This document shows, piece by piece, positions 1 through 64,000 of a DNA stretch of 64,000 nt (position 1 is its first letter; each line of letters begins with the position of its first letter). The notes under the pieces were generated by a model. That model saw only the letters and a list, made by a program, of their open reading frames with translations, was not told where the DNA came from and did no database searches. Location of the stretch: the NCBI GenBank assembly GCA_016211105.1, contig JACQSX010000031.1, positions 1 to 64,000 of the forward strand, given 5' to 3'. The position numbers were made by a program, and so were the translations under genes. This DNA is from Acidobacteriota bacterium. Its GTDB lineage: Bacteria; Acidobacteriota; UBA6911; JACQSX01.

Positions 1-1
1 G

Positions 2-144
2 CCGTTTGCCTTTCTGGCAACATACACAACGCGGCTGTCACTGAATGCGAAGGCGCAGCATCTGCCGCTCGGTCATGCTCTCAGTGAATACGCAGGAGCG
101 GCAAACAAATCACGGCTGCTGTCCCTGCTCTTGCCGGTTAACCC
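2..144 (+). pseudogene. Fragment of SNF2-type (HelZ-like) helicase, truncated by IS element
   Basis: Frame 2 reads PFAFLATYTTRLSLNAKAQHLPLGHALSEYAGAANKSRLLSLLLPV, resembling the N-terminal SNF2-associated region of bacterial SNF2 helicases; homology-like reading ends at the IS left inverted repeat, with an in-frame stop at 161-163. Confidence 0.55.
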
Positions 145-164
145 AACTTCCGCATTCCGCTAAC
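145..164. repeat. IS left terminal inverted repeat
   Basis: AACTTCCGCATTCCGCTAAC; reverse complement of 2161-2180 with one mismatch. Confidence 0.85.
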
Positions 165-199
165 CAGAATGTAGTATTGACGCAGGTTTACGATTTTCT

Positions 200-2032
200 T
201 CAGTCACTATCTACAGTTGCCTCGTGCCAAGTCTTCAGTGGCTTCATGACTTCCTGGGAGATCTTCAGTGTCTGATAGATTTCCCGGTGGGTTGGTTCTG
301 GGGTAGTGGCCTTTCGGATTTTCAGAATCGGTCCGTTCATGCTCGGCAAGACTACCGTTACCACCTGATGGGTGCTCAGTTGCTGGCGGATAGTCCACCA
401 GGAGGTGTGGATTCCCTGGTCTAAAAATCTCTGTTCGATGGTTACCAGCAGATGATAGGCCAGCACACACAGGAAGATGTGTGTCTGAGTGCGATGCTTG
501 AGGTGGTGGAAGATGGGACGTTCCATCAGAGGGCTCTTCATGTCCCGGAAGGCATCTTCCACGCGCGTCAACAGGATGTAGGTGCGCCAGATTTCATTGG
601 CACTCAGGTCCTGCCGATCGGTCTTCAGTACGTAGCTGCCATCAAGTTTTTCGGCCTTGGTTCTCTTGTCACCCTCCTGCTGCCAGGCCAAACTCCTGTG
701 GTCCGAGTGGTAGTCGATGCGGTAGTAACGCGCCACCCGTGGATAGCGCTCCTTGAGGCGGCCAATGGCCTGCTGGATCTTGCCGGTTTTCTTCAGACGC
801 CCCTTTTCGATTCGACTCTTCAGTCTCTCCAGATCGGTCAGTAGCCGCTGCTGCTGCTTTTCTCGGATGGCTCGATCCTTCTGCTGGCGACTTTCACTGC
901 GGCACAAAATATAAACCTCATCGCCTCTCTGGAGACGCTTGACTTGCACCCATGTTTTTTTCTGATCCGGGTTGTGCGGGGATGCAGTCCGAATGACTTT
1001 CTGCCAATCGTCTTGCTGCTCCAGCTCGTCAAGCCACTGGTCCCTTTCCGCCTGTCGCCCTGCCACAATGTAGTGCAGGCCGTGCGCTCGGATCTGATCG
1101 AGATTCTCCTGGTAGGCCATGCCTCGGTCCACCACCACCGTCGAGCCGGCTCGCTTGCCAGTGCGTTTCTCCAGCACTTGCAGCATCTGCTCAACGGTAC
1201 TGCGATCCTGGGCATTGCCGTCGAATACCTCGTGTGCTTTGGGAAACCCATCCCGATCCAGGACCAGCCCCACTAACACCTGCTTACAATCGGGCCGCTT
1301 GTCCCGTGAATAGCCACGTTTGGCTTGGGGGTTTGTCAGGACCTGACCTTCAAAGTAGGTCGATGTCAGATCGTACAGGTACAGCGTATCGTCCAGATTG
1401 AACAGAGTCTTTTCTTGTTCGGCCAACTCCCGCTCAATCTGCTCCCGATTAGGGTGCAGCTTGTCCAAATTGCGGTAGAGCGCATCGTCATTCAGAGTGG
1501 AAAAATCCTCTCCCAGAATGTCTGCCATGGCACTGCGACGCACCCAATCCGCCATAGCATGCTCGGAAAGAGGAAAAATCAGCCGGTTCAAAGTCATCAC
1601 CTCTGTCAACCTGCGCGCACGCTGGGACAGTCCCGCCCGGTGCAGAATCTGGTCTAACCTCAACTGCCGCCACATCTGATGACCGACATGCACAGATCCA
1701 GCCTCGCAGGCTTGCTCCATCTCGACTCGGTCAATATCGACAGCAATGGCGGCTGAGGCAGAAGTTTTCTCTCTAGCTCGCTTGCCACCTTGTGCCTTCC
1801 CGATGAGGCTTTTTGTCTTTGCCTCCTCTCCGACAAGCGACCTCTGCCCTTGTAGGGCCGACTCCATTTTGTGAGCCACAACCAGCCACTGTTGCCGCGG
1901 TGCTGGCGCCAGATTGCCCAAAGAGCAAATCACTCTTTGGCGTGGCCCCTTTGGTGTGGCCACCGACTCGACCAGAAGGTGGTTGGTGTACTTTTTGCCT
2001 TGGTAAGTTCGAGTACTTTTGCGGATATACAC
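200..2032 (-). CDS. IS1634-type (IS4 superfamily) DDE transposase
   Basis: 610 aa ORF with YDLTSTYFEG, VVVDRGMAY and C-terminal DGSYVLKTD...YILLTRVEDAFRDMKSPLMERPIFH motifs typical of IS1634/IS4 transposases. Confidence 0.9.
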   Translation of the reverse strand: MYIRKSTRTYQGKKYTNHLLVESVATPKGPRQRVICSLGNLAPAPRQQWLVVAHKMESALQGQRSLVGEEAKTKSLIGKAQGGKRAREKTSASAAIAVDIDRVEMEQACEAGSVHVGHQMWRQLRLDQILHRAGLSQRARRLTEVMTLNRLIFPLSEHAMADWVRRSAMADILGEDFSTLNDDALYRNLDKLHPNREQIERELAEQEKTLFNLDDTLYLYDLTSTYFEGQVLTNPQAKRGYSRDKRPDCKQVLVGLVLDRDGFPKAHEVFDGNAQDRSTVEQMLQVLEKRTGKRAGSTVVVDRGMAYQENLDQIRAHGLHYIVAGRQAERDQWLDELEQQDDWQKVIRTASPHNPDQKKTWVQVKRLQRGDEVYILCRSESRQQKDRAIREKQQQRLLTDLERLKSRIEKGRLKKTGKIQQAIGRLKERYPRVARYYRIDYHSDHRSLAWQQEGDKRTKAEKLDGSYVLKTDRQDLSANEIWRTYILLTRVEDAFRDMKSPLMERPIFHHLKHRTQTHIFLCVLAYHLLVTIEQRFLDQGIHTSWWTIRQQLSTHQVVTVVLPSMNGPILKIRKATTPEPTHREIYQTLKISQEVMKPLKTWHEATVDSD

Positions 2033-2160
2033 TGGCCACTATATATGACATATAAATATTACAAATCAAGTTAAATCTGCACTAATTTAGTCACTATTTT
2101 CAGGCAAACCCAAACCGCTGTTGAAAACAAAAGACTTATGGATACGACTTCCCAAAAATC

Positions 2161-2180
2161 GTTGGCGGAATGCGGAAGTT
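2161..2180. repeat. IS right terminal inverted repeat
   Basis: GTTGGCGGAATGCGGAAGTT. Confidence 0.85.
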
Positions 2181-2262
2181 CGGCTGAGCGGCCGGGCATC
2201 ATCATGTTGTCTTTGTACTGAGCTGCTGCCTGGCATCGTTTCGGGCTTTTCTCTTTTCGTAG

Positions 2263-2445
2263 TCGACCACGCAATTGAAAGATCCCCTCTCCGAGAGCTT
2301 GCGAACGCGGAGAGCGCAACCGATCTCCAAATTCTGCCAGCAACTTAATCAGCGCCATAGCCTCATCGACATCATCTCCACGCTCATAGCCAACCGGGAA
2401 GAGATTTTAAAGCAACTGGAAAAGGAAGGTTTCCATGAGCATTAG
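2263..2445 (+). pseudogene. Stop-to-stop reading frame resembling the C-terminal remnant of an unidentified protein
   Basis: Reads ...LSESLRTRRAQPISKFCQQLNQRHSLIDIISTLIANREEILKQLEKEGFHEH*; protein-like composition, no ATG start. Confidence 0.3.
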
Positions 2446-2520
2446 AAGAAGATGACTTCGAGGAATGGCGTCACTGTTTGGGTCATAGCGTGCGTTCGCC
2501 GCACGTGGCGATCCTGGATC

Positions 2521-3699
2521 TCAGCCTTCAGGGTGTGGAAGGTCTTGGATGCTCCGGTTTTGCAATCGTTGGGCGCATCTCGGACAGAAAGTTCCGCGGC
2601 AGGCGCGACAGAAGCTCTTTCCACACGAAGGGCATGGCGACGAACAGACCGGGCAAAGTAGATGCAACTTCTCGTCACAAACCACGAAAGTCTTGCCGGA
2701 GTTCCGACACGAGTCGCAAGGGAGCCGCTCAAAGGTTCCGCAGATCTTGCAAAAATCAGCGTGCATGGGACGGCTCATTTTTTTCCGTAGAATCGTAACG
2801 TGTACCCGCCACACCTCGGTTTCAAGCCTGAGGACCTGATCCAATCGCGCCTCCGCAGTCGCTGAGTATTTTCGGCGGGTGTCGGCAATCTTGGCGAAGT
2901 ATTCCCGCTCGATCCAATCCAGTTTCGACAGCTCCCCTTTGATCTTGTCCTGCCCGACATTACTTGCGGACTTGGCGCCAGGTTGCCACTTGGCCTGATC
3001 CCGAAGCTCGCTGTGATAGGTATGAAGGCGTTGCAAATCACGTTCCATTCTGCGTTCCATGCCGGCCAAAAAGGGGGCCAGCCTGAGCTTGACCCTCGGC
3101 GGTAGGACCTTCGTGGAATATTCTTCAACGCGCCGTGCCGACCAGGGCGGCGGCAGGTCGAAGTCGCTGCCGTCAACCAGGTTCCATCCGTTCCCTTCTG
3201 CAAGCCGCTTCAGAAGCGGTTCCACCATTGAATCCGCAATTGCCAAGTTGGACTCGTTGACACACAATTGGATGAGATCCTCGGCTTTTTCGTCAGACAC
3301 GACGGCCAGGCGAAACGACAGGAGCAGATAGCGTGTTTTGGCGGGAGTGACCTCTCTCACTCGGAAGGTCGCATTTTCAAGCGTGATCTGCTGAGCGATC
3401 CATTGTTCCAGGTCGCGCGGCGGTTTTGCAGAAATCTCCGGCTGCAGCCACATTCGAAGATAGCGGCCGCGGTCCTGTATCAGTCTTCGGAGCCCAAAGA
3501 TCCCGTCGGGTTCCAAAGCGACCCTCCGGGCGCCATAGGGCAATTCTGTTCCAAACCCCAGCAGGGACCATTCGGGAATCGAAAGCGCCTGCCGCACTTC
3601 CATGGGAGCGACGACCTCCAGTCCTTCGGGAGCTGCCGCTTCAACCACGGCTCCGGCTAGGGTCAGCACGTCCGCCGTCACTTCACGCAGGCTTCTCAT
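2521..3699 (-). CDS. Uncharacterised protein with multi-CxxC C-terminal zinc-ribbon-like region
   Basis: 392 aa; C-terminus CKICGTFERLPCDSCRNSGKTFVVCDEKLHLLCPVCSSPCPSCGKSFCRACRGTFCPRC; 4-nt ATGA-type overlap with an upstream gene remnant. Confidence 0.7.
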   Translation of the reverse strand: MRSLREVTADVLTLAGAVVEAAAPEGLEVVAPMEVRQALSIPEWSLLGFGTELPYGARRVALEPDGIFGLRRLIQDRGRYLRMWLQPEISAKPPRDLEQWIAQQITLENATFRVREVTPAKTRYLLLSFRLAVVSDEKAEDLIQLCVNESNLAIADSMVEPLLKRLAEGNGWNLVDGSDFDLPPPWSARRVEEYSTKVLPPRVKLRLAPFLAGMERRMERDLQRLHTYHSELRDQAKWQPGAKSASNVGQDKIKGELSKLDWIEREYFAKIADTRRKYSATAEARLDQVLRLETEVWRVHVTILRKKMSRPMHADFCKICGTFERLPCDSCRNSGKTFVVCDEKLHLLCPVCSSPCPSCGKSFCRACRGTFCPRCAQRLQNRSIQDLPHPEG

Positions 3700-3845
3700 A
3701 TCGCACCAAACTCTTTTCCAAAAATCTCTTCATCAAGCGCCTTCGCCGCCTCGTACCGATCCCTGGCAATGGACAATTGATCGCCCAGGGCATCGAACGC
3801 GGCCCGGCGCTTTTCCCCGCTATTTTCAATCCACGCAGAGAAGAC
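3696..3845 (-). pseudogene. C-terminal remnant of the upstream operon partner of the Cys-rich gene (possibly a SNF2-helicase C-terminus)
   Basis: Minus-strand frame VFSAWIENSGEKRRAAFDALGDQLSIARDRYEAAKALDEEIFGKEFGAI*; its stop overlaps the ATG of the 2521-3699 CDS. Confidence 0.4.
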
Positions 3846-3954
3846 CTAATTGAAGCCTAAACTCGATTTCGCCGCTCACTCTGTGAGGAATACACCAAGG
3901 TGATCTGGGTTGCTCAGAAGGTGTGAAAAAATTCGAAATGAGTCCCGTCGATTG

Positions 3955-3983
3955 GTAGAGACGCCCCGGCGGGGCGTCTCTAC
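3955..3983. repeat. REP-like palindrome, copy 1
   Basis: GTAGAGACGCCCCGGCGGGGCGTCTCTAC: 13-bp perfect arms around GGC; identical copy at 7581-7609. Confidence 0.85.
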
Positions 3984-4120
3984 AGTCTCGACAACCCAGC
4001 GTGGCACAGAGGGTACGGGAATTTTTACACACGTTGCTCGTCTCCGCGCGACGAAACAAAGGGAACTTCCGGGCCCACTCCCCGAGTCCACCGGTTGAGC
4101 AAAGTAATTTTTCTTCACGA

Positions 4121-4336
4121 CTATGCCGCGTTAGCTGCAGCTCGTCGATATTGCAGCCAACGATAAGATCCAAACATCGCAGCCGTATAGGCCAGATCGC
4201 CGAAAATGCTGTTGCAGAAAAATGGCGGAGCCGCGATGTAGCACTGCGCCAGATCGTCGAAGGTGCCGGGATAGAACTTCTCAGCCAGACTCCTTAGGAA
4301 AACGGAACAGAAATGCTGGAAGGACTTATCGGGCAT
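4121..4336 (-). pseudogene. C-terminal fragment resembling a DUF6580-family membrane protein
   Basis: AEKFYPGTFDDLAQCYIAAPPFFCNSIFGDLAYTAAMFGSYRWLQ resembles the conserved C-terminal part of DUF6580; only 71 aa remain. Confidence 0.55.
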
Positions 4337-4352
4337 TTACACCCCCGCTTTC

Positions 4353-4517
4353 GTAGCGGGCTCCGATACATCCTTTTCAGCCATACATGGTCACCGGGAA
4401 CTAGAGTTGCTGGTAGAAGCTGGACTGCCGCCTATGCAGGCACTGCAGGCTGCCACGAAACACCCGGCAGAACTCATGCGCGACATGGGGCTTGAAAACA
4501 AATGTAAAATTCGTTAA
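4353..4517 (+). pseudogene. C-terminal fragment of amidohydrolase
   Basis: Frame reads VAGSDTSFSAIHGHRELELLVEAGLPPMQALQAATKHPAELMRDMGLENKCKIR*, characteristic of the amidohydrolase GSDT...HRELELLVEAGL.P..AL.AAT region. Confidence 0.65.
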
Positions 4518-4556
4518 CATTATAACTTTGGCAAGACTTAACAGGAAAGGTCTCAA

Positions 4557-5072
4557 TTGGTAGCTGCGGACGCCTCAGTGATTATTGCGCTTGCGAAAAT
4601 GAAGCGGCTCGAGCTGCTCAAGAAGGTTCACGGCCAAATCCTCCTCGGTCCTGAAGTCAAGATGGAAGTATTGGACCAGGGAAAGGCAATCGCAGCGTCG
4701 GGCGTGCAACAGGTCGAAAACGCTGTGGACAAAGGCTGGATTCAGGTTACGTCGCTGACTAAGAAGGAGAAATCTTTAGAAGCGCGCATCTTGGCAAACA
4801 GCCGTTTGGACCGGGGCGAGGCAGAATCAATCGCGCTGGCGCACTCGCGCAAGCTGATGCTGATTGTGGATGACAAAGAAGCAAGGGCGCATGCGGAAGT
4901 GATGGGGCTGGAGTACATGGGCACCGCGGCGGTCCTGCTGGAGGCATTTATTAAGGGTCATCTGAAATTTCAACAACTGGAGGAGACGGTCGAGGAATTG
5001 AGCAAGACGATGTGGCTCTCCCCAGCGGTCGTTACTGAGATATTAAGAAGGGCTCGGGAGAAGAAGAAATGA
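4557..5072 (+). CDS. PIN-domain (VapC-like, DUF3368-type) putative toxin
   Basis: 171 aa, VVAADASVIIALAKM...LDRGEAESIALA...LIVDDKEARAHAEVMGLEYMGTAAVLL; TTG start with upstream AGGAAAGG; ATGA overlap with the next gene. Confidence 0.85.
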   Translation: MVAADASVIIALAKMKRLELLKKVHGQILLGPEVKMEVLDQGKAIAASGVQQVENAVDKGWIQVTSLTKKEKSLEARILANSRLDRGEAESIALAHSRKLMLIVDDKEARAHAEVMGLEYMGTAAVLLEAFIKGHLKFQQLEETVEELSKTMWLSPAVVTEILRRAREKKK

Positions 5073-5383
5073 AAAAGGAACAAATGGTCGGGACCAGGTT
5101 GCCCGAGGAATTGGTGCGGGAGCTGGAGGTCATCGAGAACGCTGAGCAATCGGACCGTTCCACGACCGTGAGGAAGCTTCTCTACAAGGCTATAAAGGAC
5201 TGGAAGCTGGAGTATTATGCTCGACTCTATGGTGACGGCAAGCTAACGCTTGCCAGGGCTGCCCGGAACGCTGGGGTGTCGTTGTGGGAAATGATGGATT
5301 ACGTCAGGAGCAGGAAAATCCCGGCGCAGTACGAACTGGAGGACCTGAAGAGGGACTTGAAGGGCCTTTACGCGCGCCTTTGA
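5069..5383 (+). CDS. UPF0175-like putative antitoxin with N-terminal ribbon-helix-helix-like segment
   Basis: 104 aa; GTRLPEELVRELEVIENAEQSDRSTTVRKLLYKAI (RHH-like) then YARLYGDGKLTLARAARNAGVSLWEMMDYVRSRKIPAQYELEDLKRDL (UPF0175-like). Confidence 0.8.
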   Translation: MKKEQMVGTRLPEELVRELEVIENAEQSDRSTTVRKLLYKAIKDWKLEYYARLYGDGKLTLARAARNAGVSLWEMMDYVRSRKIPAQYELEDLKRDLKGLYARL

Positions 5384-5510
5384 AGACCTGAGAAATGGCC
5401 GTGTTTGCAGAGCAACCACCGGGGCACATCGGGAAAGGTCGCAATTGGCTGCTTGAGGCGATTCCCCAATCGAATCGCCAACCGGACAATGCCAATAATT
5501 GCTAGCAACA

Positions 5511-5639
5511 ATGGCTGAACAACCGGAATTACATCTGAAGACAGTTGGCGAGCAGTTGAAGGATATTTTTCTGTGCCACACGGGCGCAGATAAGTCGAAA
5601 GAAGGCGTGAGTAGTGACTGCAGCACAGAAAGCCATTGA
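5511..5639 (+). pseudogene. N-terminal remnant of a TIR-domain-like protein
   Basis: MAEQPELHLKTVGEQLKDIFLCHTGADKSKEGVSSDCSTESH*; DIFLCHTGADK matches the first TIR strand/loop pattern, then reading becomes unrelated and stops. Confidence 0.5.
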
Positions 5640-5677
5640 CTCTGCCGCGAAGGAGGCGGCGCCAAGGACTTCTTTAG

Positions 5678-5848
5678 GTTCTCACCGATAGGGCTTCCCT
5701 TCGGCTCGATGCCGGAATCGACAACCTCGGTAACAGGAATTATGTTCTGCCGCTTGGCGGACGTTATTGGGTCGGCGATAAGACGGGATCGTCGTCGGTG
5801 CCCGGAATGGGCCGTTCATTCTATGGCGGCCTGACCTTCAAATTCTGA
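5678..5848 (+). pseudogene. C-terminal beta-barrel remnant of a TonB-dependent receptor
   Basis: VLTDRASLRLDAGIDNLGNRNYVLPLGGRYWVGDKTGSSSVPGMGRSFYGGLTFKF*; typical last strands ending in aromatic Phe. Confidence 0.75.
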
Positions 5849-5974
5849 GCGGAACGCTCAAGTCGGCTAGAGTGAGAAGACAATAACAATTAGCTGAGCG
5901 ATGGTGAAAGTGCGGCTACGCTAAACCAAGTCTCACGGTAATTCGTGTAGCACTGGGCGAGCTTGATTGCGCGC

Positions 5975-7480
5975 TCAGCCAACCAACCGGTAACCTTGTG
6001 CGGTTTCTTCCACATGCCCTTCTTCCATCAGCTTGATTAGACCGGAGCGCAACGAACGCTCGGCCCAACGCTTGAGGCTGGAATGCAAATCTCCGTAAAC
6101 CTTCTCCAGTAATGGCTCGATGGGTTGAGGCTGAAGGCTGAGCGCAGCCAGCAGTTGTTCCTCTCGCTCTTGACGGTGTTGGCGGGCCTGTTCGACGGCA
6201 CTTCGCCCGTCGGTGACCGGGTGCCCGTGGCCCGGATAGATCAATCCGTCGGCTACAGATTTCAAGAATTCGAGGGATTTTAAATAGGTGCCCAGATGGC
6301 CATCTGCCGGATCGATCAGGATGGAAGAAAGGGAAGAGATCAGGTCGCCCACAATCAGCGCCCGATAGCGTGTTTCTTGAAAGGCAACATGCCCAGGGGC
6401 GTGTCCGGGTAGATGGTAGACGTGTAGCTTCCAAGGGGCGCCGCCATCGGGGGAACAACCTAAATCAAAATCCTGGTTGTGATCCAGATAGGATTGAAAA
6501 CAGATTTTTGGAAGTGATTGGGCCGTCAGTCTGTGGGCATAGACAGGCAAGCCATAGCGGCGCTGGCATTCCTCTACGGCACCTATATGGTCCGGGTGTC
6601 CGTGAGTCAAGAGTACCCCTTTCAACACGCGTCCTTCGGCAAGGAGTTCATCGAATAATTCCCACAACTTTTCCTGTTCCGGCGGGTCGTCGGCGGCCGG
6701 ATCGATCAGATAAAGTTGTTCCTGCCCCACGGCAAAGAAATTAGTGTGAGTCGCCGGTGGTTTGGTGCGCGTTTTCAGAGGAGCCATCAAAACCCCACAA
6801 CTGTAGTAGTCACGTTGCAACTTGCCCCGCTGATATCCTTCCGCGAGTTGTCGGATGCGGAACCGAAAGCTGTTCCAGTCACGAGATGCCAATTCTTGGA
6901 GCAGCGTAACGACAGGTGGGGCAATGAGCGCTTCTCCATTGCGCCAACGCTTTAATGCCTCTGCAGGGGCGATGAATTCTCCATAGTCCAACTCTCCTGG
7001 CCAGATTTCTGCCGCAGTTTCCTCGGGGGTGTGGCAGCACAAAAACCAGGTGTCATAGCGCCGCGACGAATAGGGTGGGGTAGTGATGCGGCAGAGAGGG
7101 GTGAAATTTGCTGCGTCTATATAAGATCCATTCCGTTGCAAGATGTCCGCGAAGGAAATCTCGCCGTCCAACATCCGTCTTCGGTATTGCGACAGGGTTT
7201 CTCGAAATGGTGGCCGCGCTCCTTGAGCAAGCCAAATGCCAGTTTCCTCGAAGAGTTCTCGAGCCGCAGCCACAACAAATGGCTGGTAATTCAGCTCGTT
7301 CGAATCCTCAAGTCGCGACAAATTCTTGACTGAAATTTCTTCATCCTCCGACTCCAGGACTCCACCCGGAAAAGCAAGATACCCGCCTAGGAATGCCAAC
7401 CGAGAGTTGCGCTTCACTAGCAAAACCTGGCGCGGATTGGACCCACGAACCATCAAGACGCTAACGGCTATGCGCTTCAT
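5975..7480 (-). CDS. Nudix hydrolase / metallo-beta-lactamase fusion protein
   Basis: N-terminal Nudix-like GGYLAFPGGVLESED...RELFEETGIW; C-terminal MBL motif LLTHGHPDHIGA, LPGHAPGHVAF, YPGHGHPV. ORF extends to 7519; MKRIAVSVLMV start at 7480 preferred. Confidence 0.88.
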   Translation of the reverse strand: MKRIAVSVLMVRGSNPRQVLLVKRNSRLAFLGGYLAFPGGVLESEDEEISVKNLSRLEDSNELNYQPFVVAAARELFEETGIWLAQGARPPFRETLSQYRRRMLDGEISFADILQRNGSYIDAANFTPLCRITTPPYSSRRYDTWFLCCHTPEETAAEIWPGELDYGEFIAPAEALKRWRNGEALIAPPVVTLLQELASRDWNSFRFRIRQLAEGYQRGKLQRDYYSCGVLMAPLKTRTKPPATHTNFFAVGQEQLYLIDPAADDPPEQEKLWELFDELLAEGRVLKGVLLTHGHPDHIGAVEECQRRYGLPVYAHRLTAQSLPKICFQSYLDHNQDFDLGCSPDGGAPWKLHVYHLPGHAPGHVAFQETRYRALIVGDLISSLSSILIDPADGHLGTYLKSLEFLKSVADGLIYPGHGHPVTDGRSAVEQARQHRQEREEQLLAALSLQPQPIEPLLEKVYGDLHSSLKRWAERSLRSGLIKLMEEGHVEETAQGYRLVG

Positions 7481-7580
7481 TTCGTTGTGGCTTCTTCTCC
7501 TCTGGATCGCATTTCTCACACGCCACAGCGCAGATATCGATACACGGTTTGCTTTGCGCCTGGTCGCATCGGTTGACAGT

Positions 7581-7609
7581 GTAGAGACGCCCCGGCGGGG
7601 CGTCTCTAC
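7581..7609. repeat. REP-like palindrome, copy 2
   Basis: Identical 29-bp palindrome GTAGAGACGCCCCGGCGGGGCGTCTCTAC. Confidence 0.85.
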
Positions 7610-7850
7610 GGAATATTTGTGGGCTTCTCACTCGCATACCTTACAACTATGCCCTTCTCCGCCACGCGCAAAAATCCTTTATGAGAAATGCAGGCTGCGT
7701 TTGTGCAAGCCCTTCCTTGTGGCCCTGAAGTCATTATGCTTTTGCTCCTATCATTGTCGCCATAAATTCTTATGCCTTGGTGCTTGGGGATGGAAACCCT
7801 CGCAAGGAGCATGAGACAAACAAGGGAATTCTTGGTTGATCGAAGTCGAA

Positions 7851-9455
7851 TCAGGTATTCGGGCTAGCCACCTTGCGCAGTTCTCGTCGCTTGATCTTCC
7901 CGGTGCTGGTCTTTGGTAGGTCCTGCACAAATTCGATTTCTTTGGGAACTTTGTAGGGCGCGATTCTTTGACCGATCTGCTGAGTAATTTCCCGAGCTAG
8001 CGCGTCTGAGGAAGTAAAGCTAGGCTTCAGCGTGATGAAGGCCTTTACCCTTTTCCCAATCACCTCGTCTGGAAGCCCGACCACCGCCGCCTCCAGTACT
8101 GCCGGGTGCTCCATTGCGGCTGCCTCCACTTCGCGCGGCGAAATGAGATAGGCCCTGCTCTTAATAAGATCGTCTGAGCGGGAGACATACCAGTACAAGC
8201 CATTTTCGTCCCGGTAAGCGAGGTCTTGGGTGTAATACCATCCGTCCTTGATGGTTGCATTCCAAATTTCGGGTCTTCGCTTGTAGCCCAGGCTCAAACC
8301 GGGATCGTCCGCCTTGATTACTAGATGCCCAATTTCCCCCGATTGGGCTTCTTTTCCTTCGTCATCGAGGATGGTGACGCGATGTCCAGGCAAGGGTTTA
8401 CCCAGCGCGCCCGGTTTCATCTCCGATCCGAGATTGCTATTCATGAAAATGTGGATCTCGGTCTGGCCCAGGGAGTCGAAGATCTCCACCCCTAAACGCC
8501 TTTTCGTTTCTGTATACGTATTGACAGGAAGCGGCTCGCCAGAACTAAAACAGCGGGTCAATGAGCTGAGATCGTACTTTTGCAGTGCCTTTTCTTCAAG
8601 AGCCAGAATGCGACGGAAGACGGTAGGTACCGCAACGAATATTGTGGCCCGGTATTTTTGGATCGATTTGAGAGCCTTCTCGGGATCAAAACGCCCGCTC
8701 GAAAATGCAACCGCCGCGCCACTGTACAGCGGAAAAAGAAGATTACAGCCCAAGGCGTAAATAAAGCTTATTTCCATGACCGTGTAGCAAATGTCAGAGG
8801 GCGTGAGTCGCATCAGCGTTTTACTGATGGAATCCCCTGTGGCGATGATCCAGCGATGAGCGTGTTCGATTCCTTTGGGTTCCCCGGTGGTTCCAGAAGT
8901 GTAAATAGAAAAAGCCACATCGTCCTTTGAAGTAGGCGCCACGTCCAGAACGTCCGATTCCTTCTCCAAGAGCTCTCGCAAGTTCAAGAACGGCGGCGCC
9001 CCTCCTCCATCAAACAGCACAATGTGTTGCAGCGGAGGACAGTCTTTTTTTAGAGCCACAATTGGCTCGCAAAGATCACTTGTGGTCATCGCTACTTTCA
9101 CCCCGCTGTTGTTGATAATGTGCTGCAGTTCATGAGATCGAAACAGGGAGTTCGTGGGTATGGGGACAGCTCCCAGCTTCATTGCTGCCAGAAAAACGAC
9201 AGCATACTCGGGGCGATTGTAGGAACGAATGAGGAGATAATCTCCGCGGCCGATGCCCAGGCGTCGTAGCGCATTTCCACAGCGGTTAACCTGCTGCAAC
9301 AGCTCCGAGTAGGTTATGCGGCCGCCCTCATCGAAGATAGCGACCCTATTGCCATTTCCCTCGGCCACGCGACGATCCAAAACTAATTCTGTCATATTCA
9401 GCTTTTCGGGAATATGCAACATTGGGAATCTCCTGATGAGTAATGATAATTCCAA
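7851..9455 (-). CDS. AMP-dependent acyl-CoA synthetase (benzoate-CoA ligase-like)
   Basis: SIYTSGTTGEPKGIEHAHRW P-loop, GWYYTQDLAYRDENG, GKIKRRELR; likely start MLHIPEK near 9422. Confidence 0.9.
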   Translation of the reverse strand: MELSLLIRRFPMLHIPEKLNMTELVLDRRVAEGNGNRVAIFDEGGRITYSELLQQVNRCGNALRRLGIGRGDYLLIRSYNRPEYAVVFLAAMKLGAVPIPTNSLFRSHELQHIINNSGVKVAMTTSDLCEPIVALKKDCPPLQHIVLFDGGGAPPFLNLRELLEKESDVLDVAPTSKDDVAFSIYTSGTTGEPKGIEHAHRWIIATGDSISKTLMRLTPSDICYTVMEISFIYALGCNLLFPLYSGAAVAFSSGRFDPEKALKSIQKYRATIFVAVPTVFRRILALEEKALQKYDLSSLTRCFSSGEPLPVNTYTETKRRLGVEIFDSLGQTEIHIFMNSNLGSEMKPGALGKPLPGHRVTILDDEGKEAQSGEIGHLVIKADDPGLSLGYKRRPEIWNATIKDGWYYTQDLAYRDENGLYWYVSRSDDLIKSRAYLISPREVEAAAMEHPAVLEAAVVGLPDEVIGKRVKAFITLKPSFTSSDALAREITQQIGQRIAPYKVPKEIEFVQDLPKTSTGKIKRRELRKVASPNT

Positions 9456-9698
9456 ACATTAATAAAACTACCCGGCGGCCGGTTCCCCAATTGGATCAAC
9501 CGCCGGTCGAAAAATCGTGCGAAAGAAACTAGACGTTCTCCGTGTGCATTGTCAAGCGAAAAGGAATTGAAGGAAACCGATGAATTCACGGCTCCGATGC
9601 TGCTCCGATGCAAAAATTGTTTTCGGCTTTTGCCTGACGACAAGGTAAAATTCTTTCGTTTCGCAATTCGCAAATTCATCTTTGAGGAGAAAACTTGA

Positions 9699-10373
9699 AT
9701 GCCCGTGAGAACGCTTTCCGACCTTTGCTTTACATACATCTCTTTTTTGACCTGTGGTTTGATATTTAGTTTTTCCAGTCTTGTCCTGCAAGGAGCAAGG
9801 GATGATCTGAGTTCCAAGCTGCCTGCAGGAGAGGGGAAAGAGCACGTGATGACTCTATGTACGAGTTGTCATGGTCTGGAAAGCGTGGTGAGCCAGCGGA
9901 AAAGTCCAGAGGATTGGGAAGCGACAGTCGGCAGCATGCGGAGCAGAATCTCAGCCGGGATGGAACAGGAAGCTGAAATTATTTCTAGGTATCTCGTAGC
10001 GAATTTCTCGGAAACGTCAATTCCCACTCCCAAGATTGAGGCTCAGCGAGCGGCGTCCGCCGGCGTCAACAGGATTAGGATCTATCACCAGGTCCTTTTT
10101 AATTTTAAACCCGAGATCTCGGAAGAAAAGCGTAAGGCTGCACTTGAGAGTGGACGGGCTGCGCTGGGAAGTATTCCTCAGGTGATGAATCTAGTGGTGG
10201 GAAAAATCATTCAAAAAGACACCGGGTTCCAGTACGGTCTGGCGGCCGGCTTCGCAAGCCAAGAAGACCTGGAACTCTATCGAACTGATTCAGAACACAA
10301 AAAGTGGGCGGAAGACGTGTTTGATCCGCTCATTGCAAAAAGCTCGATCCTGGACATTATCGTTTCCGAGTGA
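9699..10373 (+). CDS. Cytochrome c-like domain fused to Dabb (stress-responsive A/B barrel) domain, secreted
   Basis: N-terminal hydrophobic signal; VMTLCTSCHGLESVV heme-binding CxxCH; C-terminal RIYHQVLFNFKPEISEEKRKAAL...HKKWAEDVFDPLIAKSSILDIIV Dabb pattern. Confidence 0.8.
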   Translation: MPVRTLSDLCFTYISFLTCGLIFSFSSLVLQGARDDLSSKLPAGEGKEHVMTLCTSCHGLESVVSQRKSPEDWEATVGSMRSRISAGMEQEAEIISRYLVANFSETSIPTPKIEAQRAASAGVNRIRIYHQVLFNFKPEISEEKRKAALESGRAALGSIPQVMNLVVGKIIQKDTGFQYGLAAGFASQEDLELYRTDSEHKKWAEDVFDPLIAKSSILDIIVSE

Positions 10374-10538
10374 GTTCGGCCGCGGCGCCCCATTTAGACA
10401 TTGAGTTTGAGTTCCCGACCGGCTGCCAGAGGTCAATGGCGGTTAGATTGGATCGAGCTTCACACTTGCAGTCGAATTCGGCCCGATACAACTGAGCCTC
10501 CGTTCCAACTAACCTGATTGGCTCGCGGGTCTTGTCAT

Positions 10539-10889
10539 CTACTGTTTCGTGTAACGAACCTCAAAGGTCATGCAGCCCTTGGGGGCTTTCCACGGGCCAT
10601 GCCACATTCCGGGTGGGCGGCAGGCGTACTGTCCCGCCGTGAATTCTTGATTTAAAGTGAGATCGATGAGGCTGCCTTCGACGATGTACACTTCTTCCCA
10701 GAAGTCGTGCACCACCGGCCCATTGGGAGTAGTATCGGTTCCCGGATCGAATCGAAGGATTCGGGTGTAATCGCCGCTGTTGGGATCGCCGGTCAGAATG
10801 CGTTCTTGCATCCCCTTGCATTTGCTTCCTGGAACATCGCGCCAGGGCTTCGACGTGACGTTAAAAAACTCGAGTTCTTGTTTCGCCAT
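10539..10889 (-). CDS. Cupin-domain protein
   Basis: 116 aa; HDFWEEVYIVEGSLIDLTLNQEFTAGQYACRPPGMWHGPWKAPKGC. Confidence 0.8.
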   Translation of the reverse strand: MAKQELEFFNVTSKPWRDVPGSKCKGMQERILTGDPNSGDYTRILRFDPGTDTTPNGPVVHDFWEEVYIVEGSLIDLTLNQEFTAGQYACRPPGMWHGPWKAPKGCMTFEVRYTKQ

Positions 10890-11044
10890 GTATTCTTAAC
10901 CTCCGAAGTAATCTACAAAGTGGTGTCGCTACTTTATTGTCGTGACAAGAATTTGCGCTCAACAAATGAGGGCTGAGCAGTAAACGTGCCCAGCTCATGC
11001 GAATATGGCGAGTGACCCGCCGGAAATTATAGGCCGCATCGGCG

Positions 11045-11728
11045 TCATACATCTGCTCGCCGAACCCTATAGGCACAGCGCAACGACCGACCCGTCAGGT
11101 CATCCGATAGTTCAGCCTCGAAATAGGGATCGGTCGCGAACTTATTACCAATCAACGGTAGAGTGCCGGTATAAACCGCGGCTCCGTTCAAGGAATCTCC
11201 CACCCGCCGGCGCAGCATGGCAAGCAGGTCCTCGGGTGAGAGCGTAGCGGACATCCGTCCTTCCTGATATAAGCGTTGCCGCCCGTGTTCACCCACCCAG
11301 CTTCGTAAGATCAAGTTGTCCCAGTGGTCTTCCACATCAGCGTAACGCCACACTTCGGCGGAGATCGGCTTTGGACAAACCTGCTTTGCAGCGGGGATAT
11401 TGATCTTCTCCAATTCGCGGTCGGTATGGTCACTGCCTACAGCGACCCAAAGATGATTGCCGTCCACTAGAAACACGGTCTCCGCTTCTCCAGAAGAATG
11501 GGCGCCCAAGACCTCGACTTCACCGGCTGTAGTCAATCGATCCAGTGTGGTACGAAAGATCGTTGGGATCTCTGCAGGGGCGGGGATCCCATGCGCCGCC
11601 AATTCGTCAATATGGGCTTTCACAGCTTGCTGGTTTCTTCCAGTATAACCAGCGATAATCACCCGGTGAGGAACAAAATCTAACTCTCCTGAACCTTGCA
11701 ATTTGAATCTCATGTTACTGACCTTCAC
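11045..11728 (-). CDS. DUF2848-family protein
   Basis: 227 aa; VIIAGYTGRNQQAVKAHIDELAAHGIPAPAEIPTIF...VAVGSDHTDRELE matches the DUF2848 pattern; ATGA-type overlap with the aminotransferase end. Confidence 0.75.
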   Translation of the reverse strand: MKVSNMRFKLQGSGELDFVPHRVIIAGYTGRNQQAVKAHIDELAAHGIPAPAEIPTIFRTTLDRLTTAGEVEVLGAHSSGEAETVFLVDGNHLWVAVGSDHTDRELEKINIPAAKQVCPKPISAEVWRYADVEDHWDNLILRSWVGEHGRQRLYQEGRMSATLSPEDLLAMLRRRVGDSLNGAAVYTGTLPLIGNKFATDPYFEAELSDDLTGRSLRCAYRVRRADV

Positions 11729-12891
11729 TTCCCTAGAGTCGCGGGCATGTTGAGTACCGCCTTCTTCATCCGGTCCATGGCTTGTTTAATGCTCTCCGGT
11801 TTTGCGGCGTAGGAAACCCTTACGAAGCCTTCATAGTCGAATCCAGTCCCGTTGGTCAGGACCACCCCTGCCTCGTTGACCAAGTATTGCACGAAGTCTA
11901 AGGAGGGGACACCGAGGTTCCGAATATCTGCGAAGGCGAAAAAAGCCCCTTTTGGCAAATCACAGTGAACCCCAGGGATCTCGTTGAGCATTTCTACCAG
12001 CATGTCGCGTCTCTTCTGGTAGGCTTGCCGCATCTCCTCCACACAGTCCTGAGGTCCTTTCATGGCGGTGACGCAAGCTACCTGCGCAGGAACGTTGGCG
12101 CTGATGTTGACCGTATGATGATACTTCAACAAGTGCACCAACTTGTCGCTGGAAGCCGCCAGATATCCCACTCGCAAACCTGTCATGGCATAAGTTTTCG
12201 AAAAGCTGTTGACATGCACCACGTGATCCTTGGCGCCGGGAAAGGAAATGAGACTTTTATGTTGTACACCGCCGTAAACGAGGCTCTCATACACTTCGTC
12301 GGAGATCAGTATAATGTCGCGCTTCTTGGCAATTTCCAAAATCCTCCGCAAAGGTTCTTCTGGATAGACGCTTCCCGTGGGGTTGTTCGGGGTTAGGATA
12401 ATGATCGCTTTGGTCTTGGGAGTGATCGCTCTTTCAACGGCAGAAGGATCTGGAATAAATCCTTCCTCCTTCTTCAGTTTGACAAACACGGCCTTGGCGC
12501 CGGCCAGTTGAGCGTTCACCACGTAAGGCGGGTAGTGAGGAAGCAGGATGATGATCTCCTCGCCGGGGTTGGCCAGTGCCATGATGGCGATATGAAGGGC
12601 GGCTTGGCCTCCTGCTGTTATCAGAATCTCATCCTCCCAACGGTAAGAAACTCCGCACTGTTTTTGGATCTTCTCGGCGATGAGCTGACGCAGCTCGGGA
12701 ATTCCTCGATCAGGTCCGTAGTGGGTATGGCCGTCGTCCAACGCCTTTTTTGCTGCTTCTAAGATGTGTCGGGGTGTAGCAAAGTCCGGCTCTCCTAACT
12801 GCAGGTAGATACAATCGCCCCTTTTCGCCGCCAATTCCATGATGCTGTAAAAGGGGGATCGCTGGACGTTAAGAATTCTGTCTGCCAGCAT
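11725..12891 (-). CDS. Class I/II PLP-dependent aminotransferase
   Basis: 388 aa; LQLGEPDFATPRHI, TPNNPTGSVY, ISDEVYESLVY, NSFSKTYAMTGLRVGY (PLP lysine). Confidence 0.93.
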   Translation of the reverse strand: MLADRILNVQRSPFYSIMELAAKRGDCIYLQLGEPDFATPRHILEAAKKALDDGHTHYGPDRGIPELRQLIAEKIQKQCGVSYRWEDEILITAGGQAALHIAIMALANPGEEIIILLPHYPPYVVNAQLAGAKAVFVKLKKEEGFIPDPSAVERAITPKTKAIIILTPNNPTGSVYPEEPLRRILEIAKKRDIILISDEVYESLVYGGVQHKSLISFPGAKDHVVHVNSFSKTYAMTGLRVGYLAASSDKLVHLLKYHHTVNISANVPAQVACVTAMKGPQDCVEEMRQAYQKRRDMLVEMLNEIPGVHCDLPKGAFFAFADIRNLGVPSLDFVQYLVNEAGVVLTNGTGFDYEGFVRVSYAAKPESIKQAMDRMKKAVLNMPATLGK

Positions 12892-13025
12892 GTAAACTGC
12901 CTCCTCAGAGATTGACGCCGGGTCGGCCGGTCAGCGCTGCCCGGCACGGAGTGCTGGCGCCGATAACGCTTTCGATATGGGCAAAACAACGGTTCTTGTT
13001 TTGGCGGAAAGCGAGGCGAGAATAC

Positions 13026-14456
13026 CTATGCCTCATAATAAAGGTTCATTTCGTAGGGATGGGGCCTATTCCGCACCTCGTAGTATTCTTTCATCTTTCG
13101 TTCAATCCAGGCGTCGATAATATACTGATTGAAGACTTCTCCTTCAAGCAGATATTCGTAGTCTTTCTCGAGCGCATCCATCGCTTCTCTCAGAGAAGAA
13201 GGGAGAGGTTGTACGCTCTCGCTGAGCTGTTTGCTGAATCTCTCACTGTCCAAATCATACGGTCCAAAGCCAGCCTCCGTGGGGTCGATCTTCTTGCTGA
13301 TTCCGTCGATTCCGGCCATTAAAATTGCGCTCATGGCGATGTAAATATTGCATGTTGCATCGGATGGACGGAATTCGATGCTCTTCTCATGGGGCGCGAC
13401 TGCATATTTGGGGATGCGGATTGCAGCGCTTCGATTGGCCAGAGAGAAAAATAGATTTACCGGAGCCTCGAATCCAGGAACCAGTCGTTTAAATGAGTTG
13501 GTGCTAGGGTTGGTAAACGCCGTAAGGCTCGGAGCATGGCTTAGCAAACCACCAATATAATAAAGTGCCTCTTGGCTGAGACCTGCATACCCGCAGGCAT
13601 CGAAGAAGAGCGGTTTGCCTTCTCTGAATAACCTTTGGTGGATATGCATCCCGCTTCCGGCCTCATTATAAAGGGGTTTTGGCATGAAGGTCACCGTACG
13701 GCCATGCCTCTGAGCTACCATCTTGATTACATACTTGCACCACATGGTGTAATCGGCTGCCTTCACGAAGGGATAGAAAAGAATCTCGATTTCTGACTGG
13801 CCGGGTCCTCCAGCCTCGTGGTGATGGTATCGGACCTGGATGTCACTTTGCTGGATAATTTGTACCATTTCGGTGCGAAGATCGAACATAACATCCAGAG
13901 GGGGGATGGCGTGATAGCCACCCTTGCGCGAAATTTTGTGGCCCAAGTTTTTCTCCGACCGCATGCCGCTATTCCAGTCAGCCTCCACGGAATCGATGAA
14001 GTACTGTGCCAGGTTGATATCCGATTGGTAGTTGACGCTGTCAAAAATGTAAAACTCTAGTTCTGGGCTCCATAAGCTTTCGTTGGCGATGCCGCTGGAT
14101 TTTAGGAAGCTGTCTGCCCGTTTCGCGATCCCCCGAGGATCCTTTGGATAGGGCAATTTGGTGTCCGCTTCAGCAACATCGCAAGTCATTCCCAGCGTCT
14201 TTACCTCCCAGAACGGATCACCCTTAAGGGTCTCCGCATCGGGGATCAGGACCATATCGCCCGCCTCAGTGGTCTTAAAGCCTGGGGTGCTGGAAGCGTC
14301 AAAGGGGACTCCCTGGGTAAAGGTCTCCTCGCTCAGTTGATCAGCCGGGATCGTAAGGTGATGCCACTGGCCGAATAGATCAATAAACTTCAGGTCGATC
14401 ATTTCCACGCTATTGTTTTTGACATATAAGATGAGGTCTTGGATGTTTCCTTTCAT
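13026..14456 (-). CDS. glnA: Type I glutamine synthetase-like protein
   Basis: 476 aa; MVLIPDAET, ELEFYIFD, EAGPGQSEIEI-like motif, AGSGMHIHQRL, NSFKRLVPGFEAPVN, RIPKY...EFRPSDATCN. Confidence 0.88.
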   Translation of the reverse strand: MKGNIQDLILYVKNNSVEMIDLKFIDLFGQWHHLTIPADQLSEETFTQGVPFDASSTPGFKTTEAGDMVLIPDAETLKGDPFWEVKTLGMTCDVAEADTKLPYPKDPRGIAKRADSFLKSSGIANESLWSPELEFYIFDSVNYQSDINLAQYFIDSVEADWNSGMRSEKNLGHKISRKGGYHAIPPLDVMFDLRTEMVQIIQQSDIQVRYHHHEAGGPGQSEIEILFYPFVKAADYTMWCKYVIKMVAQRHGRTVTFMPKPLYNEAGSGMHIHQRLFREGKPLFFDACGYAGLSQEALYYIGGLLSHAPSLTAFTNPSTNSFKRLVPGFEAPVNLFFSLANRSAAIRIPKYAVAPHEKSIEFRPSDATCNIYIAMSAILMAGIDGISKKIDPTEAGFGPYDLDSERFSKQLSESVQPLPSSLREAMDALEKDYEYLLEGEVFNQYIIDAWIERKMKEYYEVRNRPHPYEMNLYYEA

Positions 14457-14872
14457 GTTACCTCCTTGTGGAAGGGATGCCGGATCATGAAATATCCAAA
14501 TATATCTTGAAGTCTTTCAACACGTACGTGAGGAGCGCAGCTGCCTCGATTGTTAGCGCCTCATTATTTTCCACAGATCCGCCGAGACCGTCCATCTGAA
14601 TTTTCTTGTTCCCGCTTTGCCGGTGCCAGCCGTTGGGGACCCAAGCGCTCTGGATTTTCTTGCCGCAGGCAGGAGCAGCCGGCCGTTCCGATGGGCCAAA
14701 CTATGGTGTTGAGGAAAAAGTTAAGAGTGTGGCAAAATTGCGCGTTTTCCTGGAATGACGGAGCCGTTTCTGGAGAGACCTTGAGCGGTGAACGAAAGGG
14801 TTGCACTGTCTTGCAAGGGATTTCGAAAAGGTGAAGCAGAGCAATTTGGCCATTGGTAGGGCAGGAGGAAAG

Positions 14873-17071
14873 ATGGAAAGGTCGGAGGTAGCGGGGATAT
14901 TTAAAAATGTCCGCCGTCAGGGACGCACGGCGCTCACTGAACTGGAGGCAAAGCAGGTGCTGGCAGCGGCGGGCCTCAATATCACAAGGGAAGGACTGGC
15001 GGCGAGCGAGGAAGAGGCCCTGGCGGCAGCCGAACGAATCGGGTTTCCGGTAGTACTTAAAGTCGCCTCCCCCGACATTTTGCACAAGTCTGATGCAGGC
15101 GGTGTCCAAATCGGACTCACTAGCCGCGATGACGTGCGCAAGGCTTATTGCCAGATTAGGAAGGCGGTAAGCCAAAGACAGCCGAACGCGCATATCCAGG
15201 GCGTTTTGGTGCAAGAGATGGTGCACGGTGGTATCGAAACGATCGTTGGTGTGACGAACCGGGAACCCTTCGGCCCTGTGGTTGCATTCGGATTGGGGGG
15301 CATATTCGTGGAGTTGTTCAAAGACATTGTCTTCCGCATTGCGCCGGTGGACGAAATGAGCGCTCGCGAAATGCTGGGTCAGATTCAAGGAGCACGCATG
15401 CTGGAGGGGTACCGGGGTCTGGCTGGGGCTGACAAAGATGCCTTGGCGCGGGTAATCGTGCGACTTTCAGAATTGGCAATCGAGTTCCACGACCATATCG
15501 AAGAACTGGATGTGAACCCGTTGGTGGCCCTGGGGGATCGTACTGTGGCCCTGGACGCCCTGATTGTGCTAAAGAAAAATAACTTGGCTCCCATGGCGCT
15601 GCCGACAACCGCAGTGAAGCGGCAGGATCCAGGATCGGTAGAGGTAGCTGGCAAGCGAGCCAATGACATCCGAGCGGTGCTGGAGCCACGATCGGTCGCT
15701 GTCGTAGGGGCGTCAGCCAATCCTGAGAAATCGGGTCACGTCTTGCTCAAGAACATTATTGCCAATGGCTTCCCGGGCGCGATCTACCCAATCAATCCCA
15801 AAGTTGACCAGATTCTCGGTTACAAAGCATATCCGACAATCCTTGATGTGCCGGGGGAGATCGACCTTGTCTTCTTCTTACTTCCGGGCGGATTTATTCC
15901 GAAGCTGTATGCAGATTGCAAGAAGAAGCGTGTCAAAGCGACGGTAATCGTGTCGGCCGGTTTTAGCGAAGTCGGGGAGGAAGGGGCCAAAGCGCAGCGC
16001 GAGCTTGAAGAACTGATTTGCCAAACCGGTGTGCGCTGTGTCGGTCCCAACACCATTGGGTTCGTCAATATGGACGCCAAACTTGTAGCAAGCTTTGCGT
16101 TCTTCAAAAACTGGCAGGACGGGCCGATCGCGCTAGCCGCCCAGTCAGGAATCTTTGCGGGGGCGGTCGCCGACCAGTTGATGGACCGCAAGGTACAGCG
16201 TATCGGCATTGGGACAAGCCTCGCCTTTGGGAACAAGATCGATTTGGACGAGAGTGATTTCATCGAATGGGCCTCAAACAACGCCAAGACAAGAGTCATC
16301 GCTCTTCATCTGGAGGGAATACGACGGCCGCGGCGTTTCTTTTCGTTGGCAAATAACATCAAGCGCGACAAGCCTATTATCGTGTTAAAGCCGGGACGCA
16401 CTCAGGCTGGCGCCCGCGCGGCGGCATCGCATACCGGCTCGCTGGCATTGAATGATGTCCTCGTGGATCAGGCGTTCCAGCAGTACGGCATTATCCGAGC
16501 CTACGATCTGGAAGAATTCTTGGAGTTCATGAAGGCGTTCTCCTATTTGTCGCTGCCAAAAGGAAATCGGGTTGGTGTGGTAACCTTCAGTGGGGCCAAC
16601 GGCGTGATGGCCTCCGACGAGTTGACCGAGCACGGTTTCGAGCTAGCCCAACTTGCGCCGCCAACGGCTGACCGTATCAAGAAATTTTTGCCGCCTTGGC
16701 AGCCAGTGACAAACCCGCTTGATCTATGGGCGGCTCTAGGGGCTGGCAACCGGCTGGTGCACGAGGAAGGTCTGCATGCGGCGCTCGATGACCAAAATGT
16801 GGATGCCGTCCTGCTGATTTTGCTGGGGTTGGCAAACGCTGACTTTGATGGAATGCGTGCGATCTTCTTGCGTGCTCGAGAGCGCCACGCCGACAAGCCG
16901 CTTTACACCGTGATACTGGGTGGCCCGGTGAAGCAGAAGTGGCTCCAGGAGGTCGACGGCCTGAACATGCCGGTATTTGAAACGACGCGCATTGCGGTAA
17001 AAGCACTGGCGGCCATGCGTCGCTACGCGCTCGTGCGGGAGCAGAAACCGGCTGATCCCTTGTTTGCCTAA
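14873..17071 (+). CDS. NDP-forming acetate/acyl-CoA ligase family protein (ATP-grasp first, then CoA-binding and ligase domains)
   Basis: ATP-grasp-like VVLKVASPDILHKSDAGGVQIGL; CoA-binding IRAVLEPRSVAVVGASANPEKSGHVLLKN; catalytic ASHTGSLA. Start at 14873 with AGGAGGAA RBS; ORF track begins at TTG 14801. Confidence 0.92.
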   Translation: MERSEVAGIFKNVRRQGRTALTELEAKQVLAAAGLNITREGLAASEEEALAAAERIGFPVVLKVASPDILHKSDAGGVQIGLTSRDDVRKAYCQIRKAVSQRQPNAHIQGVLVQEMVHGGIETIVGVTNREPFGPVVAFGLGGIFVELFKDIVFRIAPVDEMSAREMLGQIQGARMLEGYRGLAGADKDALARVIVRLSELAIEFHDHIEELDVNPLVALGDRTVALDALIVLKKNNLAPMALPTTAVKRQDPGSVEVAGKRANDIRAVLEPRSVAVVGASANPEKSGHVLLKNIIANGFPGAIYPINPKVDQILGYKAYPTILDVPGEIDLVFFLLPGGFIPKLYADCKKKRVKATVIVSAGFSEVGEEGAKAQRELEELICQTGVRCVGPNTIGFVNMDAKLVASFAFFKNWQDGPIALAAQSGIFAGAVADQLMDRKVQRIGIGTSLAFGNKIDLDESDFIEWASNNAKTRVIALHLEGIRRPRRFFSLANNIKRDKPIIVLKPGRTQAGARAAASHTGSLALNDVLVDQAFQQYGIIRAYDLEEFLEFMKAFSYLSLPKGNRVGVVTFSGANGVMASDELTEHGFELAQLAPPTADRIKKFLPPWQPVTNPLDLWAALGAGNRLVHEEGLHAALDDQNVDAVLLILLGLANADFDGMRAIFLRARERHADKPLYTVILGGPVKQKWLQEVDGLNMPVFETTRIAVKALAAMRRYALVREQKPADPLFA

Positions 17072-17272
17072 ACAGACTCTCGTTTGTTTTTCTAGCCATC
17101 TCGGAGTGTTATGGTTGGCTGGGGAATTTTGTCGTTTCCTTGACATTGGTTTGGACAATCGATAGCCTTTGGCCGCACTGGAGTTCGCCGCGTAGTGATT
17201 GCGGATCGGGCAATGCACATGCTGTGACTGCGGCGGTGAGAAGCCACAAAAGAGAGGAAAATTTTCAATCAC

Positions 17273-18718
17273 ATGACTACAGATTTGCGTTCCTGGCTTG
17301 AAAGTGTGCGCTCGTTGGGTTTGCTGCGTGAGCTCCGAGATGCCGACTGGGATGTGGAGATCGGCGCGATAACGGACATAAATGCCAAGAAGAACAAGTA
17401 CACTCTCTTGTTCGACCAAATCAAGGGATACCCTGACGGGTTTCGACTCGTTACCGGCGCCCTGCTGGACTCTAAGAGGGTCGCCCTGACGTTGGATTTG
17501 ACTCCTACGCTCAACGATCTGGAACTGGTGAGGACCATCAAGGATCGGGCAAAGTCCGCTGCGGGAAACATGGATGGATACTCGGCGAAATATGTTGACC
17601 ATGCTCCCGTGTTCGAGAACAGGGCGGAGGGAAACAAGATAAATATGTTGAAGTTTCCCGCTCCGAAGTGGTTTGAGTACGACGGAGGGCGGTATCTCGG
17701 CACGGCGGATGCGATCATCACGCGTGATCCGGAAACCGGTTGGATCAACGTCGGAGCGTATCGCATGATGCTGCAGGACGAGACGACCATGTCCATACTC
17801 ATCGAAGCTCCCCGCCACGCTAGGCTAATGATCAGGAAATATTGGGATGCAGGACAACCTTGTCCTGTGGCGATATCTTTTGGCCATCACCCGTTAATCC
17901 ACATGTTTGCCGGAATGGAGGTTCCACCGGGAGTTTCGGAGTTTACGTACGCAGGCGCTGTGAGGAAGCGCTCTTATGAAGTGGTCAAGGGCCCAATGAC
18001 AGGCCTCCCAATTCCAGCCGATAGTGAACTTGCAATTGAGGGATACATCGTCAACGAGTTTAGGCAGGAGGGGCCGTTTGGTGAGTTCATCGGCTACTAT
18101 GGAGGTGGAACCACGCAGAGTGCAACAGTGAAAGTGGCGGCCGTCTATCACCGGGACAAGCCGATCATACTTGGCACCTGCTCGGGTCGTCCTCCCCACG
18201 ACTATACGTATTTCAGGTGTCCCATGAGAGCCGCCTTAATATGGGATATTCTCGAAACGGCGGGGATTCAGGGGGTGCAGGGCGTATGGTGCCATGAAGC
18301 GGGTTATTCCCGGGCGTTTACAGTTGTGTCGATTAAACAGTTGTTCGGAGGCCATGCGAGAATGGCGGGGCATGTCGCATGCCAGTGTAGACCTGGGGCT
18401 GTCTCCGGCAGGTACGTCGTAGTGGTGGATGACGATATTGATCCCTCGAATTTGGACGACGTGGTTTGGGCCATGTGTTCGCGGAGCGACCCGGCAACTG
18501 GAATCGACGTGATCGCAGAGAGCCTTGGGACACCTCTGGATCCCATTGTGGACCATGCTCCGGACAAAGATATATTGGAATATACCAGCAGCCGCGGGAT
18601 CATTTTCGCGACGAAGCCGTATCGAAAACTGATTCGGAATGAGTTCCCCAGAGTGGTGGAAGCCAGCAAGGAACTCAGGGAAAAGACGGTGCGTCGCTGG
18701 AAGGAACTGCAAGACTGA
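17273..18718 (+). CDS. UbiD-family decarboxylase (prFMN-type)
   Basis: 481 aa; EGPFGEFIGYYGGGTTQSATVKVAAVYHRDKPIILGTCSGRPPHDY and VVVDDDIDPSNLDDVVWAMCSRSDP, hallmark UbiD segments. Confidence 0.93.
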   Translation: MTTDLRSWLESVRSLGLLRELRDADWDVEIGAITDINAKKNKYTLLFDQIKGYPDGFRLVTGALLDSKRVALTLDLTPTLNDLELVRTIKDRAKSAAGNMDGYSAKYVDHAPVFENRAEGNKINMLKFPAPKWFEYDGGRYLGTADAIITRDPETGWINVGAYRMMLQDETTMSILIEAPRHARLMIRKYWDAGQPCPVAISFGHHPLIHMFAGMEVPPGVSEFTYAGAVRKRSYEVVKGPMTGLPIPADSELAIEGYIVNEFRQEGPFGEFIGYYGGGTTQSATVKVAAVYHRDKPIILGTCSGRPPHDYTYFRCPMRAALIWDILETAGIQGVQGVWCHEAGYSRAFTVVSIKQLFGGHARMAGHVACQCRPGAVSGRYVVVVDDDIDPSNLDDVVWAMCSRSDPATGIDVIAESLGTPLDPIVDHAPDKDILEYTSSRGIIFATKPYRKLIRNEFPRVVEASKELREKTVRRWKELQD

Positions 18719-18860
18719 CCTGCTTTTGGCTGGATGTCCTGTTTTCGGCGCATCCCAGCAAGAACTCGCGATTGGTGATGTTTGACATGCTCGCCTGTTC
18801 ATTCTAGACTCTCAGGTCCGTGGCCAGGATGACCTGGCACTTTCCAATGAAAGGGGGACT

Positions 18861-20567
18861 ATGTTACCTGGATATCGTGACCCCAGAACCTATATGCCTG
18901 AAGGGGAATATCCAAAGGATTGGCCGCCTATTGAGAAAATACACTCGCCGGATTGGCGGCAGTATCGCTCTCCCGCAGCTCCTGAATGGTTGAATGCAAC
19001 TGAGGTTCTGCTGGACCGACACGTGCAAAACGGCGATACGGCCAAGAAGACGGCAATCATAGCTGACGACATATCTTATAGCTACGAGCAACTATTGCGG
19101 ATGATTTGCAAGGTTGCTAACGCATTAACACATGAACTTGGACTCGACTACGATCACCGCATCGCTATCTTTGCTCCCGACCGCATAGAGGCGATGGTTA
19201 CATGGCTGGGCGCTCACAGGGCAGGTGTTGTCCCCTGTTGGCTGTCGCACTTATATAAGACGGACGACATACGTTACTTTATCGAAGATTTGGCATGCAA
19301 GGCGGTGTTTGTAGACGCTTCTCGCTGGGACAATCTGAGGGCGATCCGGGACAAGCTCCCTCCCACATTGAAGCACATTGTGGTGTACGGAGAAAATGGA
19401 AAAGACTTGGGAGTGGAAGGCTACGATCAATTGGTACATCCGATGCAGGATCAGTTCTTACCAGTGAAGAAACATGTTGATGACTTCTCCTACCTTTTCT
19501 ATAGCGGTGGTACAACGGGTCGGGCGAAGTGCATCGTCCATTTGGTGAGAGACTTCACTTGGATTCCGCACGCCTTCGTACACTTCATGGAATGGAAGTC
19601 TAGTGATATGCATTACGACACTTCACCGAAGTTTCACGACCATGGCATATGGCCGGGGGCTCTAATACCGTTATGGAATGGAGCTACGACTATATTTGTC
19701 AGCGACCGACTGACTGCCGACGTTGTCGTTAATACGATTGAAAAGCATCAGCCGAATATCTTGACAACCGTTCCCACAGTCCTGAAGTGGCTTATCAACT
19801 ATCCGTCGGAGCAGGGAAAGAAGCCGGATCTCAGTAGTCTTAAAATGGTGCACTCGGCTGCGGAAAAAATACCGATGGTGATGTATGAAAGATTTCAGGA
19901 ATTTTACGGTATTGAGATATTCGACTCCGTCGGCTCATCAGAAATAACTTATGAGTGGTTCGCCAATCGACCCAAAGAACACAAGATGGGAAGCGGCGGA
20001 AAACCCATTTTTGGGTATGAAGCCCTCCTCGTGGATCCAGAGACGTTTGAGATTATACGGGAAGCGAATAGGCACGGCGAGATGTGGGTTAGATCGGATA
20101 GCGTCCTCTTTTTCTACTGGCGTAAATATCATAAAACGAAGGACTCGCTGGTAGGTCCGTGGATGCGCACCGGAGATGTCATGTACTTTGACGAGGACGG
20201 GTTCATCTGGCATGTGGGCCGGCTCGATGACGTCTTTAAGGTATCTGGAATGTGGGTTTCGCCGCTTCAGGTTGAGAGTTCTCTGCTAAAAAGCCCCGCA
20301 GTAAGAGATGTGGCTGTCATTCCGAAAAAGGACGAATCGGATGGCTTGACGTACACAAAGGCATTCGTTGTATTGAGTCCCGGCTGTACATTGAGCAATG
20401 CATTGATTCGAGAGTTACAGGAAATGGTGGGCAAAGAGATCGGCAGTTACAAGGCGCCCAAATGGATCGAGGCGATTGATGAAATACCTCGGACCACATT
20501 CCAGAAGATCAGCCGGGTCACCCTTCGGCAGAGGGAAGAGACGAAAGAGGCTGCGCCCACATCGTGA
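18861..20567 (+). CDS. AMP-dependent acyl-CoA synthetase / aromatic acid-CoA ligase-like
   Basis: 568 aa; LFYSGGTTGRAKCIVH, DSVGSSEITYEWF, WMRTGDVMYFDEDGFIWHVGRLDDVFKVSGMWVSPLQVE, FQKISRVTLR. Confidence 0.92.
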   Translation: MLPGYRDPRTYMPEGEYPKDWPPIEKIHSPDWRQYRSPAAPEWLNATEVLLDRHVQNGDTAKKTAIIADDISYSYEQLLRMICKVANALTHELGLDYDHRIAIFAPDRIEAMVTWLGAHRAGVVPCWLSHLYKTDDIRYFIEDLACKAVFVDASRWDNLRAIRDKLPPTLKHIVVYGENGKDLGVEGYDQLVHPMQDQFLPVKKHVDDFSYLFYSGGTTGRAKCIVHLVRDFTWIPHAFVHFMEWKSSDMHYDTSPKFHDHGIWPGALIPLWNGATTIFVSDRLTADVVVNTIEKHQPNILTTVPTVLKWLINYPSEQGKKPDLSSLKMVHSAAEKIPMVMYERFQEFYGIEIFDSVGSSEITYEWFANRPKEHKMGSGGKPIFGYEALLVDPETFEIIREANRHGEMWVRSDSVLFFYWRKYHKTKDSLVGPWMRTGDVMYFDEDGFIWHVGRLDDVFKVSGMWVSPLQVESSLLKSPAVRDVAVIPKKDESDGLTYTKAFVVLSPGCTLSNALIRELQEMVGKEIGSYKAPKWIEAIDEIPRTTFQKISRVTLRQREETKEAAPTS

Positions 20568-20630
20568 GCCGCGAAGGATGAACACAACCCGATTGCGGTT
20601 TGCGTGATCGGCGCATAGGAGGCGTGGCGG

Positions 20631-22022
20631 TCACTTTTTATAGTATTCGTAAAGCTTACTCATCGCTTGCGCCGCCCTTTCAGGTGTGAAATACAAGGGC
20701 ACGCCGTGCTGATTTAAGATCTCCCTTGCCTTAAATATCTCCGCATCGCCCATCATGCAGGCCAACAGAGGCTTGCCCAACTGCTGCGCTAATCGTTTCG
20801 CCTCAATCCACGGATCCGTATAGACGGTGACAGGAGTGAAGATGGATCTGATGGCGCAGCAAATGATTCCATCGATTGCATCATCTCTCAGGAGGATGTT
20901 TACCACCTCCCGGTACATCTCTAACGTGACGCTGCCGGTCAGGTCCACAGGGTTTGCCGATGCGCCAAAACGGGGGATCACGTTTCGTAATTTTTGCTGT
21001 GTTTCCGCCGATAACATTGGAATGTGCAAGCGGGACTTTTCACAATGGTCTGCGCAAATGCACGCAGGCCCTCCCGCATTGGTACATATGGCGATCCTGC
21101 CGCCCCGCAGGGGAGGCTGAGATATCAGGGCGGCAAGCGCGTCGACCAGATCTGTGGTCCCTTCAGCCTGTAGGACACCCGCTTTATGGAACACTTCCCT
21201 CAGCGTGGGGTCCCTGCCAGGTTCCGAGCCTGTAGTCATCCTGATGGTTCTGATGCCTGCTTCTGTGTATCCACCCTTGACGGCGACGATTGGTTTAACC
21301 CTACGCAATTGTCTTGCTACTTCAATAAATTTCTCCTCGTCGTCCAGCGCCTCTATATAAAGGGCGATTGCCTTGGTATCTTCGTCCCCGGCCAGGTATG
21401 TCAAAGCGTCAACCTCATTAACATCGGCTTTGTTTCCCAAAGAGATGAATTTGCTGAAGCCGAACCCCTGTCTTATGGATTGAAAGACAATCGCACTGGA
21501 GAAGCTGCCGCTTTGGCTGACCACGCTCGCTGGTCCTCCCAACGGTTGGAATTGGTTAAAGCTTAGATTCAGTTTAATGGAGGCATTGTAGAGTCCGTTG
21601 ATGTTTGGACCGAAGATCCTGATCCCGTTTGCTCGCGCGGTTTCCACTACCTTCTTCTGAAGTTCTGCGCCTTCAGGGCCAGACTCTGCGAAGCCCCCCG
21701 CGTACACGATCGCTCCCTTAACACCCTTCGTCCCGCAATCCTGCAACACCGCTGGAATCGCCTGATTTGGGATGACGATCGCCACCAGATCGATCGTGCC
21801 TGGTAGGTCCTTCACCGATGGGTATGCTTTGAGACCGAATATCTCAGTTGCGCCTGGATTGACAGGGTATACCTTGCCCTTGTAACCCTGATCCAAGCAA
21901 TTCTTCAATATCTGATAACCAATCTTCCCAGGAGTTTCTGAGGCTCCCACGACAGCTACAGACGTGGGATTAAGGACCTGTTCCAAGGGGAGAAGAGCTC
22001 TTGACATGTTCTTCACCTTCAC
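20631..22022 (-). CDS. CoA-binding / NDP-forming acyl-CoA synthetase alpha-like protein, no ATP-grasp domain
   Basis: 463 aa; VLNPTSVAVVGASETPGKIGYQILKN, GPNINGLYN, VVSQSGSFSSAIV; the segment aligned to SHTG reads MTTG. Confidence 0.9.
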   Translation of the reverse strand: MKVKNMSRALLPLEQVLNPTSVAVVGASETPGKIGYQILKNCLDQGYKGKVYPVNPGATEIFGLKAYPSVKDLPGTIDLVAIVIPNQAIPAVLQDCGTKGVKGAIVYAGGFAESGPEGAELQKKVVETARANGIRIFGPNINGLYNASIKLNLSFNQFQPLGGPASVVSQSGSFSSAIVFQSIRQGFGFSKFISLGNKADVNEVDALTYLAGDEDTKAIALYIEALDDEEKFIEVARQLRRVKPIVAVKGGYTEAGIRTIRMTTGSEPGRDPTLREVFHKAGVLQAEGTTDLVDALAALISQPPLRGGRIAICTNAGGPACICADHCEKSRLHIPMLSAETQQKLRNVIPRFGASANPVDLTGSVTLEMYREVVNILLRDDAIDGIICCAIRSIFTPVTVYTDPWIEAKRLAQQLGKPLLACMMGDAEIFKAREILNQHGVPLYFTPERAAQAMSKLYEYYKK

Positions 22023-22025
22023 GCG

Positions 22026-23555
22026 CTAGAGTTTAAGGCCATACTGAGACCATTCGTCCCTTACACGCTTCAGCGTCTCCGGGTCGGGTCGGTTCATCTT
22101 GGGTGTGCCTTTGGTTCTGCCGTATTCCGTGTCAAACTTCCTGGTAGCATCGATTCCTATCTTGGAGATCATCCCGAAGGCTTCTCCAGGCCTCTTTACA
22201 GGCAACAACGATCGAACCGATGGGTTCAGCGCGTTTACGCCCATGGGCGGTAAGATCACGATATCCAACTCGGGATCCACCCGTGTGGCAATCGCGAAGA
22301 GAACGTCATTGATGTCATATATGTTCACGTCTTCGTCCACTACGATGACTCCATTTAGAGTGGCCATCCCGAATCCTGATCCCAGGGCGGAATAGATGGC
22401 CTGCTTCCCCCATCCCGGAACCCGCTTCGTTATCGATATCACTGCGTAATAGTTCCTCATTTCTAAGGGGAGGGCCAAATCTCTGAATCCTACAACGCTC
22501 CGCTGCATTTCGTTGTACCAGCGGACATAGGGAATCGAGTAAAGAATCTGCGTTTCGCTGTATATATGGGCCGAAACACAGGACTGAAACAGAGGATTCT
22601 TCCTGTGGGTAATGCACTGGACCTTAAAGATTGGATGCTTCATCGACCCGGCTGCCGTATAGCCCATCCATTCACTAAAGGGGCCTTCCTCCTCCAGTTC
22701 AGAAGTGCTGAGCTTGCCTTCAAGCACAATCTCTGCGGAAGCGGGTACCTGCAGATCCGACAATTCGCACTTAACGAGCTCAATAGGAGATCCTTTCAAC
22801 GCCCCCGCCATCCTGAACTCCGCGTCTCTGCCGACCACAGGCATCTTAATGCCGCTTGTAATGTACAGAGTCTGGTCGAACCCAATTGCCACTGCGCAAT
22901 CGATCGCCTGCTCCCCACGCATTCTTGCTCTGGAGACATAGATGCCAATGTCCTGGAGGACATTACAGACCACTCCCGTCGTCTTGCCGTCGTATTGGTG
23001 GAGCCTGTAGCATCCGAAATTGAAACCCCACTGGGGATCCCGGGTACAGACGGCTCCCATCAAGATAAAAGGACCTCCATCGTCGGGATGCCATTTCAGG
23101 ATAGGAATCTTGTTCAGGTTGACATCGTCACCTTTCACAACGACTTCCTTGCAGGGCGCGTTGCGCGCATCCACCAGCACCGGAGGTATCCACTGGTCCA
23201 TTTTCTCCATTTTGCCAGCCAGATAATGAATCACGTCCTTTCTTTCCGCCGTCCTCCAATTTTCCATATGTGCTGCCAGGGCTATTCTCTTGTAGTTACC
23301 GAGGACGTTCTTCACTACCGGCATCTCGTATCCTCGAACCTTCTCGAAAATGACCACCGGGGCATCCAGGCCGACCTTCTCATGCAGCTCCCACATCATC
23401 GTTGCTATCTCATAGGCCGCGTCTACTTCACGAGTAACTCTCTTGAGCATGCCCTCCCTCTCGCAAACCTCCAAAAAAATCCTGAGGTCTCGATTGTCCA
23501 ACTCGGCCCTGGCCGGGGGGCGTCCCTGTTTTTCATTTGTAATCACTTGCGCCAT
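22026..23555 (-). CDS. UbiD-family decarboxylase (second copy)
   Basis: 509 aa; EEEGPFSEWMGYTAAGSMKHPIFKVQCITHRKNPLFQSCVS, VVDEDVNIYDINDVLFAIATRVDPELD. Confidence 0.93.
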   Translation of the reverse strand: MAQVITNEKQGRPPARAELDNRDLRIFLEVCEREGMLKRVTREVDAAYEIATMMWELHEKVGLDAPVVIFEKVRGYEMPVVKNVLGNYKRIALAAHMENWRTAERKDVIHYLAGKMEKMDQWIPPVLVDARNAPCKEVVVKGDDVNLNKIPILKWHPDDGGPFILMGAVCTRDPQWGFNFGCYRLHQYDGKTTGVVCNVLQDIGIYVSRARMRGEQAIDCAVAIGFDQTLYITSGIKMPVVGRDAEFRMAGALKGSPIELVKCELSDLQVPASAEIVLEGKLSTSELEEEGPFSEWMGYTAAGSMKHPIFKVQCITHRKNPLFQSCVSAHIYSETQILYSIPYVRWYNEMQRSVVGFRDLALPLEMRNYYAVISITKRVPGWGKQAIYSALGSGFGMATLNGVIVVDEDVNIYDINDVLFAIATRVDPELDIVILPPMGVNALNPSVRSLLPVKRPGEAFGMISKIGIDATRKFDTEYGRTKGTPKMNRPDPETLKRVRDEWSQYGLKL

Positions 23556-24009
23556 CTGTGTCGCTCCTCTCTTGGTAAATAAATCGTACGCATAATGGTA
23601 GGTTTGGTATTTGTAAAGGCGGTGATCTCTTGGCCAGGCTTAGTTGTTGAAAGCAGGATCCTCTCCAGGTCACCTTCTAAATTGGTTCGTGCTCGCTCGT
23701 TCGATCATGCTGCCCGCGAGCGCTGCAGATTATCGTACGACTGAATAAATCGCAAGAAAAAAGTGCGCGCGGCCGGGAAGGCTTAAGATATGTCTGGACC
23801 TTTCCCGCATTGTCTTGGCCCGCGGTTGCTTCTTCCTGCACTTTCCCTGCAATTGGCCTGAGTATGACCGAAAACGCGAAATTTGCCCGCCGCGTTTGGC
23901 ACAAGTCAATTTTCACCGAGGCGCCGAAAGCTCCACTTTTTGATTCCCATCAGAGGGAGCCTTGTGGTAGAGTCGGTCCGTTTTTTGTCCATAAAACCAT
24001 ACAGGAGGA

Positions 24010-27000
24010 ATGATGATGTCAAGAAGTTACGTGCGACATTATGCGATTTATGTAGCTATTTTGTGCGGCCTGACGTTTTCCAGCCGAACCATTTTGGGAC
24101 AGGTCACGACGGCTACCATTCTAGGAACCGTTAAGGATGACAGCGGGGCAGTACTTCCGGGTGTCTCGGTAGCGGTAAAACATGTCGACACGGGAGCGGT
24201 GCGGACCGTTGTGACCGATGACGAAGGGAGATACCACGCTCCCAACCTGGCCTTAGGGAATTATGAGGTAGAGGCTGAGTTGGCCGGCTTCCAGACTGCG
24301 GTCAGAAGTGGCATCAAACTTTCGCTGGGCCAGGAAGGCATTGTAGATTTCACCATGAAAGTGGGGCAAATCAGCGAAAAAGTTGTGGTGAGCGGGGAGG
24401 CGCCTCTGGTGCAGACCACCAGTTCGACACTCACCGCTCTGGTAGATGACAAGAAAATCCGTGATTTGCCCTTGAATGGCCGGGATTTCAGCCAACTAGC
24501 GACGCTGCAAGCCGGTGTCTATGCTCCTCCGTCCATGGGACAAGCCGTCAGCTCCATTTTCGGCGCTGGACCCCGGATTTCGATTTCAGGCGCTCGCCCC
24601 AACCAAAATAACTTTCTCTTGGACGGTTCCGATGTACAGGATGCGACGGGGCGGACTCCGGCCGGAGTGTCCGGAACCACCCTGGGAGTGGAGACGGTTC
24701 GAGAATTTACGGTGCTGACCAGTATCTACAGCGCTGAATATGGAAAGGTCGCGGGAGGGGTGATCAATGCCGTGACCAAGTCGGGAACCAACGAATTTCA
24801 TGGGACGGTGTTTGAATTTCACCGCAACGATAACTTCGACGCGCGGAACTTTTTCGACGCGACCAAGCCTGAGTTTAAGAGAAATCAGTTTGGATTTACT
24901 GCCGGTGGTCCCATCCGAAAGGACCACACTTTTTTCTTTGGAAGTTATGAGGGTCTTCGCGACCGCCTTGGCTTGACGCAACGGAATATTGTTCTAACCC
25001 CTGAGGCCCGTCAGGGGATCTTTCCTAACAGAACGGTCCCTGTCAACCCTCGGGTTAAACCCTACCTCGATCTTTTTCCGCTCCCCACACCAGGTGGAAG
25101 AAATTTCGGAGACGGTCGCGCCGAGTCTATTCGCTCCTCGGGCCAGCCGACCAATGAAGATTACTTTTTGGTCAAGATTGACCATACACTTTCCAGCTCT
25201 GATTCCATTTTCGTGCGTTATAATCGTGACAACTCCTCGATCAATTCGCCGCAATCGTTCGCAGGCTTTGACAATTTAGGGAAAACTCGAAGACAATTCA
25301 TGGCGATTGAGGAGAAGAAAGTAATTTCTGCCTCTCTGCTCAATGAATTTCGCTTTTCTTTCAATCGCAATATCTACGGGGTGGCTACCGAGCAAACCAT
25401 CACCTTAGATCCGTCGCTGAGTTTTGTGCCGGGCCGACCGATGGGAGAAATGAGTATAGGCGGACTTTCCGGATATGGGTATAATGCCAGGCAGGACCGG
25501 TTCTTGACGCAGAACATGTTCGAATACATCGACAACGTCTCCTACAACCGGGGGAATCACTCGATGCGATTCGGAGTTCAAGTAAAGAGAATCCAGTTCA
25601 ACACGGTCTCCGCTTTTGCGCAGAACGCGAGATGGGTGTTCAACACTGTGGATAGCTTCCTCAGGGGACAGCCTTTCCAGTTAGACATTATGATTCCGGG
25701 TTCGGATACGGTTCGGGGATGGCGCCAAACCTATCTTGGGGCGTATATTCAAGATGATGTAAAGATCACTCCAACGTTCACGCTTAACCTGGGCCTGCGC
25801 TATGAACTCAGCACCGAACCGACGGAGGTCAACGGAAAGGTAGCCAACTTAATCCATCCGCTCACCGACAAGGAAGTTTCGGTACCGAAAACTCTCTACG
25901 AAAATCCGTGTCTGAAGTGTCTCTCACCCCGCCTGGGATTTGCGTGGGACGTTTTTGGCAATGGCAAGACGGCGTTAAGGGGAGGCTTCGGGATTTTCAA
26001 CAATGTGCTGCTGCCTACCGACTGGATTTTCTCGGCCACTAATTTGCCGCCCTTTTTCAAAAGACCGCTGTTATTCAACCCACCCTTTCCCAGCGTCCTC
26101 GAGGCCCTGGCCAGTGTGGCAATTCCACCGTTTGGACTTGATTTCATCGATGTTTCGCCCTCCCAACCTTATCTGTTGAAGTACAACTTGAATATTCAGC
26201 GTGAGATCGTCCCAGACTTGGTGGTTACCATAGGATACACGGGCTCAAGAACCGTGCACGCGGGAAGACAGCAGAACCTCAACATCAATCAATTTCAAGT
26301 GCTGCCCGATGGAAGGAAGTTTTTCCCGGCGGGAGCGCAGCGTTTCAACCCCGTCTTTTCTGCCTATGCCTATAAGGTCTTTGACTCGCAGGGGACCTAT
26401 AGTGCGCTGCAAATATCAGCCAATAAGCGTTTCAGCCATGGCCTTCAATTTCAGGTCTCTTACACATTTTCGAAGAGTATGGACGAGGTATCGGGACATT
26501 CCGGTTCCGGGGAATCCACCGGCACGACGATTGGTTCGATGGATCCGCACGACCGGAAGGCGGACTACGGGCTTTCCGGCTTCGACGTGAGGAATGCTGC
26601 CGTCTTTAATTTCAGCTATGACTTGCCGATGAAGGTTACGGGTGGATTCAACAGGCTGGTTGGGGGTTGGCAGATCAACGGCATTCTCACTCTGGCCGAT
26701 GGAAATGCAGTCAATCTTGTTAATAGTATCGATCGAGCTCGCGCCGGTAACTCTACCGTAACTCAAGGACTGCATGACAGGCCCAACTTAAAGTCCGGTG
26801 GTAACAACAACCCATTCCGGGATCGGAATCCAGACAACTATTGGGATGGGAGTCAGTTTGAGCTTCAGGAGGCGGGTTTCTTTGGCAACCTGGGGCGCGA
26901 TACGGGGATTATCCCGGGGATCGTAACCGTTGATTTTTCCGTGATAAAGAACATTTCTATCGACGAGCAGCGCACGATCCAGTTCCGCTCTGAGTTCTTC

Positions 27001-27147
27001 AACCTTCTCAACCGCGCCAACTTCGGTCTGCCGAGTAGAAACGTTTTTGAAAATACTTCCGGGATTCCCAGTACCACGTTTGGCAGAATCTCCTCGACCA
27101 ATACGACGGCCCGGCAGGTTCAATTGGCACTGAAGTTCCTTTTCTGA
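24010..27147 (+). CDS. TonB-dependent receptor with N-terminal carboxypeptidase-regulatory-like domain (Oar-like)
   Basis: 1045 aa; signal peptide, TATILGTVKDDSGAVLPGVSVAVKHVDTGAVRTVVTDDEGRYHAPNL, plug LPLNGRDFSQLATLQAGV, barrel ending LALKFLF. Confidence 0.93.
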   Translation: MMMSRSYVRHYAIYVAILCGLTFSSRTILGQVTTATILGTVKDDSGAVLPGVSVAVKHVDTGAVRTVVTDDEGRYHAPNLALGNYEVEAELAGFQTAVRSGIKLSLGQEGIVDFTMKVGQISEKVVVSGEAPLVQTTSSTLTALVDDKKIRDLPLNGRDFSQLATLQAGVYAPPSMGQAVSSIFGAGPRISISGARPNQNNFLLDGSDVQDATGRTPAGVSGTTLGVETVREFTVLTSIYSAEYGKVAGGVINAVTKSGTNEFHGTVFEFHRNDNFDARNFFDATKPEFKRNQFGFTAGGPIRKDHTFFFGSYEGLRDRLGLTQRNIVLTPEARQGIFPNRTVPVNPRVKPYLDLFPLPTPGGRNFGDGRAESIRSSGQPTNEDYFLVKIDHTLSSSDSIFVRYNRDNSSINSPQSFAGFDNLGKTRRQFMAIEEKKVISASLLNEFRFSFNRNIYGVATEQTITLDPSLSFVPGRPMGEMSIGGLSGYGYNARQDRFLTQNMFEYIDNVSYNRGNHSMRFGVQVKRIQFNTVSAFAQNARWVFNTVDSFLRGQPFQLDIMIPGSDTVRGWRQTYLGAYIQDDVKITPTFTLNLGLRYELSTEPTEVNGKVANLIHPLTDKEVSVPKTLYENPCLKCLSPRLGFAWDVFGNGKTALRGGFGIFNNVLLPTDWIFSATNLPPFFKRPLLFNPPFPSVLEALASVAIPPFGLDFIDVSPSQPYLLKYNLNIQREIVPDLVVTIGYTGSRTVHAGRQQNLNINQFQVLPDGRKFFPAGAQRFNPVFSAYAYKVFDSQGTYSALQISANKRFSHGLQFQVSYTFSKSMDEVSGHSGSGESTGTTIGSMDPHDRKADYGLSGFDVRNAAVFNFSYDLPMKVTGGFNRLVGGWQINGILTLADGNAVNLVNSIDRARAGNSTVTQGLHDRPNLKSGGNNNPFRDRNPDNYWDGSQFELQEAGFFGNLGRDTGIIPGIVTVDFSVIKNISIDEQRTIQFRSEFFNLLNRANFGLPSRNVFENTSGIPSTTFGRISSTNTTARQVQLALKFLF

Positions 27148-27164
27148 CACTGCTGCTTTTAAAT

Positions 27165-27188
27165 CGGGCGCTCGTGTTGGGGCGCCCG
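27165..27188 (+). terminator. Candidate hairpin (terminator-like) after TonB receptor
   Basis: CGGGCGC-(TCGTGTTGGG)-GCGCCCG 7-bp stem 18 nt after the stop; no 3' U-tract. Confidence 0.35.
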
Positions 27189-27335
27189 GTAACCTCGGTG
27201 AAATCTCGAAAGTAGTCGGCTCGACCCCCTGCCGATTGATTTTTTTCGGATCCGGCCACCGAGTACACTCGGTCTTTTTTGAACTCTGCGTAACCCTCTC
27301 CTTTATTCTTCAAATGTGATCGGTCTCGTGGTATC

Positions 27336-29522
27336 GTGAGCGGCTTTCTTGAGGTGACTCTATTGCGTGGGTCTGTTAGGCGGATCCCGGTCGTGCTTGG
27401 ACTTCTGATAGGGATGGTCCCCGTCTTTGCCGCAGGAGAAAAGGCCATTCAAGCGCAGTGGACGGACCACCCGATTAGCGTGGATGGGATACTGAAAGAA
27501 GAGCAATGGGCATTGGCCGAGCCGGTTTCTGACTTTGTTCAATCGGAACCGCATGAAGGCCAACCCGCCACCGAGCGTACAGAAGTGCGCGTTCTCTTTG
27601 ACCGGGTTAACCTTTACGTCGGAGTGTATTGCTACCAATCCTCTGACAAGATCATCATCAGCGCGCTAAAACGCGATACTGGCTCTAGCGACAGTGACGC
27701 CTTTGGCGTCGTCATTGATCCTTTCCATGATCGCAGGAATAGCTTTGCCTTCTTCACCAACCCGGGCTCGTTTCAGGAAGACCTTCAAGGCTTGAGTGAC
27801 GGGCGTGAATATGACCACAATTGGGATGGCATCTGGTATGTCGCCTCGGCGGTTCGGCGAGATGGCTGGAGCTGCGAAATAGCGATCCCCTTTAAGACTT
27901 TGGGCTTTGCGTCCAAAAGTGACCCTATTATGGGAATCAACTTCAAACGCAGAATCCGGCATAAGAATGAGGTGATCTACTGGAGTCTCGTACCCCGGCG
28001 CTTTGTGGCTGCCCGTGTCTCGCTGGCCGGCGTCTTGGAGGGCTTGGGGGAGGCCCAAGGGGGTCGCAACCTGCGAGTTAAACCTTTTGTCACGGCGGAT
28101 TTCTCTCAGCATCGCTCAGCCAAAGATGCCACGGACAAGCTTGGCGCAGAAGCAGGTGTGGACATCAAGTACAGGATCACCCAGGGGCTTGCGCTTGACG
28201 TTACGTACAACACAGACTTTTCGCAGGTGGAAGTGGATGCCCAACAAATCAACCTTACGCGTTTTAGTCTCTTTTTTCCAGAGAAGCGCGACTTTTTTCT
28301 CGAGAATGCAGGCATGTTTGCCTTTGGCGATGTCCCCAGAGAAAGAGGTAACAGCAGTGAGGAAACACAACTGTTTTATAGTCGCCGTATCGGCCTTTCG
28401 CCTGCAGGCGCTCCGCTGCCGATCTTGGGAGGAGTGCGCCTATCGGGACGAGCGGGCGCTTACGCCATCGGATTGCTAAACATCCAACAGTCAGCATCTG
28501 AAGATGTCTCATCGAATAACTTTACGGTGGCTCGCGTGAGCCGTGATCTCTTTGCTAACTCGGACCTGGGTGTCCTGTTCATCAATCGAGAGGGAGGAAA
28601 ACCAGGGGACTATAATCGCGCCTATGGGATGAATCTGAATCTGCAGTTCTCTCAAAAGTTCACTTTCAACTCTTTTATGGTGGGAACCCGCAGCCCTCAA
28701 CTCCGAGACAAGAATCTCGAAACCAAAATGTCAGGCAAGTGGGACAATGGGTTTTGGTCAACGCAAGTGATCTTTGCAGATATCGGGGAAAATTTCAGGC
28801 CTGAGGTCGGGTTTGTCCCTCGCGCCGGTGTGAAAAACTATCAGTATAATTTTGATCTAAGGCCACGGACGCGAGGCAACGCCTATATTCGTGAATTTCA
28901 TCCCAACATGACGATTAAATACTTTACGGACCGCCACAACCTGACTTTAACCCGGGAGAATCATTATCAGTTCCAGGTTCTTTTCAGAGACGGCGGTCAG
29001 TTCAACGTAAGTTACAACCCGGAGTTCGAGCGCTTGCAAGCGCCTTTCCAGATCCGGACGGGAGTCACCATTCCGGCGGGTGATTATTTTTTTCAGGATT
29101 ACAGATTAGAATACGACTCGGACCGAAGCCGGAGTCTTTTCGGCAGTGCGAAGTTGGCTCGGGGAAGTTTCTATGACGGTCACAAGACGAGCACGTCTTT
29201 TTCAGCGACCCTCTCAATGAGGCCACATTTTTCCAGCGAAGCGCGCTATGAACACAACTTCGTAGAGATCAGCGCGGGAAAATTCCGCGCCGACCTTTAC
29301 AGCCTCCGATTCGGTTATTCGTTTAATCCCCGCATGTTCGTGGATGCTTTCATTCAATACAATACGAGCACCGGAAAAATCTTGACAAATTTGCGATTCG
29401 ATTTGATGCATCGGCCCTTAAGTAATATCAGCGTCGTGTTTATTGAGGACCGATTGGCCGGGCTCGGCACGGATCTATCGCGGGCCTTCATCTTCAAGTA
29501 CACTCATCTGCTACAGTTTTAG
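27336..29522 (+). CDS. DUF5916-domain outer-membrane protein with N-terminal CBM9-like domain
   Basis: 728 aa; ISVDGILKEEQWALAEPVSDFVQSEPHEGQPATERTEVRVLFD...; C-terminal barrel-like repeats. GTG start. Confidence 0.85.
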   Translation: MSGFLEVTLLRGSVRRIPVVLGLLIGMVPVFAAGEKAIQAQWTDHPISVDGILKEEQWALAEPVSDFVQSEPHEGQPATERTEVRVLFDRVNLYVGVYCYQSSDKIIISALKRDTGSSDSDAFGVVIDPFHDRRNSFAFFTNPGSFQEDLQGLSDGREYDHNWDGIWYVASAVRRDGWSCEIAIPFKTLGFASKSDPIMGINFKRRIRHKNEVIYWSLVPRRFVAARVSLAGVLEGLGEAQGGRNLRVKPFVTADFSQHRSAKDATDKLGAEAGVDIKYRITQGLALDVTYNTDFSQVEVDAQQINLTRFSLFFPEKRDFFLENAGMFAFGDVPRERGNSSEETQLFYSRRIGLSPAGAPLPILGGVRLSGRAGAYAIGLLNIQQSASEDVSSNNFTVARVSRDLFANSDLGVLFINREGGKPGDYNRAYGMNLNLQFSQKFTFNSFMVGTRSPQLRDKNLETKMSGKWDNGFWSTQVIFADIGENFRPEVGFVPRAGVKNYQYNFDLRPRTRGNAYIREFHPNMTIKYFTDRHNLTLTRENHYQFQVLFRDGGQFNVSYNPEFERLQAPFQIRTGVTIPAGDYFFQDYRLEYDSDRSRSLFGSAKLARGSFYDGHKTSTSFSATLSMRPHFSSEARYEHNFVEISAGKFRADLYSLRFGYSFNPRMFVDAFIQYNTSTGKILTNLRFDLMHRPLSNISVVFIEDRLAGLGTDLSRAFIFKYTHLLQF

Positions 29523-29592
29523 GCATCTAGAAAACCCTTCGGTTCAAATTTCTCCTTGGGTACAATTCTATTTGGGAAATAAAAGAGGGTTT

Positions 29593-30285
29593 ATGCGTGG
29601 ATCCGTGCTGGCCGAGGAGCAAAAGTCCTTATTAGTCGAGTTGAAGCACGCTGGGATTGTAATGTTTGGTCAGGCCATCAAGGCAAAGTATGGGCTAGGC
29701 CCCCCGATCTACTTGGATTTGAGAGAAAATCTGTATCAACGCGCGGATTTGCTATGGCGCATTGGAGGTGAGTTCGCTCGCAAAATTCGGGAGTCAGCTT
29801 CGTCTTGTGAGTTCGCCCAAGGGGTGATTGGCGTCCCTGACACTGCGACGCCGCTGGCGTTGACGACTGCTTTATATGCCTGGCAGGAGGGAATCGTTCC
29901 ACCGCTTCACTATGTCCATTTGCGACAAGACGGGAAAAGCTACGGCTCCGCAGGTCCTTCCTATGTGATCGGCAAAAAAAGCGCTGACTTGGAATACAAT
30001 CTCATCGATGATGTGATCGCGTCAGGGCTGAGCAAGTGGAGAGCGATTGAGAAACTGCGGAACGATGGGATCACAGTTAGGCGGATTATCGTGTTTTTTG
30101 ACCGCCAACAGGGTGGAACGGAGGCGCTTGCTAGAGAGGGTTATCGAGTAGACTCAATCTTCAAGGTGCGCGATGTGATTGATTTTTATTTAGACCAGGC
30201 GCTGATTGATCATGTGGAACATCGAAGCATTTGTGACTTTCTTCGGACGCATTATTTTGAGAGACCCCTGTGGACAAGCCGGTAA
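29593..30285 (+). CDS. pyrE: Orotate phosphoribosyltransferase-like
   Basis: PPIYLDLRENLYQRADLLWRIGGEFARKI, VIGVPDTATPLALTTALYAWQE, YNLIDDVIASGLSKWRAIEKLRNDGITVRRIIVFFDRQQGG. ATG at 29593 preferred. Confidence 0.8.
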   Translation: MRGSVLAEEQKSLLVELKHAGIVMFGQAIKAKYGLGPPIYLDLRENLYQRADLLWRIGGEFARKIRESASSCEFAQGVIGVPDTATPLALTTALYAWQEGIVPPLHYVHLRQDGKSYGSAGPSYVIGKKSADLEYNLIDDVIASGLSKWRAIEKLRNDGITVRRIIVFFDRQQGGTEALAREGYRVDSIFKVRDVIDFYLDQALIDHVEHRSICDFLRTHYFERPLWTSR

Positions 30286-30316
30286 GAACGTGAAAAATTG
30301 CTTTACCGCCCAACTT

Positions 30317-31372
30317 TCAATCCCGGCGATTGGTCACGAATTCCGCGTCTTCGTGGGCTACTCGGCTGTTAATCTCATCGAGTATTCGCGCAGGGCGTTG
30401 TCCTGTGTCTGGTCGTGTCGCTACTCCACGCCCGTAGGGTTGACGATTGACATGGAGAGAGAAAATGTCAAACCGCTGATAATGGCCGGTGACATCCTGC
30501 ACTATTTTCCCGCGCGCCACTTCTTCCAAATTTAGATCTGCGTAAAGAATCGTCTCCGCGCCGTCCTGGGGGCCGGCGATGTATTCGCCCATCGGGTTAA
30601 GGATTCCTGAATGGCCGCCTTCGCCAAAAAAGCGCCTGCGCGCGGCGGAGTCCAGTTCCAATACATCCTTCATTTCTTCACTCCAGACCGCTGCCGAGGA
30701 GATGACGAAGATGCGCCCTTCAAAGGCGTAGTAGCGCATGCGAATGTCCATGGTGTGGCACTGGCGCTCGTAGCCTGCGGTAGCAAAAGCAGGCCAGCTT
30801 GCTACGTGGACTACTTCTCCGTCGAGCAGGAGGGCAGTGCGGGCCAGGCTGTTGATGTTTTCGCCGCAGATAAGGCCGGACAACCCGCCAAAGGGCGTGC
30901 TGCAAGTGATCAACGTACTGCCGTCGCCTCCCGCATGGATCAGCCGCTCTGTGGCAGTGGGAATCAACTTGCGATGCTTGCCGAGCAGGTCGCCGTCGGG
31001 TCCGAATACAAGCTGTGTGTTGTAAATCGTACCGTAACTGCCGAGGTCCTTTTCAGCACAGCCCACCACCACATAGCTGTGAGCGCGCTGCGCTGCCCGC
31101 CCGAGCGCTTCCGTTGTCGGACTTGGGACAACAACGGCGTTCTTGAACAGTTCCAGATTAAAGCGGGTGCAGATGGGATCTGTGCCGATGTAAAAGTCAT
31201 ACCAGTAAGGATGGGCGGGGATATAACCTTCGGGGAAACCGATAATCTGTGCGCCTGCATCTCCCGCCTCTTCAATGAGCCGACAGGCTTTGGCTGCGGT
31301 AGCTTCGCGATCCAGCAGCACGGGTGCTGCTTGAACGGCTGCCGCCTTGAGCTTTAGAAACGTGTCACCCAT
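30317..31372 (-). CDS. Nitrilase / carbon-nitrogen hydrolase
   Basis: Glu-Lys-Cys triad context: IIGFPEGYIPAHPYW, GKHRKLIPTATER, GLICGENINSLART; start MGDTF at 31372 follows AGGAGGTG. Confidence 0.92.
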   Translation of the reverse strand: MGDTFLKLKAAAVQAAPVLLDREATAAKACRLIEEAGDAGAQIIGFPEGYIPAHPYWYDFYIGTDPICTRFNLELFKNAVVVPSPTTEALGRAAQRAHSYVVVGCAEKDLGSYGTIYNTQLVFGPDGDLLGKHRKLIPTATERLIHAGGDGSTLITCSTPFGGLSGLICGENINSLARTALLLDGEVVHVASWPAFATAGYERQCHTMDIRMRYYAFEGRIFVISSAAVWSEEMKDVLELDSAARRRFFGEGGHSGILNPMGEYIAGPQDGAETILYADLNLEEVARGKIVQDVTGHYQRFDIFSLHVNRQPYGRGVATRPDTGQRPARILDEINSRVAHEDAEFVTNRRD

Positions 31373-31393
31373 TGAAACACCTCCTTTGGTCAT

Positions 31394-32158
31394 CTAATGA
31401 AAGAGCGCGCCACCGTCAACATTGAAAGTTTGGCCAGTGATGAACTCGCTGTCTTTTGACAGCAGAAACGCGACGACGCCGTTCAGATCGTCGGGATGCT
31501 GTGCGCGACGGATCGCCCGAACAGCGATGGCTCGCTGCTGGTCGGCGTCAGAATAACGTTCCTTGACGATTAGGGTTTCTACCAAACCCGGCATAACTGC
31601 GTTGATACGAATGCCGTCGGAACCAAATTCACGAGCGAGTGCTCGAGTGAAACCAATTTGAGCTGATTTTGAAGTCACATAATGTAGAAAACCGGGAACC
31701 CCTGACAGAACCGTGTTGGAGGAGATGTTGATGATGCTGCCTGATTTTTGCTCTTGCATCTGCGGTAGAACGGCGCGGCAACATAGGAAGGGCCCTCGAA
31801 TGTTTACCGCCATCACGCGATCCCATGCGGTAACGTCAATGTCGAAGATCGAACGTTTTGGCAGGAGGGCAGAAAAAAGTGCGGCATTGTTGATCAACCC
31901 ATCGATTCTGCCGAAATTCTGAACTGCGAGGCTGGCGATCTGCTCGGTGTCCTGTTGAGAAGAGACATCGGCGCGTACAGCAACTACCTCTCCCCCCGAC
32001 CTCTCGATTTTCCCCGCCAGAACTTTGATGCCAGGCTCGTCCACGTCTGCCATCACTACTTTGGCGCCTTTTTCTGCGAGGAAGGCTGAATAGTTCGCGC
32101 CAATCCCTTGGGCTGCGCCGGTAACAATCACCACCAGACCACGAATGTCAGAACCCAT
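31394..32158 (-). CDS. SDR-family oxidoreductase (FabG-like)
   Basis: 254 aa; VTGAAQGIGANYS, GLINNAALFS, YVTSKSAQIGFTRALAREFGSDGIRINAVMPG, ITGQTFNVDGG. Confidence 0.93.
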   Translation of the reverse strand: MGSDIRGLVVIVTGAAQGIGANYSAFLAEKGAKVVMADVDEPGIKVLAGKIERSGGEVVAVRADVSSQQDTEQIASLAVQNFGRIDGLINNAALFSALLPKRSIFDIDVTAWDRVMAVNIRGPFLCCRAVLPQMQEQKSGSIINISSNTVLSGVPGFLHYVTSKSAQIGFTRALAREFGSDGIRINAVMPGLVETLIVKERYSDADQQRAIAVRAIRRAQHPDDLNGVVAFLLSKDSEFITGQTFNVDGGALFH

Positions 32159-32742
32159 GGCCGCAGTCTTTCAAAAGAAGTGACCGGGAGGGCCGGACTC
32201 CAGATTCAAGAGCCTCTCCAAGAGTCTTCAAACAGGGAAACACTCTAACCTTGGCCTTCTTCATGCGACTTGGACGCAATTCTAACGCAAAGTTTGGGAC
32301 TGCTGTCAAGCCAGCAAGAGAAGCAGGAGGCGTGTGTTATCCGTCCGGGCACCGTCGGACTCGCGGCGTGGATCATGAGCTCTCTTGGTAGAGCGCGTCG
32401 CCTTCCGGCTTGTGGAAGCACGTAATTTAATTGCCATCCACCCAGACATATGGATCCCAATTTCTGGGTAGTTGCGGCGCCCGATTACGGCTCACGAACA
32501 GGTGGGTCGAAGCCTGGAGAAGCAGCTACCAGGCAAGGGATACCTCCAACGCGCATACATACAAATTATTTAATATTGGAGATATATTACGATTATTATT
32601 CTTATGTATTACATTCAGTCTCCCATCTCTATGGAGGCCGAGCGATGTGAAATGGAACATGGATTCAATGAATTTTGCCGACCTGTAATCGGGATTGATC
32701 CTCACTATCACATTTTCGAAGGTCGCAGCGTATAATGGCTTC

Positions 32743-32844
32743 ATGTCACTGAGCGCTTTGATTTGGATCCACGTGATCGGAATTTTGGCGGTTTTCATCT
32801 TTGGATACATCCTCGGATCGGAGCGAAGGGACAAGGACCTCTAG
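32743..32844 (+). CDS. Putative 33-aa single-pass small membrane protein
   Basis: MSLSALIWIHVIGILAVFIFGYILGSERRDKDL*; one TM segment followed by charged tail; TATAAT at 32731-32736, 6 nt before the ATG. Confidence 0.5.
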   Translation: MSLSALIWIHVIGILAVFIFGYILGSERRDKDL

Positions 32845-32980
32845 TGACGCCAGCTTCGACGTGGATTCATGAAGTGGATCCATAAAATGGTTGTCGGCGG
32901 TGCTGTGTCGCCGGATCCTTGTGCCGGCGGTCCATTACTTGAGCTGACGCTTGAAAAGCAGTCCTATAATCGATACTTAT

Positions 32981-33955
32981 ATGAATCTCAAAATACAGCA
33001 CCGAAATCTTCAGATTCCGAAAACTTTGGAAGAGCTCATCGAGAAGAAGTCGCGGAAGGTTCAAAGAGTGCTCCCCACCTTCGCTTCGCAGGATTTGCAT
33101 TTGCATGTGAGTCTGGAAAAGCTGCCGCGGGGGAGGCAGTACCGGACGGTTGTCGTGCTGAATCTACCACAGAGCGCGATCCGCGTAGAAGATATTGAAG
33201 TAAATGCCTCTCATAGCGTGCTGCGTGCTTTTGGGGAACTATTGCGCAGAATTAAGAGATTTAAAAGCCAGCTCAATCGCGAGAAATTTTGGCAGCAGCG
33301 CGTCTTGATTCCGGCTGCGTCTGCAGTCGATGAAACCCAGGAGATCGAGAATGCGATCAATCAGAGCCTGGATAAAGTAGAAAATTACATCCGTCGCGAG
33401 TTGTATCACCAGGTGCTGATGGGAAATTTTCCCGCAGGTCTTGTGCAGCCTCAAGCTGTATTGGATGAGGTATTTCTTGAAGTGAGATCCCGGGTCACGA
33501 GTAAGCCTCCTAACTGGACGGTCGAACAGTGGATGATTCAAATCGCTCGGGATAAGCTGCAAAAGCGCGCGCAGGACCTGGAGGTTAGTCGGGAAGAGAC
33601 CCACGTCGAAGAGGCTGCTGAAAACGTTCCGCGTTGGGAAGACGAGCCGCTCAATTTCTATCAGCCTGACGAGGTGCTGCGAGTAGAGGACTTACTGCCC
33701 AGTGAAAATAGCGTCACGCCAGAAGAATTGTTAGCCCAACATGAGAGGGAAGAGCAGCTCCAAGAGGCGATTGCGCAGCTTCCCGACTCGATCCGAGAGT
33801 CTTTTGTCCTTTTCGCGTTAGAAGGCTTTAACTCTGATGAAATTGCGATGATCACCCGCAAAACCCAGGGCCGGGTTCTTGAGGAAGTACAGGAGGCTCA
33901 AAGCCTGTTACGCCAGAAGTTCAATGTTGGTAGACAAAGACAGGTGCACAATTGA
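32981..33955 (+). CDS. HPF/RaiA-like domain fused to sigma-70 (ECF-like) C-terminal region
   Basis: N-term MNLKIQHRNLQIPKTLEELIEKKSRKVQRVLPTFASQDLHLHVSLEKLPRGRQYRTVVVLNLPQSAIRVEDIEVNASHSVLRAFGELLRRIKRFKSQL (HPF-like); C-term EEQLQEAIAQLPDSIRESFVLFALEGFNSDEIAMITRKTQGRVLEEVQEAQSLLRQKF (sigma region 4-like). ATG 32981 preferred over 32951. Confidence 0.8.
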   Translation: MNLKIQHRNLQIPKTLEELIEKKSRKVQRVLPTFASQDLHLHVSLEKLPRGRQYRTVVVLNLPQSAIRVEDIEVNASHSVLRAFGELLRRIKRFKSQLNREKFWQQRVLIPAASAVDETQEIENAINQSLDKVENYIRRELYHQVLMGNFPAGLVQPQAVLDEVFLEVRSRVTSKPPNWTVEQWMIQIARDKLQKRAQDLEVSREETHVEEAAENVPRWEDEPLNFYQPDEVLRVEDLLPSENSVTPEELLAQHEREEQLQEAIAQLPDSIRESFVLFALEGFNSDEIAMITRKTQGRVLEEVQEAQSLLRQKFNVGRQRQVHN

Positions 33956-34098
33956 GGCACAAAATACGCGAACTGAAAGCCCAACGTGAGAGTTTAGAGA
34001 AATCCCATGATTGCAAAGGGCTTCATGCTGTGAGGCGTCAAATTCACGAACTCAAACACAAGATTCGAAGCATGGGAAAGCAAGGCCATGGTCAGTGA
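33952..34098 (+). CDS. Small basic ORF translationally coupled to HPF-sigma fusion
   Basis: TTG start overlaps the upstream TGA (TTGA); reads (M)RHKIRELKAQRESLEKSHDCKGLHAVRRQIHELKHKIRSMGKQGHGQ*; below the ORF-track cutoff. Confidence 0.5.
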   Translation: MRHKIRELKAQRESLEKSHDCKGLHAVRRQIHELKHKIRSMGKQGHGQ

Positions 34099-34152
34099 CG
34101 TTTCTAGAGGAGCTTTCCTTTTGAGGACTGTTGAATCGTCGTTTTGGCGGTT

Positions 34153-35433
34153 TCAACGCGCCGGCTGCGTGAATGTAGGAGAAATCTTGGGAGCAACCTC
34201 CATCGTTTCAAGACGCCCCATGATGAACACGTAGGAAATGGCACCCAACGTGGCCATAGCGCCTGCCATTAGAAGAGCCGAAACAAAGGAGCCGGTTGCC
34301 TTTAGCAGGTATCCAGTCACAATGGGCGCTAACAAGCCTCCAATATTGCCGCCGAAATTCTGGATTGAAGTGAGAGAACCGACTGCCGTAGGTGGCGCCA
34401 GATCAATGGGCGTCGAGTTGCCCGAGGCCGTCGTCAGCCGCAGGGACAACATACAAAGCGTGAGAAGTGTTACAGCGAGCCAGGTTTGCGGCGTAAAGGC
34501 CGCCGTGACGACCAGGATCGTGGCAAGTCCTAATCCCACGCCGATGATGCCTTTGCGTGAAGCAGTTCGGCTGAAGCCGCGTCGAATCAGATAATCTCCC
34601 AACCATCCTCCCCCGAGGGTTCCGATCATCCCCGCCCAAAAAGGCAAACTGCCGATCAATCCGGTCCTCATTATGCTCATCTTTCGCTCTAAAATCAGAT
34701 AGCCCGGGAGCCAGCTCATAAAGAAGAAGTAGGCGTAAAGGTATCCCATTTGTCCGAAGAAAATTCCCCAGGTCGAGCGAAAGCGCAGGAGCGAAAGCCA
34801 ATAAATCCGCGTGGCACCGCTTCCACTGCCCCGTTGCTTCAATGCGACCTGGCGTCCAATGCCTTTCCCTGGGTATAAGGCAAACCACAGCAGAGTAACC
34901 AATAGGCTGGCGCTGCCAATGGAGTAGAAAACAGCTTCCCAACCGAGGCGGGCTAAAATAAATGCGGCGACAGTAGCTCCTAACGCCAACCCAACTTGGT
35001 TTCCAGAGAACGCAAAACCCACTGCAGTCGCTCGTTGTTCTGCCTCAAACCATCGGGAGACCGAAGAAGAGGTTGTCGGAATGAGCATGCTGTGCCCAAG
35101 TCCGAATAGGGCTCGCATCAAAAACAGGGACATTGCGGTGCTTGCCAAGGGAAGGGCCAGAGTTGCCGCGCCCCAAACGCCCGAGCCAATCCCCATGACA
35201 ATCCAGGGCCCGAATCGATCCACCAGGGGGCCTGCGGGGAGGAGACAGATCGTGTAAGCCCAGTTCCATCCAGACAAGATGTAACCCATCACATCTGGCG
35301 GGATATTGTAGAGACGCATCAGTGTGGGAGCTGCTACGCCCAAGGCGACACGAATGATATGCGAAATCACCATAGCCAACCAAACCAGAGCCACTACGCT
35401 CCATTTTGTCAGCACCCTTTTTTCTTGTTCCAT
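34153..35433 (-). CDS. MFS transporter (anion:cation symporter-like)
   Basis: About 12 hydrophobic segments; AGPLVDRFGPWIVMGIGSGVWG, LFGLGHSMLIPTTSSSVSRWF; start MEQEKRV at 35433. Confidence 0.9.
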   Translation of the reverse strand: MEQEKRVLTKWSVVALVWLAMVISHIIRVALGVAAPTLMRLYNIPPDVMGYILSGWNWAYTICLLPAGPLVDRFGPWIVMGIGSGVWGAATLALPLASTAMSLFLMRALFGLGHSMLIPTTSSSVSRWFEAEQRATAVGFAFSGNQVGLALGATVAAFILARLGWEAVFYSIGSASLLVTLLWFALYPGKGIGRQVALKQRGSGSGATRIYWLSLLRFRSTWGIFFGQMGYLYAYFFFMSWLPGYLILERKMSIMRTGLIGSLPFWAGMIGTLGGGWLGDYLIRRGFSRTASRKGIIGVGLGLATILVVTAAFTPQTWLAVTLLTLCMLSLRLTTASGNSTPIDLAPPTAVGSLTSIQNFGGNIGGLLAPIVTGYLLKATGSFVSALLMAGAMATLGAISYVFIMGRLETMEVAPKISPTFTQPAR

Positions 35434-35865
35434 CGTGTCCACCTTTTTGATCTTAGGGGCCCTGAATGAATTCTTTAGCCCAGCGCATGCTTCGCAAACA
35501 AGGTTGCCGCTTTCCGCCCTGACCCCTGCGGAGGTATAAAAGTGACCCGATTGCAACCTCAGTAGAGTTGGGTAAATTGTTGGTGAATACTATTTTTCAT
35601 CCTTCCGAAATGTCAAGTCGAAGTTTCTTTTCGAAGCTGCTTTTCTGGTTTCGCCTGGACTGGGCAAGGGAGGAGGGGAAGCTTGCACGAAGATTGGGCA
35701 ATTTCTTCTTGACATCTGTGTACATGAAACCGGTAGTATGATCCGTTACTAAAAGATGTGGTTTGGAAATCATAGCTCGAACTCCGGCCGGAAGAGAAAC
35801 CCACAGTCGGGTTGGAAACTCACTCACCGTATGTGTGGATTATACTTGTAGGGAGGCGTGTCTTC

Positions 35866-36465
35866 ATGCGTACATTCTCTTGTTGGATCGTTAGATTACT
35901 TTTTGTCGCCTGGATCGTCTTGCAGGGCGGCTCAGACGTTTTTTCTCAATCGACGCAGGGTGGGGTGTCGCCGCGCGAGTCCGCGCAGGGAGCCTTAGTC
36001 GTCAGTCTTGGGAAGGACTCTCCTAATGTTGGCAAAGATGCGTTTGTAACCCTGAGCATTTCTACGGTAGAAGAAGTCAAAGTAGGCAGGATTACTAGCG
36101 AGATTTCTTATCCAAACAACGGGGAGATCGTCTTTGATCGGGCCGAGTTGACGCCGGATATGAAAAACTCGGGCGCCAAGCTGGAGGTGGAAAAAGGGCC
36201 TGAAGGAAATGATGTGAAGCTGAAACTGACCATCACCGGCAAGGAACCGATTCTCGATGGGATTCTATGCAACGTGATCTTCAAGGTGGTGAATCGTCCC
36301 ACAGGGGACAAGTTTGCCGGCGAGGAGCAGAAGGTCAAGCTAAGCAACAAATCCGCCGCCTGGACGATTGACAATAAGGAGATCGCGTTTATTACCAGCG
36401 AACCGGGCGAAATCAATTTCGCATATGCTCCAGTAGTTTTTGCCTGCTTCTTCTACATGCACTGA
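35866..36465 (+). CDS. Secreted cohesin-domain-like protein
   Basis: Signal peptide MRTFSCWIVRLLFVAWIVLQGGSDVFS; ALVVSLGKDSPNVGKDAFVTLSISTVEEVKVGRITSEISYPNNGEIVF...ILCNVIFKV; RBS GGGAGG. Confidence 0.6.
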   Translation: MRTFSCWIVRLLFVAWIVLQGGSDVFSQSTQGGVSPRESAQGALVVSLGKDSPNVGKDAFVTLSISTVEEVKVGRITSEISYPNNGEIVFDRAELTPDMKNSGAKLEVEKGPEGNDVKLKLTITGKEPILDGILCNVIFKVVNRPTGDKFAGEEQKVKLSNKSAAWTIDNKEIAFITSEPGEINFAYAPVVFACFFYMH

Positions 36466-36607
36466 GAACCCGTCGGGGGGCCGATGTCTCGCACAAAGCC
36501 ACCTGCTGTGTGCTCAAAAACTAAATCCGGATCGGGGCCAGGCTTCACACCTTTGCTGTGCAGGATCACGCTATCTGGGAAACCTCTCAAAGGAGCAGAT
36601 CGAACCT

Positions 36608-37327
36608 ATGAATTTAGACGAGGCGAAAGAAAAATTGGCCAGGAGCTGTAGAATCCTTGAGATGGAAGACGCCACGCAAGAAGGACGCGGCCACATCTGC
36701 GTTCTCCATCCCGATGGAGAGAAAATTCTAATACCGGGACATGTGCATGACTACGGTAAGGCGATAGGGGATATTCAAAAGGATGATATCGTAACGATCG
36801 ATTTCGATGGAACGGTGCTGGAAGGAAAATATGAAGAGTCGATGGGTGAGTTCTACTTTTATACGGCTGTTTTCCGCCTCAGAAGCGACGTGAAGAGCGC
36901 AGTTCACTGTCATCCGACGTATGCCAACATTCTAGCCGCGGCCGGCAAGAGTATCCTGCCCATTACGCGTCACGGATGTCTCTTCTATGACGGTGTTCCA
37001 ATCTATGAAGGCTTTCCGTTGTATGTCGGTACAAAACAGATGGGAGAAGAAGTGGCAAAACGATTGGGGGACAAGAGAGCCGTCCTCCATCGCGGACATG
37101 GAGCGTTCGTAGTGGGCGAAAGTATTGAAGCTGCACTGGTGACGGCGATAGCTCTTGAGAGGGCCGCTCGAACGCAGGTGTACGCTTCTATCCTTGGGAC
37201 TCCGAGTCCGATATCCGTGGATCGGATGACCGAGCGGGAAAAGAATCCGGATGACGAAGTAATCAACGACTTTTTCGGATATTATTCGGGCAAGCTCCAA
37301 AAAATAGAGCAGCCAATGACAGCTTGA
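36608..37327 (+). CDS. Class II aldolase/adducin family protein
   Basis: SAVHCHPTYANILAAAGKSILPITRHGCLFYDGVPIYEG...AVLHRGHGAFVVGESIEAAL; ATG 36608. Confidence 0.9.
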   Translation: MNLDEAKEKLARSCRILEMEDATQEGRGHICVLHPDGEKILIPGHVHDYGKAIGDIQKDDIVTIDFDGTVLEGKYEESMGEFYFYTAVFRLRSDVKSAVHCHPTYANILAAAGKSILPITRHGCLFYDGVPIYEGFPLYVGTKQMGEEVAKRLGDKRAVLHRGHGAFVVGESIEAALVTAIALERAARTQVYASILGTPSPISVDRMTEREKNPDDEVINDFFGYYSGKLQKIEQPMTA

Positions 37328-37499
37328 TTATACGCCCGCCGCGGAACTCGATATGTTCGGTTCCAAAAACTCTTCAGGGGAAATAATCATTTGCCGCAGG
37401 AGACAATCCCTTCATTGAAGAGGGATCTAGCATCTTGAACCGGGTTTTCTAACCTGGCAATAATAATCTCATCCAGAGAATGAATGCCGAGAGTATGCG

Positions 37500-38384
37500 C
37501 TAAACAAATTCGTGCACCAGTTCCTCGAAAATTTCCTTCTTCAGGCCAAGCGGTTGACGAACCAGGGGCATTTCTCTGAGGACCGGTTCGCTGTCCTCGT
37601 AAATCGGCTGCTCGTCCTTGTAAAACAGGCCTAGAGGGATACGATCGCCCCATTCAAAACATTTTTGCAGAGCTAGGTTCGTTTTGGACGGATCGTGGGC
37701 GGGTTTATCTTCCAGCTTATAGACACGCTGTTTGAACCAGGGATAAGTGTTGATTTTATTGTAGGTGACACAGGGGCTGAACACATCCACCAAGGAAAAG
37801 CCTCGGTGAGCGATCCCGCCTGCGATTAGATCCGACATGTGTTCCGGATCGCCGGAAAAGGCTCGCGCCACGTACGTTGCTCCCGAGACGATGGCAAGAG
37901 CAAGAGGATTGATCGGCAATTCGGGATTACCCCGAGGGGTTGATTTAGTGCGAACTTCTTTCATGGTTGTCGGGGATGCTTGTCCCGTTGTTAAGCCATA
38001 GATTTGGTTGTTCATCACTACATAGGTAATGTTTATGTTTCTTCTCATTGCATGGATGAAATGTCCGATGCCGATCCCGTAGCCATCACCGTCTCCCCCG
38101 GTTACAACCACTTGCAGGTTGTGGTTCGCCAGTTTGAGGCCTTCAGCGACTGCCACCGCCCGCCCATGGATGCTGTGCACGCCATAGGCATGGATAAAGC
38201 CAGGGAGATTTGACGAACACCCGATCCCACTTACCACCACCATTTCGTGTGGCTGGATGCCCAGTTTTCCCGCGGCCATCTTTAACGCCTTCAACACGCC
38301 GAAATCGCCGCATCCAGGACACCAATCCGGTTCGACGACTCCTTCATAGGTTTCAATAGGAAGTTGGATTAAGGTAGTAGCCAT
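37500..38384 (-). CDS. korB: 2-oxoacid:acceptor oxidoreductase beta subunit
   Basis: 294 aa; PDWCPGCGDFGVLKALKMA, GIGCSSNLPGF, VHSIHGRAVAVAEGLKLAN, VTGGDGDGYGIGIGHFIHAMRRN (TPP motif). Confidence 0.94.
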   Translation of the reverse strand: MATTLIQLPIETYEGVVEPDWCPGCGDFGVLKALKMAAGKLGIQPHEMVVVSGIGCSSNLPGFIHAYGVHSIHGRAVAVAEGLKLANHNLQVVVTGGDGDGYGIGIGHFIHAMRRNINITYVVMNNQIYGLTTGQASPTTMKEVRTKSTPRGNPELPINPLALAIVSGATYVARAFSGDPEHMSDLIAGGIAHRGFSLVDVFSPCVTYNKINTYPWFKQRVYKLEDKPAHDPSKTNLALQKCFEWGDRIPLGLFYKDEQPIYEDSEPVLREMPLVRQPLGLKKEIFEELVHEFV

Positions 38385-38506
38385 CTATTTATTTTTCTCC
38401 ATCGTTCACCGGGATCGTTCGACCGCCGGTGATTTTAGGCGGCGCAATGGTTGCACCACACCCTTCCATTCATTCATCAAATGATCCATGACCAGTGCCG
38501 ATACCG

Positions 38507-40501
38507 TCACGTGACCTTGCTCGCTACGGGTTGCCAGCCGTACATCGCGCCGGTTCGCAAACCAATCTTTAACGCGCCGCGAATTTGGCCAGACTCGCGC
38601 GTGGCGACTTGAATCTGCCAAACATCCTCGCCAATTCCATCGCCCTTCGCGAGCTTCATAGCCACGGGTCGCATGCCTTCGCCCAGATGCGTTCGAATAT
38701 AGTGGTAGGCCATTTCTTTTGCCTCCTCCAGTGTGACCTCCAAGCTACGCGAGCGACCTTCCATGACCCTTCCTACTTCTTGCACGATATAATCGGGCTC
38801 AAACGGTTCTCCATCGTATTTCAAAATGTGGTCGTCTACCGTCAACCCAGTCTCTGCCCGTAGGTGTCGGGAAAACTGGCCGCTGTAGTTGCCCTCGACA
38901 CAAATTGTCTTCTTGCACCGGCGCAGAATTTCCAATGCCTCTCTTGCGTGAAACGGCAGCATCCATTTGAAGTGGAGCTGGTTTGCCCGCGTGCCCGCAG
39001 CGTTCAGGATTGCCACCGCTTCCTTGATCACTCCTCTGGTTGAGCCCCAACCCAGAAGGGTCACGTCAGCGTCGCCAGGGCCTTCCAGCTTCGGTGCTTC
39101 CAGATCCCGAAGGGCGAGCTCCAGTTTTCTCATACGCTTTTCCTGGATTTTCCGGCGCACGGCAGGCGTGGTAAACATGTCGCTGATTAGAATCCCCTCT
39201 TCGTCGTGCTCGTCGGTTGCCGCCACATAGGCGGCGTTTGCCGTTCCCGGCAACACTCGGGGAGAGATGCCTGATGCGGTGAGCTGATAACGTTTGTAGG
39301 TCCCGTTGCCGCTTGGCCATTCCGTGAGTATTTCGCCCCGGTCGATTGCAACGTCGCGGCGAAGCGCATCCGGTTCGATTGTCTCCGGATGCTCGGAAAG
39401 CAACAAGTCGGAAATTATCAGCACCGGTAGTTGATATTTTTCAGCAAGATTGAAAGCCTGCACCGTAATGTGAGAAGCATCCGTGACGTCACTTGGGGCC
39501 ACTACGATGCGCGGAAAATCTCCTTGGGACGCTCCTAAGACTTGATTCAAATCCGCCTGTTCCGTCTTTGTTGGAAGACCCGTGGAGGGACCCCCCCGCT
39601 GTACCTCGACAATCACCAGTGGCGCTTCAATCATTCCTGCCATGCCCACCCCTTCGGTCATCAGGGCGAAACCGCCGCCTGATGTCGCGCACATGGCTCT
39701 CACCCCGGCATGCCCTGCGCCAATGGCCATGTTTACCACCGCGATCTCGTCCTCGCATTGTTTGACGACGATCCCGCAGTTCTCTGCGTGTGCGACCATC
39801 CAGTGAAGGATGGATGAAGCGGGCGTCATTGGGTAGGCCGAGTAAAATTTGCAACCTGCCGTGGCCGCCGCTAAAGCGATGGCCTCGTTGCCTGTGATGA
39901 ATGGTCTCTGGATTCGAGTGAAATCCCATTGGTACCCAAGAGGCACAAAATGCTCTGTGGCATAGTCGTAGCCAGCACGAGCAATGCCGACGTTCTGATC
40001 GATCACTGCCTGTCCCTTGTGCTGGAAGGTGTCAGCCAGAACGCCGATCGTAGTCTCAAAATTCAGGCCAATAAGGAAGATTAAGGCGCCGAGTGCCACC
40101 GTGTTCTGCATCACCGGTTGAACTCTGCCAAAGGGCTTGGTGAGAGCCGCGACTGGAAGCGGAACTGACAATACGTTGTTCCTTAGGAGGGCGGGATCTA
40201 GTTTGAGTTTATCGGAGTTGAAGATTACGGCCCCCCGGGGATTCACCTCTGGCGCGTGGCGTTCTATGGAATCCTGGTTGAGAGCGATGAAGAGATTTAG
40301 TTGGTCTCCGTGAGAATAGACTTTTCCTTCGGAGCAACGCACCCGGAGCCAGATGTGCCCGCCTCGGATGATCGACTGGTAGCTGTTGTAGGCGTAAACA
40401 TAAAGTCCAAGTCTGGCCGCTGTTTTGGCAAGAGTGTCACCGCTTTTATCTAAGCCATCTCCGGCGGCTCCACCAATTCCAATGGTAACTTCCCGCATCA
40501 T
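38507..40501 (-). CDS. korA: 2-oxoacid:acceptor oxidoreductase, fused gamma-alpha subunit
   Basis: 664 aa; GIGGAAGDGLDKSGDTLAK (gamma) then FITGNEAIALAAATAGCKFYSAYPMTPASSILHWM (alpha). Confidence 0.94.
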   Translation of the reverse strand: MMREVTIGIGGAAGDGLDKSGDTLAKTAARLGLYVYAYNSYQSIIRGGHIWLRVRCSEGKVYSHGDQLNLFIALNQDSIERHAPEVNPRGAVIFNSDKLKLDPALLRNNVLSVPLPVAALTKPFGRVQPVMQNTVALGALIFLIGLNFETTIGVLADTFQHKGQAVIDQNVGIARAGYDYATEHFVPLGYQWDFTRIQRPFITGNEAIALAAATAGCKFYSAYPMTPASSILHWMVAHAENCGIVVKQCEDEIAVVNMAIGAGHAGVRAMCATSGGGFALMTEGVGMAGMIEAPLVIVEVQRGGPSTGLPTKTEQADLNQVLGASQGDFPRIVVAPSDVTDASHITVQAFNLAEKYQLPVLIISDLLLSEHPETIEPDALRRDVAIDRGEILTEWPSGNGTYKRYQLTASGISPRVLPGTANAAYVAATDEHDEEGILISDMFTTPAVRRKIQEKRMRKLELALRDLEAPKLEGPGDADVTLLGWGSTRGVIKEAVAILNAAGTRANQLHFKWMLPFHAREALEILRRCKKTICVEGNYSGQFSRHLRAETGLTVDDHILKYDGEPFEPDYIVQEVGRVMEGRSRSLEVTLEEAKEMAYHYIRTHLGEGMRPVAMKLAKGDGIGEDVWQIQVATRESGQIRGALKIGLRTGAMYGWQPVASKVT

Positions 40502-40925
40502 TTGCCCTCCTTGCTTATGATATCGCTTTTCCGTCGTTTTTTCTTCCTGGATGTTAGAGCTTGGACTGTTCAGGCTTCACCTCAAGCGGCCGTCGACAGC
40601 GCGCCGCGATCGGCTGAAGCGGATGGCCGGTTGTGGGCACTTTTCGAACTGGTTCTTAAGAAACGAGCTAGATCGTCATCATCTTCCCGGGTCGATCCAG
40701 CAGGCTTGCTAGATACTCCCATCGCCGAGGTTTACCACAGCGGCCATTCCAAGCGAGTGTCACGTTGGCGTTTCTCCTTGTGTAAAGCGTCAAACAGGCC
40801 GGGTTGTGAGGCTGGGCCATGCTTGATATTGACCGATGGCGGCTTCTGGCAGTGGGACTGTTTGCCGCGCAGGTGCAAAGAAGGCATCCATGTCCAGAAG
40901 CGAGGCAACCGGTAGGGATCGATCG

Positions 40926-40961
40926 ATTGCGGATTGCAATTGGAAATCTGCAATCCGCAAT
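40926..40961. repeat. Perfect 13-bp inverted repeat
   Basis: ATTGCGGATTGCA ... TGCAATCCGCAAT with 10-nt loop; overlaps TATAAT at 40961-40966. Confidence 0.8.
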
Positions 40962-40978
40962 ATAATGATAGCGCTCCA

Positions 40979-41794
40979 ATGGAATTTAGAGATCAAATTG
41001 CATTCGTTACCGGAAGCAGTAGCGGCATCGGGCGGGAGATTGCCCTCGCGCTGGCGCGTCAAGGGGCGCACATTGCAGGGTTGGCTTGCTCCTGGGAAAA
41101 ACTGCAAGCGTTGAAGCGAGATATTCAGGTGCTCGACCGGCGATGCCTGCTTTTCGCCGGTGATGTCTGCGACCGGGATTTTGTGTTTGACTGCGTGCGC
41201 CACGTGGAACAGGACTTGGGCGCGGTTGATATTTTGGTTAACAACGCGGGAATGGGAGTGGGCGGCGCAGTTTACGAAGTGCCGCTGCAAGACATTCAGG
41301 ATGAAATCGACGTGAATTTTTACGGAGTAATCCACTCAACCCATGCAGTGCTTCCCAAGATGATGGAACGGCGGCATGGCCTGATCATTAATATTTCATC
41401 GGTCGCAGGTAAGGTTTCGATTCCCTATAGCGGGTACTACTGTGCCACAAAGTTTGCGCTTACCGCCCTTTCCGATGCATGGCGGCTGGAACTGAGACCC
41501 TTCGGCATCCATGTCTTAAATGTCTGTCCTGGAACAACTTCGGGTACGGCCTTCCATGAACGCGTGCGCGGAGTCAGAAGACCGCTGCGTGTTCACTACG
41601 AAATGAGCGCAGAACAGGTGGCGAGACGCACCGTCGCCGCAGCCGCGGTGCGAAAACGAGAAATCATTCTGACGGCTGGCGGTCGGCTGTATGCGGCGGC
41701 CAATCGTTTTGCTCCGGGGCTTACGTATTATCTCCTGTCGAAGGTGGTCCCCTATTTGGTAAAGCGAAGCGAGAACAAGGGCGGCCTTGTGTAG
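40979..41794 (+). CDS. SDR-family oxidoreductase
   Basis: FVTGSSSGIGREIALALARQGA, LVNNAGMGVGG, YSGYYCATKFALTALSDAWRLEL; ATG 40979. Confidence 0.92.
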   Translation: MEFRDQIAFVTGSSSGIGREIALALARQGAHIAGLACSWEKLQALKRDIQVLDRRCLLFAGDVCDRDFVFDCVRHVEQDLGAVDILVNNAGMGVGGAVYEVPLQDIQDEIDVNFYGVIHSTHAVLPKMMERRHGLIINISSVAGKVSIPYSGYYCATKFALTALSDAWRLELRPFGIHVLNVCPGTTSGTAFHERVRGVRRPLRVHYEMSAEQVARRTVAAAAVRKREIILTAGGRLYAAANRFAPGLTYYLLSKVVPYLVKRSENKGGLV

Positions 41795-41959
41795 GGTAAA
41801 AACAGGTCTCAGTTTTTTCCTGAAAACGCGAAGGTCACAGTTTGTGACGCATAAACGTGGCGGTAGGGGCGGCCGTGACAAAAAACAGCTTGCGCGTCCT
41901 CAAAACACTGCAGAACAGTTTCCAGACTTGCGATTCGTTGGAATGACAACGGGGGTTTC

Positions 41960-42736
41960 ATGAAGATCGTAACTTGCATCAAACAAGTGCCGGAAAAAGA
42001 TACTCGCTTTGAACTAAACACGGAGGATAGCTGGATCAAGGAACAGGACCTCACGTATGAGATCAATGAGTGTGATGAGTACGCGCTGGAGGAAGCGCTG
42101 CGACTGAAGGAAAAGCATGGGGGGGAAGTAGTTCTGCTCAGCGTAGGGAGCGACCTGGCGGAGCGGGCCTTGAGGCGAGGCTTGGCTCTGGGCGCCGACC
42201 GGGCTATTTTGATCGTTGCGCCGCGTGAAGAGATCTCGGATCCTCTCATGGTGGCGCGGGCGTTGCGCGCGCAGGCGCAGGTGGAACAGCCGGATCTGAT
42301 TTTGACAGGCGTGCGATCCGATGATCACGCTTTTGCCCAAACTGGAACGATGCTGGCCGAATTGCTGCACTGGCCTCACGCAACGATCGTGATGAAAGTT
42401 GAAACCGATGAGGTGGGGAAGACGCTAAAGGTGCAGCGGGAGCTGGAAGCCGGTTTGTTGGAGGAAGTCGCATTGGCTCTTCCGGCCCTATTAACCATCC
42501 AGCAGGGAATCAACCAGGTTCGCTACGCTTCCCTGAAGGGGATTATGACGGCCAAGAAAAAAGAGCTACGACGCGTCGATTGGATTTCCCTTGGACTTTC
42601 TGGAGGGAAGAAGATTCAAATCGAAAGGATTGGTTTCCCAAAGAGTGAGAAGAAGTTCGAGATCATCGGCGGGTCCCCTGAGCATGCCGCTGCGGTGCTG
42701 GTAGAGAAAATGAAAAAGGAGATGAAGATTCTTTAA
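41960..42736 (+). CDS. etfB: Electron transfer flavoprotein beta subunit
   Basis: MKIVTCIKQVPEKDTRFEL, YEINECDEYALEEALRLKEKHGGEVVLLSVG, LTGVRSDDHAFAQTG. Confidence 0.94.
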   Translation: MKIVTCIKQVPEKDTRFELNTEDSWIKEQDLTYEINECDEYALEEALRLKEKHGGEVVLLSVGSDLAERALRRGLALGADRAILIVAPREEISDPLMVARALRAQAQVEQPDLILTGVRSDDHAFAQTGTMLAELLHWPHATIVMKVETDEVGKTLKVQRELEAGLLEEVALALPALLTIQQGINQVRYASLKGIMTAKKKELRRVDWISLGLSGGKKIQIERIGFPKSEKKFEIIGGSPEHAAAVLVEKMKKEMKIL

Positions 42737-42746
42737 TGGAGACGAA

Positions 42747-43742
42747 ATGTCAGACTTAATTTTGCTGCTAGCCGAACACGGCGGTGGAAGAGTGCGACTG
42801 CCGACCTGGGAATGTCTTGGATTTGCGCAGGGTCTGGCCTCTCAACTAAAGAAGCACGTTGTTACTGTGGTGTTAGGCAAAGATATTGATTCCATCTGTG
42901 CGGAGATAGCGGCAGGGCAACAGCAGAGCGTGTGGAAGGTTTCGGCCCCGGAGTTGGAAAGTTACAACCCGGATTATTTCAGTGCCGCCCTGGGCCAGAT
43001 CGTGCAACAGGCGCGCCCTTACGCCTTTGTTTTTTCTCACACGTATCGCACGATCGATTTTGCGCCGAAGCTTGCCGCAGCCCTCGATATTGGGTTTATC
43101 TCCGATGTAATCCGATGTCGTGTAGAGGACGGAAGGCTGCTTTTCTTAAAATCAGCGTTTCATGACAAATTGACCGCAGAACTCTCGTTTTGTGTGGGCC
43201 CGCCTTACCTGGTGTCAATCCAAATTGGTTCGTTTCCGGCAGATGCTGCGCAAAGAGGTGGCAATGCGCCGGTGGAAGATAAGTTTGTTGATTTGAGTGC
43301 TGTTCCCAATCGGCGAAAGATGCTGCAAATCGTCCAGGCATTGAAAAATCAGGTGGACCTAAGCAAGGCGGAAATTATTGTGGCTGTGGGCCGCGGGATC
43401 GGCAAGCGAGAAAATCTGAAAATTGCAGAGGAGCTGGCAGCCGTGCTGGGTGCAGAAATCGGCGCTTCCCGTCCGCTCGTGGATATGGAATGGCTTCCGC
43501 GAGACAGACAAATCGGAAGCTCCGGGCAGACGGTTGCTCCTCGCGTGTACTTTGCTGTTGGAGTCTCGGGAGCAATCCAGCACATTGTAGGTATGAAGAA
43601 CGCGGCATTTGTCGTGGCCATCAATAAAGATCCGAATGCTCCGATTTTCAAGATTGCTAATTACGGAATCGTGGGGGATCTACTGGAGGTGGTTCCGGCC
43701 CTTACCGAGGCGGTGAAACAGCAGAGGGCGCAATCGGCATGA
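42747..43742 (+). CDS. etfA: Electron transfer flavoprotein alpha subunit
   Basis: VAVGRGIGKRENLKIAEELAAVLGAEIGASRPLVDMEWLPRDRQIGSSGQTVAPRVYFAVGVSGAIQHIVGMKNAAFVVAINKDPNAPIF. Confidence 0.95.
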   Translation: MSDLILLLAEHGGGRVRLPTWECLGFAQGLASQLKKHVVTVVLGKDIDSICAEIAAGQQQSVWKVSAPELESYNPDYFSAALGQIVQQARPYAFVFSHTYRTIDFAPKLAAALDIGFISDVIRCRVEDGRLLFLKSAFHDKLTAELSFCVGPPYLVSIQIGSFPADAAQRGGNAPVEDKFVDLSAVPNRRKMLQIVQALKNQVDLSKAEIIVAVGRGIGKRENLKIAEELAAVLGAEIGASRPLVDMEWLPRDRQIGSSGQTVAPRVYFAVGVSGAIQHIVGMKNAAFVVAINKDPNAPIFKIANYGIVGDLLEVVPALTEAVKQQRAQSA

Positions 43743-43764
43743 TCCATGTCCAGCTTGAACCTGT

Positions 43765-44658
43765 TTGCGGGAATCAAAGTGGCATATGCGACAGGGGCAA
43801 TTTGCAATGAGAGTCGCTCTCCAGGTAATTGTTCTTGCCATTGTTCAGGGTCTGACCGAACTGCTGCCGATTAGCAGTTCGGCGCATCTCATCATCGTTC
43901 CGTGGTTACTGGGATGGCAGCAACTGGGTCTGATCTTCGATGTCTCCCTGCATGTAGGCACGTTGCTGGCGATACTTTTTTACTTTCGAAGCGACTGGAT
44001 ATCAATCCTGCAGGAGGCACGCTCCTTGCCTCAAGGAAAGATGCGCTGGTCTCACAGCCGAATCTGCATCCTGGCATTGGGGACATTGCCTGCCGCAATA
44101 TTTGGAGTTTTCGGAAAAGATTTTCTCGAGACCCAGATGAGAACTCCCTTGGTTATTGTCGTCTGTCTGATTGGATTTGGAATCCTGATGTGGATTGCGC
44201 AAGGGGTAGGGGCGCAGACTCGGCAAACAGACGAGGTGGGCGCAACAGATGGTCTCTGGATTGGAACATTCCAAATGCTGGCTCTTATTCCCGGAGTGAG
44301 CCGGTCGGGGATAACCATTACCGGCGGGCTGTTTCGAAATTTTCGGTCCTGGGACGCGGCGCGAATTTCTTTCTTGCTATCCGGTCCTGCGATCGCGGGC
44401 GCGGGCCTGGTGGAAGCAAGAGAGGCCTATCACGAATACCTAAAAGGCCCGCTCTCCTCGGATCCTCTGATGCAGCAGGCCCATCCTTTCGGTTTGCTGC
44501 TTCTTGGAATTTTCATTTCTGCGCTTACCGGATTTTTCTGTATTCGCTTTTTTCTTCGCTATCTCCAGGCCGGTACGTTGACTCCATTTGTGATCTATCG
44601 GCTCGTGCTCGGTGTAGCGATCCTGGCCGCGTTCGCATTTGGTATGCTCGTTGTCTGA
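43765..44658 (+). CDS. uppP: Undecaprenyl-diphosphatase
   Basis: IVQGLTELLPISSSAHLIIVPWLLGW and LIPGVSRSGITITGGLFRNFR; true start probably 43786 or 43807. Confidence 0.93.
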   Translation: MRESKWHMRQGQFAMRVALQVIVLAIVQGLTELLPISSSAHLIIVPWLLGWQQLGLIFDVSLHVGTLLAILFYFRSDWISILQEARSLPQGKMRWSHSRICILALGTLPAAIFGVFGKDFLETQMRTPLVIVVCLIGFGILMWIAQGVGAQTRQTDEVGATDGLWIGTFQMLALIPGVSRSGITITGGLFRNFRSWDAARISFLLSGPAIAGAGLVEAREAYHEYLKGPLSSDPLMQQAHPFGLLLLGIFISALTGFFCIRFFLRYLQAGTLTPFVIYRLVLGVAILAAFAFGMLVV

Positions 44659-44712
44659 GCGGGATTTCCCAAACTTCCTGCCCTGTCGCCGAATCGCTAT
44701 AATGAGGAATCG

Positions 44713-45312
44713 ATGCATCAAATCCCTGCAATTGGGGCCCGTTTTTGCCTGCTACTCGTGTTTGCAGTTGTGTTTCCTTCGCAGGATGAAAAGGAAAAAG
44801 AAAATCCTAGAGTGAGCCTGGTAGCACGTACCAGCACGGTCCTGCGTGATTACTTTCGCGAAATGTACGCCAAAACGTTTGCGGATAACTTGAATGACAA
44901 CGCCCTCAATCGCGTGCTGGATGATCAGATCGACGAATTTGTAAAGCGTGTGGTTCAAAAGAGTCGGCGCCTGGAGGAGACGGCGCGCCAACTTCCCCAA
45001 ATGTCCGATCCGGGTCAGCAGCGGCAGTGCATTCGACGAATTCGAGATACGGCCGGAGACCTTGAAAGTACGCTGCGCATCTGGAGTGACTGGCTTCGGC
45101 CGCAAAATAAGGCGAAGAAGCCGGAACCTTCCGTACCGCCGGCGACGATACAGTTGCTTGTTCAACAGGTCGATCTGTACAAGAAACAAATAGATCAGTT
45201 CCTATTCCCGCAGGAAGTGGCAGTTTCCGTACAAGAGCTGCAATCGGAAGGCTTTCACGGAACCTTAAAGAAGATTCAACGTATCGCGCAGGCGCTGGAT
45301 AAGGAGAATTAA
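44713..45312 (+). CDS. Putative secreted/membrane-anchored alpha-helical protein of unknown function
   Basis: 199 aa with hydrophobic N-terminus and helical charged remainder; TATAAT 44698-44703 upstream. Confidence 0.6.
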   Translation: MHQIPAIGARFCLLLVFAVVFPSQDEKEKENPRVSLVARTSTVLRDYFREMYAKTFADNLNDNALNRVLDDQIDEFVKRVVQKSRRLEETARQLPQMSDPGQQRQCIRRIRDTAGDLESTLRIWSDWLRPQNKAKKPEPSVPPATIQLLVQQVDLYKKQIDQFLFPQEVAVSVQELQSEGFHGTLKKIQRIAQALDKEN

Positions 45313-45392
45313 TCCAATTATGGATTACAGATTGTAGATTGCGGATTCGTCGATTCAGAAGGCATTGTACAATCCGAAATCGCCAATCTCGT

Positions 45393-46739
45393 CTATTCGC
45401 CTTTCCTGCGCTTTTCCCATAGCCGCATCCATCGAGCAAGTTCTTTTTCCATTCCTTGATCGGTGGGCCGGTAGTAATTGCGACCGGCAAGCGATTCAGG
45501 GAGACACTCCATGTCGGCGGTACGCTCTTCTTCATGATGCGCATAGCGATAGCCGTTTCCGTAGCCGAGCCGCTTCATCAAATTCGTAGGCGCGTTGCGC
45601 AGGTGTAACGGCACGGGCTTGTTGGTTGTTTTTTCCAAATCTTCTCGGGCCGCATCGTAGGCCTCGTAAAGGGCGTTCGACTTGGGGGCTAGCGCCAGAT
45701 AGATCACAGCTTGAGCCAGAGCCAATTTGCATTCGGGGAGCCCAACAAATTGCACCGTCTGCGCGGCATCCAGCGCGTAACGCAATCCTTGTGGATCAGC
45801 CAGTCCGACATCTTCGGAGGCGAAGCGGACCACACGGCGAGCGATATACAGGGGATCTTCTCCGGCCTCCAGCATTCTTGCCAGCCAGTAAAGACTGGCT
45901 TGCGGATCGCTATTGCGCATTGACTTGTGGAGTGCTGAGATCAGATTGAAATGCTCCTCCCCTGATTTGTCATACAGGAGGGTCTTTTTCTGAAGTGCTT
46001 CTTTTGCCAGAGCGCTGTCAATGCGCAGAGACCGGTCAAAGGCACGGCCAGCCTGCGATTCTGCCAAAACGACGCACAGTTCCAGTGTGTTTAGTGCAGC
46101 TCTAGCGTCGCCATTTGCATATTGTGCGATCATGCGAAGGGCATCATCTGCAATCTCAATCCTTCGGTCGCCCAGACCGCGCGGGGAGGAGAGCGCCTGC
46201 TGCAACACGCGCAGGATTTCTTCCACTGACAGGGGATTCAGGACGAAAACCTTTGACCGAGATAGCAGGGCAGAAATCACTTCGAACGACGGGTTTTCGG
46301 TGGTAGCGCCAATTAAGATGATGGTCCCCCTTTCCACGTGTGGTAGGAATGCGTCTTGTTGCGCCTTATTGAAGCGGTGGATCTCGTCCACGAAGAGTAC
46401 CGCGCGCTGTCCCTTCTCGCGCCGCAAGTGTTCTGCGTGCTCGATGATTGCTTTGACCTCTTTGACGCCGGAAAGGACGGCGCTGATGGAGACGAAGTAA
46501 GACCGTGTGGAATTGGCAATGATCCGCGCTAGTGTCGTCTTTCCTGTTCCAGGCGGACCCCAGAAAATAGCTGAGGTAAGCTGATCGGCTTCGATCAACT
46601 GCCGCAACACCTTCCCCTTTCCGAGTAAGTGTTCTTGTCCGATAAATTCGTCTAGTGTTTCGGGCCGCACTCTCTCGGCCAAAGGCGTGATGGATTTCTC
46701 GCTGACTCGCCGATCCTCAGGAAACAATGGGCGGGTCAT
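45393..46739 (-). CDS. rarA: Replication-associated recombination protein A (AAA ATPase)
   Basis: 448 aa; [57 protein letters not shown]. Confidence 0.95.
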
Positions 46740-46823
46740 ACGAGGGATCTGGACTTAAAGGTAAAGAATGGTCGGCAGCCTAACCCTTGTAGGTTTGGAA
46801 ATGTCAGTTTCGACATGGGACGT

Positions 46824-47624
46824 CTACCGAGCTGTGCTGGTTTGACATTGATTCCTCGCCTCTTGCCTTCTGATTTTGGCAAGTTCATATAACAAGATAG
46901 AACCGGCGATTGCCACATTAAGCGACTCAACCGCTGGCGCCATAGGAATTCGAGCTTTCCTTCGAGCCATCTCCTTCAGCCTCGGAGACACCCCGAAGGT
47001 TTCATGTCCCAGGACTAGGACATACGTATCGTTTGAGGAAAAGCTTTGTGGATCCTCTCCAAAATGGCTGTCGGCGTAGATCAATTCGGCCCCTGCCGCT
47101 TGTAATGCCGCCTCCAAGGTCTCTGGTTTGACATTCTCGCACAACTGCAGATGAAACATCGCACCCATTGCCGCGCGGACAACCTTAGGATTGTAAAAGT
47201 GCGCTGTACCTGGAGTAGAGAAGACGGCTCGCACGCCGAATGCGGCCGCTGATCGGAGAAGCGCTCCGACGTTTCCCGGATCTTGAATTCCGTCCAGCAC
47301 AAGAGACAAGCCATCTAAAGAAATCTGATTGGCGGAAACGAAACGCTTTTTGGCAACTGCTAGAACGCCTGGCGAATGTTTCAGCGTAGTGATCGCTTGC
47401 ATCAATCTTTCGGAAAGTTGAAAGGTAGGCGCCTCTTGTATGACGATGTGGCTATTCACCACCTGGTAGACGGAATCGATTTCCCACCCGCGCGCGCGCG
47501 CCTCTTGCACGAGAGATTGGCCTTCCAACAAGAACCATTCCCCCTTTTGTCCCCACTGCGTGCGCAGGCGCCGCAAATGTTTGATGCGGGGATTTTGAAG
47601 GCTGGATATAATGGGATGCGACAT
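46824..47624 (-). CDS. TrmH/SpoU-family RNA 2'-O-methyltransferase
   Basis: ISLDGLSLVLDGIQDPGNVGALLRSAAAFGV, YVLVLGHETFGVSPRL, IPMAPAVESLNVAIAGSILLYEL; MSHPIISS start at 47624 preferred. Confidence 0.93.
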   Translation of the reverse strand: MSHPIISSLQNPRIKHLRRLRTQWGQKGEWFLLEGQSLVQEARARGWEIDSVYQVVNSHIVIQEAPTFQLSERLMQAITTLKHSPGVLAVAKKRFVSANQISLDGLSLVLDGIQDPGNVGALLRSAAAFGVRAVFSTPGTAHFYNPKVVRAAMGAMFHLQLCENVKPETLEAALQAAGAELIYADSHFGEDPQSFSSNDTYVLVLGHETFGVSPRLKEMARRKARIPMAPAVESLNVAIAGSILLYELAKIRRQEARNQCQTSTAR

Positions 47625-47639
47625 ACTTTCAATTATCTC

Positions 47640-48326
47640 ATGAAACATTTACGCCTGGCCGAAATCGAAAGGATAGAGGCCCTCCGGCAGGCTGTCGCTA
47701 CAGTCCGTAGAGGAGGTATTGTGCTGTATCCGACCGACACGATCTATGGACTCGGATGCGACCCGTTTTGTGACAGAGCGGTTAAGAAGTTGACCCATTT
47801 GAAGCGCCGCCTAGATTCACAGCCGTACCTGGTGCTTGTATATCGTCCTGAGGCAGTGACGCAGCTGGCCTCCCGAGTTCCCGGATTGTTCGCTTTCTTT
47901 TCGGAACGGCTCTGGCCAGGCCCGATCACGATGATTTTCGAAAAAGAGAGGAATAAAAAGCCCTTTGTCGGCAACGATTCCATTGGGATTCGCTGCCCTC
48001 GTTGGAGTTTTCTTCGGGACTTCTTGAGAATGCTTGGCGCGCCACTCATCTCGACCAGCGTCAATCGCAGTGGAGAGACTCCGATTCGTGATCCAGAGGA
48101 TGCCGCGCGCCAGTTCTCGGAAGGAATTGATCTATTCCTGGATTTTGGAAAACTTCTTCACAACCACCCCTCTACCATTGTGGATCTACGTTATGACCCA
48201 CCACGAATTCTGCGGGAAGGAGCAATGTTGCAGCGTGTTCAGGACGCCATCCGGGAATGGCAGGTGGTACAGCGAACCATGGTGGCGGCGATGTCCCGCA
48301 GAAAGGGCGACACGGCAGCGAGGTGA
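47640..48326 (+). CDS. tsaC: Sua5/YciO/YrdC threonylcarbamoyl-AMP synthase
   Basis: VRRGGIVLYPTDTIYGLGCDP, RLWPGPITMIFEK, IGIRCPRWSFLRDFLRMLGAPLISTSVNRSGETP; ATG 47640. Confidence 0.92.
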   Translation: MKHLRLAEIERIEALRQAVATVRRGGIVLYPTDTIYGLGCDPFCDRAVKKLTHLKRRLDSQPYLVLVYRPEAVTQLASRVPGLFAFFSERLWPGPITMIFEKERNKKPFVGNDSIGIRCPRWSFLRDFLRMLGAPLISTSVNRSGETPIRDPEDAARQFSEGIDLFLDFGKLLHNHPSTIVDLRYDPPRILREGAMLQRVQDAIREWQVVQRTMVAAMSRRKGDTAAR

Positions 48327-48421
48327 TGGGCAACTCGTGGAGTGCCCAAGTCCCCGATCGCCTGCTGGCCGCTTTGCTCTGTGGACGCGTCTCGAGGTTT
48401 CTACTCGTTCTTGATTGTAAT

Positions 48422-49975
48422 TCAGTCCCGCCGTATTCGAATATCCTTCAAGAAGAGGTAGTCGCCGGATGGAATAATGTGTACCTTGTCCAGCCGGCGG
48501 TTGTACACGACTACATTGTCCGGATACCAGAGGCTCACGTATGGCAAATCTTCAGCTACAATCTTCTGCGCTTGAGAAAAGATCTGCTTGCGCCGAGTCG
48601 GATCATACGTTTCGTTAGCTTCGTCCAACAAGGCGTCTACTACGGGATTATGGTAGTTTCCTCGGTTTGCTCCCGTCGGCGGGATGTTTCTGGAATGAAA
48701 CACAAAATTGAAAATATCGGTAAACAGGTTCGCTCCCACCCAGCGCAAGGAATATAGTTGGAAATTCCCGCGCCGAATGTCTGACAGCACGGTCGCAAGT
48801 TCAAATGTGTGAATGGTTAGATTAATGCCGACTCGCTTTAAATTATGCTGGATGATCTCAGCTTGATTCACAAACTCGGCTGCCGGGGAGGACTTATAGT
48901 CAAGGGAAAATCGAACCTGCGCGTGATGGCCTCCTATATTCGGATAGCCCGCTTCGTCCAGCAATTTCCGCGCTCGAGCAGGGTCATAGTCATAGTGCCG
49001 CGTGTTTGGCTCATACGCCCAGTGGAAGGGGGGTAAAATACTGCTCGCCTTGCGTGCGAAGCCCCGATACAGATAGCGAATGATGCTATCCCTGTCGATG
49101 GCGTACGCAATCGCCTGGCGCACTTTGACGTTGGCCAGAATCGGGTGTTTGAGGTTGAAAGCCAGATATTGATAACGGACACCAGGGGCGCTTTCTACCG
49201 ACAGATGAGGTTGCTGCTTCAAACGTAAGAGCATATCGCCAGGGACGGAATTCAGCGCTAGATCCACTGAGCCTCTTTCAAGTTCTAATGCCCGGGTGGT
49301 GTCATCAGGAATGATTCGGAAGTAAAGCTGTCTCACCGTAGGAGGATCTTCGAAATAATCGTCAAAAGCGGCGAGACGAACCATACGGTCGGGCTGAAAA
49401 TCGACGAATCGATAAGGCCCCGTTCCCACGGGATGATGAGAGAAATCGGCGCTCGATCCTGCGGGTACGATTCCAATGGCGGGACGCACCAGATTGGTGA
49501 GAAATTCTAAATAAGGCTCGGAAAGATGGAATATCGCCGTATAGCGATCTGGAGTCGTTACTTGTTTGAGCTTTGAGAAGCTTCCCTTCTTGGGTGTGGC
49601 AAGTTCTGCCAGGCTGTCCAAAGTAAATTTCACGTCTTCGCTGGTCACCTCTTTGCCATTGTGAAACAGGACTCCATGACGCAAGTGGAATACGTACGTC
49701 AGTGGATCCGGGTTCTCCCACGATATTGCCAGGTCGGGAGCAAATTGGAAATTTTCGTCGCGGCGTATTAGTGAGTTGAACATCAACTCGTAAAGATGCG
49801 TGGTCACTTCGCTGGTGCCAATTCTTGGGTCAAGCGTCGTAGGACCCGTTTCCAGAGCCATCACGACGGTCTTAGACTCTGGCTGCGAGGTGGGAGAACA
49901 GGCGGCGCCAAACATCAGCCCCGCGGAAATTAGAAGGGAAGGACACGAGTGAGAGAATTTCTGCTGTGGCGTCAA
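48422..49975 (-). CDS. Peptide/nickel-type ABC transporter substrate-binding lipoprotein (SBP_bac_5)
   Basis: 517 aa; LMFGAACSPTSQPES lipobox, VMALETGPTTLDPRIGTSEVTTHLYELMFNSL, VRQAIAYAIDRDSIIRYLYRGFA. Confidence 0.92.
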   Translation of the reverse strand: MTPQQKFSHSCPSLLISAGLMFGAACSPTSQPESKTVVMALETGPTTLDPRIGTSEVTTHLYELMFNSLIRRDENFQFAPDLAISWENPDPLTYVFHLRHGVLFHNGKEVTSEDVKFTLDSLAELATPKKGSFSKLKQVTTPDRYTAIFHLSEPYLEFLTNLVRPAIGIVPAGSSADFSHHPVGTGPYRFVDFQPDRMVRLAAFDDYFEDPPTVRQLYFRIIPDDTTRALELERGSVDLALNSVPGDMLLRLKQQPHLSVESAPGVRYQYLAFNLKHPILANVKVRQAIAYAIDRDSIIRYLYRGFARKASSILPPFHWAYEPNTRHYDYDPARARKLLDEAGYPNIGGHHAQVRFSLDYKSSPAAEFVNQAEIIQHNLKRVGINLTIHTFELATVLSDIRRGNFQLYSLRWVGANLFTDIFNFVFHSRNIPPTGANRGNYHNPVVDALLDEANETYDPTRRKQIFSQAQKIVAEDLPYVSLWYPDNVVVYNRRLDKVHIIPSGDYLFLKDIRIRRD

Positions 49976-50019
49976 GAGATCCGAAGGTGTGGTAAGCAGG
50001 CCTTACTGTTCTGCAAACC

Positions 50020-50859
50020 CTATACAGCTTCTTTCTCGGCGCTGATCACCTTCTCAGCGCCGGTATGAAGTTTCTCTTTGGTTGCGATGGTGACCCCTTT
50101 GCGCACGGCAATCATGTGCGCCACAATGCTCACGGCAATTTCTTCCGGGGTTTCTGATCCGATTTCCACGCCTACGGGAGATTCGACGCGTGCAATGAGC
50201 TCTTCGGAAATGCCGCGGCTGCGAAGGTAATCAAAGATGATCTTGCTCTTGCGGCGGCTGCCCACCATTCCTAAAAACCTTGCCGGTGAGTCGATCACCT
50301 GTTCCAGGACTACCTGATCATGACCGTGACCGCGAGTAACGATAATGACATAACTATTTGAGTGTAAACGCACCTGTTCTCGAATGCGGTCGAACTCACA
50401 AACCAGCACTTCGTCCGCTTCGGGGAATCTCTCACGTGAGGCATAGCGCGCGCGGTCGTCGACCACGGTCACTTTGAAACCCGCGAGTTTTGCGACTTTG
50501 GAGATGAAGTGGGAGATGTGCCCGGCTCCGAAAATCACTAGTTGCGGATCAGGTAAAATCGGTTCGATAAAAAATTCCACCGTTCCTCCACACACAAGGC
50601 CATCACGGGCCGCATCCTGCTGATTTAATGTGAATCTCAGCATCTTGGGCTTTCCTTTGGCCATAACGTCCTGCGCCGCTTGCCACACCTCCGCCTCGGT
50701 GCAGCCTCCCCCGACCGTTCCAATGAAGCTGCCATCCTGACGGATCAACATCTTGGCAGGATCTTTACGGGGAGTCGATCCGACCCTGCGCACCAAGGTC
50801 GCCAGCGCAGCTTTCTCACCCCGCTTCCTGATTGCAACGATTTCCTCGTACATATCCAT
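50020..50859 (-). CDS. XdhC/CoxI-family protein
   Basis: 279 aa; ALATLVRRVGSTPRKDPAKMLIRQDGSFIGTVGGGCTEAEVW, VIFGAGHISHFISKVAKLAGFKVTVVDDRARYA, SPVGVEIGSETPEEIAVSIVAHMIAVR. Confidence 0.92.
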   Translation of the reverse strand: MDMYEEIVAIRKRGEKAALATLVRRVGSTPRKDPAKMLIRQDGSFIGTVGGGCTEAEVWQAAQDVMAKGKPKMLRFTLNQQDAARDGLVCGGTVEFFIEPILPDPQLVIFGAGHISHFISKVAKLAGFKVTVVDDRARYASRERFPEADEVLVCEFDRIREQVRLHSNSYVIIVTRGHGHDQVVLEQVIDSPARFLGMVGSRRKSKIIFDYLRSRGISEELIARVESPVGVEIGSETPEEIAVSIVAHMIAVRKGVTIATKEKLHTGAEKVISAEKEAV

Positions 50860-51010
50860 AATTTCTAGGCCTTCAACGAAAGAACATACTCATTCTTTCT
50901 TTTCATGATACGACAATCTCTGCGGCTCCACAATGGGGGAAAGAGGGGACGCACTGGTCATGAACACAATGCAGGCTCAGTCGCGGAGCGTCACGGATTT
51001 CAGCTTTGAT

Positions 51011-52108
51011 TCAGCCAAGCCCGAGGTCTTTTTTCCAATCTTGAAACGCATTTTCCAGCACCTGGATTTGTTCCAGGTCGACTGAAGGTACAGCAGGGAG
51101 GGAATTCAGCTTTTCGGCGCGTTGCCCGGCTTGCTGGCGCCAGAAGGGCTGTTGCAGCAGGGTCACTAATTCATCCCGGCACATCCGGGCAAAATCCAGT
51201 TCCGTGCCGACAAGCAGCAGATCCGCTCCTGCCTTGAAGCACCGGGTCGGAATTTCTTCCGGAGGGATCATCCTGCGAATGGCGCCCATGTCCAAATCGT
51301 CGGTCAACGCAATGCCGCTAAATCCAAGCGCGGTGCGCAGCAATTGGTACACGGTCGGCGCGCAAGAGGCAGGGACTCTCTCCTCGTGCGTTCCCTCTTG
51401 CCGCCGGCTGAATGGTTTTTTTTCTAGTTGTGGGTAACAGGCATGGTTGACCATTACCATTTTCAAACGGTCCCGAAGCTGCTGGTAGGGTACTAAGTCG
51501 GCGCCGGCCAGTTGCTCCAACGGCGCTTCGATTTCAGCTAGTTGCAAGTGCGTGTCCAATCGTGCTCGACCCAAGCCGGGAAAATGCTTGCCGCATCCGA
51601 GCACGCCAGCGCTCTGCAAGCCGGCTAGATATTCTTTGGCAAACGCCGTTACCAGGAAAGGGTCGTGCCCGAGGTAACGCGATCTTAGAGCATTATCCTC
51701 ATCGTGAAAATGGAGATCCAAAACGGGCGCCAGAGTCACGTTGAAGCCGAACGCATGCAGGATTTCACCGCTGAACCTTCCGTAGTCGTAGAATATTTTG
51801 GCAGTATGAAATCGTGCCAGGCTCGCGGGGGAAGGGAAGGGGGGAAAGACGGCGCGCAGCCGGTCGACGGGACCTCCTTCCTGATCGATGCAAACCAAGC
51901 GCGGGGCACAGGTCTCAACGAGATTCTGCATCAAATTCCGCACCTGGAGCCGTTGCTGTAAGTTACGTGCGAACAAAATGATGCCTGCAGGGCGGAGTTT
52001 GGAAAGCATGGCCAGAGTAGATTGATCCAGGACCGCCCCGGAGAAACCAACAATGAGACCTTGTCCAGCTAGCGTTGCTGCATCTAAGTCATCATCGATC
52101 AGCGGCAT
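51011..52108 (-). CDS. Glycoside hydrolase family 3 (beta-N-acetylhexosaminidase-like)
   Basis: 365 aa; LVCIDQEGGPVDRLR, GVLGCGKHFPGLGRARLDTHLQ, GIALTDDLDMGAI. Confidence 0.9.
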   Translation of the reverse strand: MPLIDDDLDAATLAGQGLIVGFSGAVLDQSTLAMLSKLRPAGIILFARNLQQRLQVRNLMQNLVETCAPRLVCIDQEGGPVDRLRAVFPPFPSPASLARFHTAKIFYDYGRFSGEILHAFGFNVTLAPVLDLHFHDEDNALRSRYLGHDPFLVTAFAKEYLAGLQSAGVLGCGKHFPGLGRARLDTHLQLAEIEAPLEQLAGADLVPYQQLRDRLKMVMVNHACYPQLEKKPFSRRQEGTHEERVPASCAPTVYQLLRTALGFSGIALTDDLDMGAIRRMIPPEEIPTRCFKAGADLLLVGTELDFARMCRDELVTLLQQPFWRQQAGQRAEKLNSLPAVPSVDLEQIQVLENAFQDWKKDLGLG

Positions 52109-52249
52109 CAGTTCCTAGATGAGTGGCGACATGCCTGCAAGTCGCAGACTTGCCTCATGAGGCGAGAATTGCCAACCGGTTCCCGTGCTGTCCGAAGACG
52201 AATCGACCCACGTCGCGGTGGACAGAAATACCCCGGATCGTGCCGCAGT

Positions 52250-53260
52250 TCAGCGTCTACGCGATTCTTGAATTTCAACCGCATTCATGCGCACTACTTG
52301 CGCGTCGATCGCTTGATTGCTGTTGAGCACCGTTTTGATGATATACGTTGGCTTGCCCTGAGATTCATGATACGTACGGGTTATCAACTCAGCGATTAAA
52401 CCGATCAGCACGAATTGGACTCCGAGAATTGCAAAGAATATAGAGCCCAGCAACAAAGGGTTTCGGTGCGCCTTTACCTCATAGTAAAATTTTTGCACTA
52501 AGGTAGCGATTCCGGTCGCGAAGCCAGCGAGGATCAGCAAGATCCCAGCTCCGCCGAAGAAATACATCGGCTTGGTTGAATAATCTCCCAGGAATTTAAT
52601 CGTGACCAAATCCAAAATGACTTTAAAGCTTCGCATGATTCCGTAGTTGGATTGGCCAAACTGGCGCGGGTGATGCCGCACTACGATTTCAGTTACTCGA
52701 GCGCCCGCCCAACTGGCAAAGATCGGGATAAAACGATGCATTTCACCGTACAGCCTTACATGGCGCATCAGTTCACGCCGGTATCCCTTTAACGTGCAGC
52801 CGTAGTCGTGAAGATAGACCCCAGAAATCCAACTTACCAGTTTGTTGGCCAGCACCGATGGGAGTCTGCGGGTGAGAAATTGATCCTGCCGATCTTTTCT
52901 CCAACAGCTCACCACGTCATAGCCCTCGTCCAATTTGCGCAAGATAGCCCCGATGTCTGCGGGATCGTTCTGTAAGTCTCCGTCCATCGGGATAAGGACT
53001 TCACCCTTGGATAACTCGAAGCCGGCCGCCAGGGCGGCCGTTTGTCCAAAGTTGCGGGCCAACCGCACCACCATCACGCGAGAATCGCGACCCGCAAGAT
53101 CTTCTAGGATGGAATAACTCTCATCGTCACTGCCGTCATCGACAAAAATCAATTCGAACGTTTTGTTCAGCCGACTGACCGAGTCAATAATCTTGCGATA
53201 AAGCAGTCGCAGGTTTTGTGCTTCATTGTAGATAGGTACGACAAACGATATCTCGAGCAT
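52250..53260 (-). CDS. Glycosyltransferase family 2 (polyprenyl-phosphate type) with C-terminal TM segments
   Basis: 336 aa; ISFVVPIYNEAQNL, FVDDGSDDESYS, LIPMDGDLQNDPADI, RHHPRQFGQSNYG. Confidence 0.92.
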   Translation of the reverse strand: MLEISFVVPIYNEAQNLRLLYRKIIDSVSRLNKTFELIFVDDGSDDESYSILEDLAGRDSRVMVVRLARNFGQTAALAAGFELSKGEVLIPMDGDLQNDPADIGAILRKLDEGYDVVSCWRKDRQDQFLTRRLPSVLANKLVSWISGVYLHDYGCTLKGYRRELMRHVRLYGEMHRFIPIFASWAGARVTEIVVRHHPRQFGQSNYGIMRSFKVILDLVTIKFLGDYSTKPMYFFGGAGILLILAGFATGIATLVQKFYYEVKAHRNPLLLGSIFFAILGVQFVLIGLIAELITRTYHESQGKPTYIIKTVLNSNQAIDAQVVRMNAVEIQESRRR

Positions 53261-53397
53261 CGCCGATAGATTCTACAGGGAACGTGCTCGACTTGAAAGG
53301 TGTGTAAGAGAGTCGGAAATTGCAAGTTCACGCAGACTTCATCAGCAAACGTTATCGTATTTATGAATCGAGGTACTTAGGCTTCCTTCATAGTCCG

Positions 53398-55137
53398 CTA
53401 GTGAGAGATCTTCCAATCGCGTTCCCGGGCGAGCAATACTTTGGGCAATCGTGATGTGGGGGATAACTTGAGTATCTCCTTTCCTCGCGTGGGAAAGTGA
53501 TCCGCGCTGCCGATCACTTCCAGACGGGCGCTGATTTGGAACGGCAACCGATCAAATTCCTCCGCCTGTAGCAAAATAAACGATTTGCCCGGTCGATCCA
53601 ACTCTTCCTCCAGGTCATCGGTCCGAGAAAGTTCAAAGATATGCGTCCGCAGATAAAAGCTCATGCTGGGACTGGAAAATCGGAAATAGCCGGCACGATC
53701 CTCTGGCTGCCACGTCTGACCAATTTGCGTAGCCAGGCGGCGTATGGGTCGCAGTGTCTCCAGGGATGGAAGAACCAAAAAGCAGACGCTGATCCAGACC
53801 AACAGCAGTAGCGTCGCCAGAAGCTGGGTGGCTCGTTGCAGCCAACCCTGCCAGAGGAGCCTGGCCGTGATGACCCCGCTGGCCAGCAGAAGAAATACTG
53901 TCAGGTATGCGATTGGAGGCAATGGAAAAAACCGGGCGAGCAACACAACAATGACGCTTACGGTAATTAGGCCCGCGGCCAGCCCAAGCGCCGTCGCTCG
54001 TAACGCTAATATCCGTAGATGCGAGTGACCGCGGGTCTGCTGGGACAAGAAGTGCGCGAGCAGGATCGACAGTGCAACGTAGGCAGGCAGAATGTAATAT
54101 TCCTGTTTGTTGCGTGAAAAACTGAAGAAGGCGAAAACCGTGAAGAACCAAACCCAGCAGAAACAAAGTAGGGAACAATTCTTGGGTCGCCATGACCTCC
54201 ACAAATAAATCGCTGCCGGTAAGAACCAACTCCAGGGAAGTGCGTCTACTAGTAAAACCTGCAAATAGTAAAAATCTCCCCGAAGCGGACCAAAATCAAG
54301 GATGGTATACCGCCCAAAGTTCTCTTCGATTAAGATACGGTAGAGGATCGTTGCCCCGCCACGGGTAAATAGAATCCAATAATACGGAACTGCGGTGACC
54401 AGAAAAGCCGCCAAGAACAACATCGGTCCGCGGAGCCTCGTCCTTTTCCTCGCGATCCATGCATATAGACCGGTAGTGATTAGGACCAGGACCAGGGCCA
54501 CTGGGCCTTTTGTCAGGAACGCAAGCCCGGTAAAAACACCGGCCGCGAGCCATTCCCAGCAATTCAGAACCGCGCGATGGAGAAAGCCGACGCTTCGCGC
54601 TTGAGCCCGCTGCGGCGGCCGCTCGAGCGCCTGATATACCAGTAGCAGGGCGATGCTGACAAACACGGTCAGCAAACAATCGATCGGTAATCTGCGCGTT
54701 ACGACAAAAAAACGTGGGGTCGTTGCCAGGATCGCCGCCGCCATGAATGCAGCCGGCCAACTGCTCGCTTGCGGGCAATGCCAACTCTCGTCCGCTGCCG
54801 GCCCCAGTTCATCTGTCAACAGCGATGATCGGTGAAGAAAGTAGATCAGGAACCCAAGAAACAAACAGGCGGCAATCGCAGAGGGGAGCCGTGCAGCGAA
54901 TTCACGAATGCCGAGGATCCAAAAGCTGAGGGCGATGCACCAGTAGGTCAGTGGTGGTTTTTGAATGCGGTGCTGGTAGTTGAACGTCGGATGAATGAAA
55001 TCGGAGCGTTCGAGCATTTCGCGAGCGGTTTCTCCGTAGAACGCCTCGCTGGAGTCCCAAAGGGCTGAAACTCCAAGGTTCAAGAAAAATGGGAGTACGA
55101 TTAGAACTAGAGCGAGAATGCGGTAAGGTAGCGGCAA
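53398..55137 (-). CDS. Glycosyltransferase family 39 / ArnT-like membrane protein
   Basis: 579 aa; LWDSSEAFYGETAREMLER...HRIQKPPLTYW, multiple TM helices. Confidence 0.9.
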   Translation of the reverse strand: MPLPYRILALVLIVLPFFLNLGVSALWDSSEAFYGETAREMLERSDFIHPTFNYQHRIQKPPLTYWCIALSFWILGIREFAARLPSAIAACLFLGFLIYFLHRSSLLTDELGPAADESWHCPQASSWPAAFMAAAILATTPRFFVVTRRLPIDCLLTVFVSIALLLVYQALERPPQRAQARSVGFLHRAVLNCWEWLAAGVFTGLAFLTKGPVALVLVLITTGLYAWIARKRTRLRGPMLFLAAFLVTAVPYYWILFTRGGATILYRILIEENFGRYTILDFGPLRGDFYYLQVLLVDALPWSWFLPAAIYLWRSWRPKNCSLLCFCWVWFFTVFAFFSFSRNKQEYYILPAYVALSILLAHFLSQQTRGHSHLRILALRATALGLAAGLITVSVIVVLLARFFPLPPIAYLTVFLLLASGVITARLLWQGWLQRATQLLATLLLLVWISVCFLVLPSLETLRPIRRLATQIGQTWQPEDRAGYFRFSSPSMSFYLRTHIFELSRTDDLEEELDRPGKSFILLQAEEFDRLPFQISARLEVIGSADHFPTRGKEILKLSPTSRLPKVLLARERDWKISH

Positions 55138-55138
55138 G

Positions 55139-57640
55139 TTAGAATAGGCTCTTTTGAATTTCGGCAGTAACTTCGTCCGTACTGCGCGCGCGCGGCTGGC
55201 CTGACAAATCGATTTCTTTCCGCTCCAGCCTCTTCAGGATCTCTCTTGCGCGGCACAACACCGGCTGCGGTAATCCAGCCAGGCGGGCGACTTCAATTCC
55301 ATAGCTCTTGTCGGCGTTGCCTAACACAAGCTTGTGGAAGAATACAATGTTGTCGCCTGACTCTCTTGCCGTCACGCAAAAGTTTTTTACGCCGGTGTAC
55401 AACCGTTCCAGCTTGGTCAGCTCATGATAGTGTGTGGCAAACAACGTCTTTGCTTTGCGCTCCGATTCGTTGTGTAGGAACTCGGCCACGGCCCACGCGA
55501 TTGACAGCCCATCGAAAGTCGCTGTTCCGCGTCCCACTTCATCCAACAGGATGAGGCTGCGCGGTGTCGCGTTGTTGAGGATATTCGCCGTTTCAATCAT
55601 CTCCACCATAAAGGTGGAACGACCGCGGGCCAGATTGTCTGAGGCGCCCACTCGAGTAAAGATTTGATCTACCAACCCGATGCGAGCCGAGTCTGCGGGT
55701 ACAAAGGAGCCCATCTGCGCCAGAATCACGATCAGCGCGTTTTGTCGTAGGAACGTGGATTTACCCCCCATATTCGGGCCGGTAATCAGCAGAATCTGGT
55801 GAGTTTCATTGTCGGCGTAAAGATCGTTCGGGGTAAATGGCTGGTCATCTCGCTGCTCCAAAACTGCATGCCTGCCGTTTCGAATGTCGATCACCGTCGA
55901 ATCATCCACCACCGGCCGACAGTAATGGTGGCGATGGGCCACATCCGCCAGCGATGCAAACACATCTATCTCCGCAACGGCCGCTGCGCTTGCCTGGACA
56001 CGCAGATGCTGAGCAACCACCTGATTGCGCAAGGAGATAAAAAGTTCCTTCTCGAGTTCCAGCATCCGCTCTTCTGCGGTTAAGACTTTCTCTTCGTACT
56101 CTTTCAACTCAGGGGTAACAAACCTCTCCGCATTTGCTAAAGTCTGCCTTCTAGAATAGTCATCGGGGATCAGTCTGAGATGGGGGCGGGTCACTTCAAT
56201 GAAATAACCAAATACCCGATTATATTTGATCTTAAGTGACGGGATCCGGGTCCTGGCCCGTTCCCGATTTTCCATGGCGGCGATGTAACTTTTGCCATCT
56301 CTTTGAATGCTGCGCAGTTCGTCCAGTTCCGGATTAAAACGATCGCGGATGATCCCGCCTTCTTGAATTGAAATCGGCGGTTCCTCCATGATTGCCGAGT
56401 CTAACATTTGGGCGACATCCTCCAACGGGTCGATCGTGGTATGGAGCCGGCGCAACGGCTCACAGCGCCCCTGGCTCAAAGCAGCTTTCAATTCCGGAAG
56501 TCGTTTGAGGGAGGCTCCCAGTGTGGCCAGATCGCGAGGATTTGCTATGCCCAAGATCGCTTTGGACAGCAGCCGTTCCATGTCATGAATCTTGGACAGT
56601 AACTCGGCGGTGCCGTGTCGAAGAATCAGGTCGTCCTTTAGTTCCTGCAACGCGTCCTGGCGCTGCCGGATCAATTCGATGCTCAAACTCGGCCGGAGCA
56701 TCCATTCCTTGAGCAGGCGCGCGCCCATCCCAGTTTGGGTTCCATCGAGTACCGAAAACAAGGTCCACCGGGATAAGCCGTCCACCGATTGCACAAGTTC
56801 CAGATTGGCCACACTGGAGGCGTCCATTCGCAGAAAGTCGCTCGCATGGAGGTATGAAGGCGTGCAAATGTGATCCAACGCCGACTTCTGTGTTCGCCGC
56901 AGGTATTCGATCAGCCCGCCTGCCGCCGTGATTGCGAGACCCTCCGGAGGAATACCAAAGCCATCCAGGGTTGTCACCTTGAACTGTTCCCGCAATACCC
57001 GCTGGGCGAGATCGGCATGGAAGGTCCAATCGGGAGCGCCGGTTACACTTGCGAGGCTGATCGGTTTTGTCCAATGCAGAAATCGAGTGCGCAGTGATTC
57101 GGGTACCAGGACTTCAGCAGGAGAAAAAGAGGCGAGAAACGAGAGTGCTTGTTCTTCGATATTCGGTCCAGTTGGATCGCTCAACACAAGATGTCCGGTG
57201 GAAAGATCAACGATCGCCAGACCCATGTGTTGGTCGCTAAAATGCACTGCTGCAAGGTAGTGGTGACTTTTCGGCTCCAACAGCAGATCATCTGTTGTAG
57301 TCCCAGGGGTCACGACGCGTATCACCTCGCGCCTGACAATTCCTGCCGCGTCTCGAGGATCCTCTACCTGTTCGCAAATGGCAACGCGATGACCATTTCT
57401 AACAAGACGCGCGATATAGCTATTGACCGCGTGATAGGGTACGCCGCACATTGGCACGGGAATGCCGTTCTTATCACGGCTGCGCGAGGTGAGAGTGATC
57501 TCTAATTGTCGAGCGGCCACGACGGCGTCCTCAAAAAACAATTCATAGAAATCACCCATGCGGAACAACAGCAGCGCCTCTGGGTAAGCCTGCTTCATCT
57601 GCTGATACTGCTGCATCATGGGAGTCAGGCTCTCATTCAT
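55139..57640 (-). CDS. mutS: DNA mismatch repair protein MutS
   Basis: 833 aa; LLFRMGDFYELFFEDA, LLITGPNMGGKSTFLRQNALIVILAQMGSFVPA, LILLDEVGRGTATFDGLSIAWAV. Confidence 0.97.
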   Translation of the reverse strand: MNESLTPMMQQYQQMKQAYPEALLLFRMGDFYELFFEDAVVAARQLEITLTSRSRDKNGIPVPMCGVPYHAVNSYIARLVRNGHRVAICEQVEDPRDAAGIVRREVIRVVTPGTTTDDLLLEPKSHHYLAAVHFSDQHMGLAIVDLSTGHLVLSDPTGPNIEEQALSFLASFSPAEVLVPESLRTRFLHWTKPISLASVTGAPDWTFHADLAQRVLREQFKVTTLDGFGIPPEGLAITAAGGLIEYLRRTQKSALDHICTPSYLHASDFLRMDASSVANLELVQSVDGLSRWTLFSVLDGTQTGMGARLLKEWMLRPSLSIELIRQRQDALQELKDDLILRHGTAELLSKIHDMERLLSKAILGIANPRDLATLGASLKRLPELKAALSQGRCEPLRRLHTTIDPLEDVAQMLDSAIMEEPPISIQEGGIIRDRFNPELDELRSIQRDGKSYIAAMENRERARTRIPSLKIKYNRVFGYFIEVTRPHLRLIPDDYSRRQTLANAERFVTPELKEYEEKVLTAEERMLELEKELFISLRNQVVAQHLRVQASAAAVAEIDVFASLADVAHRHHYCRPVVDDSTVIDIRNGRHAVLEQRDDQPFTPNDLYADNETHQILLITGPNMGGKSTFLRQNALIVILAQMGSFVPADSARIGLVDQIFTRVGASDNLARGRSTFMVEMIETANILNNATPRSLILLDEVGRGTATFDGLSIAWAVAEFLHNESERKAKTLFATHYHELTKLERLYTGVKNFCVTARESGDNIVFFHKLVLGNADKSYGIEVARLAGLPQPVLCRAREILKRLERKEIDLSGQPRARSTDEVTAEIQKSLF

Positions 57641-57867
57641 GGCAATAGCAAGGTATCAATGCATCGATCCTAGTGCAAGGTGTCAGTTGAAACGGTCTTG
57701 CCGTACCTGCCATCATAATACGCGGCGCAAACGGCGGATTTGGCAGCTCGAATGGAAATATTCTCGAAATCGCCCGGCGCGAACCCAAGCATTTGGATTG
57801 GGCGGAAATCGCCGGCTCCTTGACGTCTTTTTATGTATAAAAGCAGGGTGATCGGCTTGGCATTGCA

Positions 57868-58560
57868 ATGAGCACTTTAGTTCTTTCGGCGGATACAACC
57901 TCTCAGCGGGGAGGCGTTTGTCTCATGTGCGGACAGCGCGTGGTTTGTGAGCTGAACGTGGATGTCGGGCGTACATTTTCTGAAAAGCTCCTGGAAATGG
58001 TTGACTTTGTGTTACGCCTCTCTCAAGTCGGCCTGCGGCAACTGGATTTGTTGGCGGTTGCAACCGGTCCAGGTTCTTTCACGGGGCTGCGTGTGGGAAT
58101 TACAACGATGAAGGCACTTGCCATGCGGTTGGGGCGGCCTTTGGTGGGAGTCACGAGCCTGGAGGCACTGGCAGAAATCGTTCCAGACTCGGGAATGATT
58201 GCTGCATTCATGGATGCCCGCCGCCGCCAGGTGTTTGCGGCGCTTTACGAAAAGGTCTGCCCGAACGCGCCCCCGCATTTGCGTAGGGCGGGAGAGGTGG
58301 CTGACCCGGCGCGCTGGATCGCCTCTCTTTATGAAAGACAAGTCAAATTTGTAGGGGATGGGACGCTCCTGTATCGAGACCTGATCGAGCAAGCGGGTCA
58401 TATCGTGGTGACTTCAGAGTTTTTTTTGGCGCGCGTCGTGGCGCGAGTGGCGCTAAGGCGGCGACAGAATGGCGATATTGTTCCATTGGACTCGGTAGAT
58501 GCGTATTACATCCGGCCCTCCGATGCAGAGACGAAGAGGACCGTTCCATCCTTTGGGTGA
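57868..58560 (+). CDS. tsaB: tRNA threonylcarbamoyladenosine biosynthesis protein TsaB
   Basis: 230 aa; LVLSADTTSQRGGVCL, LLAVATGPGSFTGLRVGITTMKALAMRLGRPLVGVTSLEALA. Confidence 0.93.
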   Translation: MSTLVLSADTTSQRGGVCLMCGQRVVCELNVDVGRTFSEKLLEMVDFVLRLSQVGLRQLDLLAVATGPGSFTGLRVGITTMKALAMRLGRPLVGVTSLEALAEIVPDSGMIAAFMDARRRQVFAALYEKVCPNAPPHLRRAGEVADPARWIASLYERQVKFVGDGTLLYRDLIEQAGHIVVTSEFFLARVVARVALRRRQNGDIVPLDSVDAYYIRPSDAETKRTVPSFG

Positions 58561-58700
58561 CTTCATGCGGGCAAATAAGTATGCGGATGGTCCACGCAAC
58601 TATTGGTCCTGAAAGGGAATATGGCGTTGGTCGCCATGCAACCGCATTGCTTGAATGTACCAGCTTGTATCGCCGCTGCGGATAAAAATAGTCCTTTCAT

Positions 58701-59213
58701 ATGCCCATTCATGTCAGAATCTTTCTACCAAAACATGTCCACCAAGTTACCACTGTTGAGCAGGAGTGCGGCTTGGAGGTATGGCGGGCTCAAGACTATG
58801 TCAACATGCTGATGAACGATACGACTTTTCACGGCTTGGTATCTGTCCTTGAAGATTCTCCTGGCGCCCCTTCGGCGGCCACCGGAATAGGGTGGGAGCC
58901 GGAAACAGGTATGACTCGTGTCTTAGGGTTTATCGCGGGCCGTATCGTTCCGCCGGATGCGGAAGTGTACAAGCTTGCCGTGGGACGCGCCTATCGGCGG
59001 CAAGGGATCGGCAGTCGCCTTATGGAGGAATTTCTCGATATGGCACGCGCGCGCCGGGCTTTCCACTGCTACTTAGAAGTGCGCCGGTCTAACTTGACTG
59101 CAATAAGGTTTTATCGCTCGCACGGGTTTTCCGGATGTCGGATCCGTCCGCTGTATTACGCCAACCCGCCTGAGGACGCTTTCGTCATGTCGCGGCGGGA
59201 AGAGAGGAAGTGA
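58701..59213 (+). CDS. rimI: GNAT acetyltransferase, RimI-like
   Basis: 170 aa; YKLAVGRAYRRQGIGSRLMEEFLDMARARRAFHCYLEVRRSNLTAIRFYRSHGF. Confidence 0.88.
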   Translation: MPIHVRIFLPKHVHQVTTVEQECGLEVWRAQDYVNMLMNDTTFHGLVSVLEDSPGAPSAATGIGWEPETGMTRVLGFIAGRIVPPDAEVYKLAVGRAYRRQGIGSRLMEEFLDMARARRAFHCYLEVRRSNLTAIRFYRSHGFSGCRIRPLYYANPPEDAFVMSRREERK

Positions 59214-61696
59214 TGAAAGACAAAAAACTCGGAGATCAAGCACAGCGGGGACTGCTGAGATCGCGTGGATCGGTTCACGAGGTTGTCTTGTTTGTGTCCC
59301 TTTTCTTGTTGCTCGTTTGTGACTTTTTGTCGGCGCAAGATGCCGCCGGGCGACAGCGGCAGGCGCTGAAGGATCTTTCCACCACTTTTTCACTGATGAG
59401 TGTTGCTGCTCATCCAGACGACGAAGACGCCGAAGCCCTGACCATAATGCGCATGAAATGGGGCGTGCGCGCCTCAATCGTGGTGAGCAACTATGGTGAA
59501 GGAGGACAGAATGCCACGGGGCCGGAGCTATATGAGGATCTGGGAGGGCTTCGGTACCACGAATTGCATACCGCAGCGGCTCACTACGGAGTCTCCCGTG
59601 TGCTTTCCCTTGGATTCGTCGATTTTGGTTTTTCTAAAACGGCGGAGGAGACGTTCCGTTTTTGGGGCGGGCAGGAGGAAGTAACCCGCCGTTTAGTAGC
59701 GGTGATTCGAAAAGAGAAGCCGATGGTCATTATCACCAACCATGCGGTGGATCAGGGGCATGGGAATCATCGAGCCGTCGCCATTGCGTTGAAGGATGCA
59801 TTTCGACTCGCGGGCCGGTCGGATTACGATCCTGATCTTGGCACGCCGTGGCAGCCGCTGCGCTTGTTCCAAACGCAACAGAAACCGGATGCTGCCGCGG
59901 TGATACTGCAGGTGGGTGAAGTAGAACCACTCGGCGGAAAGACCTATTCGGAAATCGCGCGCGCCGGCTACCTTCAGCATGCTTCTCAAGGACCTCATCC
60001 TGTTCCCTACATCGAGCCTCGTGTGCGTTATTACAAACTTTGGGACTTCGTATCGCAGGAGAGTTTGAGCGGCGCAGATAACTTTTTCTCCGGGTTGGAA
60101 CAACCGTTTCTACCGGAAATTGGGAAAAACCTAAACGTAATTCAAAATCGTTATCGAAGTCTGATCGAAGGACGCATCTTGCCAGACCCTCAGATGGCGC
60201 TAACACAGATCGAGCAAGATCTGAAAACTTTGGCGAGAATTGGGATGGGAGTTTCCACCCAATTCAGCGGGGACAAAAGGGAGAGGATTCGCGCTTCGGT
60301 CGAGGAATTGGCGGAACGATTGAGGAATTCCAAAGCCGGAGTTGCGGGTCTGCGCGCAACTTGGGACCTGACGGGGGTGTCAGGGGAGGCGGTTGCGAAG
60401 ATTCAGACGACTGCTGATATTGACAACCTGTTGCGTTCCCGCCCCGTGAACGAAGCCGTTGCTGGCGATTATGCGCTGTTTCGCATCGGCATTGTCAGTC
60501 CTCTGCCACTGCAGGTGAAATCTGGATCGCGCGAATGGCCGAAGGGCTGGACCGAAGTGCGCCTCTTGCAAGGGGCATCCACAACAGAGATTTGGACGCA
60601 ATATGGGATCGTGCGTCTCGCGCAAGACGCTGGCGTCACGGAGCCCTTTGGCTTGTTTTACAAAAAGGAAGATTTGCCGCAGATCGTGTGGCACGTGCTT
60701 TTTGCAAAGGATGCGATTGAAATTCCCTTCCGGTGGACGACCCACCCAAGGATATTTCCCAGGGCGCAGCTAGCGGTTTCTCCCAATCGTTGGTTGACGT
60801 GGAGGGATCAAAGGATTACCGCCATTGTGCGTCTCACCAACCGAAGCAGGGATCTGCTGCGAGGAAGGCTTACCGTTTCAGGTAGCGGAGCAAGGGACGT
60901 TCAGATAGCTCCCACGCGCACGCAGACCTTTCAATGGCCGGTTCAGTTTCAGCGTAGTCGCTCTGAGAACGAGCGCATTCGCTTTGAAGGAGAGGATGGA
61001 ACGCTTGCCGAAACTGAGATTCAAGTGCGAGCGGGCGATTTGCAAGTTCCCTCGGTGAGGAAAGTGGGGTTGCTGCGACACGCGGACGCTTCCACGGAAG
61101 AAGCGTTGAGAAACCTGGGAGTTCCGTACCAGATTATCAGTCATGATGAACTGTTGTTATCGGGCGATCTGTCGCAGTACCAGACGATTCTTGTGGATCA
61201 TAGGAGCTACGTGCTGATTCCAGATCTGATCGGGAATAACGATCGTTTGTTGGAGTTCGCGCGCAATGGCGGCAATCTCGTGGTGTTCTACCAGCGCGCC
61301 GGTGAATTTAACACGGAAGCTGGATATCCACAGCTTTCCCCATACCCCTTGCATCTGTCCAGCCAACGTGTCAGTGTGGAGGAGGCGTCTGTAAAGGTTC
61401 TTCTTCCTGACCATCCGCTGCTGCGCCAACCGAATCAAATTCAATTGGAAGACTTTGACCATTGGGTACAGGAGAGAGGGCTTTACTATCCGGACCAGTG
61501 GGACGAACGTTACCAGGCGCTGCTCTCGTGTCACGATCCAGGCGAAGGCCCACTGGATGGAGGGCTGCTGGTGGCGTCGATAGGGAAGGGCGCCTATATT
61601 TATACGAGTTACGTGTGGTATCGGCAGTGGAAGGAACTCAACAACGGCGCGTTTCGCATGCTGGCCAATCTGTTGAGTTACAGCCGCCCGGAGTAA
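59213..61696 (+). CDS. PIG-L family deacetylase with long C-terminal extension, secreted
   Basis: VAAHPDDEDAEALTIMRMKWGVRASIVVSNYGEGGQN...ITNHAVDQGHGNHRAVAIAL; ATG 59213 overlaps the rimI stop. Confidence 0.9.
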   Translation: MKDKKLGDQAQRGLLRSRGSVHEVVLFVSLFLLLVCDFLSAQDAAGRQRQALKDLSTTFSLMSVAAHPDDEDAEALTIMRMKWGVRASIVVSNYGEGGQNATGPELYEDLGGLRYHELHTAAAHYGVSRVLSLGFVDFGFSKTAEETFRFWGGQEEVTRRLVAVIRKEKPMVIITNHAVDQGHGNHRAVAIALKDAFRLAGRSDYDPDLGTPWQPLRLFQTQQKPDAAAVILQVGEVEPLGGKTYSEIARAGYLQHASQGPHPVPYIEPRVRYYKLWDFVSQESLSGADNFFSGLEQPFLPEIGKNLNVIQNRYRSLIEGRILPDPQMALTQIEQDLKTLARIGMGVSTQFSGDKRERIRASVEELAERLRNSKAGVAGLRATWDLTGVSGEAVAKIQTTADIDNLLRSRPVNEAVAGDYALFRIGIVSPLPLQVKSGSREWPKGWTEVRLLQGASTTEIWTQYGIVRLAQDAGVTEPFGLFYKKEDLPQIVWHVLFAKDAIEIPFRWTTHPRIFPRAQLAVSPNRWLTWRDQRITAIVRLTNRSRDLLRGRLTVSGSGARDVQIAPTRTQTFQWPVQFQRSRSENERIRFEGEDGTLAETEIQVRAGDLQVPSVRKVGLLRHADASTEEALRNLGVPYQIISHDELLLSGDLSQYQTILVDHRSYVLIPDLIGNNDRLLEFARNGGNLVVFYQRAGEFNTEAGYPQLSPYPLHLSSQRVSVEEASVKVLLPDHPLLRQPNQIQLEDFDHWVQERGLYYPDQWDERYQALLSCHDPGEGPLDGGLLVASIGKGAYIYTSYVWYRQWKELNNGAFRMLANLLSYSRPE

Positions 61697-61848
61697 AGTT
61701 TGAAGCTACCGTCGGGGGCATACTCGGTGAGGAGGCGTTGGCGTCTGCGTCCCGGTTGCCGTGAGCGTGTTCGTAGATGACGGTGTGATCGTGCGCCTGG
61801 CTCGGCGCAGGGGGATTACACGTTGGATACTTCTTTTGTGCTTTCGGC

Positions 61849-63138
61849 ATGATAAGCCGTCCAGGGTCTCAGGCAAGTAAAACGGGCGCCGTTCTCACTT
61901 TATTATTCCTGATCCTGTTCATTGGGGTCCTGGACAACCAAGTAATTCTGCCCATTCTGAGCCTGATTGCGGTGACATTCCACCGTTCGGTAGCCGAGTT
62001 GGGTTGGGTCGTTACTGCTTACGCATTGGGCGCGGCGGTGCTGAATTTGCTGTTCGGGCCGCTTTCCGACTCTTTTGGCCGAAAGCCGATGCTGCTCGTT
62101 GGTTTGGCCGCATTCGCGATCTCCGGTTATTTGCTGAGTCTCCGTCTGACATTTTTGGAGTTTTTTGTCCTGCGGGTGCTGATGGGCGTTTTTGCCGGAA
62201 TTTTAAGTACCAGCGTCACCGCGTACGTGGGGGATTATTTTCCTTACGAGGTGCGAGGGCGGGCGATGGGGGTGGTGATGGCCTCGTATTTTGCCGCCCT
62301 GATTTTCGGGGTTCCCATGGGGGCTTTTATCGCGGATCATTGGGGTTGGCGTCGGATTTTTACGGTGACGGGGCTGTTGGCGACTTTCTTGACTTTGACC
62401 ACGGCGCGTATTTTGCCGCGTGGGGCGAAAATCTCTGGCACTCGCAGAATTTTGGCCGAGAACGGAAGCCATTTCCGTCTGGAGCCAGATGACTGGCGCG
62501 CGAATAGGATTCGACGGGTACGCAGGAGCGCGGCGGAACATTTCAATCGCTATCGTCATTACCTCACGTCGCTGCCAAGGTTGGCCGCATTGGTGAGTGC
62601 TGCTTTTGTATCGGGGGCTACCTTGGCAGTGTTAACATTTGTCAGTCCCTGGTTGATGATGGACTTTGGATTGAGCGCATCAAGAGTGGGACTCATTTTT
62701 TTGATGGTGGGTACCGCATCGATTATCGCTTCTCCGCTGTCTGGCTGGGCTTCAGACCACCTGGGGAAGCGACGGCTGTTTGTGATTAGCAGTCTGGCCG
62801 CGGCTGTCTTAATCGCTTTGCTGCCGTGGCTAAAGAACATGCGACTTTTGCTGATTTTGTTTTTTGGCGTGGCGTTGGTGATTGCCTTTCGCCAAACATC
62901 ACAGCAGGCGCTGGTTACCGAGCTAGTCCCGGCTCAAGGGAGAGGAAGCTTTATTGCCTTGCGCAACTGCTTTTCGCAAGCAGGAATCGCAATTTCAGTT
63001 ATTTTCGCGTCGCTCCTGTTTGAAAGCTACGGCTTCAAGGGAGTGGCGCTGTTTTCAGCGGTCCAGTCGGTGCTGGCGGCATGTTTCTTTTTCTGGGTAG
63101 CCGAACCGGCGCCGAGTGGGCCCCCGTTCAGGACATAA
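61849..63138 (+). CDS. MFS transporter (Bcr/CflA/drug:H+ antiporter-like)
   Basis: 429 aa; VTAYALGAAVLNLLFGPLSDSFGRKPMLL, 12 hydrophobic segments. Confidence 0.92.
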   Translation: MISRPGSQASKTGAVLTLLFLILFIGVLDNQVILPILSLIAVTFHRSVAELGWVVTAYALGAAVLNLLFGPLSDSFGRKPMLLVGLAAFAISGYLLSLRLTFLEFFVLRVLMGVFAGILSTSVTAYVGDYFPYEVRGRAMGVVMASYFAALIFGVPMGAFIADHWGWRRIFTVTGLLATFLTLTTARILPRGAKISGTRRILAENGSHFRLEPDDWRANRIRRVRRSAAEHFNRYRHYLTSLPRLAALVSAAFVSGATLAVLTFVSPWLMMDFGLSASRVGLIFLMVGTASIIASPLSGWASDHLGKRRLFVISSLAAAVLIALLPWLKNMRLLLILFFGVALVIAFRQTSQQALVTELVPAQGRGSFIALRNCFSQAGIAISVIFASLLFESYGFKGVALFSAVQSVLAACFFFWVAEPAPSGPPFRT

Positions 63139-63290
63139 GCAGCAGCACCCGGAGTTTTCCTGACGATTCCCTTGCCGCCCGTGACAGAAATTGGTTGAAG
63201 TGTGAATGTGAAATCACCATTGATTTTGACCGCGGGAAATATCGATAATTAGCTTTTTTAACTTTGAGCAAATCTGACCTTGGAGGAAGT

Positions 63291-64000
63291 GTGAAGCGTT
63301 TCTGGTACTTGCTTGCTTTGGAAAGTATGGTAATGGTGGCGTTGGTAGGTTGCGAAAAGAAGGAGCCAGCCAATGAGTTGGAGCGTATTCGCGAGGCCGA
63401 GCATTTGTATGTCGGGATGCAGCCCGTGAACGATCCATTCGGCATCAGCTCTGGGACACAAATTATTGGTTTTGACGCCGATTTGGCGCAAGCGATATCC
63501 CACAAAATGAATGTTCCTATTCGATGGGTTCCAAAGCCGTTTGAAGAATTATTCGACAACTTGACCGAGAAAAAAGCCGATCTGATCATTTCTGTCGTCA
63601 GTATTTTGCCTGAAAGGAAGGAAAAATTCGCTTTCTCCGAGCCCTATTTTCAATCTGGGCAAATCGTTGCCATTCGGAAAGATAGCGAGAAGGAAATCAA
63701 AGGAATTGAAAGTTTGAAAGGCAAGAAGGTGGGTGTGCAGAATAAGACGGCGGGTCACATATTTGCGCAAAATGACGAGCGGTTGAAAGCCGCCGAGGTT
63801 ATCGCATACCCCACCGTGGACTCCGCTCTGCTCAAGCTGAATGAGAGAGAAGTGGACGCAGTAATTGCGGGATTTCCAGTTTTGGTGCAGGATGTGGAAA
63901 AAAGCTTCCCGAACCTCACCATCATCGGCAGGCCGTTGACCAATGAACAGAAGGCGGTCGTACTCCGCAAAGGCGAGGAGAAACTGTTACAATTGGTCAA
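63291..64000 (+). CDS. Amino-acid-type ABC transporter substrate-binding lipoprotein (SBP_bac_3), truncated by window edge
   Basis: GTG start with GGAGGA RBS; (M)KRFWYLLALESMVMVALVGCEKKEPANELERIREAEHLYVGMQPVNDPFGISSGTQIIGFDADLAQAIS...; lipobox LVGC; absent from the ORF track because it runs off the end. Confidence 0.92.
   Translation, partial: MKRFWYLLALESMVMVALVGCEKKEPANELERIREAEHLYVGMQPVNDPFGISSGTQIIGFDADLAQAISHKMNVPIRWVPKPFEELFDNLTEKKADLIISVVSILPERKEKFAFSEPYFQSGQIVAIRKDSEKEIKGIESLKGKKVGVQNKTAGHIFAQNDERLKAAEVIAYPTVDSALLKLNEREVDAVIAGFPVLVQDVEKSFPNLTIIGRPLTNEQKAVVLRKGEEKLLQLV

Follow-up and report, generated by a model that had tools for sequence, protein, structure and literature searches.

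Gene, domains and predicted fold of the fusion

The window, that is the whole stretch of 64,000 nucleotides that was analysed, carries on its forward strand an open reading frame (32981-33955) with an ATG start at 32981 and a TGA stop at 33953-33955, which encodes one polypeptide of 324 amino acids. Its start codon coincides with the conserved MNxK start common to the orthologues. We could confirm that this gene encodes an HPF/RaiA domain fused to a sigma2-sigma4 module resembling that of ECF sigma factors. The following features were assigned:

32981..33955, forward strand: HPF-sigma fusion gene, 324 amino acids plus stop
32981..33295, forward strand: HPF/RaiA (S30AE) domain, residues 1-105, with a net charge of about +11
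33284..33325, forward strand: hinge of low confidence, residues 102-115 (pLDDT below 50, AlphaFold)
33323..33601, forward strand: sigma2-like domain, residues 115-207 (AlphaFold, Foldseek and alignment)
33602..33715, forward strand: acidic sigma2/sigma4 linker, residues 208-245, mostly of low confidence (predicted disordered), yet conserved
33653..33673, forward strand: NFYQPDE, hallmark motif of the fusion family, residues 225-231
33719..33946, forward strand: sigma4-like domain, residues 247-322 (profiles, AlphaFold and Foldseek)
33878..33895, forward strand: recognition-helix positions L300 E301 E302 V303 Q304 E305 (alignment to RpoE)
33952..34098, forward strand: small basic ORF of 48 amino acids, its TTG start overlapping the fusion stop codon

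No convincing homologue of the 48-amino-acid ORF was found among the fetched loci of relatives. It may not be a real gene, and its translational coupling to the fusion was dropped as a candidate on the same grounds. In a scan for promoters and terminators and a fold of the 5′ RNA of the fusion, the only signal beyond shuffled sequences was a weak fold, with z at about -2. In the two closest pairs, dN was lower than dS in every computable domain, the other pairs being mostly saturated at synonymous sites. Adjacent nitrilase-like (30317-31393) and SDR-like (31394-32158) genes, as read from the sequence, lie on the reverse strand just upstream of the fusion, a setting that differs from the one conserved around its orthologues. 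At the window locus itself no anti-sigma, chaperone or hibernation neighbour was found.

The S30AE profile (Pfam PF02482) matched the window protein with 37.4 bits (E=4.5e-9), above the cut-off of 23.7. The matches of its sigma half stayed below the respective cut-offs: Sigma70_r4_2 reached 22.4 bits (Pfam cut-off 25.7), NCBIfam sigma70-ECF reached 33.2 bits over residues 157-313 (3.7e-8, cut-off 42.9), and PRK12513 (1.2e-9) and the PhyR family (9.3e-7) each fell short of their own. In the close orthologue L036, PhyR_sigma-like (PF22233) was matched with 33.5 bits, above the Pfam cut-off of 27. A nine-row profile (A4) found solved HPFs (E 8.1e-7), ECF sigma factors including E. coli sigmaE (8.8e-6) and PhyR (7e-4). 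AlphaFold, run with the nine-row alignment, predicted the beta-alpha-beta3-alpha fold of HPF followed by sigma2 and sigma4 helices, with hinge and linker at low confidence (mean pLDDT 74); the pTM of 0.44 makes the relative placement of the domains in this model unreliable. With Foldseek, the HPF half matched HPF structures at a TM to target of 0.84-0.91, and the remainder matched ECF sigma structures, some of them sigma/anti-sigma complexes. All regions of the window fusion are conserved in full-length orthologues. Together, orthologues, profiles and folds rule out chance or a frame artefact as the source of the fusion.

An earlier, sequence-only reading of this DNA had assigned the first ~100 residues to HPF/RaiA and the last ~100 to sigma region 4, and had seen a likeness to region 2 in a WMIQIARDKLQ segment between them. 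All three assignments agree with the S30AE match and the predicted HPF fold, with the weak ECF and PhyR profile matches, sigma4 helices and ECF structures found for the C-terminal part, and with the alignment, in which WMIQIARDKLQ is the equivalent of sigma region 2.3/2.4. The HMM search that it proposed matched both halves, the sigma half of the window protein below the cut-offs, and a structure prediction of the protein contained the HPF beta-alpha-beta fold as well as sigma2 and sigma4 helices. Finally, a search for the same architecture recovered full-length fusions in Acidobacteriota and on proteobacterial plasmids.

Distribution, resistance islands and gene neighbourhoods

Of the 38 genomes of the window's class that were searched, its own among them, nine carry full-length fusions of one orthologous group, and the full-length relatives are 48-63% identical to the window protein. 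Partial fusions of the same group occur in a few further genomes among the 38, and the class holds a divergent additional member (L018/L053). Eleven genomes of other acidobacterial families also carry fusions, one of them two. While the scan of the whole-genome collection matched Acidobacteriota only, other phyla were covered via the plasmid collection. There, a translated search with the acidobacterial L066 gave 292 records, mostly from Klebsiella, Enterobacter, Acinetobacter and E. coli, 271 of them with a query coverage of 80% or more; the window protein as query gave 22. In the plasmid records the members bear names such as 'flagellar biosynthesis protein FliA', 'RNA polymerase subunit sigma-28' or 'sigma-70 family', which are probably misannotations of the HPF-sigma family. 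No viral relatives were found in IMG/VR (query P0001) and none in the phage genomes searched with orf11, and a viral or phage origin of the fusion was rejected on the basis of these collections.

In the tree of the sigma half, all 27 fusions tested fell on one side of the branch from the ECF sigma factors (100/100), and the proteobacterial forms adjoined the acidobacterial L066 (94/92). In the S30AE tree the long-branch fusion row L071 joined the canonical HPFs and L034, a protein of the window's genome, fell among the fusions; on this short alignment the data are compatible with one clade of fusion HPF domains (p-AU 0.4). The open-licence PMC literature contained no description of an S30AE-sigma fusion, although one may exist elsewhere. 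The earlier remark that no characterised protein with this architecture was known stands for the searchable literature but needs amending in one respect, as orf11 of the tLST is a genetically studied member.

This E. coli match to the family is a 'hypothetical protein' encoded between hdeD-GI and trx-GI in a heat-resistance island (for example L079:14926-16071 on the E. coli plasmid NZ_CP061755.1, likewise annotated hypothetical). Judged by its sequence, tLST orf11 is a divergent HPF-sigma protein. In the open-licence PMC literature searched it has no assigned function, and its deletion from an island-carrying laboratory E. coli (MG1655) left the lipid-oxidation ratio after chlorine unchanged (PMC8407380). 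A copy at a coverage of at least 80% was present in 144 of the 5,426 complete E. coli genomes (~2.7%), and 298 plasmid records, with Klebsiella, Enterobacter, Acinetobacter and E. coli as hosts, match orf11. The window contains no tLST homologue at the threshold used, and the window fusion therefore lies outside the heat-resistance island. On alpha- and betaproteobacterial plasmids the fusion stands beside a large AAA ATPase (in a ClpK-like position), FtsH, HdeD and Hsp20, or beside GroES/GroEL/DnaK. Acidobacteriota too have such a setting, as L066 belongs to an island that also holds Hsp20, a Clp-type protease, FtsH and an ATPase of the ClpB/ClpK-like kind. The locus L086 (genome G376, 7512-13688, reverse strand) is a tLST-like island with Hsp20, a Clp-type protease, an HdeD-like gene, FtsH and the HPF-sigma gene, which is directly followed by a zinc-finger ORF of 95 amino acids with an HxxxCxxC motif (zf-HC2 match below the Pfam cut-off) and then by baeRF10; the island continues with a PGK-Usp ORF and, at a greater distance, a ClpB/ClpK-like gene.

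The usual gene order in the window's class is a GNAT gene on the opposite strand, a gene for an OB+HD protein similar to the exonuclease YhaM, then the fusion and a PLP aminotransferase gene; the window locus does not have it. Hibernation and stress genes stand beside the fusion in relatives. In family f18, baeRF10 (eRF1/Balon-like) lies directly downstream of the fusion in five of the six members (L091, L093, L094, L095 and L097) and is the sole baeRF10 of these five genomes, while the sixth has none. The window's own genome yielded no baeRF10. In L092 (5895-7372) the stop codon of the fusion overlaps the start of the ribosome-rescue gene smpB; a two-domain ABC ATPase of the ABC-F type is encoded further upstream there. 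Directly downstream of the fusion, L087 (8396-8734) and L090 (8499-8837), from two genera, carry a STAS gene of the anti-sigma-antagonist type. Such STAS and zinc-finger neighbours are confined to one other acidobacterial family, and beside the fusions of the window clade no recurrent anti-sigma gene was found.

Residue conservation in the two halves

The C-terminal helix of the window S30AE domain is basic (LLRRIKRFKSQLNRE), and the net charge of the domain is +11, compared with +5 to +11 in relatives. In five relatives (G005, G020, G024, G026 and G028, of which G005 and G026 are ~96% complete) the fusion is the sole S30AE protein found. Because it is basic, HPF-like and the only such protein in these five relatives, the HPF half of the window clade looks functional. 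The window's own genome also encodes a canonical HPF beside rpoN and a third S30AE protein, L034 (G000:C51:35576), with a cold-shock-like C-terminal region (neighbour and region read from the sequence). By the same kind of reading, L034 lies near an Hsp20-like gene. Family f7 (L014-L017) has a stand-alone HPF nested inside the fusion clade (97/91), which is the only S30AE protein found in the two f7 genomes checked; this suggests that the sigma half was probably lost in f7 and the HPF half kept. The HPF domains of the island forms are weakly basic (net +1 to +7), and their C-terminal helix is mostly neutral or acidic. In the plasmid forms the HPF half has diverged further. Domains of the orf11 type match the window clade (E 1.4e-10) and the window clade matches canonical HPF (5e-8). 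The HPF half of E. coli orf11 is highly diverged, so that its direct link to canonical HPF is weak and was made through these intermediates.

For the sigma half, 28-29 fusions were compared with 14 acidobacterial ECF sigma factors and E. coli RpoE (n=15). At the region 2.3/2.4 position of RpoE N80, the Asn that contacts the -10 promoter element, 14/15 ECF sigma factors have Asn, compared to 0/28 fusions. Region 2.2 Gln51 of RpoE, a core-binding residue in the sigma70 literature, is Gln in 13/15 ECF sigma factors and Asp in 29/29 fusions. The window fusion itself has Asp at the Q51 site and lacks Asn at the N80 site, and its L300 E301 E302 V303 Q304 E305 stand where RpoE has R171 S172 R173 I174 F175 R176, positions of the -35 recognition helix. 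The mean net charge of this helix is +2.9 in the ECF sigma factors, versus -2.3 in the window clade, 0.0 in the other acidobacterial fusions and -2.3 in the proteobacterial ones. Conserved instead in the fusions are D162, R272, P247 and the QPD(E/D) motif in the low-confidence linker.

Since the promoter-contact positions are lost family-wide, the residue comparison does not support a promoter-reading sigma factor, and a plain sigma factor is disfavoured. Directing RNA polymerase to promoters as a literal sigma factor finds no support in view of the missing -10 Asn and of a -35 helix without positive charge; protein-protein contacts, the alternative named in the sequence-only reading, fit better with the loss of these residues. 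This residue pattern is what one would anticipate in a sigma mimic that, like PhyR, binds proteins. The sigma-like domain of PhyR binds the anti-sigma factor NepR. No NepR was found in the window's genome, while the Caulobacter control was positive, and NepR was set aside as partner of the window fusion.

Proposed role and relation to known systems

Ribosome hibernation and sigma switching are two main means of shutdown and reprogramming in stressed bacteria, and as a rule their coordination is only indirect. One conserved polypeptide that holds both modules would join them physically and directly. We propose that the fusion serves as a hibernation factor under stress and that its sigma-mimic tail, in the manner of PhyR, binds a partner in the sigma/RNA polymerase system, a reading that we place midway between likely and unlikely. 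The N-terminal HPF domain would most likely bind the 30S decoding region and silence or protect idle ribosomes. The sigma2-sigma4 module, presumably derived from an ECF sigma factor that lost its promoter-reading residues, would most likely act like the PhyR domain and bind a protein of the sigma circuit. The preferred partner would be an anti-sigma factor, so that a real stress sigma factor is freed; failing that, RNA polymerase would be the partner. One polypeptide could then tie ribosome occupancy to the transcription programme; that the protein binds ribosomes, which sigma-circuit partner it has and in which direction the signal runs are our inferences. The coupling of hibernation to transcription that had been suggested earlier is plausible and supported by the gene neighbourhoods; a literal promoter-directing sigma factor is not supported.

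The sigma2/sigma4 module could instead bind core RNA polymerase without reading DNA, thereby parking polymerase on hibernating ribosomes or blocking sigma. Kept are the sigma2.2 helix and, in a region-3.2-like position, the acidic QPDE linker, which is conserved, and an ECF sigma fold is predicted; however, Asp replaces the core-binding Gln of region 2.2 in all 29 members, and neighbours of the STAS and zinc-finger types speak for anti-sigma partners, so that we consider such a polymerase-ribosome tether unlikely. The same neighbours, although present in one family only, and a sigma-type fold and motifs kept across large divergence argue against a purely structural or dimerising module, which would replace the C-terminal domain of long HPF for 100S or ribosome contact and have no link to transcription. 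In several relatives no other S30AE protein was found, so that the fusion may do the whole HPF job, and its neighbours are often ribosome factors, both of which would suit a structural module; we nevertheless regard it as rather improbable.

We consider it very unlikely that the HPF half has become a vestige and that the protein, in its tLST forms at least, works off the ribosome as a quality-control scaffold. The weakly basic domains of the island forms, their mostly neutral or acidic C-terminal helix and their chaperone and protease neighbours would fit such a scaffold, but the HPF half of the window clade is strongly basic, and in several genomes no S30AE copy was found besides it. If the protein were a true ECF sigma factor that is gated when its HPF domain binds the ribosome, the weak sigma70 matches and the sigma-70/FliA annotations of proteobacterial members would be explained. 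With the -10 Asn lost in all members, recognition helices that are acidic or neutral, and no recurrent anti-sigma gene beside the window clade, this is the least probable of the readings weighed here.

Returning to the hibernation factor with a sigma-mimic tail, we tentatively suggest, leaning somewhat towards doubt, an undescribed family that wires idle ribosomes to a sigma/anti-sigma circuit. Binding of HPF to the ribosome would expose or hide the mimic and so switch stress transcription. This family would include orf11, and the domain assignment gives this orphan gene of the tLST, an island for resistance to heat and chlorine in E. coli and Klebsiella, a testable role hypothesis.

The N-terminal fold, length and basic C-terminal helix of the fusion are like those of HPF/RaiA/YfiA (PF02482). 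It differs in that helix 1 is followed by a few additional residues (LPTF segment) and in a tail that is a sigma-like module instead of the dimerisation domain of long HPF. With ECF sigma factors (group 4 sigma70) it has the sigma2-linker-sigma4 fold in common, but neither their -10 Asn nor their basic -35 helix, and it has Asp for Gln51. tLST orf11 is homologous over nearly its full length, with the same domain order, the QPD(E/D) linker motif and a place in the one sigma-half clade; in contrast to the window protein it is island-borne, beside HdeD and Trx, and its HPF half is more diverged.

Balon (aeRF1-like) is reported to bind ribosomes together with RaiA, and Balon operons to contain RaiA, Hsp20, HdeD and 'alternative sigma70 factors' (PMC10901736). 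The baeRF10 genes near the fusion in f18 and L086 are reminiscent of these operons, and some of the 'alternative sigma70 factors' might belong to the HPF-sigma family. Balon itself is a different protein, and the passages considered describe no fusion. PhyR, which has been described as a sigma mimic (PMC4598750), likewise has sigma2 and sigma4 domains without promoter-contact residues, its profile PF22233 is matched (33.5 bits in L036) and its structures were reached by our profile, but the fusion carries an HPF domain in place of the receiver domain. The HPF-sigma family combines two known kinds of protein, HPF and sigma mimic, in a new form.
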